Origin: Roseateles oligotrophus
Lineage (GTDB): Bacteria > Pseudomonadota > Gammaproteobacteria > Burkholderiales > Burkholderiaceae_C
Length of the DNA stretch: 64,000 bases
Reading direction: 5' to 3'
Assembly (NCBI RefSeq): GCF_014204525.1
Contig: NZ_JACHLP010000002.1
Span: 1 to 64,000, forward strand
Shown: in pieces, positions 1 to 64,000 of the stretch
Numbering within the stretch: the stretch's first letter is position 1
Layout: the number at the start of each line of letters is the position of its first letter
The notes under the pieces: model-generated
Database searches by the model: none
What the model was told of the DNA's origin: nothing
The model's input: the letters and a program-made list of their open reading frames with translations, nothing else
Program-made: the position numbers and the translations under genes

Positions 1-31
1 TCCATTGCTCATCGCGAAGTTGTTTACGCAT
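1..31 (-). CDS. IS5-type transposase, N-terminal end only (partial)
   Basis: Reading the minus strand from position 31, an ATG opens a frame encoding MRKQLRDEQW that runs off the window at base 1. A GGAGGG Shine-Dalgarno sequence lies just upstream on that strand (about 35-40). The DEQW pattern right after the start is typical of IS5/IS427-group transposases and their DUF4096 N-terminus. Only ten residues are visible, so the family call is inference. A 7-bp inverted repeat (38-44 with 54-60) sits in the leader. The rest of the gene lies outside the window. Confidence 0.45.
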   Translation of the reverse strand, partial: MRKQLRDEQW

Positions 32-147
32 CGTCCCTCCAACCAGATCAATGGGTTGGAGTCGTATTGTTACCTCGAATGTCAACACACCCTAGAGTGA
101 TTCACGGCCCGCCTCCTCAGAGGCCGTCAGCCTTTTGATGGAGACAA

Positions 148-1290
148 ATGATGAAGCGGTTTCAAAGCAAGTTTCTAGTGGTCGCGGCCAGCCTGGCGCT
201 GGCGGCTTGCGGTGGTGGCGGCTCTTCAGACACCACGCCCCAGCTCAAGATCACCGCGGTCAAGGTCTTTGGCGATAGCCTGGCCGACTCCGGCACTTTC
301 GGCATCAAGTTCACCGTGCAGAGTGCAGACACCCAGATCTATCCCGAGCGTGTCGCCGCCAGCTATGGTCTGAGCCTGTGCAACTTCTACACCTTCACCG
401 GCACCACGTTTGCGGCCAATGCCAAGCCCGGCTGCAGCAACTTCGCCATCGGTGGCGGGGTGATCAACCACAGCAATCCGGCCGATCCGCGCGGCATCCC
501 GCTGCAACTGGCCACCGCGGGTTCCCTGGCTGCTTACACGGCCGGTGATCTGGCCCTGATCGACGGCGGCGGCAACGATGCCGCCGATCTGGTCGGTGCC
601 TATCTGAAGCTACCGTCCGACAAGGCCGCCGCCTATTCCAGTCTGCTGACGACGCTGCTAACGCCCACCCAGGTCGGTACAGCCCTGGCCGCCGGTGCCA
701 GCGGTGCGGCCAGCATAGGTGTGACTTATATGCAGGCCCTGGCCGATAAGTTCCATGCCTCCATCAAGACCCATGTGCTGGACAAAGGGGCTCAGCAGGT
801 CTTGATCCTCAATATGCCGGGCATCACCAACACCCCGCGCTTCCAGACGGTGCTGGACAGCATTGCCGCGGCCAGCGGCGGCGGCACGGCGGGTGCGGCG
901 GCGCGAGCCCAGGCCGAGGGTTTGTTCAAGAGCTGGATCGAGGCTTTCAACAAGCAGCTGGACAGCAAGTTCGCCGGCGAGAGCAAGGTTGCCATCGTCG
1001 ACTTCTACACCGCCTTCAACGAGCAGGTGGCCAGCCCGAGCCAATACGGGCTGACGAATGTCAAGACACCGGCCTGCCCCGTCACCGGCGTCGGTGCCGA
1101 CGGCCTGCCGACCTATACCTTTGCCACCTGCTCCGCCAGCGCCTTGTCGGCCGCGCCGCCCGCCGGCGTCACCGGGGCCGATTGGTGGAAGAGTTATGCC
1201 TTCTCCGACGGCTTCCACCCCACGCCTTACGGACATCAACTGACCGCTCAGCTGATCTCCAAAACCCTGGCCATCAAGGGCTGGCTGTGA
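148..1290 (+). CDS. GDSL/SGNH-family esterase lipoprotein
   Basis: A 380-residue secreted hydrolase of the GDSL/SGNH lipase-esterase class. The N-terminus is a lipoprotein signal with lipobox LALAAC (Cys21) followed by a glycine-rich linker. Block I is VFGDSLADSG with the nucleophile at about Ser44, a GGGND block lies near residue 145, and the C-terminal block DGFHPT supplies the catalytic Asp and His. Two adjacent ATGs (148 and 151) follow GGAG at 140-143; the second has the better spacing. The OmpW-like gene begins 26 bases downstream, so the two are probably cotranscribed. Substrate is unknown; ester lipids or polyesters are plausible for this family. Confidence 0.85.
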   Translation: MMKRFQSKFLVVAASLALAACGGGGSSDTTPQLKITAVKVFGDSLADSGTFGIKFTVQSADTQIYPERVAASYGLSLCNFYTFTGTTFAANAKPGCSNFAIGGGVINHSNPADPRGIPLQLATAGSLAAYTAGDLALIDGGGNDAADLVGAYLKLPSDKAAAYSSLLTTLLTPTQVGTALAAGASGAASIGVTYMQALADKFHASIKTHVLDKGAQQVLILNMPGITNTPRFQTVLDSIAAASGGGTAGAAARAQAEGLFKSWIEAFNKQLDSKFAGESKVAIVDFYTAFNEQVASPSQYGLTNVKTPACPVTGVGADGLPTYTFATCSASALSAAPPAGVTGADWWKSYAFSDGFHPTPYGHQLTAQLISKTLAIKGWL

Positions 1291-1316
1291 TCGCGGCAAA
1301 TATCAGGAGACATCGC

Positions 1317-1994
1317 ATGAAATCTGTAAAAACTCTTCTCGGTCTTGCCGCGGCCAGCGCCTTGCTGACGGCGGGCTCGGCCCAGGCGCAATCCGCCGGC
1401 ACCCTCAGCGCCCGCATTGGCGCCACCACCATACGGCCGGCCGTTTCCAGCGGCGATCTCAGCGCCCCCAGCCTGGCCGGAACCAAGGTGGACATCGGCA
1501 ACGCGACCCAGGTCTCGGGCGGCCTGAGTTATATGTGGACTGACAATATCGCCATCGATCTGCCCCTGGCCATTCCCTTCAAGCATGAGGTTAGAGGCGC
1601 GGGCGCCATCGATGGCACGGGCAAGCTGGCCGATGTGCAGGCCCTGCCGGTGACGCTGACGGCTCAGTACCGTTTCGGCCTGCCCAGCAGCAGCTTGCGG
1701 CCCTATCTGGGGGCCGGCTTCACCTACGCAGCCTTCATCAAGCCCAAGAGCACGGCGGCCTTGTCCGGCCTGACCGGTGGTTCGCCCAGCAACCCCACCT
1801 TGATGACCATGGAGAACCGCTGGGGCCCGACGCTGCAGCTGGGCTTCACCGCCAAGTTCTCCGGCCAATGGTCGCTCGATGCCACGGCGACCAAGGTCTT
1901 GCTCAAGACCAAGGGGCATTTATCCACAGGGCAGGACATCGATGTGGAACTCAACCCGCTCGCCTTTTCGATAGGCCTGGTCTACACCTTCTGA
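1317..1994 (+). CDS. OmpW-family outer-membrane beta-barrel protein
   Basis: A 225-residue protein. The ATG at 1317 follows an AGGAG (1304-1308) and gives a classical signal peptide (MKSVKTLLGLAAAS..., cleaved after AQA). The mature part resembles OmpW: an N-terminal segment on ARIGATTIRP, alternating hydrophobic strands, the YLGAGFTYA and TAQYRFG segments, and a C-terminal phenylalanine (SIGLVYTF) as recognised by the Bam machinery. OmpW proteins form eight-stranded barrels with a hydrophobic channel for small lipophilic molecules. It follows the esterase gene and is closed by a strong terminator, so the two probably form one transcription unit. Confidence 0.85.
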   Translation: MKSVKTLLGLAAASALLTAGSAQAQSAGTLSARIGATTIRPAVSSGDLSAPSLAGTKVDIGNATQVSGGLSYMWTDNIAIDLPLAIPFKHEVRGAGAIDGTGKLADVQALPVTLTAQYRFGLPSSSLRPYLGAGFTYAAFIKPKSTAALSGLTGGSPSNPTLMTMENRWGPTLQLGFTAKFSGQWSLDATATKVLLKTKGHLSTGQDIDVELNPLAFSIGLVYTF

Positions 1995-2025
1995 ATGCCT
2001 TGTTGATTCAAATCAGGCCTGCATC

Positions 2026-2050
2026 AAAAGGAGCCCTCGGCTCCTTTTTT
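2026..2050 (+). terminator. Rho-independent terminator after the ompW-like gene
   Basis: The stem GGAGCC (2030-2035) and GGCTCC (2039-2044) encloses a three-base loop. It is extended by an A-run on the left pairing with the T-run at 2045-2050. It lies 32 bases after the stop of the OmpW-like gene and before the symporter. Confidence 0.9.
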
Positions 2051-2135
2051 CATGTGGCGTGATCTGCAATTCCCCGTATATCGAGCCCTGGCCGGCGGGC
2101 GCAAGATCAGGCAAGAACCTCGTCTGGAGACTGCC

Positions 2136-3473
2136 TTGAGTGCCAAACCCATCTACAAATCCCTTTACTTCCAGGTCATCACGGCCATTGTTGTGGGGGT
2201 CTTGCTCGGGCATTTCTATCCCGAGAGCGGGGCGGCGATGAAGCCTCTGGGCGACGGCTTCATCAAGCTGATCAAGATGATCATCGCGCCCATCATCTTC
2301 TGCACGGTGGTGGTGGGCATCGCGGGCATGGAGGATATGAAGAAGGTCGGCAAGACCGGCGGCCTGGCCTTGCTCTACTTCGAGATTGTTTCCACCATCG
2401 CCCTGGTCATAGGCCTGGTGGTGGTCAATATGCTGCAACCCGGCGCTGGCATGAATGTGGACCCAGCCGCCCTGGACACCAAGGGCATTGCCGCCTACAC
2501 CGGCCCCGGCAAGCTGGCCAGCACCACCGATTTCCTGCTGGCCATCATCCCCAACACCCTGGTCGATGCCTTTGCCAAGGGCGAGATGCTGCAGGTGCTC
2601 TTGATCGCCGTGCTGTTCGGCTTTGCCCTGCACCGCTTTGGCGGCCGTGGCACCCTGGTGTTCGACCTGATCGAGAAGACCTCCCATGTCTTGTTCGTCA
2701 TCGTCGGCTACATCATGAAGCTGGCTCCCATCGGTGCTTTTGGCGCCATGTCCTTCACCATCGGCAAATACGGCCTGGGCTCGCTGGTGCAGCTGGGCAA
2801 GCTGATGGGCAGCTTCTATCTGACCTGCCTGCTCTTCATCTTCATCGTGCTGGGCAGCATCGCGCGCTTCCACGGCTTCTCGATCTGGAAGTTCATCAAA
2901 TACATCAAGGAAGAGCTGCTGATCGTGCTGGGCACCTCCTCCTCCGAGTCGGTGCTGCCGCGCATGATGGCCAAGATGGAAAACCTGGGCGCCAAAAAGT
3001 CCACCGTGGGTCTGGTGATCCCGACCGGTTACTCCTTCAATCTGGACGGCACCTCCATCTACCTGACCATGGCGGCCGTCTTCATCGCCCAGGCCACCAA
3101 CACGCCGATGACCTTGACTCAGCAGCTGACCCTGCTGGCCGTGCTCTTGCTGACATCCAAGGGCGCGGCCGGCGTGACGGGCAGCGGCTTCATCGTGCTG
3201 GCGGCCACGCTGAGCGCGGTGGGCGGTGTGCCGGTGGCCGGCCTGGCCCTGATCCTGGGCATAGACCGCTTCATGAGCGAGGCACGTGCCCTGACCAATC
3301 TGATCGGCAACGGCGTGGCCACCCTGGTGGTGGCCAAATGGACCGGCGATCTGGACATGGCACGCCTGCACAGCCAGCTGAACAAGGAGGGCAGCCTGGA
3401 AGCCGAGGCGCCCGAGCAGGTGCTGGACAAGGTGGACCAGCATCTCGACATCTCGGCCACCAAAGGCCGATAG
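2136..3473 (+). CDS. dctA: C4-dicarboxylate:cation symporter (DctA type)
   Basis: An inner-membrane symporter of the dicarboxylate/amino-acid:cation symporter family, taking up succinate, fumarate and malate with protons or sodium. The start chosen is TTG at 2136 with GGAGA at 2126-2130; it gives [13 protein letters not shown], matching the usual DctA N-terminus, and 445 residues, close to the family length of about 430. Visible family motifs are the serine-rich re-entrant loop [12 protein letters not shown] (near residue 265) and [12 protein letters not shown] followed by the [13 protein letters not shown] re-entrant segment. Eight hydrophobic helices are evident. It is monocistronic and convergent with queE. 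The gltP/gltT glutamate subfamily is a less likely alternative. Confidence 0.88.
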
Positions 3474-3485
3474 AGCCACCGAAAC

Positions 3486-4121
3486 CTATTCGATCCCGAT
3501 CACCTTGTGCATCTGCACGGACAAGCGCCACTGCGGGTGGCTCATGCAGTAGGCCACGGCCTCGCGGGTGTGCTGGGTCTTGAGCACGGAGTCCAGGGGC
3601 TGCAGAAAAAAGTGCTGGAAGTCCAGGCCGGCAAAACGTTCCGGCTGGGCCAGGGGCTGTGGATAAACCAGCTTGAGCTCATGGCCGCGGGTCAGCACGA
3701 TCTCGGCATCGGCCTTGGGGCTGACGCAGATCCAATCCAGACCCTCGGGCGCGGGCTGGGTGCCATTGGTCTCCACCGCGATCTCGAAGCCGCGTGCATG
3801 CAAGGCGTCTATCAAGGCCTTGTCCAGCTGCAGCAAGGGCTCGCCACCGGTGCACACCACATAGGGCTTGCCCAGGGTGTTGGCCGGCCAATGGCTGGCG
3901 ACGGCATCGGCCAAGGTCTCGGCCGTCGTGAATTTACCGCCGTTCTGGCCGTCGGTGCCGACGAAATCGGTGTCGCAAAACGTGCAGACGGCCTCGGCCC
4001 GGTCCTGCTCGCGCCCGCTCCACAGATTGCAACCGGCAAAGCGGCAGAACACCGAAGCCCGGCCGGCCTGCGCGCCCTCGCCTTGCAAGGTGTAGAACAT
4101 TTCTTTGACGGCGTAAGTCAC
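3486..4121 (-). CDS. queE: 7-carboxy-7-deazaguanine synthase QueE
   Basis: A 211-residue radical-SAM enzyme that converts 6-carboxy-5,6,7,8-tetrahydropterin to 7-carboxy-7-deazaguanine in queuosine (preQ0) biosynthesis. It carries the cluster pattern C31-x14-C46-x2-C49, the unusual CX14CX2C form characterised in the Burkholderia multivorans enzyme, instead of CX3CX2C. The N-terminus (EMFYTLQGEGAQAGR) binds substrate, and CTGGEPLLQ is the SAM-binding GGE motif. It starts 10 bases after the stop of the upstream queD-like gene and catalyses the next step, so the two form an operon. Confidence 0.93.
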   Translation of the reverse strand: MTYAVKEMFYTLQGEGAQAGRASVFCRFAGCNLWSGREQDRAEAVCTFCDTDFVGTDGQNGGKFTTAETLADAVASHWPANTLGKPYVVCTGGEPLLQLDKALIDALHARGFEIAVETNGTQPAPEGLDWICVSPKADAEIVLTRGHELKLVYPQPLAQPERFAGLDFQHFFLQPLDSVLKTQHTREAVAYCMSHPQWRLSVQMHKVIGIE

Positions 4122-4131
4122 GTCCAGGCCC

Positions 4132-5238
4132 TCAAACGGGAATCACCGGGCCATCGTTGCAGGCGCTGACGATGGCCCCGCAGCCACGGGTTTCATACAT
4201 ATCGATACGGTCCAGCTGCGGCAGGGCCGCCCGGCCCTTGGCCAGCACCCAGGCCGCCAGGCTGGCGCTATCGCCATCGGGCAGATCGGCGATCTCGTAC
4301 AAGGGCCGGTGATCGATGGCCTTGAAGATGGGGTCGAACAAGGCCTTCACATCGCCAAAGTCCACCGTCCAGCCCATCAGCTGATCCAACTCGGCATGCA
4401 GATGCAGGCGCAAGGTGTAGGTGTGGCCGTGGATGCCGCGCAGCGGGCTGTCAGTGGGTGCTCGCTTGAGTTGAATGGCGCTGTCCAGCGTCAGCTCTTT
4501 CCAGATGCGGTAATGCTGGCCGTCGAAATTGGCACCACAGGAGCCGGTCTCATAGACGGTGATCCAGGACAGTTCCGGCAACTCATTCTTCATGCGCGCC
4601 CACAACCAGGCCGAGATCACCTCGCTGGTGGGGTTGTGCAAGCCCTCGATCTCATTGAGACAGTGGTAGTTCAAGAGCATGTGGAAGGGCGCCCAGACCT
4701 CGTCCAAATGGTCGTAGTCGATGCTGATGGCGCGCTCGCCCAGATCCTGGTTGGCGTGGATGATGACCTCGAAACCATGGCCATGCATGCGCCCGCATTT
4801 ATGGCCCATGGGCACGTTCGGCAACTGGTGGGCGGCTTGGAAGCGGTAGCGCCGCCAGACATGGGCCATGCCCTGGGCGTCCAGATCCACCCCCGAATGC
4901 GGCGTGCTCTGGATGCCGACTTGCTGAATGCCCGGCACCTCGAACTCGCTTTCCAGGCGCTGGCGGATCCAGCGGGCGATGTTCTCGTCCGTCGGTTCTT
5001 CGATGCAGCGATTCAGCAAGGCGTGGTCCAGCGGGGCCAGGCAGGCCTCCAGGCGGCGGCGCAGCTCTTCCACCTCGGCGCCGGGGAAGGGCGCCCAGCC
5101 GGCCGGCAGCTCGGCGCGAATGGTGGCGAAATAACTGTGTCCGTGCAGACCATGGCTGCGATGCCCCATGGGCAGGGCCGTGATCTGGCAGGCGGATTCA
5201 AAGCCGCAGGAGGCGGAAAAAAGGGTGTGCGTGTTCAT
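4132..5238 (-). CDS. queD: 6-carboxytetrahydropterin synthase homologue (QueD), triple-domain fusion
   Basis: QueD converts 7,8-dihydroneopterin triphosphate to 6-carboxytetrahydropterin, the substrate of QueE encoded next. Ordinary QueD is about 120-150 residues; this protein has 368. Three PTPS-like repeats are visible. Domain 1 (about 1-117) has GHRSHGLHGH but lacks the catalytic Cys and the first zinc His. Domain 2 (about 124-245) keeps the full set: AAH, GHKCGRMHGH and a YETGSCGAN glutamate. Domain 3 (about 250-368) keeps HGH and YETRGCGA but lacks the Cys. The ATG at 5238 is preferred because translation from it begins directly at the first PTPS strand. One active site per chain is inferred. 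Confidence 0.85.
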   Translation of the reverse strand: MNTHTLFSASCGFESACQITALPMGHRSHGLHGHSYFATIRAELPAGWAPFPGAEVEELRRRLEACLAPLDHALLNRCIEEPTDENIARWIRQRLESEFEVPGIQQVGIQSTPHSGVDLDAQGMAHVWRRYRFQAAHQLPNVPMGHKCGRMHGHGFEVIIHANQDLGERAISIDYDHLDEVWAPFHMLLNYHCLNEIEGLHNPTSEVISAWLWARMKNELPELSWITVYETGSCGANFDGQHYRIWKELTLDSAIQLKRAPTDSPLRGIHGHTYTLRLHLHAELDQLMGWTVDFGDVKALFDPIFKAIDHRPLYEIADLPDGDSASLAAWVLAKGRAALPQLDRIDMYETRGCGAIVSACNDGPVIPV

Positions 5239-5668
5239 CGGGGCCGCAAGTGTGACATGGGGATGCCGCTTATTCCAGGGTTTGTACGGAATGCCCATCC
5301 ATCTTCCCTGCCCCGGCTTTTGCACTCCTCTGTCTTCTTTATCGTCTTTTTAAATATTTAATTCATAGTCATAGTAAGCCCCGCCATTCTCTGTGGACAA
5401 GCGGATTTTTTCTATGCTTGGCAAGGACTTAGCGCCCTCAAAAGTTTGTGGGCTATGGGGCTTGAACTTTTGTCCCAAGAGATAACAACTTTGGCAATCG
5501 TCATTTCGCTGTGGACAAGCCGGCACTTGTTCCGTTTCAGCGCACAGGCTTGTGCACAAGCAGCGGCCCCGCTTTGTGGCAGGAAATCCACGCCACGGCC
5601 TGCCCATGGCCTGTGGATATTTCTGTGGATTTCTTGTGTGCCGCTGTGTACAAGTCGGCGCGCCTTGT
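5239..5668. other. Gene-free stretch with DnaA-box cluster and AT-rich segment (origin-like)
   Basis: No convincing gene lies between the start of queD and the end of the helicase gene. An AT-rich segment at 5349-5380 (TTTTTAAATATTTAATTC and on) is followed by six sequences close to the DnaA box TGTGGATAA/TGTGGACAA, all on the same strand: 5392-5400 TGTGGACAA, 5510-5518 TGTGGACAA, 5551-5559 TGTGCACAA (inside a 12-bp palindrome), 5612-5620 TGTGGATAT, 5624-5632 TGTGGATTT and 5645-5653 TGTGTACAA. An AT-rich unwinding element beside DnaA boxes is oriC-like. A DnaA-titration or reactivation locus is the main alternative. Confidence 0.5.
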
Positions 5669-7954
5669 TCAGCCCCGTTTGCCGCCGCGGCCCGGCCTGG
5701 CGGCCCAGAGGGGTTTCTTGCCCTTGAGATGGCGTTCGATGCCGTCGTTGAGGCGGCCGCGCAAATCCACCACCGCCTCCACCTGGCCGAACACGCCGGG
5801 GAAGCGCAGGTCCAGCCACAGCCACAGGGTGCAGGAGCGCAAGGCCTGCTCCATGCGGTCCAGGCGGCTGTGCTCGTCCACATCGTCCAGGAACCAGGGC
5901 GAGCCCGCTTTGCCGCTGATGGCATGGCGGTGCGTCCAGTCCAGAAATTCCTGCACCTGCGCGTCGGTGCGGCTGTCCACCGGCGCCTGGGCGTAGATGA
6001 AGCGGGTCTTGAGCGGCAGGCTGCCGGCACTGCGGTCCAGCTGATCGGCCAGCTCCAGCATCTGCTCCAGCTCGGCCACCTGGAAGTGCGCATCGTCCAG
6101 GCGCAACTGGTCCATGAACACGCCTAGCACGGCGCGCAGCTTGTTCAGCTGCAGGCGCTGGGCGATGGTGTTGATATGCCACCAATTGGGCGCCACCGAG
6201 CATTTGAAATCGCGCGGTGCCCGCGGCTGCTTGGGCAGCAAGTCCTTGAGCGTGCGGGCGGCGCTGTTCTCGGCCTCGCGCAAGACGCCGCAAAAGCCCT
6301 CGTCATGCATGCCGTAACGCCCGGCCCGGCCGGCAATCTGGTGCACCTCGGAGACGGTCAGCGCGCGGTCGCCCTGGCCGTCGAACTTGCTCATGGTGCT
6401 GAACAGCACCCGGCGTATCGGCAGATTCAGGCCCATGCCGATGGCGTCGGTAGCGACCAGGATGTGGCTGGCGCCCTGGGCGAAGCGCTCGGCCTCGCGC
6501 CGCCTCACCTCGGGCGGCAGGGCCCCGTAAATGACCGAGACCGGATGGCCGGCCGCCGCGATCTGGTCGCGCAGCATCAGCACCTCGCGGCGGCTGAAGG
6601 CCACGACGGCATCGCCTTTTTTCAGCGAGGCAATCGGCACCGGTGCCGGCAGCAGCTGCACCTCCTGCTTGCGCTCGAAGTGGCGCACGGTGCAGCGCTC
6701 GCCGCACAGGCCCAGCAGGCTCTCGATGGCCGGCACGGCATAGGCCGAGCAGATGATGATGAGCTCATTGGCCGGCACCGCCACGATGGCCTGGGTCCAG
6801 GCCCAGCCGCGGTAGGTGTCGAACAGCATCTGCGCCTCGTCGATCACCGCCACATCGATGGCCTTGGCTGTATTGACCATCTCGATGGTGCTGGACACCA
6901 CCCGCGAGCCTTCGGCCGGCACATTCTCCTCGCCGGTCAGCAAGGAGCAGGGCACGCCCCGGCCCACCAGGCGGTCGCGGCCCTCCAGGGCCAGCAGGCG
7001 CAGCGGGGCCAGGTAAGCGCCCTCGTCCGCTTGCGCCAGGCGTTCAAACGCCGCATGGGTCTTGCCGCTGTTTGGCGGGCCGACGAAGAGCGTCACCGTG
7101 CGCTGCAGGCGGCGCGCGGCATCAAAAGTGTCGGGATAGCCCTGGAAAGCTAACTCGCTGTTCAGGTGGGCCAGGGTGTTGAGTTCGGCAACGCGGTTCT
7201 CCCAGCGGTCCTGGGCGCGGGTGCAGGCGGTCTTCAGCAGGCTTAGATCTTGCGGGATGGCGCATTCCGACTGCAGGCGTGGCAGCAGCGAGTCCAGATG
7301 CTCCTCGTGGCCGGCAATGCTGCGTGCCAGCAGGTTTTCCAGATGGGCGCGCAACTCGGCCTCGCCCTCGAAGGCGGGCGCCGGCCCCAGGGCTTTTTTC
7401 AGCGCGGCCAGATCGCCATCGCGGTAGAAGTCCCAGACGGGGGCGGCCTCTGGCAGTGGTCGGCGATAGGCCACGGGAATGTGCCAGCCCGGCTGCGAGA
7501 GTTTGAGCGTGAGCGAGCACAGGCGGCTCCAGCCGCTGCCCTGGGCCTGTGTCGGCACGCGCGCCAGGCCCAGCTGATCCAGGGCCGTGCCACGTTGCAG
7601 CATCAGCGCGCGCACCGTGGGTGCCGTGCCCACCACATCCAGGTGTTGCAAGGCGGTGCGCATCAGGCCGGGGGCGATCCAACGGCTGGGGCGGGCTCCG
7701 GCCACGGCTTTTTGCAAGAGGATCAGGCCGGCCTGATCCAGCGCCTCTTCCTTGGTGGATTCACCGCCAAAGTCCAGCGGGGTCAGTACCTGGGGCAGCT
7801 GGTAGGCCGCCTGGCGTATGCGCAGCAGCTCCTCGGGGCTGAGCCCGGGCGGCAGGCGCTTGAGATGGCGCGGCTGCGGCAGATTGAAGGTGGCTGGCGG
7901 CTTTGGGGGCCTGGCTTCAGCGACGGGAGGGAGAGTGGGATTGATTTCAGACAC
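5669..7954 (-). CDS. SUV3-like superfamily 2 ATP-dependent RNA/DNA helicase
   Basis: A 761-residue helicase resembling the Suv3 (mitochondrial degradosome) branch of Ski2-like SF2 helicases. Walker A is GPPNSGKT, the Walker B box is DEAQ (VAVIDEAQMLF), and motif VI is HQIAGRAGRYG, with VATDAIGMGLNLP as motif V. The C-terminus has the Suv3-type helical region. The GTG at 7954 (VSEINPTLPP) is chosen because the frame farther upstream only mirrors the adjacent VOC gene; there is no good ATG before residue 90. The first 250 residues are an unassigned N-terminal extension. Bacterial Suv3 homologues are found in many proteobacteria; RNA turnover is inferred from the family. It is divergent from the VOC gene, with 87 bases between. 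Confidence 0.82.
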   Translation of the reverse strand: MSEINPTLPPVAEARPPKPPATFNLPQPRHLKRLPPGLSPEELLRIRQAAYQLPQVLTPLDFGGESTKEEALDQAGLILLQKAVAGARPSRWIAPGLMRTALQHLDVVGTAPTVRALMLQRGTALDQLGLARVPTQAQGSGWSRLCSLTLKLSQPGWHIPVAYRRPLPEAAPVWDFYRDGDLAALKKALGPAPAFEGEAELRAHLENLLARSIAGHEEHLDSLLPRLQSECAIPQDLSLLKTACTRAQDRWENRVAELNTLAHLNSELAFQGYPDTFDAARRLQRTVTLFVGPPNSGKTHAAFERLAQADEGAYLAPLRLLALEGRDRLVGRGVPCSLLTGEENVPAEGSRVVSSTIEMVNTAKAIDVAVIDEAQMLFDTYRGWAWTQAIVAVPANELIIICSAYAVPAIESLLGLCGERCTVRHFERKQEVQLLPAPVPIASLKKGDAVVAFSRREVLMLRDQIAAAGHPVSVIYGALPPEVRRREAERFAQGASHILVATDAIGMGLNLPIRRVLFSTMSKFDGQGDRALTVSEVHQIAGRAGRYGMHDEGFCGVLREAENSAARTLKDLLPKQPRAPRDFKCSVAPNWWHINTIAQRLQLNKLRAVLGVFMDQLRLDDAHFQVAELEQMLELADQLDRSAGSLPLKTRFIYAQAPVDSRTDAQVQEFLDWTHRHAISGKAGSPWFLDDVDEHSRLDRMEQALRSCTLWLWLDLRFPGVFGQVEAVVDLRGRLNDGIERHLKGKKPLWAARPGRGGKRG

Positions 7955-8041
7955 CCCGAGAGTGGAGCACAGATCCTGATGGCCCAAAGCCGCCGGCTTG
8001 CGCACAATCGAGCGGGCTTCAAGATCACAAGGAGTTTTTTC

Positions 8042-8410
8042 ATGCACAACAACCTGGTTTGGGTGGACATCCCGGTCGTGGACCTGGACCGTGCCATCGC
8101 CTTCTACGCCGCCGTCCTGGGGCGCCCGGTCAGCAAGCAGGGGGGGCCGGGCTTCAGCTTCGGCCTGTTCACCCACGAGGGCGAGGAGGTGGGCGGCTGC
8201 CTGGCCCAGATGCCGGACAACGCGCCCGCCACCCAGGGCCCGCTGATCTATCTGAATGCCAGCGGCCGTATCAAAGCCGCCGTGCAGGCGGCCGTGGACC
8301 ATGGCGGCCGCGTCCTCAATGAGCTGCATCAGATCGGCCCGCATGGCTTCCGCGTCGTTTTGCTGGACAGCGAGGGCAATCGCATCGCCTTGCATTCGCA
8401 TATTGCATAG
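8042..8410 (+). CDS. VOC-superfamily (glyoxalase/bleomycin-resistance-like) protein
   Basis: A 122-residue single-domain protein of the vicinal oxygen chelate fold. It starts with MHNNLVWVDIPVVDLDRAIAFYAAVLG, the usual first beta-alpha unit, and ends with FRVVLLDSEGNRIALHSH, the second metal-site strand. ATG 8042 follows AAGGAG at 8029-8034. The protein is half the length of a two-repeat dioxygenase and would act as a dimer. Its substrate cannot be read from the sequence. Confidence 0.8.
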   Translation: MHNNLVWVDIPVVDLDRAIAFYAAVLGRPVSKQGGPGFSFGLFTHEGEEVGGCLAQMPDNAPATQGPLIYLNASGRIKAAVQAAVDHGGRVLNELHQIGPHGFRVVLLDSEGNRIALHSHIA

Positions 8411-8491
8411 TTTCAACTGGCTTGAGGATGTGCGGCGCGGCGCTTGCTGCCGACACTGCTTGCCGCTTTGCGGCAATACAGGAGAAGCGTC

Positions 8492-9286
8492 ATGCAATAC
8501 CCCGGTCGTCTGATCAAGGTCGGCGAGAGCGACGCCGCCATCGTGCAAGCGCTGAAGGCCCGGCTCAATCGGGACCCCAGCTTCGCCAACGATCCCAAGC
8601 TGAGGCTGGACGAGAGCAACCCTCAATTCGGCCCCAAGATGCGCCAGGTGATCAAGCTCTTCCAGGCTCGCCATGTGGACAGCCAGGGCCGGCCGCTGAA
8701 GCAGGATGGCGAGGTCGGCGCCATCACCTGGGCCGTGCTGTTCGGCGAGCAGAGCGTGCCGCAGCAGGGCTTGTCGGCCTATCCCTTGCTCAATCAGCTG
8801 ATCCAGGTGGCCGCCGGCGAGGAAGCCAGGCGCGTGCGCGAGATCCCGCCGGACTCCAATCGCGGCCCCGATGTGGAGCGCTATCTGGCCAGCGTGGGCT
8901 TGTCCGGGGGTTATTCCTGGTGCTGCGCCTTCACCTACTACTGCTTCAAGACGGCGGCAGGGCAATTGCACCGCAGCAATCCCATGTTCCAGACCGGCGG
9001 CTGCCTGCGGCATTGGCAGATGGCCGAGGGCCAGGGGGCGCAGCGCATCCTGGCGGCCGATGCACGGGCCAATCCAGGCCTGTTGCAGCCCGGCATGTTG
9101 TTCATCATGGATCATGGCGGCGGCCTGGGCCATACCGGCATCATCGAGTCCCTGCTCGGTGGCCTGCTCACCACCATCGAGGGCAATACCGATGCCAGCC
9201 GCACGCGCGAGGGTGGCGGGGTCTATCGTCTGGTGCGCAAGGTGGGTGAGATCAACAAGGGCTATATCGACTACGGCCCCTGCTGA
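8492..9286 (+). CDS. Peptidoglycan-binding / CHAP-like cysteine amidase protein
   Basis: A 264-residue protein. Residues about 5-90 form a peptidoglycan_binding_1-like helical domain (QALKARLNRDP..., FGPKMRQVIKLFQARH, DGEVGAITWAVLFG). The C-terminal half resembles a CHAP/NlpC-type amidase: the catalytic Cys is probably in YSWCCAFTYYCF and the His in GGGLGHTGII, with EGNTDAS following. The ATG at 8492 follows AGGAG at 8480-8484. No signal peptide is seen, which is unusual for a wall hydrolase and suggests phage-like release, a T6SS-type effector, or non-classical export. Substrate is inferred from the domains only. Confidence 0.72.
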   Translation: MQYPGRLIKVGESDAAIVQALKARLNRDPSFANDPKLRLDESNPQFGPKMRQVIKLFQARHVDSQGRPLKQDGEVGAITWAVLFGEQSVPQQGLSAYPLLNQLIQVAAGEEARRVREIPPDSNRGPDVERYLASVGLSGGYSWCCAFTYYCFKTAAGQLHRSNPMFQTGGCLRHWQMAEGQGAQRILAADARANPGLLQPGMLFIMDHGGGLGHTGIIESLLGGLLTTIEGNTDASRTREGGGVYRLVRKVGEINKGYIDYGPC

Positions 9287-9292
9287 GCTCGG

Positions 9293-9901
9293 TTACTTGT
9301 CCGCCGCGCGCTCGTAAGCCAGGCGCTGCATCAGGCTGAAGAAGCGGTCGTAGAAGGCGCCGGCCGGGATGGTCTCGGAGGCGACCTTGACCAGCGAGTC
9401 CTCGGTGGAGGACAGCGGCACCGAGATCGAGCCCAGGGCGCTGACCCCCAGGCTGGCCGAGTTGGGGTTCTTCTTGAGCGCGTAGCGGTCCTGCTGGGCC
9501 GAAACATAGGCGGTGGTGACCTGGTCGTTGCGGCCATCGGGCACACAGACCACATTGAAGGTGATCTCCACATGCACCTCGCCATCGGGCTGGAAGCGCT
9601 TGCGCCCCGAGACGCTGCCGCCCGGCGCGCTGGTGATCACATAGCCCTGGCTCAGCAGGGTGCGGCGGGCGGCCTCGCAGACCTCATCCACCGGGCCGTC
9701 GAAGAGGCGGGAGAAGGTGTCGTCCGACTGGAAGCGCTCGTTCTGGTAGACGGGGGTTTTGTGGCTGGAGACGATGGGGTTGCTCAGGCCACAGCCACTC
9801 AGCAGGGCCGCCAGCAACCAGGCGGCTGGGCGATTGAATTGCATCGCCCAGGGCTGGGCGGATAAGCGAGAAGTCCGCTGGGATGGCAAAGGCTTGGGCA
9901 T
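9293..9901 (-). CDS. DUF2242-family lipoprotein
   Basis: A 202-residue predicted lipoprotein with lipobox LLSGC. The mature part (FQSDDTFSRLFDG..., AARRTLLSQGYVI, and a C-terminal DRFFSLMQRLAYE) matches the DUF2242 family of beta- and gammaproteobacterial lipoproteins of unknown function. The ATG at 9901 has a good GACAGGAGCC ribosome site; an internal ATG at 9844 gives a shorter signal peptide (MQFNRPAAWLL) but has no ribosome site. It ends 7 bases from the stop of the convergent CHAP-like gene. Confidence 0.72.
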   Translation of the reverse strand: MPKPLPSQRTSRLSAQPWAMQFNRPAAWLLAALLSGCGLSNPIVSSHKTPVYQNERFQSDDTFSRLFDGPVDEVCEAARRTLLSQGYVITSAPGGSVSGRKRFQPDGEVHVEITFNVVCVPDGRNDQVTTAYVSAQQDRYALKKNPNSASLGVSALGSISVPLSSTEDSLVKVASETIPAGAFYDRFFSLMQRLAYERAADK

Positions 9902-9937
9902 GGCTCCTGTCTCAGGCCCCGCAGGGGCAGGCGGCCA

Positions 9938-12900
9938 TTATCCAGCTTCGCCATGGCCCTCCTCTTGCAACCGCTTGTGGGCCTTGCTGATCATATGTTT
10001 CAGCGTGCTCAGGGCGGTGTCGAAGCTGAAGTTCTGCACCTGGGTGTTCAGCACATGGCCCTCATTGCCAAAGGCGTAGACCAGGCTGGGCACGAGGCGG
10101 TCCAGGGCGTCGATGGCGGCGGTGTCCTGCGATTGCAGCAGGGCTTGCAGGCTCAGCAGCTGAGCCTGCAGAGCCGGCCAGCTGATGAAGTGATGGGCAG
10201 GTTTGCTCAAGGGCAGCGGTTCGGGGGCGGGCAGCGCTTCCTTGTCCGCGGTGGCAGGCAGCCAATGGCGCAGGCATTGCTCCAGCTCGTCCGGCGCCAC
10301 CGGCTTGGCCAGGAAGTCGTTCATGCCGGCGGCGATGCAGTGCATGCGGTCCTCGGCAAAGGCGCTGGCCGTCATCGCGATGATGGGAATGGTGGCGCCG
10401 GCCTGGGTCTGGCGGATCTGCGCCGTGGCCTGCAGGCCGTCCATCTCGGGCATGTGCACATCCATCAGGATCAGGTCGTAGCGCTGCTCGGCCGCCTTGC
10501 GCACGGCCTCCAGCCCGCTGTTTGCCATCTCGGCCACGACGCCATGGCTTGCCAGCAGGGCGCCGGCCACCTCCTGGTTGATGAAGTCGTCCTCGGCCAC
10601 CAGGATGCGGGCACCGCGCAAGATGCTGTTGCCGCTGGGTTTGGGCGTCAGCATCGGGCCGGGCCGGGGCGTCCGGGCCTCGGCCGAGACGGTGTCGAGC
10701 GGGAATTCCACCCAGAAGGTGCTGCCCATGCCGGGGCTGCTGTGCACGCCGATGCTGCCGCCCATCAGCTGGACCAGGCGTTTGCTGATGGCCAGGCCCA
10801 GGCCGGTGCCGCCGAAGCGGCGGGTGATGGAGGCGTCGGCCTGGTGGAAGGCCTCGAACAAGCGGTCCATCTGCTGGGCCGCTATGCCGATGCCGGTGTC
10901 CTGCACCTCGATACGCAGCCGGGCGGGGTCCTTGCCCGGCGCGGTGTTCAGCACGCGCAGATCGACCGAGCCGCGTTCGGTGAACTTGATGGCATTGCTG
11001 AGCAGGTTCAGCAGCACCTGCTCCAGGCGCAGGCGGTCGGCGTGCAGCATGGTGGGGCAATGGGGGGCGATCTGCACGCGCAGCGCCACCTTTTTGTTGT
11101 CCACCCGGTCCTGCAACATGGCGCGCACCCGCTCCAGGCTTTCCGCCAGGCTGAAGTCGGTCAGGTCGAGCTGAATCTCGTGGGCCTCGATTTTGGAGAA
11201 GTCCAGGATGTCGTTGATCACCTGCAATAGGTGTTGGCTGGCGTCCGAGATCTTGCTTTGATAGTCCAGCTGCGAGGGGCTCAGCCCGTCGCGCTTGAGC
11301 AGGTGGGCAAAGCCCAGGATGGCATTCATGGGCGTGCGGATCTCGTGGCTCATATTGGCCAGGAAGGCGCTCTTGGCCTGGTTGGCCGCGTCGGCCTCGT
11401 GCTTGGCCTGTTCCAGCGCGATCTCGGTGCGGCGGCGCCGGACGATGTCCCACAGATCGCCGCTGAGCATCTGCAGCTCTCGCTGATCGCTGTCGTTGAA
11501 GGGCAGGTTCTTGTTCGCCACGCAGAGCAGCAGCCGCACCTTGTCGTCCTCGATAAAGGGCAGGCCCATGGCGCGCATGATGCCGGGCGGGCACAGGGCC
11601 AGATGGGCAGCGGATGCTTCGTCGGCGTGATCGCCCGCCCACAGCACCTGGCGGCTTGCCAGCACCGCCTCGAGCAGTTGCTGGGCTTGGCGCATGGCCG
11701 GCGGGCTGGACTGGCTCCAGATCGCCGGCTCCACCAGCTGCTGGTCCTCGTCGACCCGGTGCAGGCAGGCAATGGGGCAGCCGCACAGGCGGGCAATTTC
11801 GTCCAGGCCCAGCTGCAGCAGATCGGGCTCGCTGAGCGAGCCGGCACGCTGGCTCAGCGAGAGCATGGCGCGCAGGCGCAGGTCTTCGCGGCTGAGCCGG
11901 GTGTTGAGCGCGTTCAGCTCCAGGGTGCGCATGTCCACCAGCTCTTCCAGATGCTGGCGGTAGCGCCCCAGCTCCTGCTCGGCGGCATTGAAGTCCAGGG
12001 CGAAGCCGATATTGCGCGTCAGCCGCATCAGCAGCTCCACCTGGGCCGCATCGAAATGATCTTTGGCGGCGGAGTAGACCACGAGCGCAAACGCCATATG
12101 GTCCGCCACCGCGATGGGGAAGGCGCCCAGCGAGGCATAGCCGCGCTGCAAGGCATCGGCGGCCCAGTTGCCCGGGCTGGCCAGCGGCTCGATCGCGTGG
12201 ATCAGCACCGGGTGCTTGGTATCCAGCGCCCGCAGCGTGGGGCAGTGCCGGCCGGCAAAAGCCTGCTGCAGATGCTCAACATAACTTTCTGAATGGCCGG
12301 CATGTGCCAGGGCTTGCAAGCGCGTTCCATCCTCGCTCACCTGGCCGGCCCAGGCCATGCGGAAGCCGCCCACATCGACGGCGATGCGGCAGACCTCGCT
12401 CATCAGCTCCTGCGTCTTGCGCCGGCGCACGATGGCCTCGTTGACCTCGCTGAGCAGGGCGTAGGACTGGTTGAGGCGGTGGATGCGGATCTCGCTGGCC
12501 TTGGCTTCGCTGATATCGCGCCAGACGGCGGAGACCAGGGGCTTGCCCGCGTAGTCCAGGCTGCGCAGGGTCAGGTCGGCGATCTGGCTGCCGCCGTCGG
12601 CGCGGCGGTGGCGGGTTTCGAAGCGCAAGGCCTCGCCCGCCTGGGCGCGGGCGATCAGGGCCTGGATCTGCGCCTCGCTCAATTCCTGCTGCAAATCATG
12701 CGGGCGCAGCTTGGCAAAGGCCTCGCGGTCATAGCCCAGGCCTTCGCAGGCTGCGTTGTTGAAGGTGACGAAGGCGCCGCTGCGCGGGTCCAGCAGCAGG
12801 ATGGCATCGGTGGTCTGGCTGAACATGGTGTCGATCAGCCGTTCTTGCTCGGCGATGGCTCGGGCACCGTTCTTCAGCAAGGTGATGTCGCGCGCCACGG

Positions 12901-15334
12901 CCAGCACGCCGACCGGCTCGCCGCTGTCGCCGTACAGCGGGGTCTTGATGACCTCGAACAGGCCGCGGTAGCCGTCGCGCAGCAGGGTCAGCCAGCGCTC
13001 GCTGGTATGGGGCTGGCGGGCGCTCAGCACGCCCGCGTCTATGGCCTCCAGCTGGGCGGCGGTCTGGGCGTCGACAAAGTCGGCATCGCGGCGGCCCAGC
13101 ACCTCGGCCGCCGGCCGGTTCACCATGCGCTCGAACATGGCGTTAACGCTGAGGTACTCGCCCTGCGGATTCTTCAGCCAGACGATGTCGGGCAGATTGC
13201 GCAGAATGTCCTGCAACCGGCCCTCGCTGGCGCGCAGCAGGCGGTGGGTGACACCCTGGGTGATGGCGGTGGCGGCCAGCTGCACCGAGAAGGTGAACTG
13301 CTCCACTTCTTCGTCGCTGAGCTTGGCCGGCTCGCGCCGGTAGACGGCGAAGGAGCCCAGCACCCGGCCTTGCGGCCCGATGATGGGTTCGGACCAGCAG
13401 GCGCCCAGCCCGGCCCGCTGCGCCAGCGGCAGGAAGGGACGCCAGTTGGGATGGCTGTTGATGTCCTCCACCACCACCCGCTGGCGCAAGGACATGGCCG
13501 CCCCGCAGGAGCCGGCCGTGGGGCCTATCGCCAGGCCCTCGATGGCCGCGTTGAAAAAGCCCGGCAGGCTGGGCGCGGCGGCCACCGTGACCGTCAGGCC
13601 ATCCTCCTTCAGCAGCAGGATGGAGCAGAGGCTGTCGGGGTACTCGGCCTCGTGATGGCGGACCAGCTGGGCCAGCAGCGAGGGCAGGCTGTCGCCATGG
13701 GCCAGGCTTTCCATCAGGCTGAGGCGGCTGCGGTCGCGGCGTTGGTCGCGGCGCATGCGGCTGACATCGGTGATGACCGCCATCTGGCATTGGCGGCCGT
13801 TGTAGTCCACCTCGTGCGCGTGGCCGACGATGTGCATCAGGCTGCCGTCCTTGCGCAGCGTGCGCCACTCGCCAATGCCATGGTGCCGATTGAGCGCCGG
13901 CTCCGGCGGGCTCAGCGCCTGCAGGGCCTGGCTGATGGCCACGCGCTCCTCGGGCAGGAAGAGCGCGTGCGCCGCCAGCACCTTGGCCTCGGCCTCGCTA
14001 TAGCCGTACATGGCGCTAAAGGCCTTGTTGACGGCCTGGAGCCTCAAGCTGCCGCGCTCATAAATCATCATGGGCGCGGGATTGTGTTCAAACAGAAAGC
14101 GGTACTCGCTTTCGACCCGGCGCAGCGTGCTGATATCGCGCCCTATGCCCAGCACGCCCAGCAGGCTGCCGTCGGCATCGCGCACCGCGGTCTTGATGGT
14201 TTGCAGCAGCTCCTTGTGGCCATCGTTGGCGAACACCACCTCCTCCTCGCGGCTGACCGGGCGGCTGCTGAGCATGGCCAGGCGGTCGTGCTCGCGAAAG
14301 GCTGCGGCCTGGGCGGCGCTGACGAAGTCGCTGTCGCTGCGGCCGCGGATCTCCGCCTCCGGCGCGCCAAACAGCTGCTCGAAACGGGGGTTGCAGCTCA
14401 GGTAGATGCCTTGCGCGTCCTTCATCCAGACCAGGTCCGGGATGGCGTTGAGCACGGCCTGCTGGTGGGCGCGGTCCTTCTCGATGGTGGTGTCCAGCAC
14501 GCCGATGGCCATGGAGCGGGTCAGGTCGTGCTCGCTGAGCATGCCCATCACCTGGCCGTCCTCGTCCACCACCACCAGATGGCGCAGCCGGTGTGCCAGC
14601 ATCTGCTCGGCCGCCTGGTTGATGCTGGCCTGCTGGCCTATGGTCTGCACCGGCTGGCTCATCGCCTCGCCCAGGGACAGCTGGCTCATGTCCATGCGGG
14701 CGGCAAACAGCCGGGTGGTGTCGCGCGAGGTCAGCACGCCGACCGGCAGGCCATCCACGGCCACCACCACGCTGCCGTCGGCATGCTGCGTCATCACCGC
14801 CAGGGCCTCGCTGACCTTCTCGTCCGGCCCCATGGTGTGGGCCACATGGCTCATCACCGAGGGCACCAGGCGGCGCCCGGCCAGGGCATTCAGATTGAGG
14901 TGCAGGCGGAAGTCGGTCTCGCTAACCACGGCCAGCAGCAGGCCGCCCTCGTCGACCACCATCAGATGGTTGACGTTCTGGCTCAGGCAGCGCCGGTAGG
15001 CGTCTTCGCAGCTCAGGTGCTGGGGCACGCAGACGGGCGGCTGCAGCACCTCCAGCATATGCAGCTCGGGCAGGCTGCGGGCCTCGCGGCGCGGCGGTTC
15101 CAGGCCCTGGCGAAGATAGTCGCGCAGCGCGCTCAGCAGGCGCGCCTCGGTCAGCACGCCCAGCGGCCGGCCCTGCTCGTTCAGCACCGGCACGAAGGAG
15201 ATGCGGTGCTTGGCCATCAAGCGCGCCGCCACCATCAAATCGTCCTGCGGCTTGACCGCAATCACCTGCGGGCTGGCGATTTCCAGCACAGGTCTTGCGA
15301 AGGGATTTTGTTGCGCGGCGGTCGGCAGGCTCAT
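9938..15334 (-). CDS. Giant hybrid sensor histidine kinase (CBS-PAS-GAF-HisKA-HATPase-REC)
   Basis: About 1,798 residues without obvious transmembrane helices. In order: four CBS motifs (about 15-280), PAS (about 290), PAS (about 410), GAF (about 540-690), PAS (about 700), PAS (about 830), GAF (about 960), GAF (about 1160), HisKA with MSHEIRTPMN (His near 1329), HATPase with GTGLGLAISKR (near 1511), and a receiver with LILMDVHMPEMDG (Asp near 1623). The C-terminal 90 residues lack a recognisable HPt motif. The ATG at 15334 is 7 bases after the stop of the HD-GYP gene; a GTG at 15349 overlaps that stop and is an alternative. It probably signals adenine-nucleotide and redox or small-ligand state to the HD-GYP regulator encoded with it. 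Confidence 0.88.
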   Translation of the reverse strand: MSLPTAAQQNPFARPVLEIASPQVIAVKPQDDLMVAARLMAKHRISFVPVLNEQGRPLGVLTEARLLSALRDYLRQGLEPPRREARSLPELHMLEVLQPPVCVPQHLSCEDAYRRCLSQNVNHLMVVDEGGLLLAVVSETDFRLHLNLNALAGRRLVPSVMSHVAHTMGPDEKVSEALAVMTQHADGSVVVAVDGLPVGVLTSRDTTRLFAARMDMSQLSLGEAMSQPVQTIGQQASINQAAEQMLAHRLRHLVVVDEDGQVMGMLSEHDLTRSMAIGVLDTTIEKDRAHQQAVLNAIPDLVWMKDAQGIYLSCNPRFEQLFGAPEAEIRGRSDSDFVSAAQAAAFREHDRLAMLSSRPVSREEEVVFANDGHKELLQTIKTAVRDADGSLLGVLGIGRDISTLRRVESEYRFLFEHNPAPMMIYERGSLRLQAVNKAFSAMYGYSEAEAKVLAAHALFLPEERVAISQALQALSPPEPALNRHHGIGEWRTLRKDGSLMHIVGHAHEVDYNGRQCQMAVITDVSRMRRDQRRDRSRLSLMESLAHGDSLPSLLAQLVRHHEAEYPDSLCSILLLKEDGLTVTVAAAPSLPGFFNAAIEGLAIGPTAGSCGAAMSLRQRVVVEDINSHPNWRPFLPLAQRAGLGACWSEPIIGPQGRVLGSFAVYRREPAKLSDEEVEQFTFSVQLAATAITQGVTHRLLRASEGRLQDILRNLPDIVWLKNPQGEYLSVNAMFERMVNRPAAEVLGRRDADFVDAQTAAQLEAIDAGVLSARQPHTSERWLTLLRDGYRGLFEVIKTPLYGDSGEPVGVLAVARDITLLKNGARAIAEQERLIDTMFSQTTDAILLLDPRSGAFVTFNNAACEGLGYDREAFAKLRPHDLQQELSEAQIQALIARAQAGEALRFETRHRRADGGSQIADLTLRSLDYAGKPLVSAVWRDISEAKASEIRIHRLNQSYALLSEVNEAIVRRRKTQELMSEVCRIAVDVGGFRMAWAGQVSEDGTRLQALAHAGHSESYVEHLQQAFAGRHCPTLRALDTKHPVLIHAIEPLASPGNWAADALQRGYASLGAFPIAVADHMAFALVVYSAAKDHFDAAQVELLMRLTRNIGFALDFNAAEQELGRYRQHLEELVDMRTLELNALNTRLSREDLRLRAMLSLSQRAGSLSEPDLLQLGLDEIARLCGCPIACLHRVDEDQQLVEPAIWSQSSPPAMRQAQQLLEAVLASRQVLWAGDHADEASAAHLALCPPGIMRAMGLPFIEDDKVRLLLCVANKNLPFNDSDQRELQMLSGDLWDIVRRRRTEIALEQAKHEADAANQAKSAFLANMSHEIRTPMNAILGFAHLLKRDGLSPSQLDYQSKISDASQHLLQVINDILDFSKIEAHEIQLDLTDFSLAESLERVRAMLQDRVDNKKVALRVQIAPHCPTMLHADRLRLEQVLLNLLSNAIKFTERGSVDLRVLNTAPGKDPARLRIEVQDTGIGIAAQQMDRLFEAFHQADASITRRFGGTGLGLAISKRLVQLMGGSIGVHSSPGMGSTFWVEFPLDTVSAEARTPRPGPMLTPKPSGNSILRGARILVAEDDFINQEVAGALLASHGVVAEMANSGLEAVRKAAEQRYDLILMDVHMPEMDGLQATAQIRQTQAGATIPIIAMTASAFAEDRMHCIAAGMNDFLAKPVAPDELEQCLRHWLPATADKEALPAPEPLPLSKPAHHFISWPALQAQLLSLQALLQSQDTAAIDALDRLVPSLVYAFGNEGHVLNTQVQNFSFDTALSTLKHMISKAHKRLQEEGHGEAG

Positions 15335-15341
15335 GCAGGCT

Positions 15342-16463
15342 TCAATCACTCAGGCGGGCGGAGATGGCGGCAAACTGGTCCTGGATGTCCAGAAAGGCCG
15401 CGACGATCTGCGGGTCGAAATGCGCGCCGGCCTGGGCCTTGATGTGCTCGGTGGCGGCGGCAATGGTCCAGGGCTCTTTGTAGACACGCCGGGTGGTCAG
15501 GGCGTCGAACACATCGGCCAGGGCCATCAGACGGGCGGGCAGGGGCACGGCGGGGCCGGCCAGGGCATCGGGGTAGCCGCGCCCGTCCCAGCGTTCGTGG
15601 TGGTGGGTGGCGATGATGCGGGCCGCCTCCAGAAAGCGCACCGATTCGGGGTACTCGGCCTGGTCCGGCACGCCGTCGGGGAAGTGCATGGTCAGGGCCT
15701 TGCCGATGGCATGCGCAATCGCCTCGCCGCCGATGCGGGCATGGGTCTTCATGATCTCGAACTCCTCGGCCGTCAGCGGGCCGGGCTTGAGCAGGATGTC
15801 GTCGCGGATGCCGATCTTGCCGATGTCGTGCATGGGCGAGGCCTTGACGATGCGCTGCAGCTGGGCCTCGCTCAACTCCTGCGCATAGCCGGGCGTGTGC
15901 TGCAGGCGCCGTGCCAGCGCCTCCACATAGGACTGGGTGCGCAGGATGTGGTTGCCGGTCTCGTTGTCGCGCGTCTCGGCCAGCTCGGCCATGGCGCAGA
16001 GGGTCAGGTCTTGCGCGATCAGGCTCTCGCGCATGCGGCGGGCCACCTCCTGCTCCAGCCAGGCATTCTGGTCCGACAAGGCGTCGTGCGCCTGCTTCAG
16101 GGCCAGCTGGGTGCGCACCCGGGCCAGCACCACCGTGGGTTTGATGGGTTTGGCGATGTAGTCCACGGCGCCCAGCTGCAGGCCATGCTCCTCATCCAGC
16201 TCGGCGCCCAGGGCGGTGACGAAGATCACCGGGATATGGCGATTGCGTTCCGACTGCTTGAGCCGCTGCAAGACGCTGTAGCCGTCCATCTCCGGCATCA
16301 TCACATCGAGCAGGATCAGGTCGGGCGCCTCGCTTTCCAGCAAGGCCAGGGCGCTCTGGCCCGAACGCGCACCCAGCACCCGGTACAGCGGGTTCAATAG
16401 CTTGGACAGAACCGAAAGGTTCAAAGGCTCATCATCAACAAGCAGTACGGTCGGTTTGGACAT
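15342..16463 (-). CDS. Response regulator with HD-GYP cyclic-di-GMP phosphodiesterase domain
   Basis: A 373-residue protein. The N-terminal receiver has DD at 10-11, phosphoacceptor Asp53 (LILLDVMMPEMDG) and the K of AKPIKP. A coiled linker leads to an HD-GYP domain with HDIGKIGIRDDILLKPG and HHERWDGRGYP, the complete HD and GYP signatures for c-di-GMP hydrolysis. The ATG at 16463 follows AGGGGG and is preferred over an upstream start. It is the first gene of a two-gene unit with the large hybrid kinase, which is the likely phosphodonor; the output would be lowered c-di-GMP and increased motility or dispersal (inference). Confidence 0.9.
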   Translation of the reverse strand: MSKPTVLLVDDEPLNLSVLSKLLNPLYRVLGARSGQSALALLESEAPDLILLDVMMPEMDGYSVLQRLKQSERNRHIPVIFVTALGAELDEEHGLQLGAVDYIAKPIKPTVVLARVRTQLALKQAHDALSDQNAWLEQEVARRMRESLIAQDLTLCAMAELAETRDNETGNHILRTQSYVEALARRLQHTPGYAQELSEAQLQRIVKASPMHDIGKIGIRDDILLKPGPLTAEEFEIMKTHARIGGEAIAHAIGKALTMHFPDGVPDQAEYPESVRFLEAARIIATHHHERWDGRGYPDALAGPAVPLPARLMALADVFDALTTRRVYKEPWTIAAATEHIKAQAGAHFDPQIVAAFLDIQDQFAAISARLSD

Positions 16464-16744
16464 TAGGCCCCCTGGCATCGCGAGGCTTGGAACTTGCAAG
16501 CGCGACGCGATGGGATTGATGAGGATCTGGCGGCTCCTGCGAGACTCCCTGATCCCGGGTGCAGTTCAGACAGCGCTTGCAGCTTAGATCAATATCATCG
16601 GCCATGCGAGTGACGCGTTATGTCCATGTTCACACGGTCCGCCGAATTTCTCGTGTATTGAGTGCTTGTTCCCGGCCAGACAAGGAGTTTTCGCCGCCTG
16701 CAGCGGCTTGGCAGAGAATGTGCGATCCTCAGCCCAGACACGCC

Positions 16745-18865
16745 ATGCCTACCCTGCCCGCCTCCACCCCCATGCCCAGCTTGCCTGGCCTGCTCAAGAC
16801 CTCGCTGGCGGCCTGCCTGCTGCTGCTGGCCGCCCTGGCCACGGCCCAGGCGCCAAGCGGCCAAACGCCTTTGCAGGCCCTGCCCTACACCCCCAGCCTG
16901 GACCCGGCGGCGATGGACAAGCAGGCCGAGCCCTGCGAGGACTTCTATCAATACGCCTGCGGTGGCTGGATCGCCAACAACCCGATCCCGGCCGATCAGT
17001 CGCGCTGGTCGGTTTACGCCAAGATGGCCGATGACAATCAGCGCTATCTGTGGGGAATTCTCGACAGATTGGCGCAGCCGGCCGGCGCCGAGGTGCGCAG
17101 CGCCAAGCAGGGCAAGCTGGGCGACTACTTCGCCGCCTGCATGGACGAGGCCGCCGTCAACCGCCTGGGCCTGCAGCCCTTGCAGGCGCAGCTGGCCCAG
17201 ATTCAGGCCTTGCAGAGCAAGCAGGCCTTGCCCGCCCTGCTGGCGGCCCTGCATCTGAGCAATAACAACCCGCGCTTCTTTTTCAATCTGGGCGCGGGCC
17301 AGGACTTTGCCGACTCGACCCAGGTGATCGCCTTTGCCCTGGCCGGCGGCCTCAGCCTGCCGGACCGTGACTACTACAGCAAGCAGGATGCCAAGTCGCA
17401 GCGCCTGCGCCAGCAGTTCCTCGCCCATGTGGCCGCCATGTTTGAGCGCCTGGGTGAGCCCGCGGCGGCGGCGCGCAGCGCGGCCCGCAGCGTGCTGGCG
17501 ACCGAGACCGCCCTGGCCCGCGCCACGCTGAGCCGGGTGGACAAGCGCGACCCCTACAAGAGCTTCCACAAAATGGACGGCCGCGCCCTGCAGGCGCTGA
17601 CGCCGGGCTTTGACTGGGCCGCCTATCAAGCAGGGCTGGGTCAGGCCCAGGGCTTCGCGGTCTACAACGTCAGCGAGCCGCGCTTCTTCAAGGCCATGGA
17701 TGCGCGCATCCGGGCCATGAGCCTGGCCGAGATCAAGAGCTATCTGCGCTGGGCCTTGCTGAGCAGCCAGGCCCCGCATCTCTCGGCCGAACTGGTGCAG
17801 CAGAACTTCGAATTCTTCGGCCACACGCTGACCGGCGCGCCCCAGCTCAAGCCGCGCTGGAAGCGCTGCGTGGAGCTGGTCGACGCCCAGCTGGGCGAGG
17901 CTCTGGGTCAGGAGTTTGTGGCGCATAACTTCTCACCCGAGCTGAAGGAAAAAACCCAGGAGATGACGCGCGAGATCGAGCTGGCGATGGCGCAAAGCAT
18001 CCAGGGCCTGGCGTGGATGAGCGAGGCCACCAAGACCCGCGCCCTGGCCAAGCTGCATGCCATCGTCAACAAGGTGGGCTACCCCGAGCGCTGGCGCGAC
18101 TACAGTGCCCTGGCCGTCGCGCGGGGCGACTTCCTCGGCAATGTGCAGCAGGGCAATGCCTTCGAGCTGCGCCGCCAGCTGGCCAAGATCGGCAAGCCGC
18201 TGGACCGTGGCGAGTGGGGCATGACGCCATCCACCGTCAACGCCTATTACGACGCGCAGATGAACGACATCAACTTCCCCGCCGCCGTGCTGCAGCCGCC
18301 GCTGTTCGACCCCAAGCTGGACGATGCGCCCAACTACGGCAATACCGGCAGCACCATAGGCCATGAGCTGACCCATGGCTTCGACGATGAAGGCCGGCAG
18401 TTCGATGCCCAGGGCAATCTGAAGGACTGGTGGACGCCCAAGGATGGCAAGGCCTTTGAGCAGCGCGCCGCCTGCATCGTCAAGCAGTACGCCGGCTACA
18501 CCATCGTGGACGAGATCAAGATCAATAGCCGCCTGACCCTGGGCGAGGACATCGCCGATCTGGGCGGCTTGATCCTGGCCATGAGTGCCTGGAAGGCGCA
18601 TATGGCCAGCACCGGCAAGCCCATGCAGGGCCAGATCGATGGCCTGACGCCGGAGCAGCGCTTCTTCGTCGGCTATGCGCAATGGGCTTGCAGCCACGAC
18701 AGGCCCGAGGCCTTGCGCGTCAAGGCCGTCACCGATCCGCATTCACCCGGCCGCTACCGCGTCAACGGCCTGATGGTCAATGTGCCGGAGTTCGAGCAGG
18801 CCTTTGCCTGCAAGCCTGGCCAGCAGATGGTCAAGCCCGCGGCCCAGCGCTGCAAGATATGGTGA
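16745..18865 (+). CDS. M13-family zinc metallopeptidase (neprilysin/PepO-like)
   Basis: A 706-residue secreted endopeptidase. A signal peptide (LLKTSLAACLLLLAALATAQA) precedes the M13 N-terminal region (CEDFYQYACGGWIANNPIP). The zinc site is HELTH at residue 540 (bases 18362-18376) within GHELTHGFDDEG; the third ligand is in GEDIADLGG, and NAYYD is the substrate-binding motif. The C-terminus ends CKIW, matching the family CxxW ending. Length is typical of bacterial PepO (about 680-710). ATG 16745 is chosen for the signal peptide; 16775 is also possible. It is divergent from the HD-GYP gene and is followed by a periplasmic binding protein gene. Confidence 0.92.
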   Translation: MPTLPASTPMPSLPGLLKTSLAACLLLLAALATAQAPSGQTPLQALPYTPSLDPAAMDKQAEPCEDFYQYACGGWIANNPIPADQSRWSVYAKMADDNQRYLWGILDRLAQPAGAEVRSAKQGKLGDYFAACMDEAAVNRLGLQPLQAQLAQIQALQSKQALPALLAALHLSNNNPRFFFNLGAGQDFADSTQVIAFALAGGLSLPDRDYYSKQDAKSQRLRQQFLAHVAAMFERLGEPAAAARSAARSVLATETALARATLSRVDKRDPYKSFHKMDGRALQALTPGFDWAAYQAGLGQAQGFAVYNVSEPRFFKAMDARIRAMSLAEIKSYLRWALLSSQAPHLSAELVQQNFEFFGHTLTGAPQLKPRWKRCVELVDAQLGEALGQEFVAHNFSPELKEKTQEMTREIELAMAQSIQGLAWMSEATKTRALAKLHAIVNKVGYPERWRDYSALAVARGDFLGNVQQGNAFELRRQLAKIGKPLDRGEWGMTPSTVNAYYDAQMNDINFPAAVLQPPLFDPKLDDAPNYGNTGSTIGHELTHGFDDEGRQFDAQGNLKDWWTPKDGKAFEQRAACIVKQYAGYTIVDEIKINSRLTLGEDIADLGGLILAMSAWKAHMASTGKPMQGQIDGLTPEQRFFVGYAQWACSHDRPEALRVKAVTDPHSPGRYRVNGLMVNVPEFEQAFACKPGQQMVKPAAQRCKIW

Positions 18866-18873
18866 GACGCGGC

Positions 18874-19992
18874 ATGCCCATCCTCGGCACGCGACGCCGG
18901 CTCTTGCTGGCGGGCGGCTTGGCCGGCTGCGGCCTGGGCAGCCGGGCGGCCGAGCGGCCGCAGGCGGAGATTCATATCGGCAGCTCGGCCGCGCTCAGCG
19001 GCCCGGCCGCGGCCCTGGGCCAGCGCTTTCATGCCGGCGCCCAGGCCTGCTTCAAGCAGCTCAATCAAAAGGGCGGGATTGCGGGGGCGCGGCTGGTCAG
19101 CCATCTGCTGGACGATGCCTACGAGCCGGCGCGTTCCGAGCAGAACACTCGCAAGCTGGTCGAAGACCCGCGCGTGCTGGCCTTGTTTGGCTATGTGGGC
19201 ACGCCCACCAGCCATGCCGCCCTGCCTTTTGTGCGGCGCTGGAAGATCCCGTTTGTGGGCCCCTTCACCGGTGCCGATGTGCTGTGGGAGCCCAACCCCC
19301 TGGTCTTCAATGTGCGGGCCAGCTACCGGGCCGAGGCCTTGCTGCTGGCGGCCGATATGCAGGCCCAGGGCATCAAGCGGGTCGGCGTGCTCTACCAGGC
19401 CGATCTCTTCGGCCGCGCCGGCATGGAGGCCTTGCGTGACGCCGGCCAGCCCTTGGGCCTGCAAATCGGTCCGACGGCCCAGGTGCAGCGCAATAGCGAT
19501 CAGGTGCAAAGCAGTCTGGCCAGCTTGCTGGCCCAGCCGAGACCTGAGGCCATCTTCATGGTCAGCACCTATGCCAGCAGCGCGGCCTTCATCAAGCAGG
19601 CACGGCAGCTTGGTTATCAGGGGCGCTTTTACAGCCTGTCTTTCGTGGGGCTGGAGCCGCTGCGCGAGGCCCTGGGCCGGGACCTCAGCAAGCTGACCGT
19701 GGCCCAGGTCGTGCCCGATCCGGCGGACCGCACGATTCCGGTTGTGGCGGCCTATCAAAAAGCGATGCGGGAGCTGGGCGGCAAGCAGCTTGGTGCCATC
19801 AGCCTGGAGGGTTATCTGGCCGCCCGCGTGCTCTGTGAGGGCTTGCGCAATTGCCGGCCGCCCTGGACGCGCGCGAGCCTGGCCGAGGGCCTGGCCACCC
19901 TGGGTCATCTGGACCTGGGTGGCTTCCATGTGGACTATGGTCCGCAGCGCCATGCGGGCTCCAGCTATATCGGCCTGCGCTCCGAACCTTAG
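18874..19992 (+). CDS. Type-1 periplasmic ligand-binding protein (LivJ/branched-chain amino-acid type)
   Basis: A 372-residue substrate-binding protein of the peripla_BP_6 family (IHIGSSAALSGPAAALGQRFHAGAQACFKQLN..., FGYVGTPTSHAALP, VRASYRAEA). The N-terminus has an arginine-rich signal (GTRRRLLLAGGLAGCG) that could be Tat- or lipoprotein-type. The ATG at 18874 has GGTGAG upstream; an ATG at 18859 overlapping the M13 stop is an alternative. No permease or ATPase genes adjoin it, so it is an orphan binding protein. Such orphans often serve as sensory partners; ligand unknown. Confidence 0.82.
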   Translation: MPILGTRRRLLLAGGLAGCGLGSRAAERPQAEIHIGSSAALSGPAAALGQRFHAGAQACFKQLNQKGGIAGARLVSHLLDDAYEPARSEQNTRKLVEDPRVLALFGYVGTPTSHAALPFVRRWKIPFVGPFTGADVLWEPNPLVFNVRASYRAEALLLAADMQAQGIKRVGVLYQADLFGRAGMEALRDAGQPLGLQIGPTAQVQRNSDQVQSSLASLLAQPRPEAIFMVSTYASSAAFIKQARQLGYQGRFYSLSFVGLEPLREALGRDLSKLTVAQVVPDPADRTIPVVAAYQKAMRELGGKQLGAISLEGYLAARVLCEGLRNCRPPWTRASLAEGLATLGHLDLGGFHVDYGPQRHAGSSYIGLRSEP

Positions 19993-20372
19993 GTGGGCGG
20001 GCTGGCCGTCTGATTCGCCTCCTCCTCGGGCGGTGGGCCCAGGTCGAGGAAAGGCGTGTCCCGGTCGGCCGGTGGATAGGCATCGGCCACAAAGCCCGGG
20101 CCTTTCATGACCATCACGATCAGGCAGCCCATGGCCAGCGTCAGTGTCAAGGCCCAGTGCATGGCGACCAGGCCGTAGGCGATGTACTCGCCCAGCAGCA
20201 GACTGTGCGCATCGCTCGCGCCCGGCTCGGCCAGCCAGCGGCGCAGGCCGACGAAGAGCAGGGGCAGCAAGCTGCCCCAGAAAAAAACGGCCGGCAGGCG
20301 GCGCCAGATCTGGCGTTCCATGCCGGCCGCTGTCTTGGGGCCGTAGCCCGGCAGCCGCTTGAAGGGATTCAT
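19989..20372 (-). CDS. Small inner-membrane protein of unknown function
   Basis: A 127-residue protein with two clear transmembrane helices (about 28-45 and 68-90), a basic N-terminus and an acidic proline-rich C-terminal tail. I do not recognise a named family. It lies downstream of the HiPIP gene on the same strand, with the 140-bp palindrome between. Its stop overlaps that of the convergent binding-protein gene by four bases. A role with the HiPIP in electron transport is possible only by proximity. Confidence 0.65.
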   Translation of the reverse strand: MNPFKRLPGYGPKTAAGMERQIWRRLPAVFFWGSLLPLLFVGLRRWLAEPGASDAHSLLLGEYIAYGLVAMHWALTLTLAMGCLIVMVMKGPGFVADAYPPADRDTPFLDLGPPPEEEANQTASPPT

Positions 20373-20406
20373 GGCCGACCGCCGCTTTGTCTGGACGATG
20401 GGCTCA

Positions 20407-20546
20407 GAGCTTGAGAACTTTTGTAGCGAGCGGTCGTCAGGCTAGGCGGACGGAGCACAGGAACCGGAACGTACTTTGAGTACGTGAGGATTCCGAGCAC
20501 CGCCCAACGACGCCTGGCGGTCGCGCAGTAAAAAGTTTTCAAGCTC
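20407..20546. repeat. 140-bp imperfect palindrome immediately after the HiPIP stop codon
   Basis: The left arm begins GAGCTTGAGAACTTTT and the right arm ends AAAAGTTTTCAAGCTC. The arms pair with few mismatches inward through GGTCGTCAGGC / GCCTGGCGGTC, AGGATTCCGAGC / GGAGCACAGGAACC and an apical hairpin CGTAC-TTTGA-GTACG. It starts at the base after the HiPIP stop codon. The size and dyad suggest a REP/MITE-like intergenic repeat; a long RNA hairpin acting as a transcript stabiliser or terminator is equally possible. Confidence 0.75.
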
Positions 20547-20867
20547 TCAGGCCTTCTTGGCCCAGGCGCTGCACCAGCCCTTGCCGGCCACCTGCTTGCC
20601 GGCAAACAGGGGGCAGCCGCCGGCGGCGTCGGTGGCCTTGCCCTGGAACAGGGCGCAGTTATTGCAGGTCTGGGTATTGGCGTGCTTGGGGTATTTCTTG
20701 CCATCGGCCTTGGCCGTGTCGCTCACATAGCCCAGGGCCTGGGCTTGCGGGTCCTTGTCATCGAGCTTGGCCTGGGCGCGGGCAGCGCTGCTGAGGGTGG
20801 CCAAGGTGGCGCCGGTGGCGGCCACGCCGAGCAAGAAAACACGGCGTGAGGACTTGTTGCTGCTCAT
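20547..20867 (-). CDS. hip: High-potential iron-sulfur protein (HiPIP)
   Basis: A 106-residue periplasmic electron carrier. The signal peptide SSRRVFLLGVAATGATLA is Tat-type (RRVFL), as expected for a cofactor-loaded export. The mature part has CNNC, GGCP and GWCSAW, a CX2C-X13-C-X13-C pattern that binds the [4Fe-4S] cluster, and the family aromatic residues. The ATG at 20867 follows AGGAG (20875-20879 region on the minus strand). HiPIPs pass electrons between the bc1 complex and reaction centres or terminal oxidases. The 140-bp palindrome begins at its stop codon. Confidence 0.93.
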   Translation of the reverse strand: MSSNKSSRRVFLLGVAATGATLATLSSAARAQAKLDDKDPQAQALGYVSDTAKADGKKYPKHANTQTCNNCALFQGKATDAAGGCPLFAGKQVAGKGWCSAWAKKA

Positions 20868-21133
20868 CTGAAGAACTCCTGTTGCTTGCCTGACCGATGG
20901 GGGAAGGGAGCACTGTGATGAGGGCCGGCGGGCTCGGCACAGTGCTGGGTAGAACAAACAGGTGTTTCGATTCTGTTCCTGAGCGGGCAAATGTAGGGAG
21001 ATCGTTTTGCAAATGTCTTGCGCTAGCTCAGGCCCGGCCCGTATCCCCCGGCGCTTTGCGGCCAAAAAACATCAGACAGCCGGTGGGCAGGCGCTTACTT
21101 CCTGGCCCGACATCCGGTGCGGGGGCGGCCAGC

Positions 21134-22558
21134 ATGGACAATCGCGCCATGTCTCTGCCCTCCATGCGCTTGCGAACCAAGGTCATTCTGCTGGCCGTCC
21201 TGCCCTTGGTCGGCTCCCTGGCCCTGCTGGCCGTGGCGGTGCGCCAGCAGGAGCGCCATCTGGTCGAGCGCGAGCATGCCTTGGTGCAGCGGGCCTATAT
21301 GGATGCCCGCCGGGCCGAGCTGCAAAACTATGTGGCCCTGGCCGTCAGCACCGTCCAGCCGCTGTACGAGCGCGGCGCCTCCGACGCCGCCGAGCGCGCC
21401 CAGGCGCTCAAGCTGCTGGCCTCGCTGGACTATGGGCCCGACGGTTATTTTTTCGTCTACGACCTGGACGGCACGGTCCTGATGCATTCCCGCCAGCCCG
21501 AACTCCTGGGCCGCAATCTCTGGGAACAACGCGACGCCAAGGGCCGGCCGACCATCCAGCAGCTGATTGCGCAAGCCCGTCAGGGCGGCGGCTTTGTGGA
21601 CTATGAATGGCGCAAGCCCTCCAGCGGCCAGCCCGCGCCCAAGCTGGGTTATGTGATCGCGCTGGAGCGCTGGCATTGGATGGTGGGCACCGGCCTCTAC
21701 CTCGACGGCATCCAGGCCACCATGGCCCAGCTGGACCGCGAGGCCAGCGCCAATATCGCCACCACCATGTTGTGGATCGCCGGCATCGCCGTGTTCGGCG
21801 TCGGCCTGATCAGCGCCACCGGCCTGCTGCTGAACTTCAGCGAGCAGCGCGTGGCCGAGACCAAGCTGCGCCTGCTGGCGCGCCAGGTCGTGCAGTCGCA
21901 GGAGGACGAGCGTGCCCATCTGGCCCGCGAGCTGCACGACGGGGTCAGCCAGACCCTGGTCTCCACCAAGCTGCTGATGGAGGCGGCGGCCGAGTCGGCC
22001 AGCAAGGCCGCGCCCGAGCCCATGGCCGGCACCCTGGCCAAGGCCCTGGGCCGGCTCAATGCCAGCCTGGGCGAGGTGCGGCGCATCTCGCATCGCTTGC
22101 GCCCGGCCCTGCTGGACAATCTGGGCCTGCCGGCCGCCTTGCAGCATCTGGGCCATGAATTCGACGAGGCCGGCGGCGCCCAGGTGGGCGTGCGCATCGA
22201 GGGGCCGGAGGCCTTGCTGCGCGAACTGCCCGAGGTGGTCAAGACCGTGCTGTTCCGCGTCGCCCAGGAGAGCCTGACCAATATGGCCAAACATTCCCGC
22301 GCCGCCCAGGTGGACCTGGCCCTGTGTTTCGACGAGGAAAAAAACGAGCTGCGCATGAGCGTCACCGACAACGGCTGCGGCTTCGACACCCAGGCCGTGT
22401 ATCAAAACCCTTCGCTAGGCATAGGCCTGCGCAATATGCGCGAGCGCCTGGACGCCATCGGCGGGCGGCTGCACATCTGCTCCGCGCCCGGCCACGGCAC
22501 GCAGGCCCAGGCCATCGTGCCCCTGGCCGCGCTGAAGAAGCTGGGGGCCAGCGCATGA
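21134..22558 (+). CDS. Membrane sensor kinase with single Cache domain (NarL type)
   Basis: A 474-residue histidine kinase. Helix 1 (about 20-38) and helix 2 (about 210-232) flank a periplasmic sCache_2-like domain with DGYFFVYDLDGTVLMHS and WMVGTGLYLDGI. The cytoplasmic part is HisKA_3 (ARELHDGVSQTLVSTK, His near 265) and a HATPase with VTDNGCGFD and IGLRNMRERL. Two ATGs (21134, 21149) are in frame. Its stop overlaps the ATG of the response-regulator gene by four bases (ATGA), so the two are translationally coupled. Cache sensors of this type bind small carboxylates or amines; ligand not known here. Confidence 0.88.
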   Translation: MDNRAMSLPSMRLRTKVILLAVLPLVGSLALLAVAVRQQERHLVEREHALVQRAYMDARRAELQNYVALAVSTVQPLYERGASDAAERAQALKLLASLDYGPDGYFFVYDLDGTVLMHSRQPELLGRNLWEQRDAKGRPTIQQLIAQARQGGGFVDYEWRKPSSGQPAPKLGYVIALERWHWMVGTGLYLDGIQATMAQLDREASANIATTMLWIAGIAVFGVGLISATGLLLNFSEQRVAETKLRLLARQVVQSQEDERAHLARELHDGVSQTLVSTKLLMEAAAESASKAAPEPMAGTLAKALGRLNASLGEVRRISHRLRPALLDNLGLPAALQHLGHEFDEAGGAQVGVRIEGPEALLRELPEVVKTVLFRVAQESLTNMAKHSRAAQVDLALCFDEEKNELRMSVTDNGCGFDTQAVYQNPSLGIGLRNMRERLDAIGGRLHICSAPGHGTQAQAIVPLAALKKLGASA

Positions 22559-23193
22559 GCGCGCTCCGCATCCGCATCCTGCTGGTGGACGACCACCCCA
22601 TGGTGCGCGAGGGCCTGCGCTCGCGCCTGGGCAGCGTGGCGCATCTCGAGGTGGTGGGCGAGGCGGGCGAGCCCCAGCAGGCCCTGGCCTGCCTGAGCGC
22701 CTGCGCACCCAGCGTGGTGCTGATGGACGTGGGCCTGAAGGCCGTGGGCGCGATACAGAACGGCATCGAGCTGACCCAGGCCATGCTGGCGCGCGAGCCC
22801 GGCCTGCGCGTGCTGATGTTCAGCATGTACGACAACCCCGAGTATGTGCAGCGCGCCCTGCAGGCCGGCGCGCGCGGCTATGTGCTGAAGGATGCGCCGG
22901 CCAGCGAGATCGTGGCGGCCATAGCCGCCGTGGCGGCCGGCGGCACCTTCCTGAGCGAGGCCCTGTCCCGCCGCCTGTTCCGCAACCAGCAGCCGCGGCC
23001 CATGTTGTCGCCGCGCGAGAGCGAGATCCTCTCCGCCCTGGCGCGCGGCGAATCGAGCAAGCAGATCGCCAAGGCCCTGGATTTGAGCGTGCGCACCGTC
23101 GAGACCCACCGTCAGAGCATCAAACGCAAGCTGGGCCTGGAGGGTCAGGCCGAGCTGATCAAGTACGCGGTGGAACACGCGCGCACCTTCTAA
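22555..23193 (+). CDS. NarL/LuxR-family response regulator
   Basis: A 212-residue regulator. The receiver has DDH at 12-14, phosphoacceptor Asp58 (VVLMDVGL) and the K of VLKDAPAS. The C-terminal LuxR HTH reads LSPRESEILSALARGESSKQIAKALDLSVRTVETHRQSIKRKL. The start codon overlaps the kinase stop (ATGA), making it the cognate partner of the Cache-domain kinase. Targets are unknown. Confidence 0.92.
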   Translation: MSALRIRILLVDDHPMVREGLRSRLGSVAHLEVVGEAGEPQQALACLSACAPSVVLMDVGLKAVGAIQNGIELTQAMLAREPGLRVLMFSMYDNPEYVQRALQAGARGYVLKDAPASEIVAAIAAVAAGGTFLSEALSRRLFRNQQPRPMLSPRESEILSALARGESSKQIAKALDLSVRTVETHRQSIKRKLGLEGQAELIKYAVEHARTF

Positions 23194-23194
23194 C

Positions 23195-23626
23195 TCATCC
23201 CTTGGTCGGCAGCCGCCACATCCAGAAGGCCACGGCCGCACAGATCGCGGGCGGCAGCAGGCCCCAGGCGCCCGGCAAGATCCAGGCCGACCAGGCGCTG
23301 CCCAGGGCCATCATGGCCCAGGCCAGCTGCTTGGCGCGCAGCGGCAGGGCGTGCTCGCGCCGCCAGGCCAGGATGGGCGGCCCCAGGCGCGGATGGTTGA
23401 GCAGCCAATGCTCGAAGCGCGTGCTGCCGCGCGCAAAGCAAAAGGCCGCCAGCAGCACAAAAGGCGTGGTGGGCAGCAGGGGCAGGACGATGCCCAGCAC
23501 CCCCAGGGCCAGGCTGGTGCAGCCGGCCAGCACCCAGAGCGTGCGTTGCCACAGCGGGCGGGCGGACAGTTCGTCAGTCGGGGGCAATGGCGGTCTCCTT
23601 GCGTGGGCAGGGCTATTGTGGGCCAT
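23195..23626 (-). CDS. DUF454 (YbaN-like) inner-membrane protein
   Basis: A 143-residue protein with [28 protein letters not shown], the DUF454/YbaN signature, and three to four transmembrane segments. The family is widespread and of unknown function. ATG 23626 follows GGAG. It is convergent with the NarL-type regulator gene, one base apart, and lies downstream of the second two-component pair on the minus strand. Confidence 0.82.
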
Positions 23627-23638
23627 GCCGGGCTCCGC

Positions 23639-24283
23639 TCAGGGATTGGGTAAGAGCCCCCAGCGCAAGGCCACCAGGGTCAGCTCCGACTGGTTGCTGG
23701 CCGCCAGCTTCTGCTTGATGTGATAGAGGTGGGTGCCCACGGTGCTGGGCGAGAGAATCATGGCCTCGGCGATCTGGGCCACGCTGGCGCCGCGCGCCAG
23801 CTGTAGAAAGACCGAGAACTCGCGCTCGCTGAGGGCCTCGGCGGGGCTGCGGCTCTCGCCCTCGAATTCGGCCAGGGCCAGGGCCTGGGCGATGGCGGGG
23901 TCCAGATAACGCCGACCCTGGGCGGTGTGCTGGACGGCGGCGATCAAGGCCTCGGGGGCGCTGCGCTTGCTGAGATAGCCCAGGGCGCCGGCGCGCAGGG
24001 CGCGGCGCGCGTGCACATGGTCCTCGTGGGCCGACAGGGCCAGGATGCGGGCGCGCTTGTCGTGGCTGAGCAGCCACTGGATGGCGTCGATGCCGCCCAT
24101 GCCGGGCATGGACAGGTCCATCAGCACGACATCGGCTTGCACCCGGCCATAGGCCTCGCAGGCGGCGCGGCCGTGCTCGGCCTCGAACACGACCTCCATG
24201 CCCGCATTGCTCAGCAGGCAGCGAAAGCCGGTGCGCACCAGGGCGTGGTCGTCGCACAAAAGACAGCGTATGGGTAGGCTCAT
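23639..24283 (-). CDS. NarL/LuxR-family response regulator, probable pqq-linked
   Basis: A 214-residue regulator. The receiver carries DDH at 11-13, Asp56 (VVLMDLSMPGMGG) and a degenerate LSKRSAPEA region with the conserved K. The HTH (LSEREFSVFLQLARGASVAQIAEAMILSPSTVGTHLYHIKQKL) is LuxR type. The ATG overlaps the kinase stop (TGATG). The pair is divergent from pqqA; in other proteobacteria NarL-type pairs beside pqq or quinoprotein-dehydrogenase genes control alcohol oxidation (ExaDE, PedRS types), so control of the pqq operon is inferred. Confidence 0.9.
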   Translation of the reverse strand: MSLPIRCLLCDDHALVRTGFRCLLSNAGMEVVFEAEHGRAACEAYGRVQADVVLMDLSMPGMGGIDAIQWLLSHDKRARILALSAHEDHVHARRALRAGALGYLSKRSAPEALIAAVQHTAQGRRYLDPAIAQALALAEFEGESRSPAEALSEREFSVFLQLARGASVAQIAEAMILSPSTVGTHLYHIKQKLAASNQSELTLVALRWGLLPNP

Positions 24284-25635
24284 CAGGCGGCGACTCCCGG
24301 CAGGTGCACGCGCAGCTCGGCGCCCTGCGGCTCGGCGGGCTGCAAGCGCCAATGCCCGCCCAGGGCGGCCACGCGCTCGCTCAGCCAGCGCAGGCCCAGA
24401 TGGCCGGGCAGGGCTTCACTCAGGCTCTGGTCCAGGCCTTGGCCGTTGTCCCGCACCCGCAGCAGCAGGGCGCCGGCCTGGGCCTGCAGGCTCAGCTGGA
24501 TGTGGCTGGCGCCGCCGTGGCGCAGGGCGTTGGTGATGCCTTCCTGGGCCGCGCGGTAGAGCGCCAGCGCGGCCTCGTGGCCGGGCGCCAGGCCGTCCAG
24601 GTCCAGGCTCAGTTCCAGCTGCAGCTGGGGGTGGTTTTGTCGGTAGCGCTGCAGCAGGTCCTGCAAGGCCTCCTGCAGGCCGAACTGGTCCAGCACCAGG
24701 GGCGTCAGGCGGGGGATGATGCGGTGCATGGCCTCGTAGAGCCGGCCCGCCTCGGCGGCGATCAGCTCGGCGGAGGCGGCGGCCTCGGGCTGCTGGGCGC
24801 GCGTGCTCTGCGCGATGGCCACAGCCAGGGAGCGCATGCCGGTGACGGACTGGCCGAACTCGTCGTGCAGCTCGCGGGCGATCAGGCGGCGTTCGCGCTC
24901 GATGTGCTGGTCCATCCAGCGCGAGAGTTCGCGCCGGTCCGACAGCTCGCGCTCGGCACTGCTGGCCCGGCCCTCGGCCGCGATCTGCTGGGCCAGGGCC
25001 TGGGCCATGCGGTTGAAAGCCAGGCCCAGGCGCTGGGCCTCGGCGCCGGCCAGGGTGGGCAGGGTGGCCTGGAGATGGCCTTGGCGCAGCTGGTCCATCG
25101 CGTCCACCACCTGGGCCAGCGGCCGCAGCGCGCGCTGTATCAGCGCAAAAGCCAGGCCATTGGCCAGCAGCAGCAGGGCCAGGGCCCACAGGCTCAGGGG
25201 CAGCAGATAGTCCCAGGCGTCCAGCACGGCGCGGGAGGAGTCGGCGCTCAGCACCAGGCGGCCCTGGCCGAAGGCGATGGCCTGCTCCGAGGCCGCCGGG
25301 GCGATCAGCCGGCTGAACCAAGCCGGTGCCTCGCGGCCGGCCTTGTAGGCCGAGCGTGGCGACTGGTAGAGCGGCTGGCCCTGCTCGTCGAACAGGCGGA
25401 TCTCGGTGGAGCGCACCCGACCCAGGCCTTGCAGGTAGTACAGCATGGCGGGCAGGCCCTGGCGCGAGTAGAGCCGGGCCGTCTGGTGCAGCAATTGGCC
25501 GGCCACGCGGTGGGCGGCCTGCACCTCCTCGTGCACCGAGTCGCGCAGGCCGCGCAGCTCCAGCCCCAGCACCGAGAGCGCAAAGCACAGGGTGAGCAGG
25601 GCGACGATGGTGTTGAGCTTGAGGCGTAGCGACAT
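24283..25635 (-). CDS. Membrane sensor histidine kinase (HAMP, HisKA_3), probable pqq-linked
   Basis: A 450-residue kinase. Helix 1 (about 10-28) and helix 2 (about 148-170) flank a periplasmic domain of about 115 residues with no named fold. A HAMP-like segment (RALRPLAQVVDAMDQL) leads to HisKA_3 with ARELHDEFGQSVTGM and a HATPase with VRDNGQGLD and GLRWLSERV. ATG 25635 (MSLRLKLNTIVALL) is the most natural start; in-frame ATGs farther upstream lack a better ribosome site. The stop/start overlap TGATG couples it to the regulator gene. Confidence 0.87.
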   Translation of the reverse strand: MSLRLKLNTIVALLTLCFALSVLGLELRGLRDSVHEEVQAAHRVAGQLLHQTARLYSRQGLPAMLYYLQGLGRVRSTEIRLFDEQGQPLYQSPRSAYKAGREAPAWFSRLIAPAASEQAIAFGQGRLVLSADSSRAVLDAWDYLLPLSLWALALLLLANGLAFALIQRALRPLAQVVDAMDQLRQGHLQATLPTLAGAEAQRLGLAFNRMAQALAQQIAAEGRASSAERELSDRRELSRWMDQHIERERRLIARELHDEFGQSVTGMRSLAVAIAQSTRAQQPEAAASAELIAAEAGRLYEAMHRIIPRLTPLVLDQFGLQEALQDLLQRYRQNHPQLQLELSLDLDGLAPGHEAALALYRAAQEGITNALRHGGASHIQLSLQAQAGALLLRVRDNGQGLDQSLSEALPGHLGLRWLSERVAALGGHWRLQPAEPQGAELRVHLPGVAA

Positions 25636-25767
25636 GGTGTTGCCGCAAGCATAGGCCGGCTCGGGCCGGCCACCATTCATGAAAATCATGAGGCTTGCTT
25701 CATGAGCGCGGGCCTGGGCCTCAGGGTTTGGATGGGGGAGGATGGCTGCGAGGTCGATACCCGCCTC

Positions 25768-25792
25768 CGGCTGTGCCAATCTGGCACAGCCG
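25768..25792. promoter_or_regulatory. Perfect 11-bp dyad upstream of pqqA
   Basis: CGGCTGTGCCA (25768-25778), a three-base spacer ATC, and TGGCACAGCCG (25782-25792) form a perfect inverted repeat 25 bases before the pqqA start codon. It lies in the divergent space shared with the NarL-type kinase-regulator pair. It could be the regulator's binding site or an attenuator hairpin in the pqqA leader; there is no T-run after it, which argues against a simple terminator. Confidence 0.6.
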
Positions 25793-25817
25793 CCACCTGA
25801 CGATGGAGATCACAACC

Positions 25818-25892
25818 ATGAAATGGCAAACCCCTGCAGCCCAGGACTTCCGCTTCGGCTTCGAGATCACGCTGTACGCCAAGCACCGCTAG
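25818..25892 (+). CDS. pqqA: PQQ precursor peptide PqqA
   Basis: A 24-residue peptide, MKWQTPAAQDFRFGFEITLY followed by AKHR. It contains the conserved Glu16 and Tyr20 in the E-x3-Y arrangement that PqqE cross-links and from which pyrroloquinoline quinone is built. The start follows GGAGATCACAACC, a good ribosome site. It is the first gene of pqqABCDE and is separated from pqqB by 34 bases with no obvious terminator. Confidence 0.97.
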   Translation: MKWQTPAAQDFRFGFEITLYAKHR

Positions 25893-25926
25893 GCCCCGCC
25901 GCTGCCCAGCAAAGAAGGAGCGAGTC

Positions 25927-26844
25927 TTGCGCATCACCATCCTGGGTTCGGCGGCGGGCGGCGGCTTTCCGCAATGGAACTGCCACTGCCCGCGCTGTGC
26001 CGGCCTGCGCAGCGGCAGCCTGCGGGCCAGGCCGCGCACCCAGTCCTCGATCTTTGTGCAGGCGCAAGAGGCGGTCGACGGCCTGCTGCTCAATGCCTCG
26101 CCCGATCTGCTGCAGCAGATCCGCAGCAACCCGCAGCTGCATGCCAGCCGCGCCCAGCGCGACAGCGCCATCGCCGCCGTGCTGCTGGTGGACGGGCAGG
26201 TGGACCACTGCACCGGCCTCTTCATGCTGCGCGAGCGCGGCACGCCGCTGCCGCTGTGGTGCACGGCCCCGGTGGCGCAAGACCTGAGCGAGGGCAATCC
26301 GGTGCTGCGCGTGCTCTCGCATTACTGCGGGGTTGAGCTGCACGAGATCGTGCCGGACGGGCGCGAGTTCTCGCTCGCCCCGCCGCTGCAAGCCCTGCGC
26401 ATCCGGGCCCATGCCGTGGCCGGCAAGGCCGCGCCCTATTCGCCCAACCGGCAGCACGGCCTGCCTGGCGACAATATTGCGCTGACCCTGCACGAGGGCG
26501 GCGGCCGCCTGTTCTACGCCCCCGGCCTGGCCGAGATCACGCCCGATTTGTTCGACGCCATGTGCGCCGCCGACTTGGTGCTGGTGGACGGCACTTTCTG
26601 GAGCGAACACGAGATGCGCGAGCTGGGCCTGAGCCGCGCCAGCGCCCGCGAGATGGGCCATCTGCCGCAGAGCGGGCCCGGCGGCATGTTGGCCCATTTG
26701 AGCCGCCTGCCGGCGCGCACCCGCCGCATGCTCATCCACATCAATAACAGCAATCCCATCCTCGACGAAGATTCGCTCGAGCGTGCCCAGCTCCGGGCCG
26801 CCGGTGTCGAGGTGGCGGAAGACGGCATGCAGATCAGCTTATGA
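25927..26844 (+). CDS. pqqB: PQQ biosynthesis protein PqqB
   Basis: A 305-residue metallo-beta-lactamase-fold protein acting in the late hydroxylation steps of PQQ formation. It starts [24 protein letters not shown], a PqqB hallmark with the zinc-binding NCxCxxC cysteines. The start is TTG at 25927 with GAAGGAG at 25914-25920; no ATG would preserve this conserved N-terminus. Its stop overlaps the pqqC ATG (ATGA). Confidence 0.95.
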
Positions 26845-27551
26845 ACAAGGCCTGGACCCGCACCGAATTTGAAGCCCAGCTGCGTGCGCGCGGCGCCAGC
26901 TATCACATTCACCACCCCTTCAACAAAATGCTCAACGAGGGCCGGGCCACGCCCGAGCAGTTGCGGGCCTGGGTGGCGAACCGCTACTACTACCAGATCA
27001 ACATCCCCATCAAGGACGCCGCCATCCTGGCCAACTGCCCCGACCAGGCGGCACGCCGGCTCTGGGTGCAGCGCATCCTCGACCACGATGGCTTTGAGCT
27101 GGGCGGCATCAGCGACCCCGGCGGCATCGAGGCCTGGCTGCGCCTGGCCGAGGCCGTGGGCTTGGCAAGAGCCGAGGTGCAAGACCTGCGCCATGTGCTG
27201 CCGGCGCTGCGCTTTGCCGTCGATGCCTACGTCAACTTCGCCCGCCGCGCGCCCTGGCAGGAGGCCATGTGCTCCTCGCTCACCGAGCTGTTCGCGCCCG
27301 AGATCCACCGGCAGCGCCTGGCCAGCTGGCCCCAGCACTACCCCTGGATAGAGCCGGCCGGCCTGAGCTATTTTCGCCAGCGCGTCAGCCAGGCGCGGCG
27401 CGATGTGGAGCAAGGCCTGGCCGTCACCCTGGACTATTTTGTGCAGCGCGAGCAGCAGGAGCGGGCCTTGCAGATCCTGCAATTCAAGCTGGACATTCTG
27501 TGGGCCATCAATGACGCCATGGCTACGCGTTATGGAGTGAACCAAGCATGA
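26841..27551 (+). CDS. pqqC: Pyrroloquinoline-quinone synthase PqqC
   Basis: A 236-residue cofactorless oxidase that carries out the final ring closure and eight-electron oxidation to PQQ. It has the TenA/haem-oxygenase-like all-helical fold, with [29 protein letters not shown] and ILDHDGFE as PqqC signatures. Length matches the family (about 235-250). Four-base overlaps at both ends couple it to pqqB and pqqD. Confidence 0.96.
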
Positions 27552-27802
27552 ACAGCCTGCCCCAAATCGCCCATGGCTACCGCCTGCAATGGGAGAGTGC
27601 CCAGCAAAGCCATGTGCTGCTCTACCCCGAAGGCATGGTGCTGCTGAATGACAGCGCCGCCGCCATCCTGCAGCGCTGCGATGGCCGGCGCAGCATTGCC
27701 GACATCAGCGCCGAGCTGGAGCTTTTGTGCGAGGAAAGCGGGCTGGAGCCCCAGGTGCGGGACTTTCTGGACATCGCCCAGCAACAAGGCTGGCTGGCAT
27801 GA
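27548..27802 (+). CDS. pqqD: PQQ peptide chaperone PqqD
   Basis: An 84-residue RiPP recognition element that binds PqqA and presents it to PqqE. It has the winged-helix RRE pattern ([33 protein letters not shown]... followed by ELEL and [14 protein letters not shown]). Start and stop each overlap the neighbours by four bases (ATGA). Confidence 0.95.
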
Positions 27803-28926
27803 GTGCCCACCCGCCCGGCCCCCCGCTCTGGCTGCTGGCCGAGCTGACCTACCGCTGCCCGCTGCACTGCGTGTTCTGCTACAACCCCGTGGACTTTGCC
27901 CGTCATGAGGCCGAACTGAGCACCGCCGACTGGCTGCGCGTGCTGCAAGAGGCGCGCGAACTGGGTGCCGTGCAATGCGGCTTCTCGGGCGGCGAGCCCT
28001 TGCTGCGCGATGACCTCGAAATGCTGGTGGCGCGCGCCCGCGAGCTGGGCTTCTACACCAATCTGCTCACTTCCGGCGTGGGCCTGACGGCCGCGCGCGC
28101 CAGCGCCCTCAAGGCCGCCGGCTTGGACCATGTGCAGCTCTCCTTCCAGGACTCGACCCGGGAGATGAACGACTTTCTCTCCCATACCAAGACCTTTGAT
28201 CTGAAGCGCAAGGTGGCCGACATCATCCGCAGCCAGGACTGGCCCATGGTGATGAATGTGGTGCTGCATCGCCACAATATCGAGCATGTGGACCGCATCA
28301 TCGCCATGGCCCATGAGCTGGGCGCCAGCCATGTGGAGCTGGCCAATACCCAGTACTACTCCTGGGCCTTGCTGAACCGCGCCCAGCTCTTGCCCACGCT
28401 GGCCCAGCTGCAAGCCGCCGAGGCCGTGGTGAACGACTGGCGCGCTCGCTTGGGGAGTCGCATGAAGCTGTTCTGGGTGGTGCCCGACTACCACGAGGGC
28501 CAGGTCAAGAAATGCAGCAATGGCTGGGGCCAGATGTTTCTCAATATCGCCCCCGATGGCACGGCCCTGCCCTGCCACACGGCCCGCATGCTGCCGGGCC
28601 TGGCCTTTCCGAATGTGCGCGAGCAGGGCTTGCGCGAGATCTGGCAGGACTCCGAGGGCTTTAACCGTTATCGCGGCACGGCCTGGATGAAGGAGCCCTG
28701 CCGCAGCTGCGAGCAGCGCGAGCAAGACCTGGGCGGCTGCCGCTGCCAGGCCTGGTTGCTGACCCAGGACGCGGCCGCCGCCGACCCGGTCTGCGCCAAA
28801 AGCCCCCAGCACGCGCGGGTCAGGCAGGCCCTGGCCGATGCGCATGAACCCCGGCTGCGCGAGCAGCCCCTGGTGTTCCGCGACCGGGCCAGCTCCCTGC
28901 GCCTCAGCTCGGAGCCGGCCGGCTGA
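27799..28926 (+). CDS. pqqE: PqqA peptide cyclase PqqE (radical SAM)
   Basis: A 375-residue radical-SAM enzyme that forms the C-C cross-link between Glu16 and Tyr20 of PqqA. The SAM cluster motif is C20-x3-C24-x2-C27 (CPLHCVFC), followed by GFSGGEPLLR. The C-terminal SPASM region has auxiliary-cluster cysteines (KCSNGWGQ, LPCH, CRSCEQ, GGCRCQ). The ATG at 27799 overlaps the pqqD stop. No pqqF/pqqG peptidase gene follows, so the cross-linked peptide must be processed by a protease encoded elsewhere. Confidence 0.96.
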   Translation: MSAHPPGPPLWLLAELTYRCPLHCVFCYNPVDFARHEAELSTADWLRVLQEARELGAVQCGFSGGEPLLRDDLEMLVARARELGFYTNLLTSGVGLTAARASALKAAGLDHVQLSFQDSTREMNDFLSHTKTFDLKRKVADIIRSQDWPMVMNVVLHRHNIEHVDRIIAMAHELGASHVELANTQYYSWALLNRAQLLPTLAQLQAAEAVVNDWRARLGSRMKLFWVVPDYHEGQVKKCSNGWGQMFLNIAPDGTALPCHTARMLPGLAFPNVREQGLREIWQDSEGFNRYRGTAWMKEPCRSCEQREQDLGGCRCQAWLLTQDAAAADPVCAKSPQHARVRQALADAHEPRLREQPLVFRDRASSLRLSSEPAG

Positions 28927-28948
28927 CCCGGGTTTTCACTTAGGTACT

Positions 28949-28971
28949 GCCGCGTGGGCCGGACACGCGGC
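28949..28971. other. GC-rich stem-loop between pqqE and cstA
   Basis: GCCGCGTG (28949-28956) and CACGCGGC (28964-28971) form a perfect 8-bp stem with a seven-base loop, 23 bases past the pqqE stop. No T-run follows, so it is either a Rho-assisted 3' end or a structure in the cstA leader. Confidence 0.45.
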
Positions 28972-29076
28972 CTGACGGATGCGCCGAAGCGCCGGCTTGC
29001 CGACACTGAAGGCCTAAGCCTTATGCCATCGTGACCGCAAATGCGTCACCGCTGGCACCTTCAGGAGACATCCCTC

Positions 29077-31149
29077 ATGCCCGTCAATATCCGTCGCCAC
29101 CTGGTCTGGGTGGCTGTTGCCATTCTGGGTGCGTTTGCCCTTGCCACCGTGGCCCTCGGCCGCGGCGAGGCCGTCAGCGCCCTGTGGGTGGTGGTGGCCG
29201 CCGTCTGCGTCTATCTGATCGCCTACCGCTACTACAGCCTCTTCCTCGCCAACACGGTGCTGGAGCTGGACCCCAAGCGCATGACGCCGGCCTGGCGGCA
29301 TAACGACGGGCTGGACTATGTGCCCACCCACAAGGGCGTGCTCTACGGCCACCACTTCGCGGCCATCGCGGGCGCGGGCCCCCTGGTCGGCCCGGTGCTG
29401 GCGGCGCAGATGGGCTATCTGCCCGGCCTGCTGTGGATTCTGGCCGGCGTGGTGTTTGCCGGCGCGGTGCAGGACTTCATCGTGCTCTTCATCAGCACGC
29501 GGCGCGACGGCCGCTCGCTGGGCGATCTGATCAAGCAGGAGCTGGGCCTGGTGCCCGGCGTGATCGCCTTGTTCGGCGCCTTCATGATCATGATCATCAT
29601 CCTGGCCGTGCTGGCCCTGATCGTGGTCAAGGCCCTGGCCCATTCACCCTGGGGTACCTTCACCGTGGCGGCGACGATTCCGGTGGCCCTCTTCATGGGC
29701 ATCTACACCCGCTATCTGCGGCCGGGCCGCATCGGCGAGGTCTCCATCATCGGCTTTGTGCTCTTGATGCTGGCCATCGTGGGCGGCCAGTGGGTGCATG
29801 AGAGCCCGGTCTGGGGCCCGCTGTTCGACTTCGACGGCAAGGCGCTGACCTGGATGCTGATCGGCTACGGCTTTGTGGCCGCCTCCATCCCCGTCTGGCT
29901 GCTGCTGGCGCCGCGCGACTATCTGTCCACCTTCCTCAAGATCGGCACCATCGTCGCCTTGGCGATCGGCATCGTCATCGTCGGCCCGCAGCTGGAGATG
30001 CCGGCGTTGACCCAGTTCTCGGCCGGCGGCGGCCCGGTCTGGTCGGGCAATCTCTTCCCCTTCCTCTTCATCACCATCGCCTGCGGCGCGGTATCGGGCT
30101 TCCATGCGCTGATTTCTTCGGGCACCACGCCCAAGATGTTGAATAACGAGAGCGATGCCCGCTTCATCGGCTACGGCGGCATGCTGGCCGAGTCCTTTGT
30201 GGCGGTGATGGCCTTGGTGGCCGCCTCCTGCATCGACCCCGGCATCTACTTCGCGATGAACAGCCCCGCCGCCCTGGTGGGCAGCACGCCCGAGGCCGTG
30301 GCGCAAACGCTGTCGACCTGGGGCTTTGTCATCACGCCCGAGATGCTGACGCAGACCGCCAAGGACGTGGGCGAGAACACCATCCTGGCCCGTGCCGGCG
30401 GTGCGCCCACGCTGGCCGTGGGCATGGCCCACATCCTGCACCAGGTGGTGGGCGGCAAGGCCATGATGGCCTTCTGGTACCACTTCGCGATTCTGTTTGA
30501 AGCCCTCTTCATCCTGACCGCCGTGGACGCCGGCACCCGCGCCGGCCGCTTCATGCTGCAAGACCTGCTGGGCACCTTTGTGCCGGCCTTGAAGAAGACC
30601 GAGTCCCTGCCTGCCAATCTGATCGCCACCGGCCTGTGCGTGGCCGCCTGGGGTTACTTCCTCTACCAGGGCGTGGTCGACCCGCTGGGCGGCATCAACA
30701 CCTTGTGGCCGCTGTTCGGCATCTCCAACCAGATGCTGGCTGCCGTGGCCCTGATGCTGGGCACCGTCGTGCTGTTCAAGATGAAGAAGGACCGCTATAG
30801 CTGGACCACCATCCTGCCCGCGACCTGGCTGCTGGCCTGCACGCTGACCGCGGGCTATCTGAAGATCTTCTCCAGCGACCCCAAGGTGGGCTTCCTGGCC
30901 CATGCCGACAAATACGCCCAGGCCCTGGCCGAGGGCAGGCTGATCGCCCCGGCCAAGACGCCCGAGGCCATGCAGCGCATCATCTTCAATGACCGCCTGG
31001 ACGCGGCCCTGTGCGTGCTCTTCATGTTTGTGGTGCTGAGCGTGCTGGTCTACAGCGTCAAGGCCGTGCTCAAGGCGCGTGCTGAACGCAAGCCCACGGC
31101 GCAGGAAACGCCTTACCAGGCCCTGCCTGCCGGAGCCAGCCTTGGCTAA
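29077..31149 (+). CDS. cstA: Carbon starvation protein CstA (peptide/pyruvate transporter)
   Basis: A 690-residue polytopic inner-membrane protein of the CstA family, which imports peptides or pyruvate under carbon limitation. Typical segments are HNDGLDYVPTHKGVLYGHHFAAIAGAGPLVGPVLAAQMGYLP, FHALISSGTTPKM and TLWPLFGISNQMLA. About 16-18 hydrophobic helices are evident; length is close to E. coli CstA. ATG 29077 follows AGGAG at 29063-29067. It overlaps the ybdD/yjiX-like gene, the usual partner, by eight bases. Confidence 0.94.
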   Translation: MPVNIRRHLVWVAVAILGAFALATVALGRGEAVSALWVVVAAVCVYLIAYRYYSLFLANTVLELDPKRMTPAWRHNDGLDYVPTHKGVLYGHHFAAIAGAGPLVGPVLAAQMGYLPGLLWILAGVVFAGAVQDFIVLFISTRRDGRSLGDLIKQELGLVPGVIALFGAFMIMIIILAVLALIVVKALAHSPWGTFTVAATIPVALFMGIYTRYLRPGRIGEVSIIGFVLLMLAIVGGQWVHESPVWGPLFDFDGKALTWMLIGYGFVAASIPVWLLLAPRDYLSTFLKIGTIVALAIGIVIVGPQLEMPALTQFSAGGGPVWSGNLFPFLFITIACGAVSGFHALISSGTTPKMLNNESDARFIGYGGMLAESFVAVMALVAASCIDPGIYFAMNSPAALVGSTPEAVAQTLSTWGFVITPEMLTQTAKDVGENTILARAGGAPTLAVGMAHILHQVVGGKAMMAFWYHFAILFEALFILTAVDAGTRAGRFMLQDLLGTFVPALKKTESLPANLIATGLCVAAWGYFLYQGVVDPLGGINTLWPLFGISNQMLAAVALMLGTVVLFKMKKDRYSWTTILPATWLLACTLTAGYLKIFSSDPKVGFLAHADKYAQALAEGRLIAPAKTPEAMQRIIFNDRLDAALCVLFMFVVLSVLVYSVKAVLKARAERKPTAQETPYQALPAGASLG

Positions 31150-31378
31150 GCTCAGCGCCCTGGTGGAGCGCGGCGCCGAGCTGGGTGCCGAGCTCGGCCA
31201 GACCGGCCGCTATATGGCGCAAAGCCTGCGCCTGATGGTGGGCCTGCCGGACTACGGCGGCTACCTCAAGCATATGCAGCTCAATCACCCGGAGCAGGCG
31301 CCGATGAGCTTCGAGGCCTTCTTCCGCGAGCGCCAACAAGCGCGCTACGGCTTGGGCAAGGGCAAGATGTGCTGCTGA
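31142..31378 (+). CDS. YbdD/YjiX-family (DUF466) small protein
   Basis: A 78-residue protein with GLPDYGGYLKHMQLNHPEQAPMSFEAFFRERQQARYG and a terminal Cys-Cys, the signature of the YbdD/YjiX family that accompanies cstA or btsT. The start is taken as TTG at 31142 (AKLSALVERG), preceded by CGGAG and overlapping the cstA stop by eight bases. Function is thought to involve the cognate transporter. Closed by a strong terminator. Confidence 0.85.
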   Translation: MAKLSALVERGAELGAELGQTGRYMAQSLRLMVGLPDYGGYLKHMQLNHPEQAPMSFEAFFRERQQARYGLGKGKMCC

Positions 31379-31406
31379 GGCGGCCGGGCTGAATGCCAGG
31401 CAGCGC

Positions 31407-31444
31407 AACAGGTCTTCATCCTTTGGGTGAAGGCCTGTTTTTTT
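31407..31444 (+). terminator. Rho-independent terminator after cstA operon
   Basis: AACAGGTCTTCATCC (31407-31421) pairs with GGGTGAAGGCCTGTT (31425-31439), with two G-T wobbles, around a three-base loop. A T-run extends to 31444. Confidence 0.88.
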
Positions 31445-31503
31445 GCCCCTCGCTTGCAAGGGCAATCGGGCCTACGATGCGCCCGTACCAACGGGAGAAC
31501 CCG

Positions 31504-31953
31504 ATGTTGAGAAAAGCCCCTGCCGCCCTGCTCCTGATGGCTGTATTCCTGCCCGCCTGCGGCACGGCCAAGCCGGAGGAGCCACGGCTGGTTGAGGTCG
31601 ATACCGCCTTCCAGCTGCCGCTCGGTGCTTCGGCGCAACTGCGCGGCAGCCATCTGCGGCTCGGCTTCGACGCGGTTCTCAGCGACTCCCGCTGCCCCAA
31701 GGGCGAGCAATGCGTGTGGGCCGGCGAGGCCGTCGTACGCATCTGGCTGCAGCGCGCCTCCGCTGGCCGGCAGAGCCTGGACCTGCGTTTGCCGCCCCAT
31801 GCCGAGCCTGGCAGCCCGAGCCAAGCCTTGCGTCTGATCCGCCTGGAGCCCGCCCCCGTGGCCGGCAAAACTTTCGCCCAGGCCGACTATGTGGCCACCT
31901 TGCTGATACCGGCCGAGAGTTTGTCCGCGATGGAGGTGGCGGCCGACAAATAG
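31504..31953 (+). CDS. Small lipoprotein of unknown function
   Basis: A 149-residue protein with signal LLLMAVFLPAC (lipobox FLPAC, Cys20). The mature part contains LRLGFDAVLSDSRCPKGEQCVWAGEAVVRIWL, a pattern seen in small proteobacterial lipoproteins of undefined function: paired cysteines in SRCPxGxxCVWAG followed by beta-strands. It resembles secreted single-domain beta proteins; ligand or partner unknown. ATG 31504 follows GGGAGA. Confidence 0.72.
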   Translation: MLRKAPAALLLMAVFLPACGTAKPEEPRLVEVDTAFQLPLGASAQLRGSHLRLGFDAVLSDSRCPKGEQCVWAGEAVVRIWLQRASAGRQSLDLRLPPHAEPGSPSQALRLIRLEPAPVAGKTFAQADYVATLLIPAESLSAMEVAADK

Positions 31954-31991
31954 ATCCGAAAAGCGGTCTGCGATGGGGGGGACTTCTGGTT

Positions 31992-32024
31992 TTTACTTCC
32001 CTCATATCCAGGGTGTGAAGTAAA
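31992..32024. promoter_or_regulatory. Inverted repeat upstream of the PEP-CTERM gene
   Basis: TTTACTTC (31992-31999) and GAAGTAAA (32017-32024) are perfect 8-bp arms, with CCCT and AGGG pairing further inside. The dyad lies 75 bases before the PEP-CTERM start codon and after the lipoprotein stop. An operator is more likely than a terminator because no T-run follows. Confidence 0.5.
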
Positions 32025-32098
32025 TCAGGGCTCATACAGAATCGATGCAGCCATACCGACCGGGTATGCCTTTTTCAACCGTTCTGACAAGGCTCTGT

Positions 32099-32707
32099 AT
32101 GCAAGCTATCCGCCATCTGCTACCAGTCGCTGCGCTGCTCACAATGTCAGCCGCCTCCTTTGCGTCCACCACGGTCTACACCTCACAGGCCGGTTTTATG
32201 GCGCAGCTGGCGCCGGGCAGCTATACGGAGACCTTCGACGGTTTGAGTAGCAACGCATCGGGGCCACTGACCTTCGGCACAGGTTCCCAGGCTTTTACGG
32301 CTTCGGTAACCGGCGGCGGCTTGTATCTTGATGGCGCCATCCTCTCTGCCAGCCAGATCGATCAGGCCTTGACGGTGAGCTTTGGTGCCGGGGTCAGGGC
32401 CGTCGGTGGCAATTTCTTCAATGTCGACATGAATGGCGACCTGCAGTCGGTGAACGTCACGCTGACCCTGAGCGACGCCACCACCGTCAGCTTCAGCCCC
32501 AGTTCGATGGCTGACAGCTACCGCGGCTTTGTGTCCACCATGGACATCAGCTCCTTCACGATCAGCGCGCCCGGCCAGTCCCTCTACGCCTCGGTGGACA
32601 ACCTGACCGTCAGCGCGATCACTGCCGTGCCCGAGCCCGCCAGCGTGGCCTTGATGGGCCTGGGCGTGCTGGGCTTGCTGGCCTTCCGCCGCCGCGCTGC
32701 CGTCTGA
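32099..32707 (+). CDS. PEP-CTERM sorting-domain exported protein
   Basis: A 202-residue protein. A signal peptide (HLLPVAALLTMSAASFA) precedes a beta-rich body (YTETFDGLSS..., VGGNFFNVDMNGD). The C-terminus VPEPASVALMGLGVLGLLAFRRRAA is cut short here to its pattern: VPEP, one hydrophobic helix and a basic end, the PEP-CTERM signal processed by exosortase/XrtA-type enzymes. ATG 32099 follows AAGG at 32089-32092. No exosortase lies in the window. PEP-CTERM proteins go to extracellular matrix or the outer surface. Confidence 0.9.
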   Translation: MQAIRHLLPVAALLTMSAASFASTTVYTSQAGFMAQLAPGSYTETFDGLSSNASGPLTFGTGSQAFTASVTGGGLYLDGAILSASQIDQALTVSFGAGVRAVGGNFFNVDMNGDLQSVNVTLTLSDATTVSFSPSSMADSYRGFVSTMDISSFTISAPGQSLYASVDNLTVSAITAVPEPASVALMGLGVLGLLAFRRRAAV

Positions 32708-32786
32708 AGCCGGGCCTGGCCCGACCCTCTCTATTCCTGTTCCTATCACCCCTTAGAGCGGCGCGAGTGCGCCGATGGGAGTTCTC

Positions 32787-35600
32787 ATGGCTCGAATCCA
32801 TTTGAAATTGTCCGTGCTGGCCCTGGCTGCGACCATGGCCGTGGCCGCGCAGGCCGCCAACAACGCCACGTTGCCTGGGCAAAGCGAGGCCATCGCGCGC
32901 CTGGGTGTTGATACCGGCTTGAGCCCCAAGGTCAGCTTCCACAGCGCCACGGGCGCGGCGCGCTTTGTGCGCCTGGACCAAGGCAGCAGCCGGTTTGGCC
33001 TGGGTGTTGCAGCCCGCGCCGTCGGTGACGATGAATTGCGTCGTGGTGCGGCGCAATTCATGAGCAATTACGGCGGCTTGTTTGGCATCAGCAATAGCGC
33101 GAGTGAACTTGCCGCCGGTCAGCTGGTCAAGGACAAATACGGCGGCGCCCACCTCAGCCAGAAGCAGCTGTACCAGGGCGTGCCGGTGTTCGGCGCCGAG
33201 CTGAAGTCGCATTTTGACGCGGCGGGCAAGCTGAGCATTGTGAATGGCACTTTCGTCCCCGGCATCCAGCTCAATACCCAACCGAGCCGCAGTGCCGCCG
33301 AAGCCGCGGCCGCGGCGAAGAAGATGGTGGTGGCCGAGCTGAGCAGTAGCGCATCGGCCAAGCTGGGCACGGCAAGGCCGACGCTGATGGTCTACCGCCA
33401 GGGCCTGGCCAAGGGCGTGGAAGGGAGCAATCATCTGGTGTGGGAGGTCGAGGTTGGCAATGGCGTCGATGTGCGCGAGTTTGTCTACGTTGATGCCCAT
33501 TCGGGCAAGGTGGTGGACCGCATCGCCGGCATCCACGAAGGCAAGAACCGTCGTGCCTTCGATGCTGCCAATGTCGCCCAGCCCGGCCCCAACTACCCGG
33601 CCACGCCTTTCTGGGTGGAGGGCGGCGCCCTGCCCACCGGCAATACCGAGGCCGACAATATGATCTACGCCTCGGGCGAGATCTATGACTTGTTCAAGAA
33701 CGCCTTTGGCCGCGATTCCTTCGATGGCAAGGGCGCGATCATGGATTCCATCTTCAATCGTGGCAACGGCTGCCCGAATGCGTCCTGGAACGGTACTTAC
33801 ATCTCTTTCTGCCCGGGCACGACCACCGACGACATCACCGCGCATGAATGGGGCCATGCCTATACCCAGTACACCCATGGCCTGATCTATGCCTGGCAGC
33901 CCGGCGCCTTGAACGAGGCTTACTCCGATATCTGGGGCGAGACGGTGGACCGCATCAACGGTCGTGGTGGCGACACTCCCGATGCCGTGCGCACGGCCGG
34001 TGCTTGCACGGTTTCCACCAATGCGACCCTGGTCAATATCCTGGCGCCTGCAGCCATTGCCGGGGTGAAGAGCGCGGGCACGGCGGCCTTCGGCCCGCAG
34101 ACCTTCGCGCTGGGCAATAAGAGCGTTGTGGTGGTGAATGATGGCGTTGGCGCTTCCGGCACCGATGCTTGCGAAACGCCTTTCGCCAATGCCGCCGCTG
34201 TGAGCGGCAATATCGCCTTCGTCGACCGCGGTAGCTGCGGCTTTGCGGTCAAGGTCAAGAATGCCCAGCTTAATGGTGCTATCGGTGTCATCGTGGGTAA
34301 TAACGCGAGCGGCCTGATCAATATGGGTGGAACCGACGCCACCATCACCATCCCCGCGCTCTCGGTTTCGCAGGCCGATGGCACGGCCATCAAGGGGCAG
34401 ACCGGCGTGATGGCGTCCTTGCAGCGTGGACCGGGCAGCGACAACTCGGTGCGCTGGTTGATGGGTGAAGACTCCGCTGGCTTTGGCGGTGCCATCCGGG
34501 ATATGTACAACCCCACCTGCTACGGCAACCCGGGCAAGGTGTCGGACAGCCAGTACGCCTGCGGCCCCATCAGCAGCGATCAGGGCGGTGTGCATAGCAA
34601 CTCCGGCGTGCCCAACCATGGGTATGCGCTGATCGTCGATGGCGGCACTTACAACGGGCAGAGCATTGCCGGCATCGGATTGACCAAGGCGGCGCACATC
34701 TACTACCGCGCCCAAACCGTTTACCAGAGCCAGGCCAGCGGCTTCCCCGAACATGCCGATGCCATCGAGCAGTCCTGCGCCGACCTGACCGGCATCAACC
34801 TCAACCACCTGAAGACGGGCCTGCCCTCGGGCGAGATCATCAGCAGCTCGGACTGCCAGCAAGTGGCCAAGGCCGCACTGGCGGTGGAGTTGCGCACGGC
34901 TCCGGCCCAATGCGGCTTCCAGACCTTGCTGGCACAGAACCCACCGGCCATGTGCCCCTCGGGCAGCCCGACGGTCATTGCTGCCGACGGTTTTGATGGC
35001 GGTAGGCGCAACGGGCTGAAGTGGCAGCTGAGCAATGGCGGCGTTGCCGGTGGTTCCTTCACACCCCGCAACTTTGGCGTGGTGAACAAGCTGCCGGGCG
35101 GCCGTGCAGGCTATGCCATCTATGCGGCCGACATCAATGGTGGTGTCTGCGGCGGCAGCACGGGTAGCGAAGCCGGCGTGCAGCGCCTGGAAAGCCCGGA
35201 GATCACCATTCCTGCCGGGGCCAGCACCCTGCGAATGAGCTTCGATCACTGGGTCTCGACCGAAGCGGGCTACGACGGCGCCAATCTGAAGATCAGCGTC
35301 AACGGCGGTGCCTGGACCTTGGTGAATGCGGCCGACTTCATCTACAACCCCTACAACACCACCTTGACTACCACAGCGGCCGGCAATGACAACCCCCTGG
35401 CCGGCCAGCCTGCCTTCTCGGGTGGTGACGGTGGCAAGGTGGGCGGCAGCTGGGGCCGTTCCCTCATCAATCTGGCGCCTTATGCGGCGCCGGGCGCCAA
35501 GGTCAAGCTCCGGTTCGAGCTGGGCAATGACTGCGCTGGTGGTGCCTTGGGCTGGTATGTGGACGATATCTCCGTCTACAGCTGCACCCCTGCACCTTGA
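32787..35600 (+). CDS. M4 (thermolysin-family) secreted metallopeptidase with PA insertion
   Basis: A 937-residue protein. A signal peptide (VLALAATMAVAAQA) is followed by an FTP/PepSY-type propeptide region (about 35-235). The zinc site is HEWGH at residue 353 (TAHEWGHAYTQ), with the third ligand in NEAYSDIWGE. A PA domain (about 415-545, IAFVDRGSCGFAVKVKNAQLNGAIGVIV) is inserted between the catalytic motif and the conserved HSNSGVPNH that ends the M4 domain. The last 190 residues form a beta-rich domain with paired cysteines. ATG 32787 follows GGGAG. It is likely a secreted nutritional or matrix protease; the insertion may control substrate access. Confidence 0.9.
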   Translation: MARIHLKLSVLALAATMAVAAQAANNATLPGQSEAIARLGVDTGLSPKVSFHSATGAARFVRLDQGSSRFGLGVAARAVGDDELRRGAAQFMSNYGGLFGISNSASELAAGQLVKDKYGGAHLSQKQLYQGVPVFGAELKSHFDAAGKLSIVNGTFVPGIQLNTQPSRSAAEAAAAAKKMVVAELSSSASAKLGTARPTLMVYRQGLAKGVEGSNHLVWEVEVGNGVDVREFVYVDAHSGKVVDRIAGIHEGKNRRAFDAANVAQPGPNYPATPFWVEGGALPTGNTEADNMIYASGEIYDLFKNAFGRDSFDGKGAIMDSIFNRGNGCPNASWNGTYISFCPGTTTDDITAHEWGHAYTQYTHGLIYAWQPGALNEAYSDIWGETVDRINGRGGDTPDAVRTAGACTVSTNATLVNILAPAAIAGVKSAGTAAFGPQTFALGNKSVVVVNDGVGASGTDACETPFANAAAVSGNIAFVDRGSCGFAVKVKNAQLNGAIGVIVGNNASGLINMGGTDATITIPALSVSQADGTAIKGQTGVMASLQRGPGSDNSVRWLMGEDSAGFGGAIRDMYNPTCYGNPGKVSDSQYACGPISSDQGGVHSNSGVPNHGYALIVDGGTYNGQSIAGIGLTKAAHIYYRAQTVYQSQASGFPEHADAIEQSCADLTGINLNHLKTGLPSGEIISSSDCQQVAKAALAVELRTAPAQCGFQTLLAQNPPAMCPSGSPTVIAADGFDGGRRNGLKWQLSNGGVAGGSFTPRNFGVVNKLPGGRAGYAIYAADINGGVCGGSTGSEAGVQRLESPEITIPAGASTLRMSFDHWVSTEAGYDGANLKISVNGGAWTLVNAADFIYNPYNTTLTTTAAGNDNPLAGQPAFSGGDGGKVGGSWGRSLINLAPYAAPGAKVKLRFELGNDCAGGALGWYVDDISVYSCTPAP

Positions 35601-35629
35601 GCTTGGCAACTGGGCAGGGCCCAGGCTTG

Positions 35630-35658
35630 AAAAGGGCGCCCGCTGGGCGCCCTTTTTT
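35630..35658 (+). terminator. Rho-independent terminator after the M4 peptidase gene
   Basis: AAGGGCGCCC (35632-35641) pairs with GGGCGCCCTT (35645-35654) around a three-base loop and is followed by T's to 35658, 30 bases after the stop. Confidence 0.92.
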
Positions 35659-35703
35659 ATCGATGGTGCGAATGGCTGAAACGGCCCTCGCCGGGCCTGG
35701 GTC

Positions 35704-36492
35704 TCAGGCCAGCACGCGCTGCAGCTGCTCTTGCCAATTGACGTGTTGCCAGTCCGCGCCCATCAAGAGGCTGCGGTAGCTGTCGCCGCGGTAACGGCGG
35801 TCCACCTCCAGCAGCACATGCACGCCCTCGGTACGCGGGATGCAGGTGATCTCCACCTCCTTCACGCTGCTGCCGCCAAAAGCCCCGCCAAAGCTGTTGC
35901 GGCTGGGCTTGAACTCGAACTCCTGGTAGCAGCCCAGGCTGCTCTGGATATTGTTGAAGCGTGCCGCGCCGGCCTCCACATCGCTGCTGATATGGGCATA
36001 GCCCAGCTGCGACATCGCGCTGATCAGCTGCAGCATCTGCGGCAGCGGGTGGATGTCGAGGAAGTCGCGGTCCTCCGCATCGCGGGCCGAGGCGATGGCC
36101 AGGTCGGTGTGGATCCAGACGGCCGCGCGCACCCGCGGCAGATAGGCCTGAAAGCCGGGGCTGGCCAGGGCCTGGGCATTGTTGACCGGAGTTTCCAGCG
36201 GCAGGCCCAGGGCGAAGGGCAGGATCAGGTCCTGGCCCGCGCCCAGTTGGATGGCGCCCGAGACGCGATAGCGCTGCAGCGCATGGCTGGCCCGGTACTC
36301 CTCACCGTTGATCTTTTTCTCGACCTCGGTCATCAGGACCAGATCCACATACTCGATGCTTTGCGGCACGCTGCCGCCCTTGATCAACACCTTGCCGGTG
36401 AGCGTGTCACCGGGGCGCAGGCTGGGCTTGTCCAGCACCGTATCGACCATCGCACCACCCACGCCTACCGCTGCCAACAACTTCTTGAACAC
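35704..36492 (-). CDS. Spo0M-family protein
   Basis: A 262-residue protein of the sporulation-control (Spo0M) family with an arrestin-like beta-sandwich. The GTG at 36492 yields VFKKLLAAVGVGGAMVDTVLDKPSLRPGD, the conserved Spo0M N-terminus (usually MFKKLLASVGIG). Further on it has KGGSVPQSIEYVDLVLMTEVE and a C-terminal half typical of the family. Spo0M modulates sporulation in Bacillus, but homologues are common in non-sporulating proteobacteria, where the role is unknown. It is divergent from the PhyH gene. Confidence 0.85.
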   Translation of the reverse strand: MFKKLLAAVGVGGAMVDTVLDKPSLRPGDTLTGKVLIKGGSVPQSIEYVDLVLMTEVEKKINGEEYRASHALQRYRVSGAIQLGAGQDLILPFALGLPLETPVNNAQALASPGFQAYLPRVRAAVWIHTDLAIASARDAEDRDFLDIHPLPQMLQLISAMSQLGYAHISSDVEAGAARFNNIQSSLGCYQEFEFKPSRNSFGGAFGGSSVKEVEITCIPRTEGVHVLLEVDRRYRGDSYRSLLMGADWQHVNWQEQLQRVLA

Positions 36493-36830
36493 GATCAGTT
36501 TCTCTTTTCGCAAAAGCACGCCAACTGGCGAGTGCTGAGCTTAGAGGGCTTGCGGCGAATTTCGGCCCAGGAACAAGCTGAGGATGGCTAAATGTAAAAA
36601 CTGAATGAATGCAATTGAAGCTAAGAGAAAACATGATGATCGTGAGGCCGCTCCCAGCGGCTTTGAGCCAGGGTGAAGACCCGCTCGGGCAGGCCCGCGC
36701 AGGGGCGGGCTGCATATGGTCTGGAAGCCTTTGTCGTTTGTCCGCGACCCCGCCGGGATCGTAAACACGTTCTAAAAAGCTGCGGCACACTGGGCCGAGC
36801 TTCCCTCAGCGAACCCCAGGAGCTTCCTCC
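36493..36830. other. Divergent intergenic region, no gene seen
   Basis: Between the starts of the Spo0M-like and PhyH genes. No supported coding frame or RNA gene was found. A small hairpin GCCGCT-CCC-AGCGGC (36652-36666) and a GC-rich palindrome around 36690-36715 are visible. The segment around 36585-36640 is AT-rich and probably carries the spo0M-like promoter; the PhyH ribosome site CAGGAG is at 36817-36822. Confidence 0.5.
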
Positions 36831-37697
36831 ATGCAAAACAGTCCCGACCTCCGTCCAGGCCCCGGCCTTGCCGCCGAAAACCGTGCCGCGGCCCTGGCCA
36901 CGCCCGAGCAAGCCGAGGCCTATGCCCGCGACGGTGTCGTGCTCCTGCGCGGCCTGCTGAGCCCGGCCGAGGTCCAGCGCCTGCGCGCCGGCATCGACGC
37001 CAATCTGGCCCGGCCCAGCCCGCGCGCCAAGGTGGCCAGCCCCGGCAGCGACCCCGGCCTCTTCATCGAGGACTTCTGCAACTGGCAGAGCAATGAGGCC
37101 TACCGCGAAATCATCGAAGGCTCGGCCCTGGCCGCCGCCGCCGGCCGCCTGATGCAAAGCCGCCAGGTGCGCCTGTACCACGACCATATGCTGACCAAGG
37201 AGGCCGGCACCCGCCAGCGCACGCCCTGGCATCAGGACCAGCCCTATTACAACGTCGAGGGTCGTCAGAACATCAGCTTCTGGATCCCGGTGGATGCGGT
37301 TTCGCGTGCCGCCACGCTGGAGTTCGTGGCCGGCAGCCATCGCGGCCCCTGGCTGATGCCGCGCAGCTTCATGTCCAGCGAGGCCAAGTGGTTCCCCGAG
37401 GGCAGCCTGGCCGATCTGCCCGACGTGGAGGCCGAGCGCGAGCGCTACGACATCCTTGGCTGGGCCATGGAGCCTGGCGATGTGATCGCTTTCCATATGC
37501 TCACCCTGCATGCTTCGGCCGGCGTCGAGCCCGGCCGCCGCCGCCGGGTGTTCTCGGTTCGCATGCTGGGTGACGATATGCGCCACGCCCCGCGGCCCTG
37601 GACGACCTCCCCGCCCTTCCCCGGCCTGAGCGAGGAACTGGCCGCCGGTGCGGCGCTGGCGCACGCGCTGTTCCCCATCTTGTGGGAGCGCGCTTGA
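36831..37697 (+). CDS. Phytanoyl-CoA dioxygenase (PhyH) family oxygenase
   Basis: A 288-residue 2-oxoglutarate/Fe(II)-dependent oxygenase. The iron site is H-x-D in TPWHQDQPYYN with the distal His in MLTLHASAGVEPGRRRR, the latter arginines binding 2-oxoglutarate. Length and fold order match PhyH proteins. The substrate cannot be deduced; bacterial members hydroxylate diverse small molecules (for example ectoine, or natural-product intermediates). It ends at a strong terminator and precedes an Lrp-type regulator. Confidence 0.85.
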   Translation: MQNSPDLRPGPGLAAENRAAALATPEQAEAYARDGVVLLRGLLSPAEVQRLRAGIDANLARPSPRAKVASPGSDPGLFIEDFCNWQSNEAYREIIEGSALAAAAGRLMQSRQVRLYHDHMLTKEAGTRQRTPWHQDQPYYNVEGRQNISFWIPVDAVSRAATLEFVAGSHRGPWLMPRSFMSSEAKWFPEGSLADLPDVEAERERYDILGWAMEPGDVIAFHMLTLHASAGVEPGRRRRVFSVRMLGDDMRHAPRPWTTSPPFPGLSEELAAGAALAHALFPILWERA

Positions 37698-37725
37698 ATC
37701 TAGCTTGAACTGTTTCGCAAAAGCC

Positions 37726-37758
37726 AAACCCCCAGGCGCTTGTGACGTCTGGGGGTTT
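37726..37758 (+). terminator. Stem-loop terminator after the PhyH gene
   Basis: AAACCCCCAG (37726-37735) pairs perfectly with CTGGGGGTTT (37749-37758) around a 13-base loop. A short T-rich tail follows. It works potentially in both directions. Confidence 0.8.
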
Positions 37759-37894
37759 GTGCTTTGCCGGGGCGCTGGAACTGGCTCGATCTGGTAAGGC
37801 CCGCCCGCAGCCGGCGGAGGTCACCGCCGGCTTGCTGAAACTTGCAGCCGTCCTGTGGCTTGCTGCAGTGAATTCAGTGTAGAGGCCAGGCTCG

Positions 37895-37952
37895 GGCAGA
37901 AAATTGCGAAGATGGCGATGTTTTGAGTAAATTTGGCAGAAAATTGCTCAAA
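37895..37952. promoter_or_regulatory. Lrp/AsnC-type operator upstream of the regulator gene
   Basis: TTTGAGTAAATTT (37922-37934) and AAAATTGCTCAAA (37940-37952) form a near-perfect inverted repeat around a five-base spacer. The 13-mer GGCAGAAAATTGC occurs twice in direct orientation, at 37895-37907 and 37935-37947. AT-rich dyads of this kind are typical Lrp/AsnC sites. Position, 24 bases before the start codon, suggests autoregulation. Confidence 0.75.
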
Positions 37953-37975
37953 CAATCGTTCGTGGAGCAATCTAC

Positions 37976-38449
37976 ATGGAATTGGATCGAATCGACCGGC
38001 AGATTCTCGATGTCCTGCAGCAAGACGGCCGCGTCAATAACCAGGATCTGGCGGACAAGGTCGGCCTCTCGCCCTCGCCCTGCCTGCGCCGGGTACGTGC
38101 GCTGGAGGAGGCCGGCCTGATCGCCGGCTACCGCGCCCTGCTGGATGCAAAAAAACTGGGCCTCTCGCTGATGGCCCTGGTGCATATCTCCATGGATGTG
38201 CACACGCCCGAGCGTTTTGCCAATTTCGAGGCCGCCATCCGCGTGCTGCCCGAGGTGCTGGAATGCCTGCTCATCACCGGCCAGGCGGCCGACTACCAGC
38301 TCAAGATCGTGGTGCGCGATATGGAGCATTTCCAGGCCTTGCTGCTGGGCCGTCTGACCCGCATCGCCGGCGTCACCGGCGTGCATTCCAGCTTTGTGCT
38401 GCAGCATGTGCTGAGCCGCACGGCGCTGCCGCTGGATCTGTCAGCCTGA
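37976..38449 (+). CDS. Lrp/AsnC-family transcriptional regulator
   Basis: A 157-residue regulator. The N-terminal HTH (LDRIDRQILDVLQQDGRVNNQDLADKVGLSPSPCLRRVRALEEAGLI) is typical of Lrp/AsnC, and the C-terminal RAM/AsnC ligand domain spans about 65-150. It is preceded by a strong AT-rich dyad, likely its own operator. The effector is probably an amino acid. The coding end overlaps the convergent PPTase gene by nine bases. Confidence 0.93.
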   Translation: MELDRIDRQILDVLQQDGRVNNQDLADKVGLSPSPCLRRVRALEEAGLIAGYRALLDAKKLGLSLMALVHISMDVHTPERFANFEAAIRVLPEVLECLLITGQAADYQLKIVVRDMEHFQALLLGRLTRIAGVTGVHSSFVLQHVLSRTALPLDLSA

Positions 38450-39010
38450 GCCCTGCCCCGCCGGCAAGGCCAGGCTGCCGACCCAGCCCGGCGGCAGGCG
38501 CAGGGCCTGGCATTGGCAGGCGGCCAGCCAGGCGGGCTCGGCCATGCCGGCCTGCCATTCGCTCAAGCCCCGGCCGTGGAATTTGAGCCGCGCCTCATGC
38601 GCGGCCCAGGCGGGGCCGAAGTCCTGCGGCCGCATCCGGGCGCAGGCCTGCGGGCCCAGATAGTCGCGCGCCACGGCCTGCCAGTCGGGCGGCGCAGCTT
38701 CCTCGCGCAACAGGTCTACGCCCACCGGCCCCAGCAGATTCACCGCAGCCAGCGACAGGCCCGCCTCATGGCTGAAGGAAATGCCGACGCGGTGCCCGAG
38801 CAGCCTGGGCGCGAGACCGGGCCCGGTTTCCAGCGGCAACTCGGCCGCGGCCAGGCCCAGCCGCGGCGCCAGGGCCTCGCGCAAGGCCTGGCGCAGGGCC
38901 AGGCGGGCTTGCGGGCGGGGCAGGGTGGGGGGCAGGGCCAAGGCCAGCACAAAGGCCTTGGCGGCGGGCTCAGGCTGTTGCTGGGGCCAAAGGTAGACCG
39001 GGGCCGGCAT
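38441..39010 (-). CDS. 4'-phosphopantetheinyl transferase (Sfp/AcpT-like)
   Basis: A 189-residue enzyme that transfers 4'-phosphopantetheine from CoA to a carrier-protein serine. The PPTase motifs are GVDLLR (metal-binding Asp) and AWAAHEARLKFHG (the W..(K/H)EA..K signature), with GISFSHEAG as the preceding strand. It is shorter than Sfp (about 225). It starts four bases after the stop of the NRPS-like gene, whose carrier domain is the obvious target. Confidence 0.85.
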   Translation of the reverse strand: MPAPVYLWPQQQPEPAAKAFVLALALPPTLPRPQARLALRQALREALAPRLGLAAAELPLETGPGLAPRLLGHRVGISFSHEAGLSLAAVNLLGPVGVDLLREEAAPPDWQAVARDYLGPQACARMRPQDFGPAWAAHEARLKFHGRGLSEWQAGMAEPAWLAACQCQALRLPPGWVGSLALPAGQGSG

Positions 39011-39014
39011 GGCC

Positions 39015-42000
39015 TCAGGCCCGCTGCGGTGCGGCCGGGCAGCCGCTCCAGGCCGAGCCGGCGGGGATGCTCTCGCCCTTCATCACCAGGGTCATCGGCC
39101 CCAGCTGGGCGCCATCGGCCACGCTGGCGCCGTAGAGCACGGTGCTGCGCGGGCCCACATTGACGCGGGCGCCGATGTGGACGTGGTCTATCTTCATCAC
39201 CCGGTCCTCGAACAAATGGGTTTGCGGGCAGCTCAGGGCATTGAACTCGCTGTAGTCGCCGATGTGTACGCAGTCGAACTCGGTGATGTCAGTGCTGTCC
39301 AGATAGACGCCGCGGCCTATCTTGGCTCCGAGCAGATTGAGCGCTAGCGGCAGCCAGGGCGTGCCGCGCAAGAAGCGCAGGAAGTTGGGCACGGCAATGC
39401 CCTCGTAGAGATTGGTGGCCGCCTCCGACAGCCAGACAAACGGCGTCCACATGGGCACGGCGCGCTGGCGGTAGCGGCCCACCAGCAGCCATTTGAACAA
39501 GGCCACAAAGGCAAAGCCGGCCAAGCCGAAGAGCAGGCCCGCCAGCGCCAGATCCCAGGCCACCAGGGCCCAGCGGCCCTCGCTGGCGGCGGGCATCACG
39601 TCCAGCACCACGGTGTAGCCGGCCGCGATCACGATGGCATGTGGGGCCACGATGCGGAAGCTCTCGATCAGGCCGCGCGCCAGGCGGCGTATCGGCGAGG
39701 GCCGGAAGGTCAGCGACTCCGGGTGGCCCGAGACCGTCTCGCGCGCCGGCAGATGCAGGGGCGGCGTGCCCAGCCAGGTGTCGCCGCTGCGCATCTGCCC
39801 GCCATCGGGCGCGCGGGAGAGCACGCCGATCAGCACGTTCTCCGGGATGGTCGTGCCGTCCGGCACATAAGCGCCGTTGCCGACAAAGCTGCGCCGCGAG
39901 ACCACGGTGGGCCGCATCGTCATCCAGCCGCCGTTGATCTCCTCGTCGCCCAGCAGCACCGCGTCGGCGATAAAGGTCTCGTCGCCCAGGGTCAGCATAT
40001 CGGGCACCACGCCCAGGGCGGTGGAGATCTCGGCGTCGCGCCCCACGCGGGCGCCCAGCAAGCGGTACCACCAGGGCGCGAACACGGTGGCGTAGACGCC
40101 GTGCAGGTTTTGCAGGCTGGACTCTTGAATCTGGTTCACCAGCCATTTGCTGCAGTAGCGCCAGCTGTGCACCGGCCAGCTGCCGCTGACCTGCCGGGGC
40201 AGCACGCCCCAGCGGATGGCGGCCGACAGCAGCGCCGTCGCCACGATCAGGATGGCGCTGGCCGGCAGGGCCAGCAGGAAGTAATGCAGCAGCTGCAGGG
40301 GCACGAAATCACCCTGCAACCAGCCCATGGAGGGCAGCTCGTCCAGGCTGTCCATCAGCATGAAGGTGGGGAAGACGGGCAGGAAGAACAGCGTGGCGAT
40401 CAGCAGCGCGCCGAAGACGAAGAACAGCATCTCCGCCGCCCGGCGGGCGCGGCTGGCGGGCGGGCGCGGGCGCAGGCTGGCGGGGTCGAAGGCGCCGGTA
40501 TCGCGGGCGGGCGAGCCCGCCCAGACGCGCCGGGCCGGCACGCGGCTGCCCTGGCAGAGCGCCGATTGCCCGTCCACATGGGCCCATTCGTCGAGCTGGG
40601 TGTCGCCTTCCAATACCGAGTAGGAGCCCACATAAGCATGGTCCCCGATGGCGATGCGGCCCAGCACCAGCTCGCCCTGCTGCACGCGGGCGTTCTCGAA
40701 GTTCACCGCATTGCCGATGCTGACGCCATGGCCCACGGACAGCAGCTCCGGCGCGCGCAGGGTGATGGAGCCGATATTGACGTCCTCGCCGATGCGTGCG
40801 CCCAGGGCGCGCAGCCACCAGACATAGAGCGAGGAGCCGCTGAAGAAGTAGACCGGCGCCGCCTCCAGCAAGCGGTCCGCCAGCCACCAGCGGTAGTACT
40901 GCAGCCCCCACAGCGGGTAGCGGCCCGGCTTCAGCCGCCCGGCGATCAGCCATTTGCCGGCGATGGCGACGGCGAACTCCAGCACCGTCACGCCCAGGAA
41001 GACCAGCACCGAGATCGCCACGGCGACGGTGATCGAATCCGCCGGGTCGCCGGTGAAGAAGTGGAAGGTGAAGAAGGGCGCCAGCCACTGCGCCATGCGC
41101 AAGGCCACCAGGGGCGGCACGGCCAGGGCCTGGGCGGCGCCGCAGGCCCAGCGCTTCCAGGCCGGCGGCGGCTGCCAGGGGCGAGCGGCCGGCGCGCTGT
41201 CAGCGGCCGAGGCCTGCAGAGTCTCCAGCACGGCGGCGATGGCGCCGACGCGGCGGGCCTTGTACAGCTCGCTCACCGTCAGGCCGGCAAAACGGGCCTG
41301 GGCGCGCAGGGCCGAGGCCAGGCGCGCGGCCAGCAGGGAGTGGCCGCCCAGATCGTTGAAGAAGTCCGCCTCGCGGCGTATGGCCTGGCCGGGGAAGAGG
41401 CGCTTCAAGGCCTCGAACAAGGCGGCTTCGGCCTCGGTCTGCGGCGCGTCGCCGCCATCCTCGGCCTCGGCGACGGCGATCGCTTCCAGAGGCCTGGCCT
41501 TCAGCGTGTTGCGGTCTATCTTGCCCGAGGCCAGCCGCGGCATGGCCGCCAGCCACTCGTAGCGGCCGGGCACCATGTATGGCGGCAGGCTTTGCGACAG
41601 GGCCTGGCGCAGCGTGGCGGCGCTGGGCTGGGCCGAACCATCGCTGACGCAGAAGGCCAGCAGCTGCTCCAGACCTTCGTCGTCACGCCGCAGCAGCACG
41701 GCCGTGGTGCCCACGCCGGGCTGCTGGGCCAGCAAGGCCTCGATCTCGCCCAGTTCGACGCGGAAGCCGCGAATTTTGACCTGGTCATCGACCCGGCCCA
41801 GGCAGTGGATCTGGCCGTTCTCGGCTATGCGGGCCAGATCGCCCGTACGGTAGAGGCGGGCGTCCTGCCCGCCCTCGTGGGCCCAGGGGTTGGCCAAGAA
41901 TTTTTCCGCCGTCAGCTCCGGCCGGCCCAGATAGCCCGCCGCCACGCCGGGCCCGCTGATGCACAGCTCGCCGGTCTCGCCCTGGGGCTGCAGGCGCAGG

Positions 42001-43091
42001 CCCATTTCCACATCGGGCGCAATCACCATCAACTGGTAGTTAGGCAGGGGCCGGCCTATGGTGACGGGCTCGCCCGCCCGCAGCTCGGCCAGGCTGGCCG
42101 AGACCGTGGCCTCGGTGGGCCCGTAGGTGTTGAAGACCTGGCGGCCCGGCCGTGCCCAGCGCGCCACCAGGCTGGGCGGGCACATCTCGCCGCCGAGGTT
42201 GATGAGGCGCAGGCCAGGCACATCGCGCTGGAACAAGGCCAGCAAGGTGGGCACGGCGTGCAGCACGCTAACGCCTTGTGCTATCAGTGCCTGAGGCAGG
42301 GCATCCGGGTCGGCCGCGATCTCGCGCGGTGCCAGCCACAGCGTGGCGCCGACCAGGTAGCTGATCCAGATCTCCTCGAAAGACATATCGAAGGCGACCG
42401 AGAAGCCCTGGTAGACCGTGTCGCTGGCGCGCACGCCCAGCACCTCGTTCTCGCTGCGCAGAAAGTGGCAGATGCTGGCCTGGCTGATGGCAATGCCTTT
42501 GGGCTTGCCGGTGGAGCCCGAGGTGTAGATCACATAGGCCGTGTGCTGAGGACTTGCGCCACTGCGGCGCAGCAAGGGCTGGGTGCTGGGCGCTTGCAAG
42601 TCCTCCGCGGGCCAGATGCGGCGGCCCAGCCCGGGCAGGCGCTCGCGCCAGGCCGCGCAAGTCAGCAGGCCGGTGGCCTCGGCATCATCCAGGCAAATGG
42701 CGACCCGCTCGGCCGGGGTGTCGGCATCAAAAGGCAGCCAGGCCGCGCCGGTCTTGGCGATGGCCAGCTGCATCACGAGCAGGTCCATGCCGCGCGGCAT
42801 CCACAGGCCCAGGATCTGGCCGGGCTTCACGCCAGCAGACATCAGGGCGGAGGCGGCGCGGTCGGCCGCAGCGTCCAGCGCGGCATAGCTGAGCGTTTGA
42901 TCGCCCTGGCGCAGGGCAATCTGCCTGGGCTGGCGCTGCGCCGTGGCCTCAAACACATCGGCCAGCAGCTCGTTGCGCAGCAGCTCGGGGCGCTCGGGGC
43001 CGCGAAGAATCGGGAGATGAAGCTCGGAGGTCAGCAAGGAGGTCAAGGAAGATGGGCTCGGCGGAAGCTGCGAAAAATTCAAAAGCCGCAA
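39015..43091 (-). CDS. Pls/PosA-like single-module NRPS (A-PCP-transmembrane-LbH repeats)
   Basis: A 1,358-residue membrane synthetase. An adenylation domain (about 40-520) has YTSGSTGKPKGI, FNTYGPTEATV, YRTGDLARI and the lysine in GKIDR. A carrier domain follows (Ser in LGGHSLLA, about 582). The C-terminal 700 residues contain several transmembrane helices alternating with three hexapeptide left-handed-helix regions (about 760-870, 1000-1105, 1230-1355). This matches the Pls/PosA family (epsilon-poly-lysine synthetase type) with no condensation or thioesterase domain. Pocket residues read by eye are Asp235, Met236, Glu239 (GrsA numbering), suggesting a basic amino acid. The start is TTG at 43091. 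Confidence 0.85.
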   Translation of the reverse strand: MRLLNFSQLPPSPSSLTSLLTSELHLPILRGPERPELLRNELLADVFEATAQRQPRQIALRQGDQTLSYAALDAAADRAASALMSAGVKPGQILGLWMPRGMDLLVMQLAIAKTGAAWLPFDADTPAERVAICLDDAEATGLLTCAAWRERLPGLGRRIWPAEDLQAPSTQPLLRRSGASPQHTAYVIYTSGSTGKPKGIAISQASICHFLRSENEVLGVRASDTVYQGFSVAFDMSFEEIWISYLVGATLWLAPREIAADPDALPQALIAQGVSVLHAVPTLLALFQRDVPGLRLINLGGEMCPPSLVARWARPGRQVFNTYGPTEATVSASLAELRAGEPVTIGRPLPNYQLMVIAPDVEMGLRLQPQGETGELCISGPGVAAGYLGRPELTAEKFLANPWAHEGGQDARLYRTGDLARIAENGQIHCLGRVDDQVKIRGFRVELGEIEALLAQQPGVGTTAVLLRRDDEGLEQLLAFCVSDGSAQPSAATLRQALSQSLPPYMVPGRYEWLAAMPRLASGKIDRNTLKARPLEAIAVAEAEDGGDAPQTEAEAALFEALKRLFPGQAIRREADFFNDLGGHSLLAARLASALRAQARFAGLTVSELYKARRVGAIAAVLETLQASAADSAPAARPWQPPPAWKRWACGAAQALAVPPLVALRMAQWLAPFFTFHFFTGDPADSITVAVAISVLVFLGVTVLEFAVAIAGKWLIAGRLKPGRYPLWGLQYYRWWLADRLLEAAPVYFFSGSSLYVWWLRALGARIGEDVNIGSITLRAPELLSVGHGVSIGNAVNFENARVQQGELVLGRIAIGDHAYVGSYSVLEGDTQLDEWAHVDGQSALCQGSRVPARRVWAGSPARDTGAFDPASLRPRPPASRARRAAEMLFFVFGALLIATLFFLPVFPTFMLMDSLDELPSMGWLQGDFVPLQLLHYFLLALPASAILIVATALLSAAIRWGVLPRQVSGSWPVHSWRYCSKWLVNQIQESSLQNLHGVYATVFAPWWYRLLGARVGRDAEISTALGVVPDMLTLGDETFIADAVLLGDEEINGGWMTMRPTVVSRRSFVGNGAYVPDGTTIPENVLIGVLSRAPDGGQMRSGDTWLGTPPLHLPARETVSGHPESLTFRPSPIRRLARGLIESFRIVAPHAIVIAAGYTVVLDVMPAASEGRWALVAWDLALAGLLFGLAGFAFVALFKWLLVGRYRQRAVPMWTPFVWLSEAATNLYEGIAVPNFLRFLRGTPWLPLALNLLGAKIGRGVYLDSTDITEFDCVHIGDYSEFNALSCPQTHLFEDRVMKIDHVHIGARVNVGPRSTVLYGASVADGAQLGPMTLVMKGESIPAGSAWSGCPAAPQRA

Positions 43092-43117
43092 TGGTAGACC
43101 GTCCGCCGCGGCCCGCC

Positions 43118-44521
43118 TCAGGCGCCCAGGAAGCCCAAGTCGCGCTGGCTGAAATTGGCGATCTGCGGCAAGACGCGGGGCAGCTCGCTGCTGCTCACTC
43201 CCATCCAGCTGGCCAGGGTGGCGGCCAGCTGGTCCACCGAGGTCGTGGGCAGCAGGCGGCCCTGGCCCACGTCGTCCGGGCCGCCGGGCGCGGCCGCGGG
43301 CAGCGTGCCGTAGAAGCGGCCGCCCTTGACGGCGCCGCCCAGCAGAAAGTGGTGGCTGCCCCAGCCGTGGTCGGAGCCATCGCCATTGCTGCTCAGCGTG
43401 CGGCCGAAGTCCGAGGCGGTGAAGCTGGTGACCTGTTCGGCCACGCCCAGCTCCACGGTGGCCTCGTAAAAGCTGGCCAGCGCCTCGCTGACGCTGCTCA
43501 GCAGAGCCGGGTGCTGGGTGGGCAGGAAGTCGTGCAGATCAAAGCCGCCGATGGAGACGAAGAAGACCTGCCGGCGAGCCCCCAGGGCATTGCGCGCGGC
43601 GATCAGCTTGGCCACCAACTGCAGCTGGTTGCTCAGGCTGCTGCTGGTGTCAAAGGGCGTGGCCAGTGCGGACAGGCTGGCGAGCGCACCGCTGACGATG
43701 GCTTGCGCGCCCACCGAGCGGCTGACGACGCGGCTCAGCTCCTGCTCCATCCAGTGGCTGCGTTCGGCGGTGATCAGGCTGCGCAAGGCGTCGGCACAGG
43801 CTTGCGAGCCGAATAGCGGCTTGCTGATGCCGTTGATGGCCACCGCACCGCTGCTGGAGAGCTGGTATTGCACCGCCTGCTGGCCCGACATGAAGACCGC
43901 ATTGCCCGACACATTGATGCAGCTGAAGGTGGCGTTACCGTTGGCGGAGAGGAACTGGTCGCCCAGCCGGCCGCCCCAGCCCGAGGTGGCGCCTTCCGGC
44001 AGGCTGGACTGCCAGATGCTTTGCTGGTCGTTGTGGGAGAAGAGCTTGGGCGGCAGCGGCACGCTGGCGGCCTTGTACTGGGCCAGGCTGGTGGGCTGGA
44101 TCAGATTGCCCACATTGAAGAGCACGCTGAGGCGGCCGGCGTCGAACAAGGTCTTGAGCCTGCCCAGCTGCGGGGCCAGGGCCAGCTGCCGGCCATCGGG
44201 CAGGGCGAGGCTGGGCGTCAGCGCGGTGGCGCCGAGCTGATCGCGCGGCGTGGCCAGGGTCTGGCGCATGGCGGCATAACTGGCATAGCTGGCGGTGTCA
44301 TAGGGCACAAAGGTATTGCCGTTGTCATTGCCGCCGTAGAGGAAGACGCAGACCAGGGCCTTGTAGTCGCTGGGCGCCGTGGCGGCGGCCGCTTCGCCGA
44401 TGCCGGCCAGGCTCAGCGCCCAGGGCGCGGCCGTGCCGGCCAGGGCCAGGGCCGAGCTGCGGCGCATGAATTCGCGGCGCTGCATCTGTTGGAGATGGCT
44501 GCTCTTCATGGTGGCCCTCAT
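43118..44521 (-). CDS. DUF1501-family exported protein (Tat signal)
   Basis: A 467-residue protein of the DUF1501 family (sulfatase/alkaline-phosphatase-like). The Tat signal is RREFMRRSSALALAGTAAPWALSLAG. Conserved segments include VFLYGGNDNGNTFVPYD, FSHNDQQSIWQ, GFDLHDF and the C-terminal DHGWGSHHFLLGGAVKGG. The ATG at 44521 overlaps the DUF1800 stop (ATGA), but ATG 44509 has a better ribosome site (GAGGG). DUF1800-DUF1501 pairs are common and uncharacterised, often in exopolysaccharide or Planctomycete-type surroundings. Confidence 0.85.
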   Translation of the reverse strand: MRATMKSSHLQQMQRREFMRRSSALALAGTAAPWALSLAGIGEAAAATAPSDYKALVCVFLYGGNDNGNTFVPYDTASYASYAAMRQTLATPRDQLGATALTPSLALPDGRQLALAPQLGRLKTLFDAGRLSVLFNVGNLIQPTSLAQYKAASVPLPPKLFSHNDQQSIWQSSLPEGATSGWGGRLGDQFLSANGNATFSCINVSGNAVFMSGQQAVQYQLSSSGAVAINGISKPLFGSQACADALRSLITAERSHWMEQELSRVVSRSVGAQAIVSGALASLSALATPFDTSSSLSNQLQLVAKLIAARNALGARRQVFFVSIGGFDLHDFLPTQHPALLSSVSEALASFYEATVELGVAEQVTSFTASDFGRTLSSNGDGSDHGWGSHHFLLGGAVKGGRFYGTLPAAAPGGPDDVGQGRLLPTTSVDQLAATLASWMGVSSSELPRVLPQIANFSQRDLGFLGA

Positions 44522-46221
44522 TTCTGGATCAGGTATTCGGGGCAGGCCATCACCATCAGGATGGCGGCGCAGACCCGGTTGAGCTTGCCCGCATCGCTGC
44601 TCGCATTGATGCTGGCCACGGCCGTGGCGATGCTGGTCAGCGTGCTGCTGGACAAGGTATTGCCGCTGAGGCGCAGAGCCAGGTCGTCGACCAGGGCTTT
44701 GGCGTCGCCGGCCTTGGCCAGCTCGGCGCTGTAGCTGGCCTTGACCTCGCCGACCCCGTTGGCGATGGCTGTTTGCATGAAGTTCAGATAGCCCGCCACC
44801 GTGCTTTCATTGCAGAGCTGGAATTCGGGCGCCGTGATGCCTTGGCTGCCCAGGACCGAGTTGGGCGGCACATAGCCGGGCCTGAAGAAATTGAACACCG
44901 AGGGGCTGCGCAACGGGCTCTGGCCCAGGCGGGTGGCGGGGTTGGAGGTGTCGCCGATATTCCAGAGCTCGGTCGCCGAGCTGGCACCAAAGCTGCGCGC
45001 CCATTGGATGAAGCGCTGCATGGGCTCGCGCAGCTTGCCCGCGCCATTGCCGCTGGGCAGGCTGCGGGCCTCGGCGTCCAGCAAGACGGCCTTGAGCAGC
45101 GCCTTCAGATCGCCCCGCTGGCCGGCGCCGTTGTCGTTGAACACGCTGGCCACCCGCTGCACATAGGCGGGGCTGGGGTTGGAGCAGACCAGGCGCTGGA
45201 TCAATTGCCGCCCGAAGAAGGGGCCGACATTGGGGTGATTGGCCAAGGTGTCCAGCACGAGCTTCATCGCCTGCGGGCCGCTGAGGCTGGCCGCTATGGA
45301 CACGTCCAACACCTTTTTGTCGCCGCTGGAAAACTTGGCGGCGTTGTGCACCATGGGCTTGCGCATAAAGCTCGGGTCGGTGGCGCTGGCGTCGTCAAAG
45401 TCCCAGCCGGTGAAGACGCGGGCCAACTCGGTGATGTTCGTCTGGGTATAGGTTTCCTTGGGCTTGCCCTGGCCGTCCAGCACCGGGCTGCCGTCGAGCT
45501 TCAGCTCGATCAGGCCGATGGTGAACAGCTGCATCAGCTCGCGGGCGTAGTTTTCATCGGGCAGCCGGCCGGTCTTGGCATCCTCCTTTTGGTTGCCGCG
45601 CAGATTCAGGTAGACGCCCATGCCGCAGGACAGGGTGACGCCCTCCAGCAGATCGCGGAAGCTGCCGAAGCAGCGCTGCTCCAGCATGTCCACATAGGCC
45701 GCCACGGCCATGCCGCGCCAGGCCACCGGCAGGCCGGCCATGGAGATGACGAAGATCTCGCTCAAGGCCAGCACCAGGCGTTGGCGCAGGCCGTCGGGCG
45801 CGCTGATCAGCTTGCGCCACAAGCTGCTGTCCACCCCGGCGAAGTTATTGCGGTAGTCCAGCGCGCCATAGCCCTTGGCCAGCATCCAGTCGAAGTGCGG
45901 GCTGCTCACCGGCAAGGCCATCTGCGCGTCCAGCCAGGCGGCATAACCCTGAGTCTTGACTGTGGCCATATCCGCGGCGGTGGCGGCAAAGCCGGCCTGG
46001 GCCAGAAAGCGGCAGGCCTCCGCATCGCTGGGGCTGGGCGGCGGCGGCGTGGGTGCTGGTGTGGGCGCGGGTGCTGGGTCCGTTGAACCGCCGCCGCCGC
46101 CACCTCCACCGCAGGCGCTCATCAGCAAGCTGGTGCTGGCGAGGGCGGCCGTTAGCAGCTGGGGGCCCGGCTGCTGCGGCAGTGCGGGGGGCGGGCATTC
46201 AAGTGCTGCGATCTTCTGCAT
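44518..46221 (-). CDS. DUF1800-family lipoprotein
   Basis: A 567-residue protein, the common partner of DUF1501. Its lipobox is LLMSAC (Cys37) followed by Gly, Pro and Thr-rich linker sequence. Typical DUF1800 motifs are RFLAQAGFAAT, RKLISAPDGLRQRLVLALSEIFV, ENYARELMQLFTIGL and FFGRQLIQRLV. Function unknown; possibly a secreted helical partner of the DUF1501 enzyme. It overlaps the DUF1501 gene by four bases, so the pair forms an operon that continues towards the NRPS gene after a 26-base gap. Confidence 0.85.
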   Translation of the reverse strand: MQKIAALECPPPALPQQPGPQLLTAALASTSLLMSACGGGGGGGGSTDPAPAPTPAPTPPPPSPSDAEACRFLAQAGFAATAADMATVKTQGYAAWLDAQMALPVSSPHFDWMLAKGYGALDYRNNFAGVDSSLWRKLISAPDGLRQRLVLALSEIFVISMAGLPVAWRGMAVAAYVDMLEQRCFGSFRDLLEGVTLSCGMGVYLNLRGNQKEDAKTGRLPDENYARELMQLFTIGLIELKLDGSPVLDGQGKPKETYTQTNITELARVFTGWDFDDASATDPSFMRKPMVHNAAKFSSGDKKVLDVSIAASLSGPQAMKLVLDTLANHPNVGPFFGRQLIQRLVCSNPSPAYVQRVASVFNDNGAGQRGDLKALLKAVLLDAEARSLPSGNGAGKLREPMQRFIQWARSFGASSATELWNIGDTSNPATRLGQSPLRSPSVFNFFRPGYVPPNSVLGSQGITAPEFQLCNESTVAGYLNFMQTAIANGVGEVKASYSAELAKAGDAKALVDDLALRLSGNTLSSSTLTSIATAVASINASSDAGKLNRVCAAILMVMACPEYLIQK

Positions 46222-46418
46222 GGGCTTCCCGGTGCGTCATGAGCTTCAAATCATTGTCACTGCTTGGAACGGGCCCGGCCCCCGGCCGGCCGACTCTTGG
46301 GCGTGCCAAAGTGCAGGGCTTTGAGATTCTTTACAAGTGGAGACCTGTGTTTGCGGCGCCGGCCCGCGGTGGACAATGCCGCCAGCAGCGCTCAAGCCGC
46401 CCACTTTCAAGCCCTCCC

Positions 46419-47231
46419 ATGCCTAGCTCTTTGCCTCGTTACCTCGACGCCAGCGCCCAAACCATCTCCAGCGCCGTGCGCCACCAGGTGCGCACGGCCA
46501 TGGTGCGTGACGATCTGGTGGGCTGGGTGATGGCCGGCCGCAAGCGCCTGGTGACGCCGGCCGGCGAAGTGCGGTTTGCCGCCGGCGATGTCTTTCTGAT
46601 CCCGCGCCTGACGCAGTGGGACATGCTCAACGAGCCGCCTGCGGGTGGCCGCTACGAGGCGCGGGTGCTCAGCTTTGCGCCGGGCCTGCTGGAGCGCTTT
46701 CATCGAGGCTTCGGCCAGTTTGCCGCCACGCCCGCCCTGCAAGGCTGCGCCAGCACCGCGGCCGATGAAGACTTCAGGGCCAGCTTCAGCCATGCCTTCC
46801 AGGCCTTGAAGGCGCAGCAGGGTGAGGATGCCCCCTCCGCCTCAGCCGCCATGTGTGAGCACCGGGCCCTGGAGGTCTTGCTGCTGCTGGCCGAGCGCGG
46901 CCTGGTCTTCGCGCCCGCCCGCGAGATGAGCTGGGCCGAGCGCGTGCGCCGCCTGGTCGGCCAGCGGCCGCAAGCGCCCTGGGCCTTGGCGGAGGTGGCG
47001 CAGGCTTTTCATCTGAGCGCCAGCAGCTTGCAGCGCCGCCTGGCCGAGGAGTCGGCCTCCTTCAGTCAGTGCATGCGCGAAGTCAGGCTGGAGACCGCCA
47101 TGGCCTTGCTGCAAGACCCCGAGCTGCAGGTCTCGGAAGTGGCGGCGCGCTGCGGCTACGACTCCCACAGCCGCTTCTCCGCCGCCTTCCGCGAGCGCTT
47201 CGGCTTTGCGCCCTCGCATCTGCGGCCTTGA
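46419..47231 (+). CDS. AraC-family transcriptional regulator
   Basis: A 270-residue regulator. The N-terminal cupin-like domain (about 20-120) has RLVTPAGEVRFAAGDVFLIPR, and the C-terminal pair of HTH motifs reads WALAEVAQAFHLSASSLQRRLAEE and LQVSEVAARCGYDSHSRFSAAFRERFGFAPSHLR. ATG 46419 is selected; the frame upstream is not coding. It is divergent from DUF1800 and could regulate either that operon or the PEBP gene. Confidence 0.9.
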   Translation: MPSSLPRYLDASAQTISSAVRHQVRTAMVRDDLVGWVMAGRKRLVTPAGEVRFAAGDVFLIPRLTQWDMLNEPPAGGRYEARVLSFAPGLLERFHRGFGQFAATPALQGCASTAADEDFRASFSHAFQALKAQQGEDAPSASAAMCEHRALEVLLLLAERGLVFAPAREMSWAERVRRLVGQRPQAPWALAEVAQAFHLSASSLQRRLAEESASFSQCMREVRLETAMALLQDPELQVSEVAARCGYDSHSRFSAAFRERFGFAPSHLRP

Positions 47232-47346
47232 TCGCTGCCGACCGCGTGTGATGCACAGCAAATGAAGTCCTCGGGCTAGCGGACGAGGCGGCCGCGCAGC
47301 ATCATGGGGCCTGATTTTTCTTCCACTCACCCAAGGCTTATCACCC

Positions 47347-47907
47347 ATGAAACAGCTACTCCTTGCCAGTGCATTGTTCGCCGCCACCAGCTTGGCCAAC
47401 GCCGCCGGCTTCCAGCTCAGCAGCCCCGACATCAAGCCCGGCCAGTTGATGGACGCCAGCTTCGAGTTCAACGGCTTTGGCTGCAGCGGCGAGAACAAAT
47501 CCCCCGCCCTGCAATGGCACGGCGCGCCGGCCGGCACCAAGTCCTTTGCCGTCACCGTCTATGACCCCGATGCGCCCACCGGCTCCGGCTGGTGGCATTG
47601 GTCCGTCATCAACGTGCCGGCCGATGTGATGGCGCTCGCGCCCGATGCCGGCGCCGTGGGCGGCGCCAAGCTACCCCAGGGCGCCAGCCATGTGCGCATC
47701 GACTACGGCGTCGCCGGCTGGGGCGGCACCTGCCCCCCGCAAGGCGACAAGCCGCACCGCTACATCTTCACCGTCTATGCGCTGAAGACCGACAAGCTGG
47801 AATTGCCTGCCGACGCCACGGCCGCGCTGGCGGGCTACATGATCAAGGCCAACGCGCTGGGCCAGGCGAGCTTTACGGCGAAGTATGGGCGGGGGAAGGC
47901 GAAGTAA
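47347..47907 (+). CDS. YbhB/YbcL-family PEBP-like periplasmic protein
   Basis: A 186-residue protein of the phosphatidylethanolamine-binding (Raf-kinase inhibitor-like) family. A signal peptide (LLLASALFAATSLANA) precedes the PEBP signatures SPALQWHGAPAGTKSFAVTVYDPDAPTGSGWWHW and YGVAGWGGTCPPQGDKPHRYIFTVYAL. The DPDAP and GPCPPxGxxHxY equivalents line the anion site. Bacterial members are of uncertain function. Confidence 0.92.
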   Translation: MKQLLLASALFAATSLANAAGFQLSSPDIKPGQLMDASFEFNGFGCSGENKSPALQWHGAPAGTKSFAVTVYDPDAPTGSGWWHWSVINVPADVMALAPDAGAVGGAKLPQGASHVRIDYGVAGWGGTCPPQGDKPHRYIFTVYALKTDKLELPADATAALAGYMIKANALGQASFTAKYGRGKAK

Positions 47908-47941
47908 GTTGAGGTGAAGCCTTCGGCGCCGGGTGGCAGGG

Positions 47942-48157
47942 CTATGCCGCCAGGCGCGCCCTGATGCGCGCAAGGGTGTCTTCCACCGGCGCCTTCCGCG
48001 AGACCTCCAGGCCCAGCTCCCGCGCAATCTGATTGACCTTGGCTGGGTGCAGGGGAATGCCGCCGGCATCGATGGCGGCGATCAGGGCGTGAGCATTGGC
48101 ATGCTCGGGTTTGGCGGCGCGCTGGGTGAGGCGGCGGCGCAGGGGGGAGGGTTTCAT
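47942..48157 (-). CDS. Small conserved-looking hypothetical protein
   Basis: A 71-residue frame beginning MKPSPLRRR and ending in a helical region (LIAAIDAGGIPLHPAKVNQIARELGLEVSRKAPVEDTLARIRARLAA). The pattern resembles a short helix-turn-helix/wHTH-like unit but I cannot name the family. There is no strong ribosome site at 48157; a TTG at 48205 is an alternative start that would overlap the upstream gene. Composition is coding-like. Confidence 0.5.
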   Translation of the reverse strand: MKPSPLRRRLTQRAAKPEHANAHALIAAIDAGGIPLHPAKVNQIARELGLEVSRKAPVEDTLARIRARLAA

Positions 48158-48201
48158 GGGCGGGCCTGCAGAAGTGAAAAGAACAAGAACACGCCCGAGC
48201 T

Positions 48202-48564
48202 TCAAACGCCGGGCGACAGCTTGTCCGCAAACGCAGCGCCCTGAACCGCGGCGCTGATAGTGCTGCAGTCCGAGTCCTCATCCTCATAAATCACCAGAAA
48301 CCAGAACACCTGCTCGGGCGCGCCCAGCACCGGGTTCAAGACAGACGCCGGCCGAGCGAGCTTCAGCTTGACCTCCAGTGACAGCTCCTCGGCCTCTGCC
48401 AGCCCCTGCCGCGGCAGCGCCTCCAGCTCCGGCGTCTCGGCTCTGAAGTCCAACAAGACCACCAGGTCATTGGTCTTGAAGTGCCGCTGCGCCGCCTGCG
48501 CAAAGTTGAATACGCGCTCACCCAGCAGCGCGTGCTGACGTTCGGGTAGTGGGAATTCGCTCAT
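48202..48564 (-). CDS. Hypothetical protein of unknown function
   Basis: A 120-residue frame from the ATG at 48564 (MSEFPLPERQHALLGERVFNFAQAAQRHFKTNDLVVLLDFR... shortened here); an upstream ATG at 48624 would add a Pro-rich, unlikely leader. It has acidic composition, a VFWFLVIYEDEDSD segment and no signal peptide or membrane helix. No family was recognised. Neither candidate start has a good ribosome site. The next small gene downstream starts about 45 bases past its stop codon. Confidence 0.5.
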   Translation of the reverse strand: MSEFPLPERQHALLGERVFNFAQAAQRHFKTNDLVVLLDFRAETPELEALPRQGLAEAEELSLEVKLKLARPASVLNPVLGAPEQVFWFLVIYEDEDSDCSTISAAVQGAAFADKLSPGV

Positions 48565-48671
48565 GGGGGGCTTGGGGCGGCTGGGGTGGGAGGGGTGGAT
48601 GGGGTGATTGTCCAGAGATGGCATTGAGGCGCGTCGCTGCCCGATTCCAGCGGGACTTCAGCAGAGATCCC

Positions 48672-48704
48672 GCAGAATGTCGTGACAGCGTTACGACATT
48701 CTGC
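48672..48704. repeat. Perfect 12-bp inverted repeat at the edge of the defence island
   Basis: GCAGAATGTCGT (48672-48683) and ACGACATTCTGC (48693-48704) are perfect arms around a nine-base spacer, extended by two further pairs including one G-T. No T-run follows in either direction, so a terminator is unlikely. It may be an operator for the small gene at 48202-48564 or a recombination relic at the island's boundary. Confidence 0.6.
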
Positions 48705-48823
48705 AAGCCGGCAGTGTGAGATCCAGGTCCTCAGGGATGCGACAGGCAATGCGCCTCATTGCCGCACCAAATACGGCAAATGCGACTCATCCGGCATGCT
48801 GAAATGCCACAACATCTTGTCCG

Positions 48824-49834
48824 TCACGCTGGCCAGTACAGCTTCCGCATCGGGATCAATCGCTGCATGTCAATGTCCATGCGTTCGTACTGTTCAAGCA
48901 GAGCCTTGACCAGATCATCCAGGTCCATCAAGGTGACAGGAATGCGGGCTCGTTCCGCCTCGTAGCGGGCGTCTTTGGTAAAGCCGCCCGTGCTGACGTA
49001 CAGACCCTTGTCGTTGTCATGTCGGCCGCCAAGGAAGCTGCGGATCTCCTGTGATCCCATCGCGGCGGTGCGATGTTTGACCTCCACCACGATGCGTGGA
49101 TCTTCAAAGCCGAGGCCATCAGGCGAAGCAACGATGTCCTTGCCCCGATCCGATCCGCTGGGAGAAATCCGCGTCTTGTAACCCATCGCACGCAGCAAAC
49201 CCGCCACGAGTTCCTGCATGTCCTCCCAGTCGAGCTGGCTGACCTTGTCCTTGATGAACTCGAAAGCCTTGCCCTGAATGTCCTTGTACAAGTCATCGAC
49301 CTGATCTTCAGCATCTGGCGCTGCTGGCGTCGAAACCACGGCTTGTGCCGCCCCACTCAAGAGACGCTCAATTTCGGCGGCAGCTTCTACCGGCACCATG
49401 AACAAGGTGGAGATCGCCCCCAGGCTGTTGCGCGTGGCGACTGACAAGTTGTCCCGCATCACTCGCCCGATCCATCGGACCTTGCGTTGATTCGGCTGCT
49501 CTGCAGAAGCAGTTGGGGCGTATTCGTAGGCCCCCTCCACCACACCCACCAGATAGCTGCGTTGTGGCGGGCTGTAGGTCAACACCGAATCACCGACCTT
49601 GATTTCCCGGACAAAACGAAACACCTGCCCTGCCGAGCTGGGGTAGGTAGATGGCTTGGCTTTGGGGTAGGAAATCTCCACCTGCCGCATGAAAGCATCT
49701 CGCCCCTGCAGCGCAGTGAGATCGCCCATTTCATCCCAACCGATGCTGACGATGCTCTCGCGCTCGAATTCATCAAAGCGCCAGCCGGCTTCACCGGCTC
49801 GCACCATCCACATGGTTTTGTTATTGCTTGTCAT
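48824..49834 (-). CDS. Mrr-type restriction endonuclease with EVE-like N-terminus
   Basis: A 336-residue nuclease. The C-terminal Mrr_cat fold has the PD-(D/E)xK core GSDRGKDIVAS ... RIVVEVKH, followed by QEIRSFLGG. The N-terminal 110 residues (WRFDEFERESIVSIGWDEMGDL..., FVREIKVGDSVLTYSPPQRSYLVGVVEGAYEYAP) look like an EVE/PUA-like modified-base reader, as also seen in MrcB-type proteins. This arrangement suggests a modification-dependent (type IV-like) enzyme. It is the last gene of the hsd-linked operon, five bases after the Ymh gene. Confidence 0.8.
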   Translation of the reverse strand: MTSNNKTMWMVRAGEAGWRFDEFERESIVSIGWDEMGDLTALQGRDAFMRQVEISYPKAKPSTYPSSAGQVFRFVREIKVGDSVLTYSPPQRSYLVGVVEGAYEYAPTASAEQPNQRKVRWIGRVMRDNLSVATRNSLGAISTLFMVPVEAAAEIERLLSGAAQAVVSTPAAPDAEDQVDDLYKDIQGKAFEFIKDKVSQLDWEDMQELVAGLLRAMGYKTRISPSGSDRGKDIVASPDGLGFEDPRIVVEVKHRTAAMGSQEIRSFLGGRHDNDKGLYVSTGGFTKDARYEAERARIPVTLMDLDDLVKALLEQYERMDIDMQRLIPMRKLYWPA

Positions 49835-49839
49835 TGGCT

Positions 49840-50727
49840 CTATGTTCTCTTGTACTTTGGCTTTGCCGGCGCTGCGTCTTCGTCTGGTTCTGTCGGTTGA
49901 GGCCGGTCGATGGCCGAGCGTTCCAGCGTATAGAGCAGATTGAGCAGCATGAACTCCTGCAGCGCCGAGACGTCTCGACCTTCGGTCATTCCGTGCGCGC
50001 GTGGGTTGCGAAACGCCCCGTAGGCACCCGTGAACAACTGGCTGCGGGCATTGTGTTCGCCGGCCGATACCTTCTTCCAGGTCAGCTTGGATCGATCGCC
50101 GACGAATGCGGTGACAAAGGCTCGGCCCTCACCCACTTCCTGGCCTAAGCGCGCCCGTACCAGGTCTTCAAGCTGGCGAAAGCCGACCATCAGCGCGTGG
50201 TCCGGATTGTTCTCAAAACCCAGGGCTGCTTGCACCAGATGGCCGTCAAGCACTCCCCATGGCATCAGCTCGGGCAAACGCCTGATGGGAGCGACCGGAC
50301 CATCGTCGTGGCGAGGGTTCGGCAACAAGTAGCCGTACCAACGTCGAGGTCGCACGGGTTCAGCCTTTTCAATGTCATCCAGATCACCCTGGGTCAACGC
50401 TGAGTCGTCGAGTCGCTCGATCAGCACCGCCTTCACCTCGATCTCTTCAACGTCGACGTCGAAGGCTTCCAGCAAGTGCAGCGTGGCTGAGAGCGTGCTC
50501 GGGCCTTCACCAGGGTAGCCAGAGCGAAACCCAGACTTCACCGCGACGGTGCCCAGTGACTCCTCTTGCAAAAGCAGTGCATGAGTCTGCCCTGCCGTCA
50601 ACAGCATGACCTGCTCGATCTGGGTCCCAGTAATCAGCAGACGCTCCACCGCTTGCATGCAACTCTTGGACACGCCCGCCAGCCCCATGTACTGGATTCC
50701 AGCGGGCCGATTCCTGTCCAGCATCAT
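49840..50727 (-). CDS. Ymh-family protein (TIGR02391-like) with HEPN-type motif
   Basis: A 295-residue protein. Residues about 165-275 match the Ymh family (VQAALGFENNPDHALMVGFRQLEDLVR..., LFTGAYGAFRNPRAHGM). The RNPRAH string fits the R-x4-H active-site pattern of HEPN nucleases, so RNase activity is possible. The N-terminal 150 residues are unassigned. ATG 50727 overlaps the hsdR stop by four bases, coupling it to the restriction operon. A guard or abortive-infection role is inference. Confidence 0.72.
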   Translation of the reverse strand: MMLDRNRPAGIQYMGLAGVSKSCMQAVERLLITGTQIEQVMLLTAGQTHALLLQEESLGTVAVKSGFRSGYPGEGPSTLSATLHLLEAFDVDVEEIEVKAVLIERLDDSALTQGDLDDIEKAEPVRPRRWYGYLLPNPRHDDGPVAPIRRLPELMPWGVLDGHLVQAALGFENNPDHALMVGFRQLEDLVRARLGQEVGEGRAFVTAFVGDRSKLTWKKVSAGEHNARSQLFTGAYGAFRNPRAHGMTEGRDVSALQEFMLLNLLYTLERSAIDRPQPTEPDEDAAPAKPKYKRT

Positions 50728-53700
50728 GCGGCCCACTTTCTGCCTCGCAGCGCGTACTCAACGGCCAAGTCATAGACCTTGTCGCACTTTTGTTTGAAGG
50801 TGCTGCGGTCGTAGCTTTGGGGCAGATCGTCGTTCAACACCCGCTCGATCTCCCCGCGAACCTGCTGCTGCGTTTGCGTGTTGTGGTGCCAGTTCTGCAC
50901 CAGCACCTTGGGTTGCTCCTCGACCAGGCGTTGCAGCAAGTGCTTGGCCGCCAGCTTGACGCGCTGCGTCTCGTCTTGCGTGAGCGGGTCTTTCTTGAGC
51001 AGGTCAAACAGCTCCAGCTCGTCTTCGCTGAGCCCTTCTCGGATGTGCCGCTCGGCTTCTTGCTGCAATTCCTGCGCGAAGGTGGTCAGCTCGTCGAAGT
51101 AGTTCTCGGTGGCCGTGGCGCCCGAGTTGTAGGCATCGATCACGTTTTGCAGGCGCTGCAGGAAGTCGGCCCGCGTGCTGTTCTGTGCCAGCATCTCGGC
51201 CAGTTTGCGCTGCAAGAAGGCTTGTAAGTCGGCGATCTGAATGTTCTTGTAGGGCGCGTTCTTGAACTCATCGCGCAGCTTGTCCACATTGACCGTGCTC
51301 AGGTTCCAGGCCTTGCCGCGCTGCACGATCTTGTATTGCGCCTCGAACTCCTTGGCCGAGAAGGTCTCGGCCTTGTCCACCACCACGCTGGCATCCAGCA
51401 AGGCCTCGATCTTGTGCACCGCGCTGTCGATGTCGGTCCCTTCGACGATGCCTTCCATCACTCCGCGCAGGTACTGGAAGGCCGACACCACCCGTCCCTT
51501 GCCGAGCCTCAGCACCTCGGGCTTGCAGGCCTCGTAAAGCGAGGAGATGGTGTTCTCGTAGACGTTGAAGGACTTGCGCTGCTCCTCACTGGCGAGCAGC
51601 GTGTTGGCAAACTCGTTGAACTGGCCCAGCTTGGTGAACACATCGCCACGATCCAGCGCCTCGTGCAGGGGCACATCCTGGCTTTGGCAAAACGCAAAGC
51701 CTTGCTCGATCGCCTCGTCCAGCAGCGCAAACAGCTGGCTCTTGTCCTGCACCGGCAGCTCTTCATCCTCCGGCCCCGCGGCATAGTCGCGCAGCGCCTT
51801 CTTCATGCGGCGGAAGACGTTGTAGTAGTCCACGATCTCGCCGTGGCGCTTGCTCACACCGTGGACCTCATACCCGCTCACCCGGTTGGCCCGCGCGATG
51901 GTCTGCATCAGCGTGTGGCCCTGCATGGGCTTGTCCAGGTAGAGCGTACTCACCGTGGGCGCGTCAAAGCCGGTCAACCACATCGCGCAGACGAACACCA
52001 GCTGCAGCGGATGCTCCGGGTCCTTGAAGTTGAACTCGATGTCGTGGCCGTGCTCGTCCAGCGCATTCATGCGCTGGCGGTGCGGCTTGATGTCCAGCTT
52101 CTTCTTGGCGAACTTCTCTTCCTCGCCCGCCTCCTCGCTGACGATCACCGCCATCTGCACCGTGCTCATCCAGGCCTTGAGTTGCTTCAGACGCTGGCGT
52201 TCCACATCGTTCTGGGTGCTGCTGATGCGGCCGTTCAGCGTCTTGATCTCGGCCTTCCACAGTGCTTGGACCTTGTCGTGCATGGTCACGGCCGTGAACT
52301 TGTCCACCGAGATGACGAGGCCCTTGCCCAGGTAGCCGCGGCGAGGGAAATGGAAAACGATGTCGCGCGCAATCGTGTCCAGCCTGTCCTCGCGCTTGAC
52401 GACCTCCATCTCCTGCGCGAAACGCTTCTCCAGCTTCTCCTGCGCCTTCTCGTCCAGGTTCTCCTCTTCCAGGATCTGGGCAAACTCCTCGCTCAGGTCC
52501 TCGTTCTGGATCAGCACCTCGGGCACGCGCTTCTCGTAAAACAGCGGCACCGTGGCACCGTCTTCCACGCTCTGCTGGAAGTTGTATTCCGAGACGTAAT
52601 CGCCAAACCAGGCATTGGTCTTGCGTGCCTTGCCCAGCAGCGGCGTGCCGGTGAAGGCCAGGAAGTTGGCCCGCGGCAGGCCGGCGCGTAGGTTCTCGGC
52701 CAGGCCGGCGTACTGCGTGCGGTGCGCTTCGTCCACGATGACGGCGATGTCGTCCCGGTCGGACAGCAGCGGGTAGTCGCGGCCCTTGGCATAGCGGAAC
52801 TTCTGGATCAGCGTGAACACCACGCGCTTGTTCTTGCCCAGCATCTCGCGCAGCTGGGCGCTGTCGCGCGGGCGCACATCGTCCTTGGGCGCCACCACGC
52901 CGGTGTGCAGGAAGTTGCGGTAGATCTGCCCGTCCAGATCGTCCCGGTCGGTCACCACCACAAAGGTGAAATTGCCGGTGAGCTTGCGAAAAATCTTGCG
53001 GGTGTAGAACACCATCGAAAAGCTCTTGCCCGAGCCCTGCGTGTGCCAGAACACACCCAGCTTGCCGCCCAGCTCGTGCCGGCGCGTGAACTGCTCGAAG
53101 GCATTGTTCACGCCCAGGAACTGGTGGTTCTGCGCGATGACCTTCTGCGTCTCGCGGTAGAACACACAGAAGTTCTCCACATAGTCCAGCAGCCGCTCGG
53201 GCTTGAGCAAGCCCAGCACCGCCCGCTCCACGCTCAGGCCCCCGGCGGCGATGGCCTTGCGGTCCAGTTGCTCCTTTTCGTCATCCACCCGCAGCCAGTT
53301 GAAGAAGTGCTCCCACTGCGCGCTGAGGCTGCCCAGCTTGGTCTCGATGCCATTGCTCAGCAAGCAGATCGCGTTGGCGGTGAACAGCTGCGGGATCTCG
53401 GCCTTGTACGTGGTGAGGTTGTCGTCAAAGGCCGCGCGCAGCTTGACATTGCTGTTCTTCAGCTCGATGAACACCAAGGGCAGGCCGTTCACATACAGCA
53501 GCACATCGGGCCGGCGGTAGCCATGCTCGCCGCGAATCCAGAGCTGGCTCACGGCCAGGTAGTGGTTGCGGCCAGCGGCCGGGGCGGGGGTGTCGAAATC
53601 GATCACCCGCAGCCGCTCGGCCACCGTCTGCCCGGCCTGCGGCCCGCTCTTGGGCTTGTAGGTGACGGGCACGCCGTCGCGGATCAGCCCGTCCATCTCC

Positions 53701-54008
53701 CGGTTGGCCGCCACCAGGCTCATGGCCGTGCGCGGCAGCAGCAGCTGGGCCATGGCCTGGTCCAGCGCATGGGCCGGGGCCTGTGGGTTCAGCCGCTCCA
53801 GCGCGGTGCGCAGCCGCTCGGCCAGGATCACCTCACGCTTATCGCTGCGGCCCGAGCCGTCGTTCAGATCATCGGCCTGGGCCGTGAAGCAGTTCAGCGC
53901 ATCGAAGCCGCACAAGTGCTGCAGCCGCTGCACCAGGGCCTGCTCGATCTCGTCTTCGCTGATGAAGATCCTGGCTTTGTTGTTGCTATTGCTCTTCGCT
54001 GCGGCCAC
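50724..54008 (-). CDS. hsdR: Type I restriction endonuclease subunit HsdR
   Basis: A 1,094-residue motor-nuclease subunit. The N-terminal nuclease has YRRPDVLLYVNGLPLVFIELKN (D...ExK). SF2 motifs follow: Walker A QGSGKSFSM (about 326), DEAHRTQY (about 423), FTGTPL as motif III. The C-terminal helical region mediates assembly with HsdM/HsdS. It translocates DNA and cleaves far from the recognition site when the site is unmodified. The ATG at 54008 is 68 bases after the hsdS stop. Length is normal for the family. Confidence 0.95.
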   Translation of the reverse strand: MAAAKSNSNNKARIFISEDEIEQALVQRLQHLCGFDALNCFTAQADDLNDGSGRSDKREVILAERLRTALERLNPQAPAHALDQAMAQLLLPRTAMSLVAANREMDGLIRDGVPVTYKPKSGPQAGQTVAERLRVIDFDTPAPAAGRNHYLAVSQLWIRGEHGYRRPDVLLYVNGLPLVFIELKNSNVKLRAAFDDNLTTYKAEIPQLFTANAICLLSNGIETKLGSLSAQWEHFFNWLRVDDEKEQLDRKAIAAGGLSVERAVLGLLKPERLLDYVENFCVFYRETQKVIAQNHQFLGVNNAFEQFTRRHELGGKLGVFWHTQGSGKSFSMVFYTRKIFRKLTGNFTFVVVTDRDDLDGQIYRNFLHTGVVAPKDDVRPRDSAQLREMLGKNKRVVFTLIQKFRYAKGRDYPLLSDRDDIAVIVDEAHRTQYAGLAENLRAGLPRANFLAFTGTPLLGKARKTNAWFGDYVSEYNFQQSVEDGATVPLFYEKRVPEVLIQNEDLSEEFAQILEEENLDEKAQEKLEKRFAQEMEVVKREDRLDTIARDIVFHFPRRGYLGKGLVISVDKFTAVTMHDKVQALWKAEIKTLNGRISSTQNDVERQRLKQLKAWMSTVQMAVIVSEEAGEEEKFAKKKLDIKPHRQRMNALDEHGHDIEFNFKDPEHPLQLVFVCAMWLTGFDAPTVSTLYLDKPMQGHTLMQTIARANRVSGYEVHGVSKRHGEIVDYYNVFRRMKKALRDYAAGPEDEELPVQDKSQLFALLDEAIEQGFAFCQSQDVPLHEALDRGDVFTKLGQFNEFANTLLASEEQRKSFNVYENTISSLYEACKPEVLRLGKGRVVSAFQYLRGVMEGIVEGTDIDSAVHKIEALLDASVVVDKAETFSAKEFEAQYKIVQRGKAWNLSTVNVDKLRDEFKNAPYKNIQIADLQAFLQRKLAEMLAQNSTRADFLQRLQNVIDAYNSGATATENYFDELTTFAQELQQEAERHIREGLSEDELELFDLLKKDPLTQDETQRVKLAAKHLLQRLVEEQPKVLVQNWHHNTQTQQQVRGEIERVLNDDLPQSYDRSTFKQKCDKVYDLAVEYALRGRKWAA

Positions 54009-54076
54009 GGCACCTCCCTGGTGTTGCCGGTTGGATTGAAGAAGACGGAACGACTTTTATTCTTGGAAATGAAAAC

Positions 54077-55474
54077 CTAACGGTTCATTGTTACAGCTTC
54101 TGCTCGCGCTGGCGCCACCTCTGCGGGCGGCTGCTTCTCGTCTTGCATGCTGGGCGGGAACTGGATGTTCAATTGACCGACGCGGAGTTTGCCGGAGATC
54201 AGACGGGGGAGCAGGGCGTCGCGCGTCCTCGTCAAATGCAAGTTAGCTCGGGCGAGCGAGTCGCGCTGTTCATTCAGGGGCTCGACCAGCTTGCAGAATT
54301 CAGCTTGCAGGTCCGTATCGGGCACGAGCACTGTCTGATTCGCTATGAACGCCTCGAACTGATAGTTGCTGATGCCCGTCGATTGAACTTGGTAAAGACC
54401 AACAAGTCCGCTGTCGTAGTACATCTTCAGGAAGTACTTCATCCATAGCGGCGCAACAACGGCCTGGTCGAATCGGATCAACTTGCAAAAACTGGCGCAG
54501 ATGGCCGGCTCATCAAGGTGCTCCAACAGCTGGGCAGACACCATCAGGTTTCGGCCCAGCAGTTGATTGGTACTCCCTCCGGAAACTTCAAACACGAAAT
54601 CGCCGGCTGCCAAAGTTCTGGAAGCCAGGGCTGACGTCTTGTGGAATCGGTAAACGAAATCAGTCCAGTCACCGCCTTGGATAGCCGGGAGATCTGTTCC
54701 TCGAAAGACGAACGCTCCGTCGGGGCAAGTCGTCGTGGCTTGTTCCTCTCCCCAGCCCCCGCCTATGTAGTGCAGGATGAGGCTCCGAAGCGGCTTGCTC
54801 GCCCAGCCAGCGGGCACACCATTCGAAGACGGTTTTCCGCCCACACCAGGAAACCGCATCCGCACAAACCACTCGCGGTAGATTTCTTCGGCCATGGACT
54901 CCAGCAAGGCGATGCGACGCTTGTTGTTGGCGATCAGGTCGTCGTAGCTCTTGAGCGTCGCAGCGATCTTGGGCTGTGCAGCTTTTTGGTGGAGCGTCAG
55001 TCGAGTCTTGGTGCGGAAAGCGGTGAACTGGAACCGAGCGACGCCGGTGTGCTGCAGGTTGAACACACCCATGTACCCGGAGGCATAGAGCGCCTGGAGC
55101 ACGTAGTACAGATAAACCGGGTGAGCCTTGTCTTTGTCGACGCGCAGATGTCGAGCGAAGCTCGAACACAGCACAGGCTTACCACCTCGGGAGTCCAGGA
55201 GTTCCTTGGTGATGAGCGCTGTTCGGCCTGTTGATTGCTTGGCGGTGCCTCCGGCCGTTTCAATCAAGATGTCGTCGGCCTGTAGTGCCTTGCGGGCTAC
55301 CAGATGCTCTGGAATCCAGCGCTGCGGCAAGACGATGGCGGGCGCGTGCAGATCGGCGAAATCCGTACCCCGGATAACGTCGCAAAGTACATGCCCCGGT
55401 GCTTCTTGCCCCTCACCCCACTCGCCGTCCTTGGTTTCCGCGATGAGATTTGAGAAGAGGATGGGTTCTTGCAT
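54077..55474 (-). CDS. hsdS: Type I restriction specificity subunit HsdS
   Basis: A 465-residue subunit that sets the recognition sequence of both methylation and cleavage. Two target-recognition domains are visible (about 1-165 and 230-390), each ending in a helical spacer (KAAQPKIAATLKSYDDLIANNKRRIALLESMAEEI and EPLNEQRDSLARANLHLTRTRDALLPRLISG), as expected for a bipartite target. The ATG at 55474 forms TGATG with the hsdM stop; a GTG at 55477 is also possible. Base composition looks less GC-rich than the neighbours, typical of variable hsdS regions. Confidence 0.93.
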   Translation of the reverse strand: MQEPILFSNLIAETKDGEWGEGQEAPGHVLCDVIRGTDFADLHAPAIVLPQRWIPEHLVARKALQADDILIETAGGTAKQSTGRTALITKELLDSRGGKPVLCSSFARHLRVDKDKAHPVYLYYVLQALYASGYMGVFNLQHTGVARFQFTAFRTKTRLTLHQKAAQPKIAATLKSYDDLIANNKRRIALLESMAEEIYREWFVRMRFPGVGGKPSSNGVPAGWASKPLRSLILHYIGGGWGEEQATTTCPDGAFVFRGTDLPAIQGGDWTDFVYRFHKTSALASRTLAAGDFVFEVSGGSTNQLLGRNLMVSAQLLEHLDEPAICASFCKLIRFDQAVVAPLWMKYFLKMYYDSGLVGLYQVQSTGISNYQFEAFIANQTVLVPDTDLQAEFCKLVEPLNEQRDSLARANLHLTRTRDALLPRLISGKLRVGQLNIQFPPSMQDEKQPPAEVAPARAEAVTMNR

Positions 55475-57606
55475 CACGTCGGCAGTTCCTCACCCAACAA
55501 GATCGCGACATTGCCGCTGATCGTGCCCTGGAGCACTTGTGCCACATCACTCAGTTCTTGAAGGTGATCGCGTGCGGCGGCGAGGTCAGTCAGAAACTCC
55601 TCCTCCGTCTTCCCATCCTCCTCAATCACCACCCCCACATAACGCCCCGGGTTCAGTGACCAATCCTGCTCGGCAATCTCCTCGCGGCTGGCCAGCTTGC
55701 ACAAGCCAGTGACGTCCTCATACACCGCCTTGGGAAAGCGCTCCTGCAGCCAGCTCACATGCTGGTAAAAAAGCTCGGCGGCTTTCAGTTCCTCATGCAG
55801 GGCCTGCACCGCCAGCTTGACCGCCTTGGTCTGGCGGTTGGCGGTGGCGCGCTTGCCTTCCAGCTTGGCGGCCTCGGCCTTGCGCTTGTCCATCTCGCGG
55901 ATGGCTTTGTCGAGCTGCTTGACGGCGGCATGCAGGCCGCTGAAGAAGGGGGTGAACTGGGCGCGCAGCGCCTGCTGGGCGCTGTTGCGCTCGTCGATCT
56001 TGCTGCGCTGCTGGCCGCGCGTGCGTTCGTGTTGCGCCTGGGCCTGCTGCAGCGTGGCCAGATCGGCCCATTGCGCCTGCAACGCGGCAATCGCCTCACG
56101 GGCGGCCTGGTTGGCCGCGGCATCCGCAGCAGCTTCCTCGGCCAGCGCGCTCAGCAGGTGTTCGCTCAAGGCGGGCAGGTGCTCGGCGGCTTCCTGCAGC
56201 TGGGCCATGCCTTGATGCAGATAACGGTCCACCAGGTCCACAAACTCTTGGCGCCGGCCCTTGTGCAGGCGAGGGATGATGGCGATGTTCTGAATCTGCT
56301 CGTCGCTGAGCTCGCGGTGGGCGCGGTCCACCTGGGTGAAGATGTTGCGGGCGTCGATGAAGAGCAGCTTGTCATCGGCCCGTTCACCCTTGTCGAAGAA
56401 CCACAACGTGGCCGGCAAGGTGACCGTGTAGAACAGATTGGACGGCAGGGTGAGCATGCCGTAGATCAGGTTTTGCTCGATCAGCGTCTTGCGGATTTCG
56501 GCCTCGGAGTGGCGCGCATCGCTGGCCGAGTTGGCCATCACCAGCGCGGCGCGACCGCCGGGCTTGAGCGAGGTGGCGAAGAGGTTGATCCAGAGGTAGT
56601 TGCCGTTGGGCACGGTTTGGACAGCTTTTTCCTTGCCGTCCTTGCTCTCTGACTTCTTGGCCTTGGTCTTGTTGCGGGGCACGCCGTAGGTGTTGAAGCG
56701 GCGGTCTTTTTCCACCGCGTCCAGCGTCACATCGTCCACGTTGAAGGGCGGGTTGGCCATCACATAGTCAAACGCGCCGAAAGCGTTGAAGGGGTCTTCG
56801 TAATAGGTGTTGGCCTGCTTGATGTCGCCGCGCAGATTGTTCACGGCGAGGTTCATCTTGGCGAGCTTGACGGTCTCCAGCGTCTTCTCGGTGCCACAGA
56901 CGAACACGTCTAGATCGGCCGCCTTGTCGGTCTGGTGTTGGGCGATGAAGTCGGCCGATTGCACAAACATGCCGCCCGAGCCGCAGGCGGGGTCGAAGAC
57001 CTTGCCGCCGTGGGGCTCGATGATCTCGGTCATCAGCTTGACGACGGAGCGCGGCGTGAAGAACTCGCCGCCACCCTGGCCCTCGCTGAGCGCGAAGTTG
57101 GCCAGGAAGTATTCGTAAATTTGGCCAAACACATCGCCCGAGGCATCGACCGGGATGTCGGAGAAGAGCTTGAGCAGGTCCTTGGGGATGTGCTTGTTCT
57201 TGGAGCTGCGGGTGAAACGGTCGTATTCCTCCTGCGGCAGCACGCCCAGCAGCTCGGGCTTGGTGTTCTCGATGCTGGCCATCGCGCGGCGAACGGCCTG
57301 AGCGATGTTTTCCTTCTCGGGCAGCTTGAGCAGGTAGTCGTAACGGGCGTGGGGCTTCAGGTAGAAGCCGCATTTTTCGATGGCGATGTCTTCCTCGCTG
57401 CGCTCGGCGCGAGTGCCCTGCAGCTTTTTGTAGGCCTGCTCGATGGCGGCCTCGTGCTGGCGGAATTTGTTGTCGGCGAACTTCAGGAAGATCAGGCCCA
57501 GCACCGGGGTGCTGTACTCGCTGGCCTTGAGGTCGGAGTTGGCGCGTAGTTTGTCCGCAGCGGCCCAGAGGTCGGCTTCGAGTTTTTTGAGTTGTTCGCG
57601 GTTCAT
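55474..57606 (-). CDS. hsdM: Type I N6-adenine DNA methyltransferase subunit HsdM
   Basis: A 710-residue methyltransferase. The N-terminal helical HsdM_N region (LEADLWAAADKLRANSDLKASEYSTPVLGLIFLKFAD) precedes the N6_Mtase domain with motif I DPACGSGGMF (about 207) and motif IV NPPFN (about 285). It methylates adenines in the sequence defined by HsdS and protects host DNA. The long C-terminal extension (about 480-710) includes coiled-coil and a final segment with EQDWSLNPGRYVGV, common in larger HsdM proteins. Confidence 0.95.
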   Translation of the reverse strand: MNREQLKKLEADLWAAADKLRANSDLKASEYSTPVLGLIFLKFADNKFRQHEAAIEQAYKKLQGTRAERSEEDIAIEKCGFYLKPHARYDYLLKLPEKENIAQAVRRAMASIENTKPELLGVLPQEEYDRFTRSSKNKHIPKDLLKLFSDIPVDASGDVFGQIYEYFLANFALSEGQGGGEFFTPRSVVKLMTEIIEPHGGKVFDPACGSGGMFVQSADFIAQHQTDKAADLDVFVCGTEKTLETVKLAKMNLAVNNLRGDIKQANTYYEDPFNAFGAFDYVMANPPFNVDDVTLDAVEKDRRFNTYGVPRNKTKAKKSESKDGKEKAVQTVPNGNYLWINLFATSLKPGGRAALVMANSASDARHSEAEIRKTLIEQNLIYGMLTLPSNLFYTVTLPATLWFFDKGERADDKLLFIDARNIFTQVDRAHRELSDEQIQNIAIIPRLHKGRRQEFVDLVDRYLHQGMAQLQEAAEHLPALSEHLLSALAEEAAADAAANQAAREAIAALQAQWADLATLQQAQAQHERTRGQQRSKIDERNSAQQALRAQFTPFFSGLHAAVKQLDKAIREMDKRKAEAAKLEGKRATANRQTKAVKLAVQALHEELKAAELFYQHVSWLQERFPKAVYEDVTGLCKLASREEIAEQDWSLNPGRYVGVVIEEDGKTEEEFLTDLAAARDHLQELSDVAQVLQGTISGNVAILLGEELPT

Positions 57607-57627
57607 GAATGAGGGCAGGCGTGGGGC

Positions 57628-57798
57628 TCAGGCCCAGTAGTGGACGTACTCGGCAAGCTTGTTGCTGAACTCTGAGGCGTCCATCTTGCTGCGCAAGATG
57701 TCAGTGGCTTTGAAGAGGTGGCGTTCCAGCCGTTTGATGGTGAAGGTTTCGATGGCTGATTCGGTGAGTATGCGGGCTCTCTTGCATTGCGCCTCTCT
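57628..57798 (-). pseudogene. Remnant of an hsdM-like N-terminus
   Basis: Between hsdM and the AlbA_2 gene the minus strand encodes RLERHLFKATDILRSKMDAS followed by EF, NKLAEYVHYWA and a stop (TGA at 57628-57630). This resembles the N-terminal helix of another HsdM subfamily (LERHLFKAADILRGxMDASEFK). No usable start codon is present after the preceding stop near 57800, and the methyltransferase core is absent. It is probably a leftover of an earlier or deleted hsd operon. Confidence 0.55.
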
Positions 57799-57882
57799 TT
57801 AAAGAAAAACCAATGCTTGGTGGCAAAGAGGGACTAAATATTTGATTCAAAAGAGTTTTTCTGCGCAACGCGACAGGCTCTC

Positions 57883-59562
57883 TCATAAATCTCTCATAGA
57901 TGAGTCCGCATTTAAGAGAGCCCAAGAAGGTTGCCCATCAGTTCCCGTGTTGGTGATTTGGCCTTTGCGCCGAAGCTCGGTGAGCAAATTACCTACCTTC
58001 GCCTTGCGTTGCTTGTCGCTCATCCAATCCGGCAGCTTGTTCCAGAGCAGTTCGTCAATGTCCTTGCGCGCCAGCGAGCCGTGCTCTTTTACTGCCTTGC
58101 AAATCAGGTCTAGGTAGTACTGTTTATCGAATGCTAGGTTCTTGCTGTAGCTGGCCTTCTGGCCGGTCTGCTGCGCCAGCGACTTGGCAATAAAGTAGTT
58201 GGGCTTGCGCCCCTCGATCAGGCCGCCAGTCTTCAGGCGGCGCTCTTCATCGGCATTCAAGGCATGGCGCTTCTGCACCTTGTCCAGCGCCATGATGTCC
58301 GGCAAGGCCAGGCCGCCATCGCGGGCCAGCATGCGGGCGTAGTCCATGTCTAGCACCTTGCCAGTCAGCGTGAGCTGCACTCGGGTACCCGACAAGTCGT
58401 AATCCGGCATCGGGAAAAAACGCTGCCTTTGAAACATGAAAAGCTTGCGGATGCCCCCGCCCGCAGTGTCAACCATCTTCAGATTGAACATGGCCGTTGC
58501 CAGAAAGCGGTTGCGGTAGTGCTCCTCGGGGGCGTCTTCCATCACCACGCGTTGAACGTCGCCCGGCACAAAGCTTCCCTTGTTGGTGAAGCTCAGGCTC
58601 TCTTCCCGCTCCACCACGTTGATACGGCCGGCCAGCGTGTAGTCCTGATGCGCGATGCAGTTGTTCAATGCCTCACGGATCGCATAGGGCTCGTACTGGT
58701 CAATTTCCTCCGGAAACAGCGTGCCTTCGCGGATATAGCGGTACTTGAGGTTGCGGATCTTGGCGTAGACCTTGTCCACTGCCAGCAGCAGCGGCATGCC
58801 AAACACGGCGTAGTCACGGTCATTGCCCGCATGATCCTTGAGTATCCAGCGGATCTTGGCCTCTGCGGGCAGCAAGAAGTGCTCCGCTTCTTCCCGGCCA
58901 AGCAACAGCAGCGAGGCCCGCGTCTGCTTGCCTTTGATCGTCAGTTTGGCCTTGTTCAAAAAGGTAGAGTCATCCCAAGCATCTACCTCAGCAGCCTTGT
59001 CGGCGAATTTGGCTCTGTAGTTGCGGCGGGCCACCACCAAGGCTTCTTCATCCAGATCAGCCAAGCTGGCTTCTGGCACGATGACGGCACTCCAGTCATC
59101 CACGGTGGATTGGGCCCGGATGCGCTCGATCTCTTCCAAGTTCAGGGGGCCTAGCTCTTCCCCATCGCGCCCGTAATAGTGCCCATCAAAAGCGACTGGC
59201 AGTCCTCGGGGGGAGGCAGGAATCTCAAGCATGACGACCCGGCCTTCGGGCCGGAACACCTCGTGAATCTCGACGAAGGTGATGTGGTTCGTCGTCTTGC
59301 TGGCGATCTCACCCTTCAGGTGGTCCAAGTCTTTGCGCGCCGGTCGGAAGGCTGAGCCCACCACTTGTCGCCGATCATTGACGCCAAACACCAGCCAAGC
59401 CGCAGCCGCACCTTTTAGATTTGCCTCATTGCACAGCGCAGAAAAGTACCTCCCCAATTTTGAGAAGTCATAGCTGTTCTTGGCCTCTTTGAACTCGACC
59501 ACCTCGTTTTCGGCGGTCAGCGCCAACAGGCTATCCAGCTTCGCGTTGATGTCTAGGCTCAT
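57883..59562 (-). CDS. AlbA_2 (Schlafen-like) ATP-binding/HTH protein
   Basis: A 559-residue protein. The N-terminal AlbA_2 domain (about 8-150) contains ENEVVEFKEAKNSYDFSKLGRYFSALCNEANLKGAAAAWLVFGVND. A HATPase-like/COG2865 central region has EALNNCIAHQDY and IRKLFMFQ; the C-terminus (KVGNLLTELRRKGQI) is winged-helix like. Such genes are often upstream of type I R-M operons and in defence islands, with uncertain function. It starts nine bases after gyrB's stop, so it could be read from the gyrB transcript. Confidence 0.85.
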   Translation of the reverse strand: MSLDINAKLDSLLALTAENEVVEFKEAKNSYDFSKLGRYFSALCNEANLKGAAAAWLVFGVNDRRQVVGSAFRPARKDLDHLKGEIASKTTNHITFVEIHEVFRPEGRVVMLEIPASPRGLPVAFDGHYYGRDGEELGPLNLEEIERIRAQSTVDDWSAVIVPEASLADLDEEALVVARRNYRAKFADKAAEVDAWDDSTFLNKAKLTIKGKQTRASLLLLGREEAEHFLLPAEAKIRWILKDHAGNDRDYAVFGMPLLLAVDKVYAKIRNLKYRYIREGTLFPEEIDQYEPYAIREALNNCIAHQDYTLAGRINVVEREESLSFTNKGSFVPGDVQRVVMEDAPEEHYRNRFLATAMFNLKMVDTAGGGIRKLFMFQRQRFFPMPDYDLSGTRVQLTLTGKVLDMDYARMLARDGGLALPDIMALDKVQKRHALNADEERRLKTGGLIEGRKPNYFIAKSLAQQTGQKASYSKNLAFDKQYYLDLICKAVKEHGSLARKDIDELLWNKLPDWMSDKQRKAKVGNLLTELRRKGQITNTGTDGQPSWALLNADSSMRDL

Positions 59563-59571
59563 ACCGACAGA

Positions 59572-62181
<2,610 letters not shown>

Positions 62182-62193
62182 TTAAAAGCACTG

Positions 62194-62228
62194 AAGCGGG
62201 CCGGGTTCCAAGAACCGCTAGCCCGCTT
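62194..62228 (-). terminator. Stem-loop between dnaN and gyrB
   Basis: AAGCGGGC (62194-62201) pairs with GCCCGCTT (62221-62228), and a smaller hairpin GGTTC-CAA-GAACC sits inside the loop. On the minus strand a short T-run lies about six bases further on, so partial termination between dnaN and gyrB is plausible. Confidence 0.45.
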
Positions 62229-62248
62229 GGGTCATTCGTTAGCTGGGA

Positions 62249-63370
62249 TCAGATCCGCATCGGCATCACGACGTATTTGAAGCCGCTCTGCTCGGGGATG
62301 GTGATCAAGGCACTGGCCGAGCTGTCGTTCAGGTCGATGCTGACCATGTCCTGGCTCATGTTTTGCAACACATCCATCAGATAGGTCACATTGAAGCCGG
62401 TCTCGATCAGGTCGCCGCCGTAGTCGATCTCGATCTCTTCCTTGGCCTCTTCCTGCTCGGCATTGCTGGAGGCGATGGAGAGCAGGCCGGGCTCGAAGCT
62501 CAGGCGCACGGCCTTGAACTTTTCGCTGGTCAGGATGGCGGCGCGCTGCAGCGAGGCCAGCAGGGTCGTGCGGCCCAGGGTCACGTTGAATTTGTGGTTC
62601 TTGGGGATCACGCGGTTGTAGTCGGGGAACTTGCCCTCGACCAGCTTGGTGACGAACTCCATGCCCGAGAAGCTGAACTTGGCCTGGTTGCCGGCAAAGC
62701 GCATCTCGATGGGCTGGTTTTCTTCCTCGCCCTTGCCGTCTTTGAGCAAGCGCATCAGCTCCAGCACGGTCTTGCGCGGCAGGATGACTTCCTGCTTGGG
62801 GATCTCGGTTTCCAGCTCGGCCGAGGCCAGGGCCAGGCGGTGGCCATCGGTCGCGACCAGGGTCAGGCTCTTGCCTTCGGCCACAAAGAGAATGCCGTTC
62901 AGGTAGTAGCGGATGTCGTGCACCGCCATCGAGAAGTGCACCTGGTTGATCAGGCTCTTGAGCGTCTTCTGCGGCACGCTGAAGGCGGGGCCGAAGTCGG
63001 CCGCTTCCTGCACCAGGGGGAAGTCGTCCGAGGGCAGGGTCTGCAGGGTGAAGCGGCTCTTGCCGCCCTGCAGATTCAGCTTGGAGCCGTTGACGGCCAG
63101 CGAGACGGTCTGGTCCGAGGGCATGGAGCGCAGGATGTCGATCAGCTTGCGGGCGCCGACGGTGGTGGTGAAGTCGCCGGCGTCGCCGCCCAGCTCGGCC
63201 GTGGTGCGGACCTGGATTTCCAGGTCGCTGGTGGTCAACTCCAGCGAGCTGCCGGACTTGCGTATCAGCACATTGGCCAGGATAGGCAAGGTGTGACGCC
63301 GCTCAACAATGCCGGCAACGGCCTGCAAGGCGGCAAGAACCTTGTCCTGGGTGGCTTTCAACACAATCAT
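62249..63370 (-). CDS. dnaN: DNA polymerase III beta sliding clamp
   Basis: A 373-residue clamp, the usual length. It starts MIVLKATQDKVLAALQAVAGIVERRHTLPILANVLI and ends with the conserved FKYVVMPMRI. The three-fold repeated domain organisation is evident from FTLQTLPSDDFP, RYYLNGILFV and VTLGRTTLLASLQRAAILTSEKFKAVRLSFEPG. It lies between dnaA and gyrB on the minus strand. Confidence 0.98.
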   Translation of the reverse strand: MIVLKATQDKVLAALQAVAGIVERRHTLPILANVLIRKSGSSLELTTSDLEIQVRTTAELGGDAGDFTTTVGARKLIDILRSMPSDQTVSLAVNGSKLNLQGGKSRFTLQTLPSDDFPLVQEAADFGPAFSVPQKTLKSLINQVHFSMAVHDIRYYLNGILFVAEGKSLTLVATDGHRLALASAELETEIPKQEVILPRKTVLELMRLLKDGKGEEENQPIEMRFAGNQAKFSFSGMEFVTKLVEGKFPDYNRVIPKNHKFNVTLGRTTLLASLQRAAILTSEKFKAVRLSFEPGLLSIASSNAEQEEAKEEIEIDYGGDLIETGFNVTYLMDVLQNMSQDMVSIDLNDSSASALITIPEQSGFKYVVMPMRI

Positions 63371-63422
63371 GTCAAACCTCTTTTCTTCTCTTCACTCGTT
63401 TGATTTGGCGGCTGGAGCGCGC

Positions 63423-63452
63423 ACGGTGCCTGCTGGATGCTGCAGGCACCGT
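63423..63452. other. Stem-loop in the dnaA-dnaN intergenic region
   Basis: ACGGTGCCTGC (63423-63433) and GCAGGCACCGT (63442-63452) form a perfect 11-bp stem with an eight-base loop. It lies in the 200-bp gap between dnaA and dnaN. No T-run follows on either strand, so attenuation or an mRNA processing site is more likely than classical termination. The remainder of this gap shows no gene. Confidence 0.5.
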
Positions 63453-63570
63453 ACTCCAGCATTTTGACCCAGATATCAGCTGTTTCTGAGCGCTGTCAAC
63501 CTTAGTCTTTGCGCCGTTTGTGTTCTTTGGGCCGGGGGAGGGCAGCCCAGGGCCCGCCCGCACATGGGCC

Positions 63571-64000
63571 TCAGCCCTTGAGCGTCTGCTCCAGCACGTG
63601 CAATTGCTGGTTTAGCTCGGTGTTCTTCTGGCGCTCGCCCCCGATCTTGCGCACGGCGTGCAGCACGGTCGTGTGGTCACGGCCACCGAACAGCTCGCCG
63701 ATCTCGGGCAGGCTCTTTTGCGTCATCTCCTTGGCCAGATACATGGCAATCTGGCGCGGCCGGGCAATGCTGGCCGGGCGCTTCTTGCTATACATATCGG
63801 CAATCTTGATCTTGTAGAAGTCGGCCACCGTCTTCTGGATGTTCTCCACCGAGACCTGGCGGTTCTGGATCGAGAGCAGGTCCTTCAGCGCCTCGCGGGC
63901 CAGCTGGATATTGATCTCCTTGTGCGAGAAGCGGCTGTAGGCCAGCACCTTGCGCAGCGCGCCCTCCAGCTCGCGCACGTTTGCGCGCACGTTTTTGGCG
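63571..64000 (-). CDS. dnaA: Chromosomal replication initiator DnaA, C-terminal part (partial)
   Basis: The last about 143 residues of DnaA; the frame continues past the end of the window (the coding sequence enters as [23 protein letters not shown]). It includes the end of the AAA+ lid and all of domain IV with the DnaA signature [24 protein letters not shown], which binds DnaA boxes. The start and any adjacent oriC lie beyond base 64000. Confidence 0.97.

What the first reader, a model, noticed from the sequence alone, without database searches (positions are those of the whole stretch)
38441..43091. Pls/PosA-like NRPS with dedicated PPTase: candidate poly-amino-acid synthetase
One adenylation domain, one carrier domain, no condensation or thioesterase domain, and a C-terminal half of alternating membrane segments and hexapeptide helices match the epsilon-poly-lysine synthetase type. 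The A-domain pocket read by eye starts Asp235-Met236-Glu239, and an acidic residue at 239 is typical of basic substrates such as ornithine or lysine. A PPTase gene follows four bases later. The product may be a cationic homopolymer or an aminoacylated surface compound.
Basis: partly seen in the sequence, partly recalled or inferred. Interest (0 to 1): 0.72.

Follow-up and report, generated by a model that had tools for sequence, protein, structure and literature searches.

The report
Poly-ornithine synthetase with PPTase partner
The stretch holds what looks like an intact member of the enzyme family that strings ornithine into a positively charged polymer, and beside it a small gene that probably switches the enzyme on; the family is already known, while the partner gene kept beside it in many relatives is a modest new detail.

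Summary
[quoted passage not shown] It scores 807.5 bits against NCBI's Pls/PosA model, cut-off 423.1. Its A domain is closest, among solved structures, to PosA, the characterised delta-poly-L-ornithine synthetase (541.7 bits). Its ten pocket residues, DMEHNGTVSK, equal PosA's published code. [quoted passage not shown] the product is inferred, not shown.

The 189-aa neighbour is a diverged Sfp-type PPTase. A homologue lies just downstream on the same strand in 49 of 80 named loci (29 lack it, 2 end too early). No other gene family recurs as widely. All three Acinetobacter loci lack it.

A confident model of the carrier plus C-terminal half (pLDDT 92.2) shows three fused beta-helix repeats resembling trimeric O-acetyltransferases. 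The motif QTHLFEDR, exact in 98 of 99 homologues and cut off in the other, lies only in repeat 3: a candidate catalytic site.

New member of a known kind; interest fairly low.

The parts
39015..43091 (-). Pls/PosA-family NRPS-like homopolymer synthetase (A-PCP-terminal membrane domain), 1358 aa; start codon uncertain by about 15 codons
   Evidence: TIGR02353 807.5 bits vs cut-off 423.1; Pfam domains; homologues
41520..42959 (-). Adenylation domain (about residues 45-524); pocket D235 M236 E239 H278 N298 G300 T322 V330 S331 K524 = DMEHNGTVSK
   Evidence: Pfam AMP-binding; alignment to PosA A domain 8g95; pocket read-out
41229..41393 (-). Peptidyl carrier domain (residues 567-621), phosphopantetheine site Ser585 in DLGGHS
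   Evidence: Pfam PP-binding E 4.7e-5; Ser585 in 99 of 99 aligned rows
39033..41135 (-). C-terminal polymerisation domain (residues 653-1353): three pairs of membrane helices and three left-handed beta-helix repeats
   Evidence: TIGR02353 stretch; AlphaFold2 model pLDDT 92.2; internal repeats by hhalign; fold matches
39201..39224 (-). QTHLFEDR motif (residues 1290-1297), candidate catalytic centre with His1292; only in repeat 3
   Evidence: Exact in 98 of 99 aligned rows, the other (L123) being cut off by its contig end; the His column is Ala801 in repeat 1 and Glu1050 in repeat 2
38441..39010 (-). Sfp-type 4'-phosphopantetheinyl transferase, diverged; starts 4 bases after the synthetase stop
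   Evidence: HetI model 1e-4, below its cut-off; 3 of 7 related proteins pass Pfam ACPS, best 2e-8; profile hits AASDHPPT 4.9e-9 and Sfp 3.5e-6; D99, W135, E139, K143 invariant in 15 of 15

Best explanation
The two genes form a small operon for a cationic isopeptide homopolymer, most likely delta-poly-L-ornithine. Proposed mechanism: the PPTase primes Ser585 of the carrier domain with phosphopantetheine. The A domain activates L-ornithine as its adenylate and loads it on the carrier as a thioester. The membrane-embedded C-terminal domain then joins the carboxylate of one residue to the side-chain amine of the next, repeatedly, and the chain leaves without a thioesterase domain. His1292 in the third beta-helix repeat is the likeliest general base. 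Shown here: domain content, pocket identity, PPTase membership, linkage, predicted fold and motif conservation. Inferred: cotranscription, substrate, product, which PPTase acts, catalytic residue, release and biological role.
For: TIGR02353 807.5 bits, cut-off 423.1. A domain 541.7 bits to PosA, the best of 7 sequences listed at E 1e-100; epsilon-poly-L-lysine synthetase 7wew scores 265.3 bits in the full-length search. Pocket DMEHNGTVSK identical at 10 of 10 positions to the PosA code printed in PMC10522769, where mutating the first Asp or the Glu left no detectable activity. Of 99 aligned rows, 83 have the same code, 15 differ at one or two positions and 1 has a DFE code. PPTase homologue downstream on the same strand in 49 of 80 named loci, and the most recurrent neighbour by far (58 of 104 loci, next 15). 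Model with pLDDT 92.2 and pTM 0.91, matching hexapeptide O-acetyltransferases.
Against: No product has been measured. In the full-length PDB search, two-module linear gramicidin synthase, scored over two modules, edges PosA (540.1 vs 539.3 bits). A pocket code predicts activation only: the PosA A domain activated lysine weakly, yet no lysine polymer was found. The three Acinetobacter loci retrieved here read DMEHNGTVTK, one residue off the printed code. 29 of 80 named loci lack the linked PPTase, so it is not indispensable. The genome has two other PPTases, one about 4.6 kb from another NRPS. Likeness to an acetyltransferase fold does not prove acyl transfer.
Confidence: 0.8

Rival explanations
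1. The enzyme makes a homopolymer of another diamino acid (lysine, 2,4-diaminobutyrate, D-ornithine) or of mixed residues.
For: PosA also takes D-ornithine at about half the catalytic efficiency, and lysine about 160-fold less well. A-domain codes are imperfect predictors.
Against: PMC10522769 assigns Ala at the Met position to lysine enzymes and Phe to diaminopropionate/diaminobutyrate enzymes; here it is Met, as in PosA.
Confidence: 0.13
2. It is an aminoacyl transferase that puts single amino acids on a surface acceptor, not a polymerase.
For: A-PCP plus an acyltransferase-like fold without a condensation domain could in principle serve that.
Against: The C-terminal domain matches the polymer-synthetase family far above cut-off; apart from the PPTase and its shadow no gene family recurs in more than 15 of 104 loci (these were not identified).
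Confidence: 0.04
3. The linked small gene does not serve the synthetase; it is a degenerate or unrelated PPTase that is merely co-inherited.
For: Diverged: no Pfam hit for the window protein, and the second acidic residue of Sfp's metal-binding DxE is not acidic in 15 of 15 (the Sfp residue is recalled). 29 of 80 named loci lack it.
Against: D99, W135, E139 and K143 are invariant in 15 of 15. Same-strand linkage is seen in Burkholderiales, Neisseriales, Pseudomonas and Verrucomicrobia-type loci.
Confidence: 0.15

Closest known systems
PosA, delta-poly-L-ornithine synthetase of Acinetobacter baumannii (Patel and Gulick 2023, PMC10522769; A domain 8G95-8G98)
   Same: Same A-PCP-membrane-domain layout, identical printed pocket code, A domains align over the whole core (541.7 bits)
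   [quoted passage not shown] here a PPTase gene follows four bases later. The window enzyme lies in a 63-row clade without Acinetobacter (support 98, quick tree)
Epsilon-poly-L-lysine synthetase (Pls) of Streptomyces (A domain 7WEW)
   Same: Same family and domain order (PMC10522769)
   Different: A-domain match only 265.3 bits; Ala instead of Met at the chain-length position
Hexapeptide O-acetyltransferases (galactoside and maltose acetyltransferase, CysE)
   Different: Three repeats fused in one membrane-bound chain; a carrier-bound aminoacyl donor is expected in place of acetyl-CoA (inferred)

Membership tests
Pls/PosA homopolymer synthetases (TIGR02353) | C-terminal NRPS_term_dom above curated cut-off | tested here: met
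   807.5 bits vs 423.1 over profile 2-695 of 695
Pls/PosA homopolymer synthetases (TIGR02353) | One A and one PCP domain; no condensation or thioesterase domain | tested here: met
   Pfam listing at E 0.05
Pls/PosA homopolymer synthetases (TIGR02353) | Three pairs of membrane helices alternating with three related soluble segments | tested here: met
   Three long-helix pairs in the model; five of the six pass KD 1.6, the first (about 644-678) does not, and one A-domain segment also passes; repeats align with E 7e-27, 6.6e-23 and 1.2e-15
delta-poly-L-ornithine synthetases (PosA type) | Pocket code DMEHNGTVSK | tested here: met
   10 of 10 positions
delta-poly-L-ornithine synthetases (PosA type) | Activates L-ornithine and makes delta-linked oligomer | not testable with these tools
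   Needs enzyme assay
Sfp-type PPTases | Profile similarity to PPTases | tested here: met
   Profile of 15 aligned proteins, window included: AASDHPPT 4.9e-9, Sfp 3.5e-6
Sfp-type PPTases | Pfam ACPS above gathering score | tested here: not met
   Window protein: none, 14.1 bits vs 25. Of the 7 related proteins scanned, 3 pass (L064, L065, L069), 3 hit below cut-off and 1 has no hit
Sfp-type PPTases | Catalytic Asp, Glu and Lys (GVD...WxxxEAxxK) | tested here: met
   D99, E139 and K143 in 15 of 15; the second acidic residue of DxE is not kept in any of the 15 (Sfp roles recalled)

The most novel reading that the evidence does not exclude
The synthetase and its PPTase form a self-contained two-gene cassette for delta-poly-ornithine that has moved between Betaproteobacteria, Pseudomonas and perhaps Verrucomicrobia, with a PPTase specialised for this one carrier domain; polymerisation takes place at a single pseudo-trimeric hexapeptide active site built around His1292.
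Probability: 0.35. Interest if true: 0.5.

Novelty: new member of a known kind. Interest (0 to 1): 0.3.

Why it matters
PMC10522769 states that before PosA no such polymer had been reported from bacteria other than Actinomycetes. A Paucibacter-type relative with a built-in priming enzyme would be a convenient system for asking how the polymerisation domain works and what such polymers do for Gram-negative bacteria. The His1292 site and the PPTase dependence are directly testable.

Tried and rejected
Neighbours as pathway genes: in the 27 loci compared (20 kb or less each), the PhyH dioxygenase (36831-37697) and the DUF1501/DUF1800 pair matched none, and the Lrp-type gene matched 5 of the 11 same-genus loci at varying distance (4 of the 11 are short or end early), plus a partial 71-residue match in L074; none is included. 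No solved structure of the C-terminal domain is found by sequence (best E 1.7e-4, to a gamma carbonic anhydrase-like subunit). phmmer of repeat 3 gave only weak hits, and in the four alignments shown His1292 is not matched to a catalytic His of a known acetyltransferase, so that role stays inference. Distances in the model could not be measured because its coordinates are not in the Python box. Paper searches for a synthetase-PPTase link turned up none; listings and abstract starts were seen, passages of PMC10522769, PMC8117764 and PMC4361855, not all texts; most subscription papers are not held. PMC5920192 passages speak of antimicrobial activity in a Paucibacter strain without naming this gene. 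A notebook entry called the repeat-2 residue at the His1292 column variable; a recount shows Glu or Asp in 98 of 99 rows.

Full report
What is there. One search lists two abutting reverse-strand ORFs: 39015-43091 (1358 aa, TTG start) and 38441-39010 (189 aa, ATG start), four bases apart. The first matches NCBI model TIGR02353, 'Pls/PosA family non-ribosomal peptide synthetase', at 807.5 bits against a cut-off of 423.1. Pfam, listed to E 0.05, gives one AMP-binding domain, its C-terminal subdomain, one carrier domain and a hexapeptide stretch, and lists no condensation or thioesterase domain. In the window's genome 1 of 5 matches to the model is over the cut-off, this one.

Substrate. Searched alone, the A-domain core is closest to PosA of Acinetobacter baumannii among solved structures (8g95, 541.7 bits; linear gramicidin synthase, the next molecule, 381.8). 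In the full-length search linear gramicidin synthase, scored over two modules, stands at 540.1 bits, PosA at 539.3 and epsilon-poly-L-lysine synthetase 7wew at 265.3. PMC10522769 was read in parts 1-5 of 8 and by passage search. It gives the PosA pocket as DMEHNGTVSK, reports no detectable activity after mutating the first Asp or the Glu, and argues that Met sets substrate length. The window pocket is the same at all ten positions. Of 99 aligned rows (window and 98 loci with open frames over 1200 residues), 83 share the code, 15 differ by one or two positions, and one reads DFECNGTASK. The three Acinetobacter loci among them read DMEHNGTVTK, one position off the published code.

The small gene. 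Pfam gives nothing for the window protein, and ACPS scores 14.1 bits against 25; the HetI hit (21.7 bits) is far below its cut-off of 370. Seven related proteins were scanned: three pass the ACPS cut-off, three hit below it, one has no hit. A profile of 15 aligned proteins hits human AASDHPPT (4.9e-9) and Sfp (3.5e-6) in the PDB. Asp99, Trp135, Glu139 and Lys143 are invariant in 15 of 15. It is therefore a diverged, probably active Sfp-type PPTase. Two other matches over the ACPS cut-off exist in the genome, one on contig 7 about 4.6 kb from a separate NRPS.

Linkage. A homologue of the PPTase ends within 1.5 kb downstream on the same strand in 49 of 80; 29 of 80 lack it there and 2 of 80 end too early. 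Two of the 29 (L104, L148) have it 1.5-1.9 kb further on. Lacking are 3 of 3 Acinetobacter, 4 of 6 Undibacterium (one more ends too early), 2 of 3 Achromobacter, 2 of 5 Pseudomonas and others. Nine of 9 same-genus loci among the 24 have it; two more same-genus loci (L058, L062) end inside the synthetase and were not counted. Clustering of ORFs of 110 residues or more within 6 kb in the 104 loci found this family in 58; the next largest, apart from its own opposite-strand shadow, is in 15 and was not identified. A FastTree of 88 rows, with linkage counted out to about 2.7 kb, places three Pseudomonas species that carry the pair inside a well-supported group of Massilia, Duganella and Janthinobacterium, which suggests horizontal transfer, and needs 15 changes of the linked/unlinked state. 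The program warns of long branches in this quick tree, and the count does not tell gain from loss.

Distribution. The family is patchy: 17 of 300 genomes drawn from the order (16 over cut-off), 9 of 369 from the class (8 over cut-off), and in the same genus 12 of 18 genomes with a match of 64% identity or more, three of them incomplete; each count includes the window's own genome. The protein search by the C-terminal region scored 7994 candidates and found 4600 at E 0.001 or better; in the 120 listed, the nearest named ones are Paucibacter and Roseateles, and many of the named ones are called Pls/PosA family.

Known status. Synthetases of this type are a described class. [quoted passage not shown] What the held library did not show is a report of the linked PPTase; PMC10522769 describes a single-gene operon. 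The finding is thus a correct reading of a new member of a known kind, with a partner gene kept in many relatives as the modest addition.

Noticed in passing
36831-38449 (+): PhyH-family dioxygenase (36831-37697, Pfam 6.7e-23) and an Lrp-type regulator (37976-38449) that overlaps the PPTase end by 9 bases, convergent. The dioxygenase matched none of 27 loci; the Lrp gene matched 5 of 11 same-genus loci.
   Followed up: partly
43118-46221 (-): DUF1501 and DUF1800 proteins in tandem, the first ending 26 bases before the synthetase ORF on the same strand; neither matched any of 27 homologous loci.
   Followed up: partly
L076 (G227:C1:1144226-1146327): A synthetase C-terminal domain split over two reading frames in one genome of the order, with a PPTase still downstream; described only.
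   Followed up: no
48824-54008 (-): Long ORF (50724-54008) that reads like a type I restriction enzyme R subunit, with a restriction-endonuclease-like ORF at 48824-49834; judged by eye from the translations.
   Followed up: no
L075: More distant homologue (38% identity) with pocket DFECNGTASK; Phe at the length position is what the PosA paper gives for shorter diamino acids. It also has a linked PPTase.
   Followed up: no
window residue Glu1050 (39942-39944, -): Repeat 2 keeps an acidic residue (Glu or Asp in 98 of 99) at the position that His1292 holds in repeat 3; its role is unknown.
   Followed up: no
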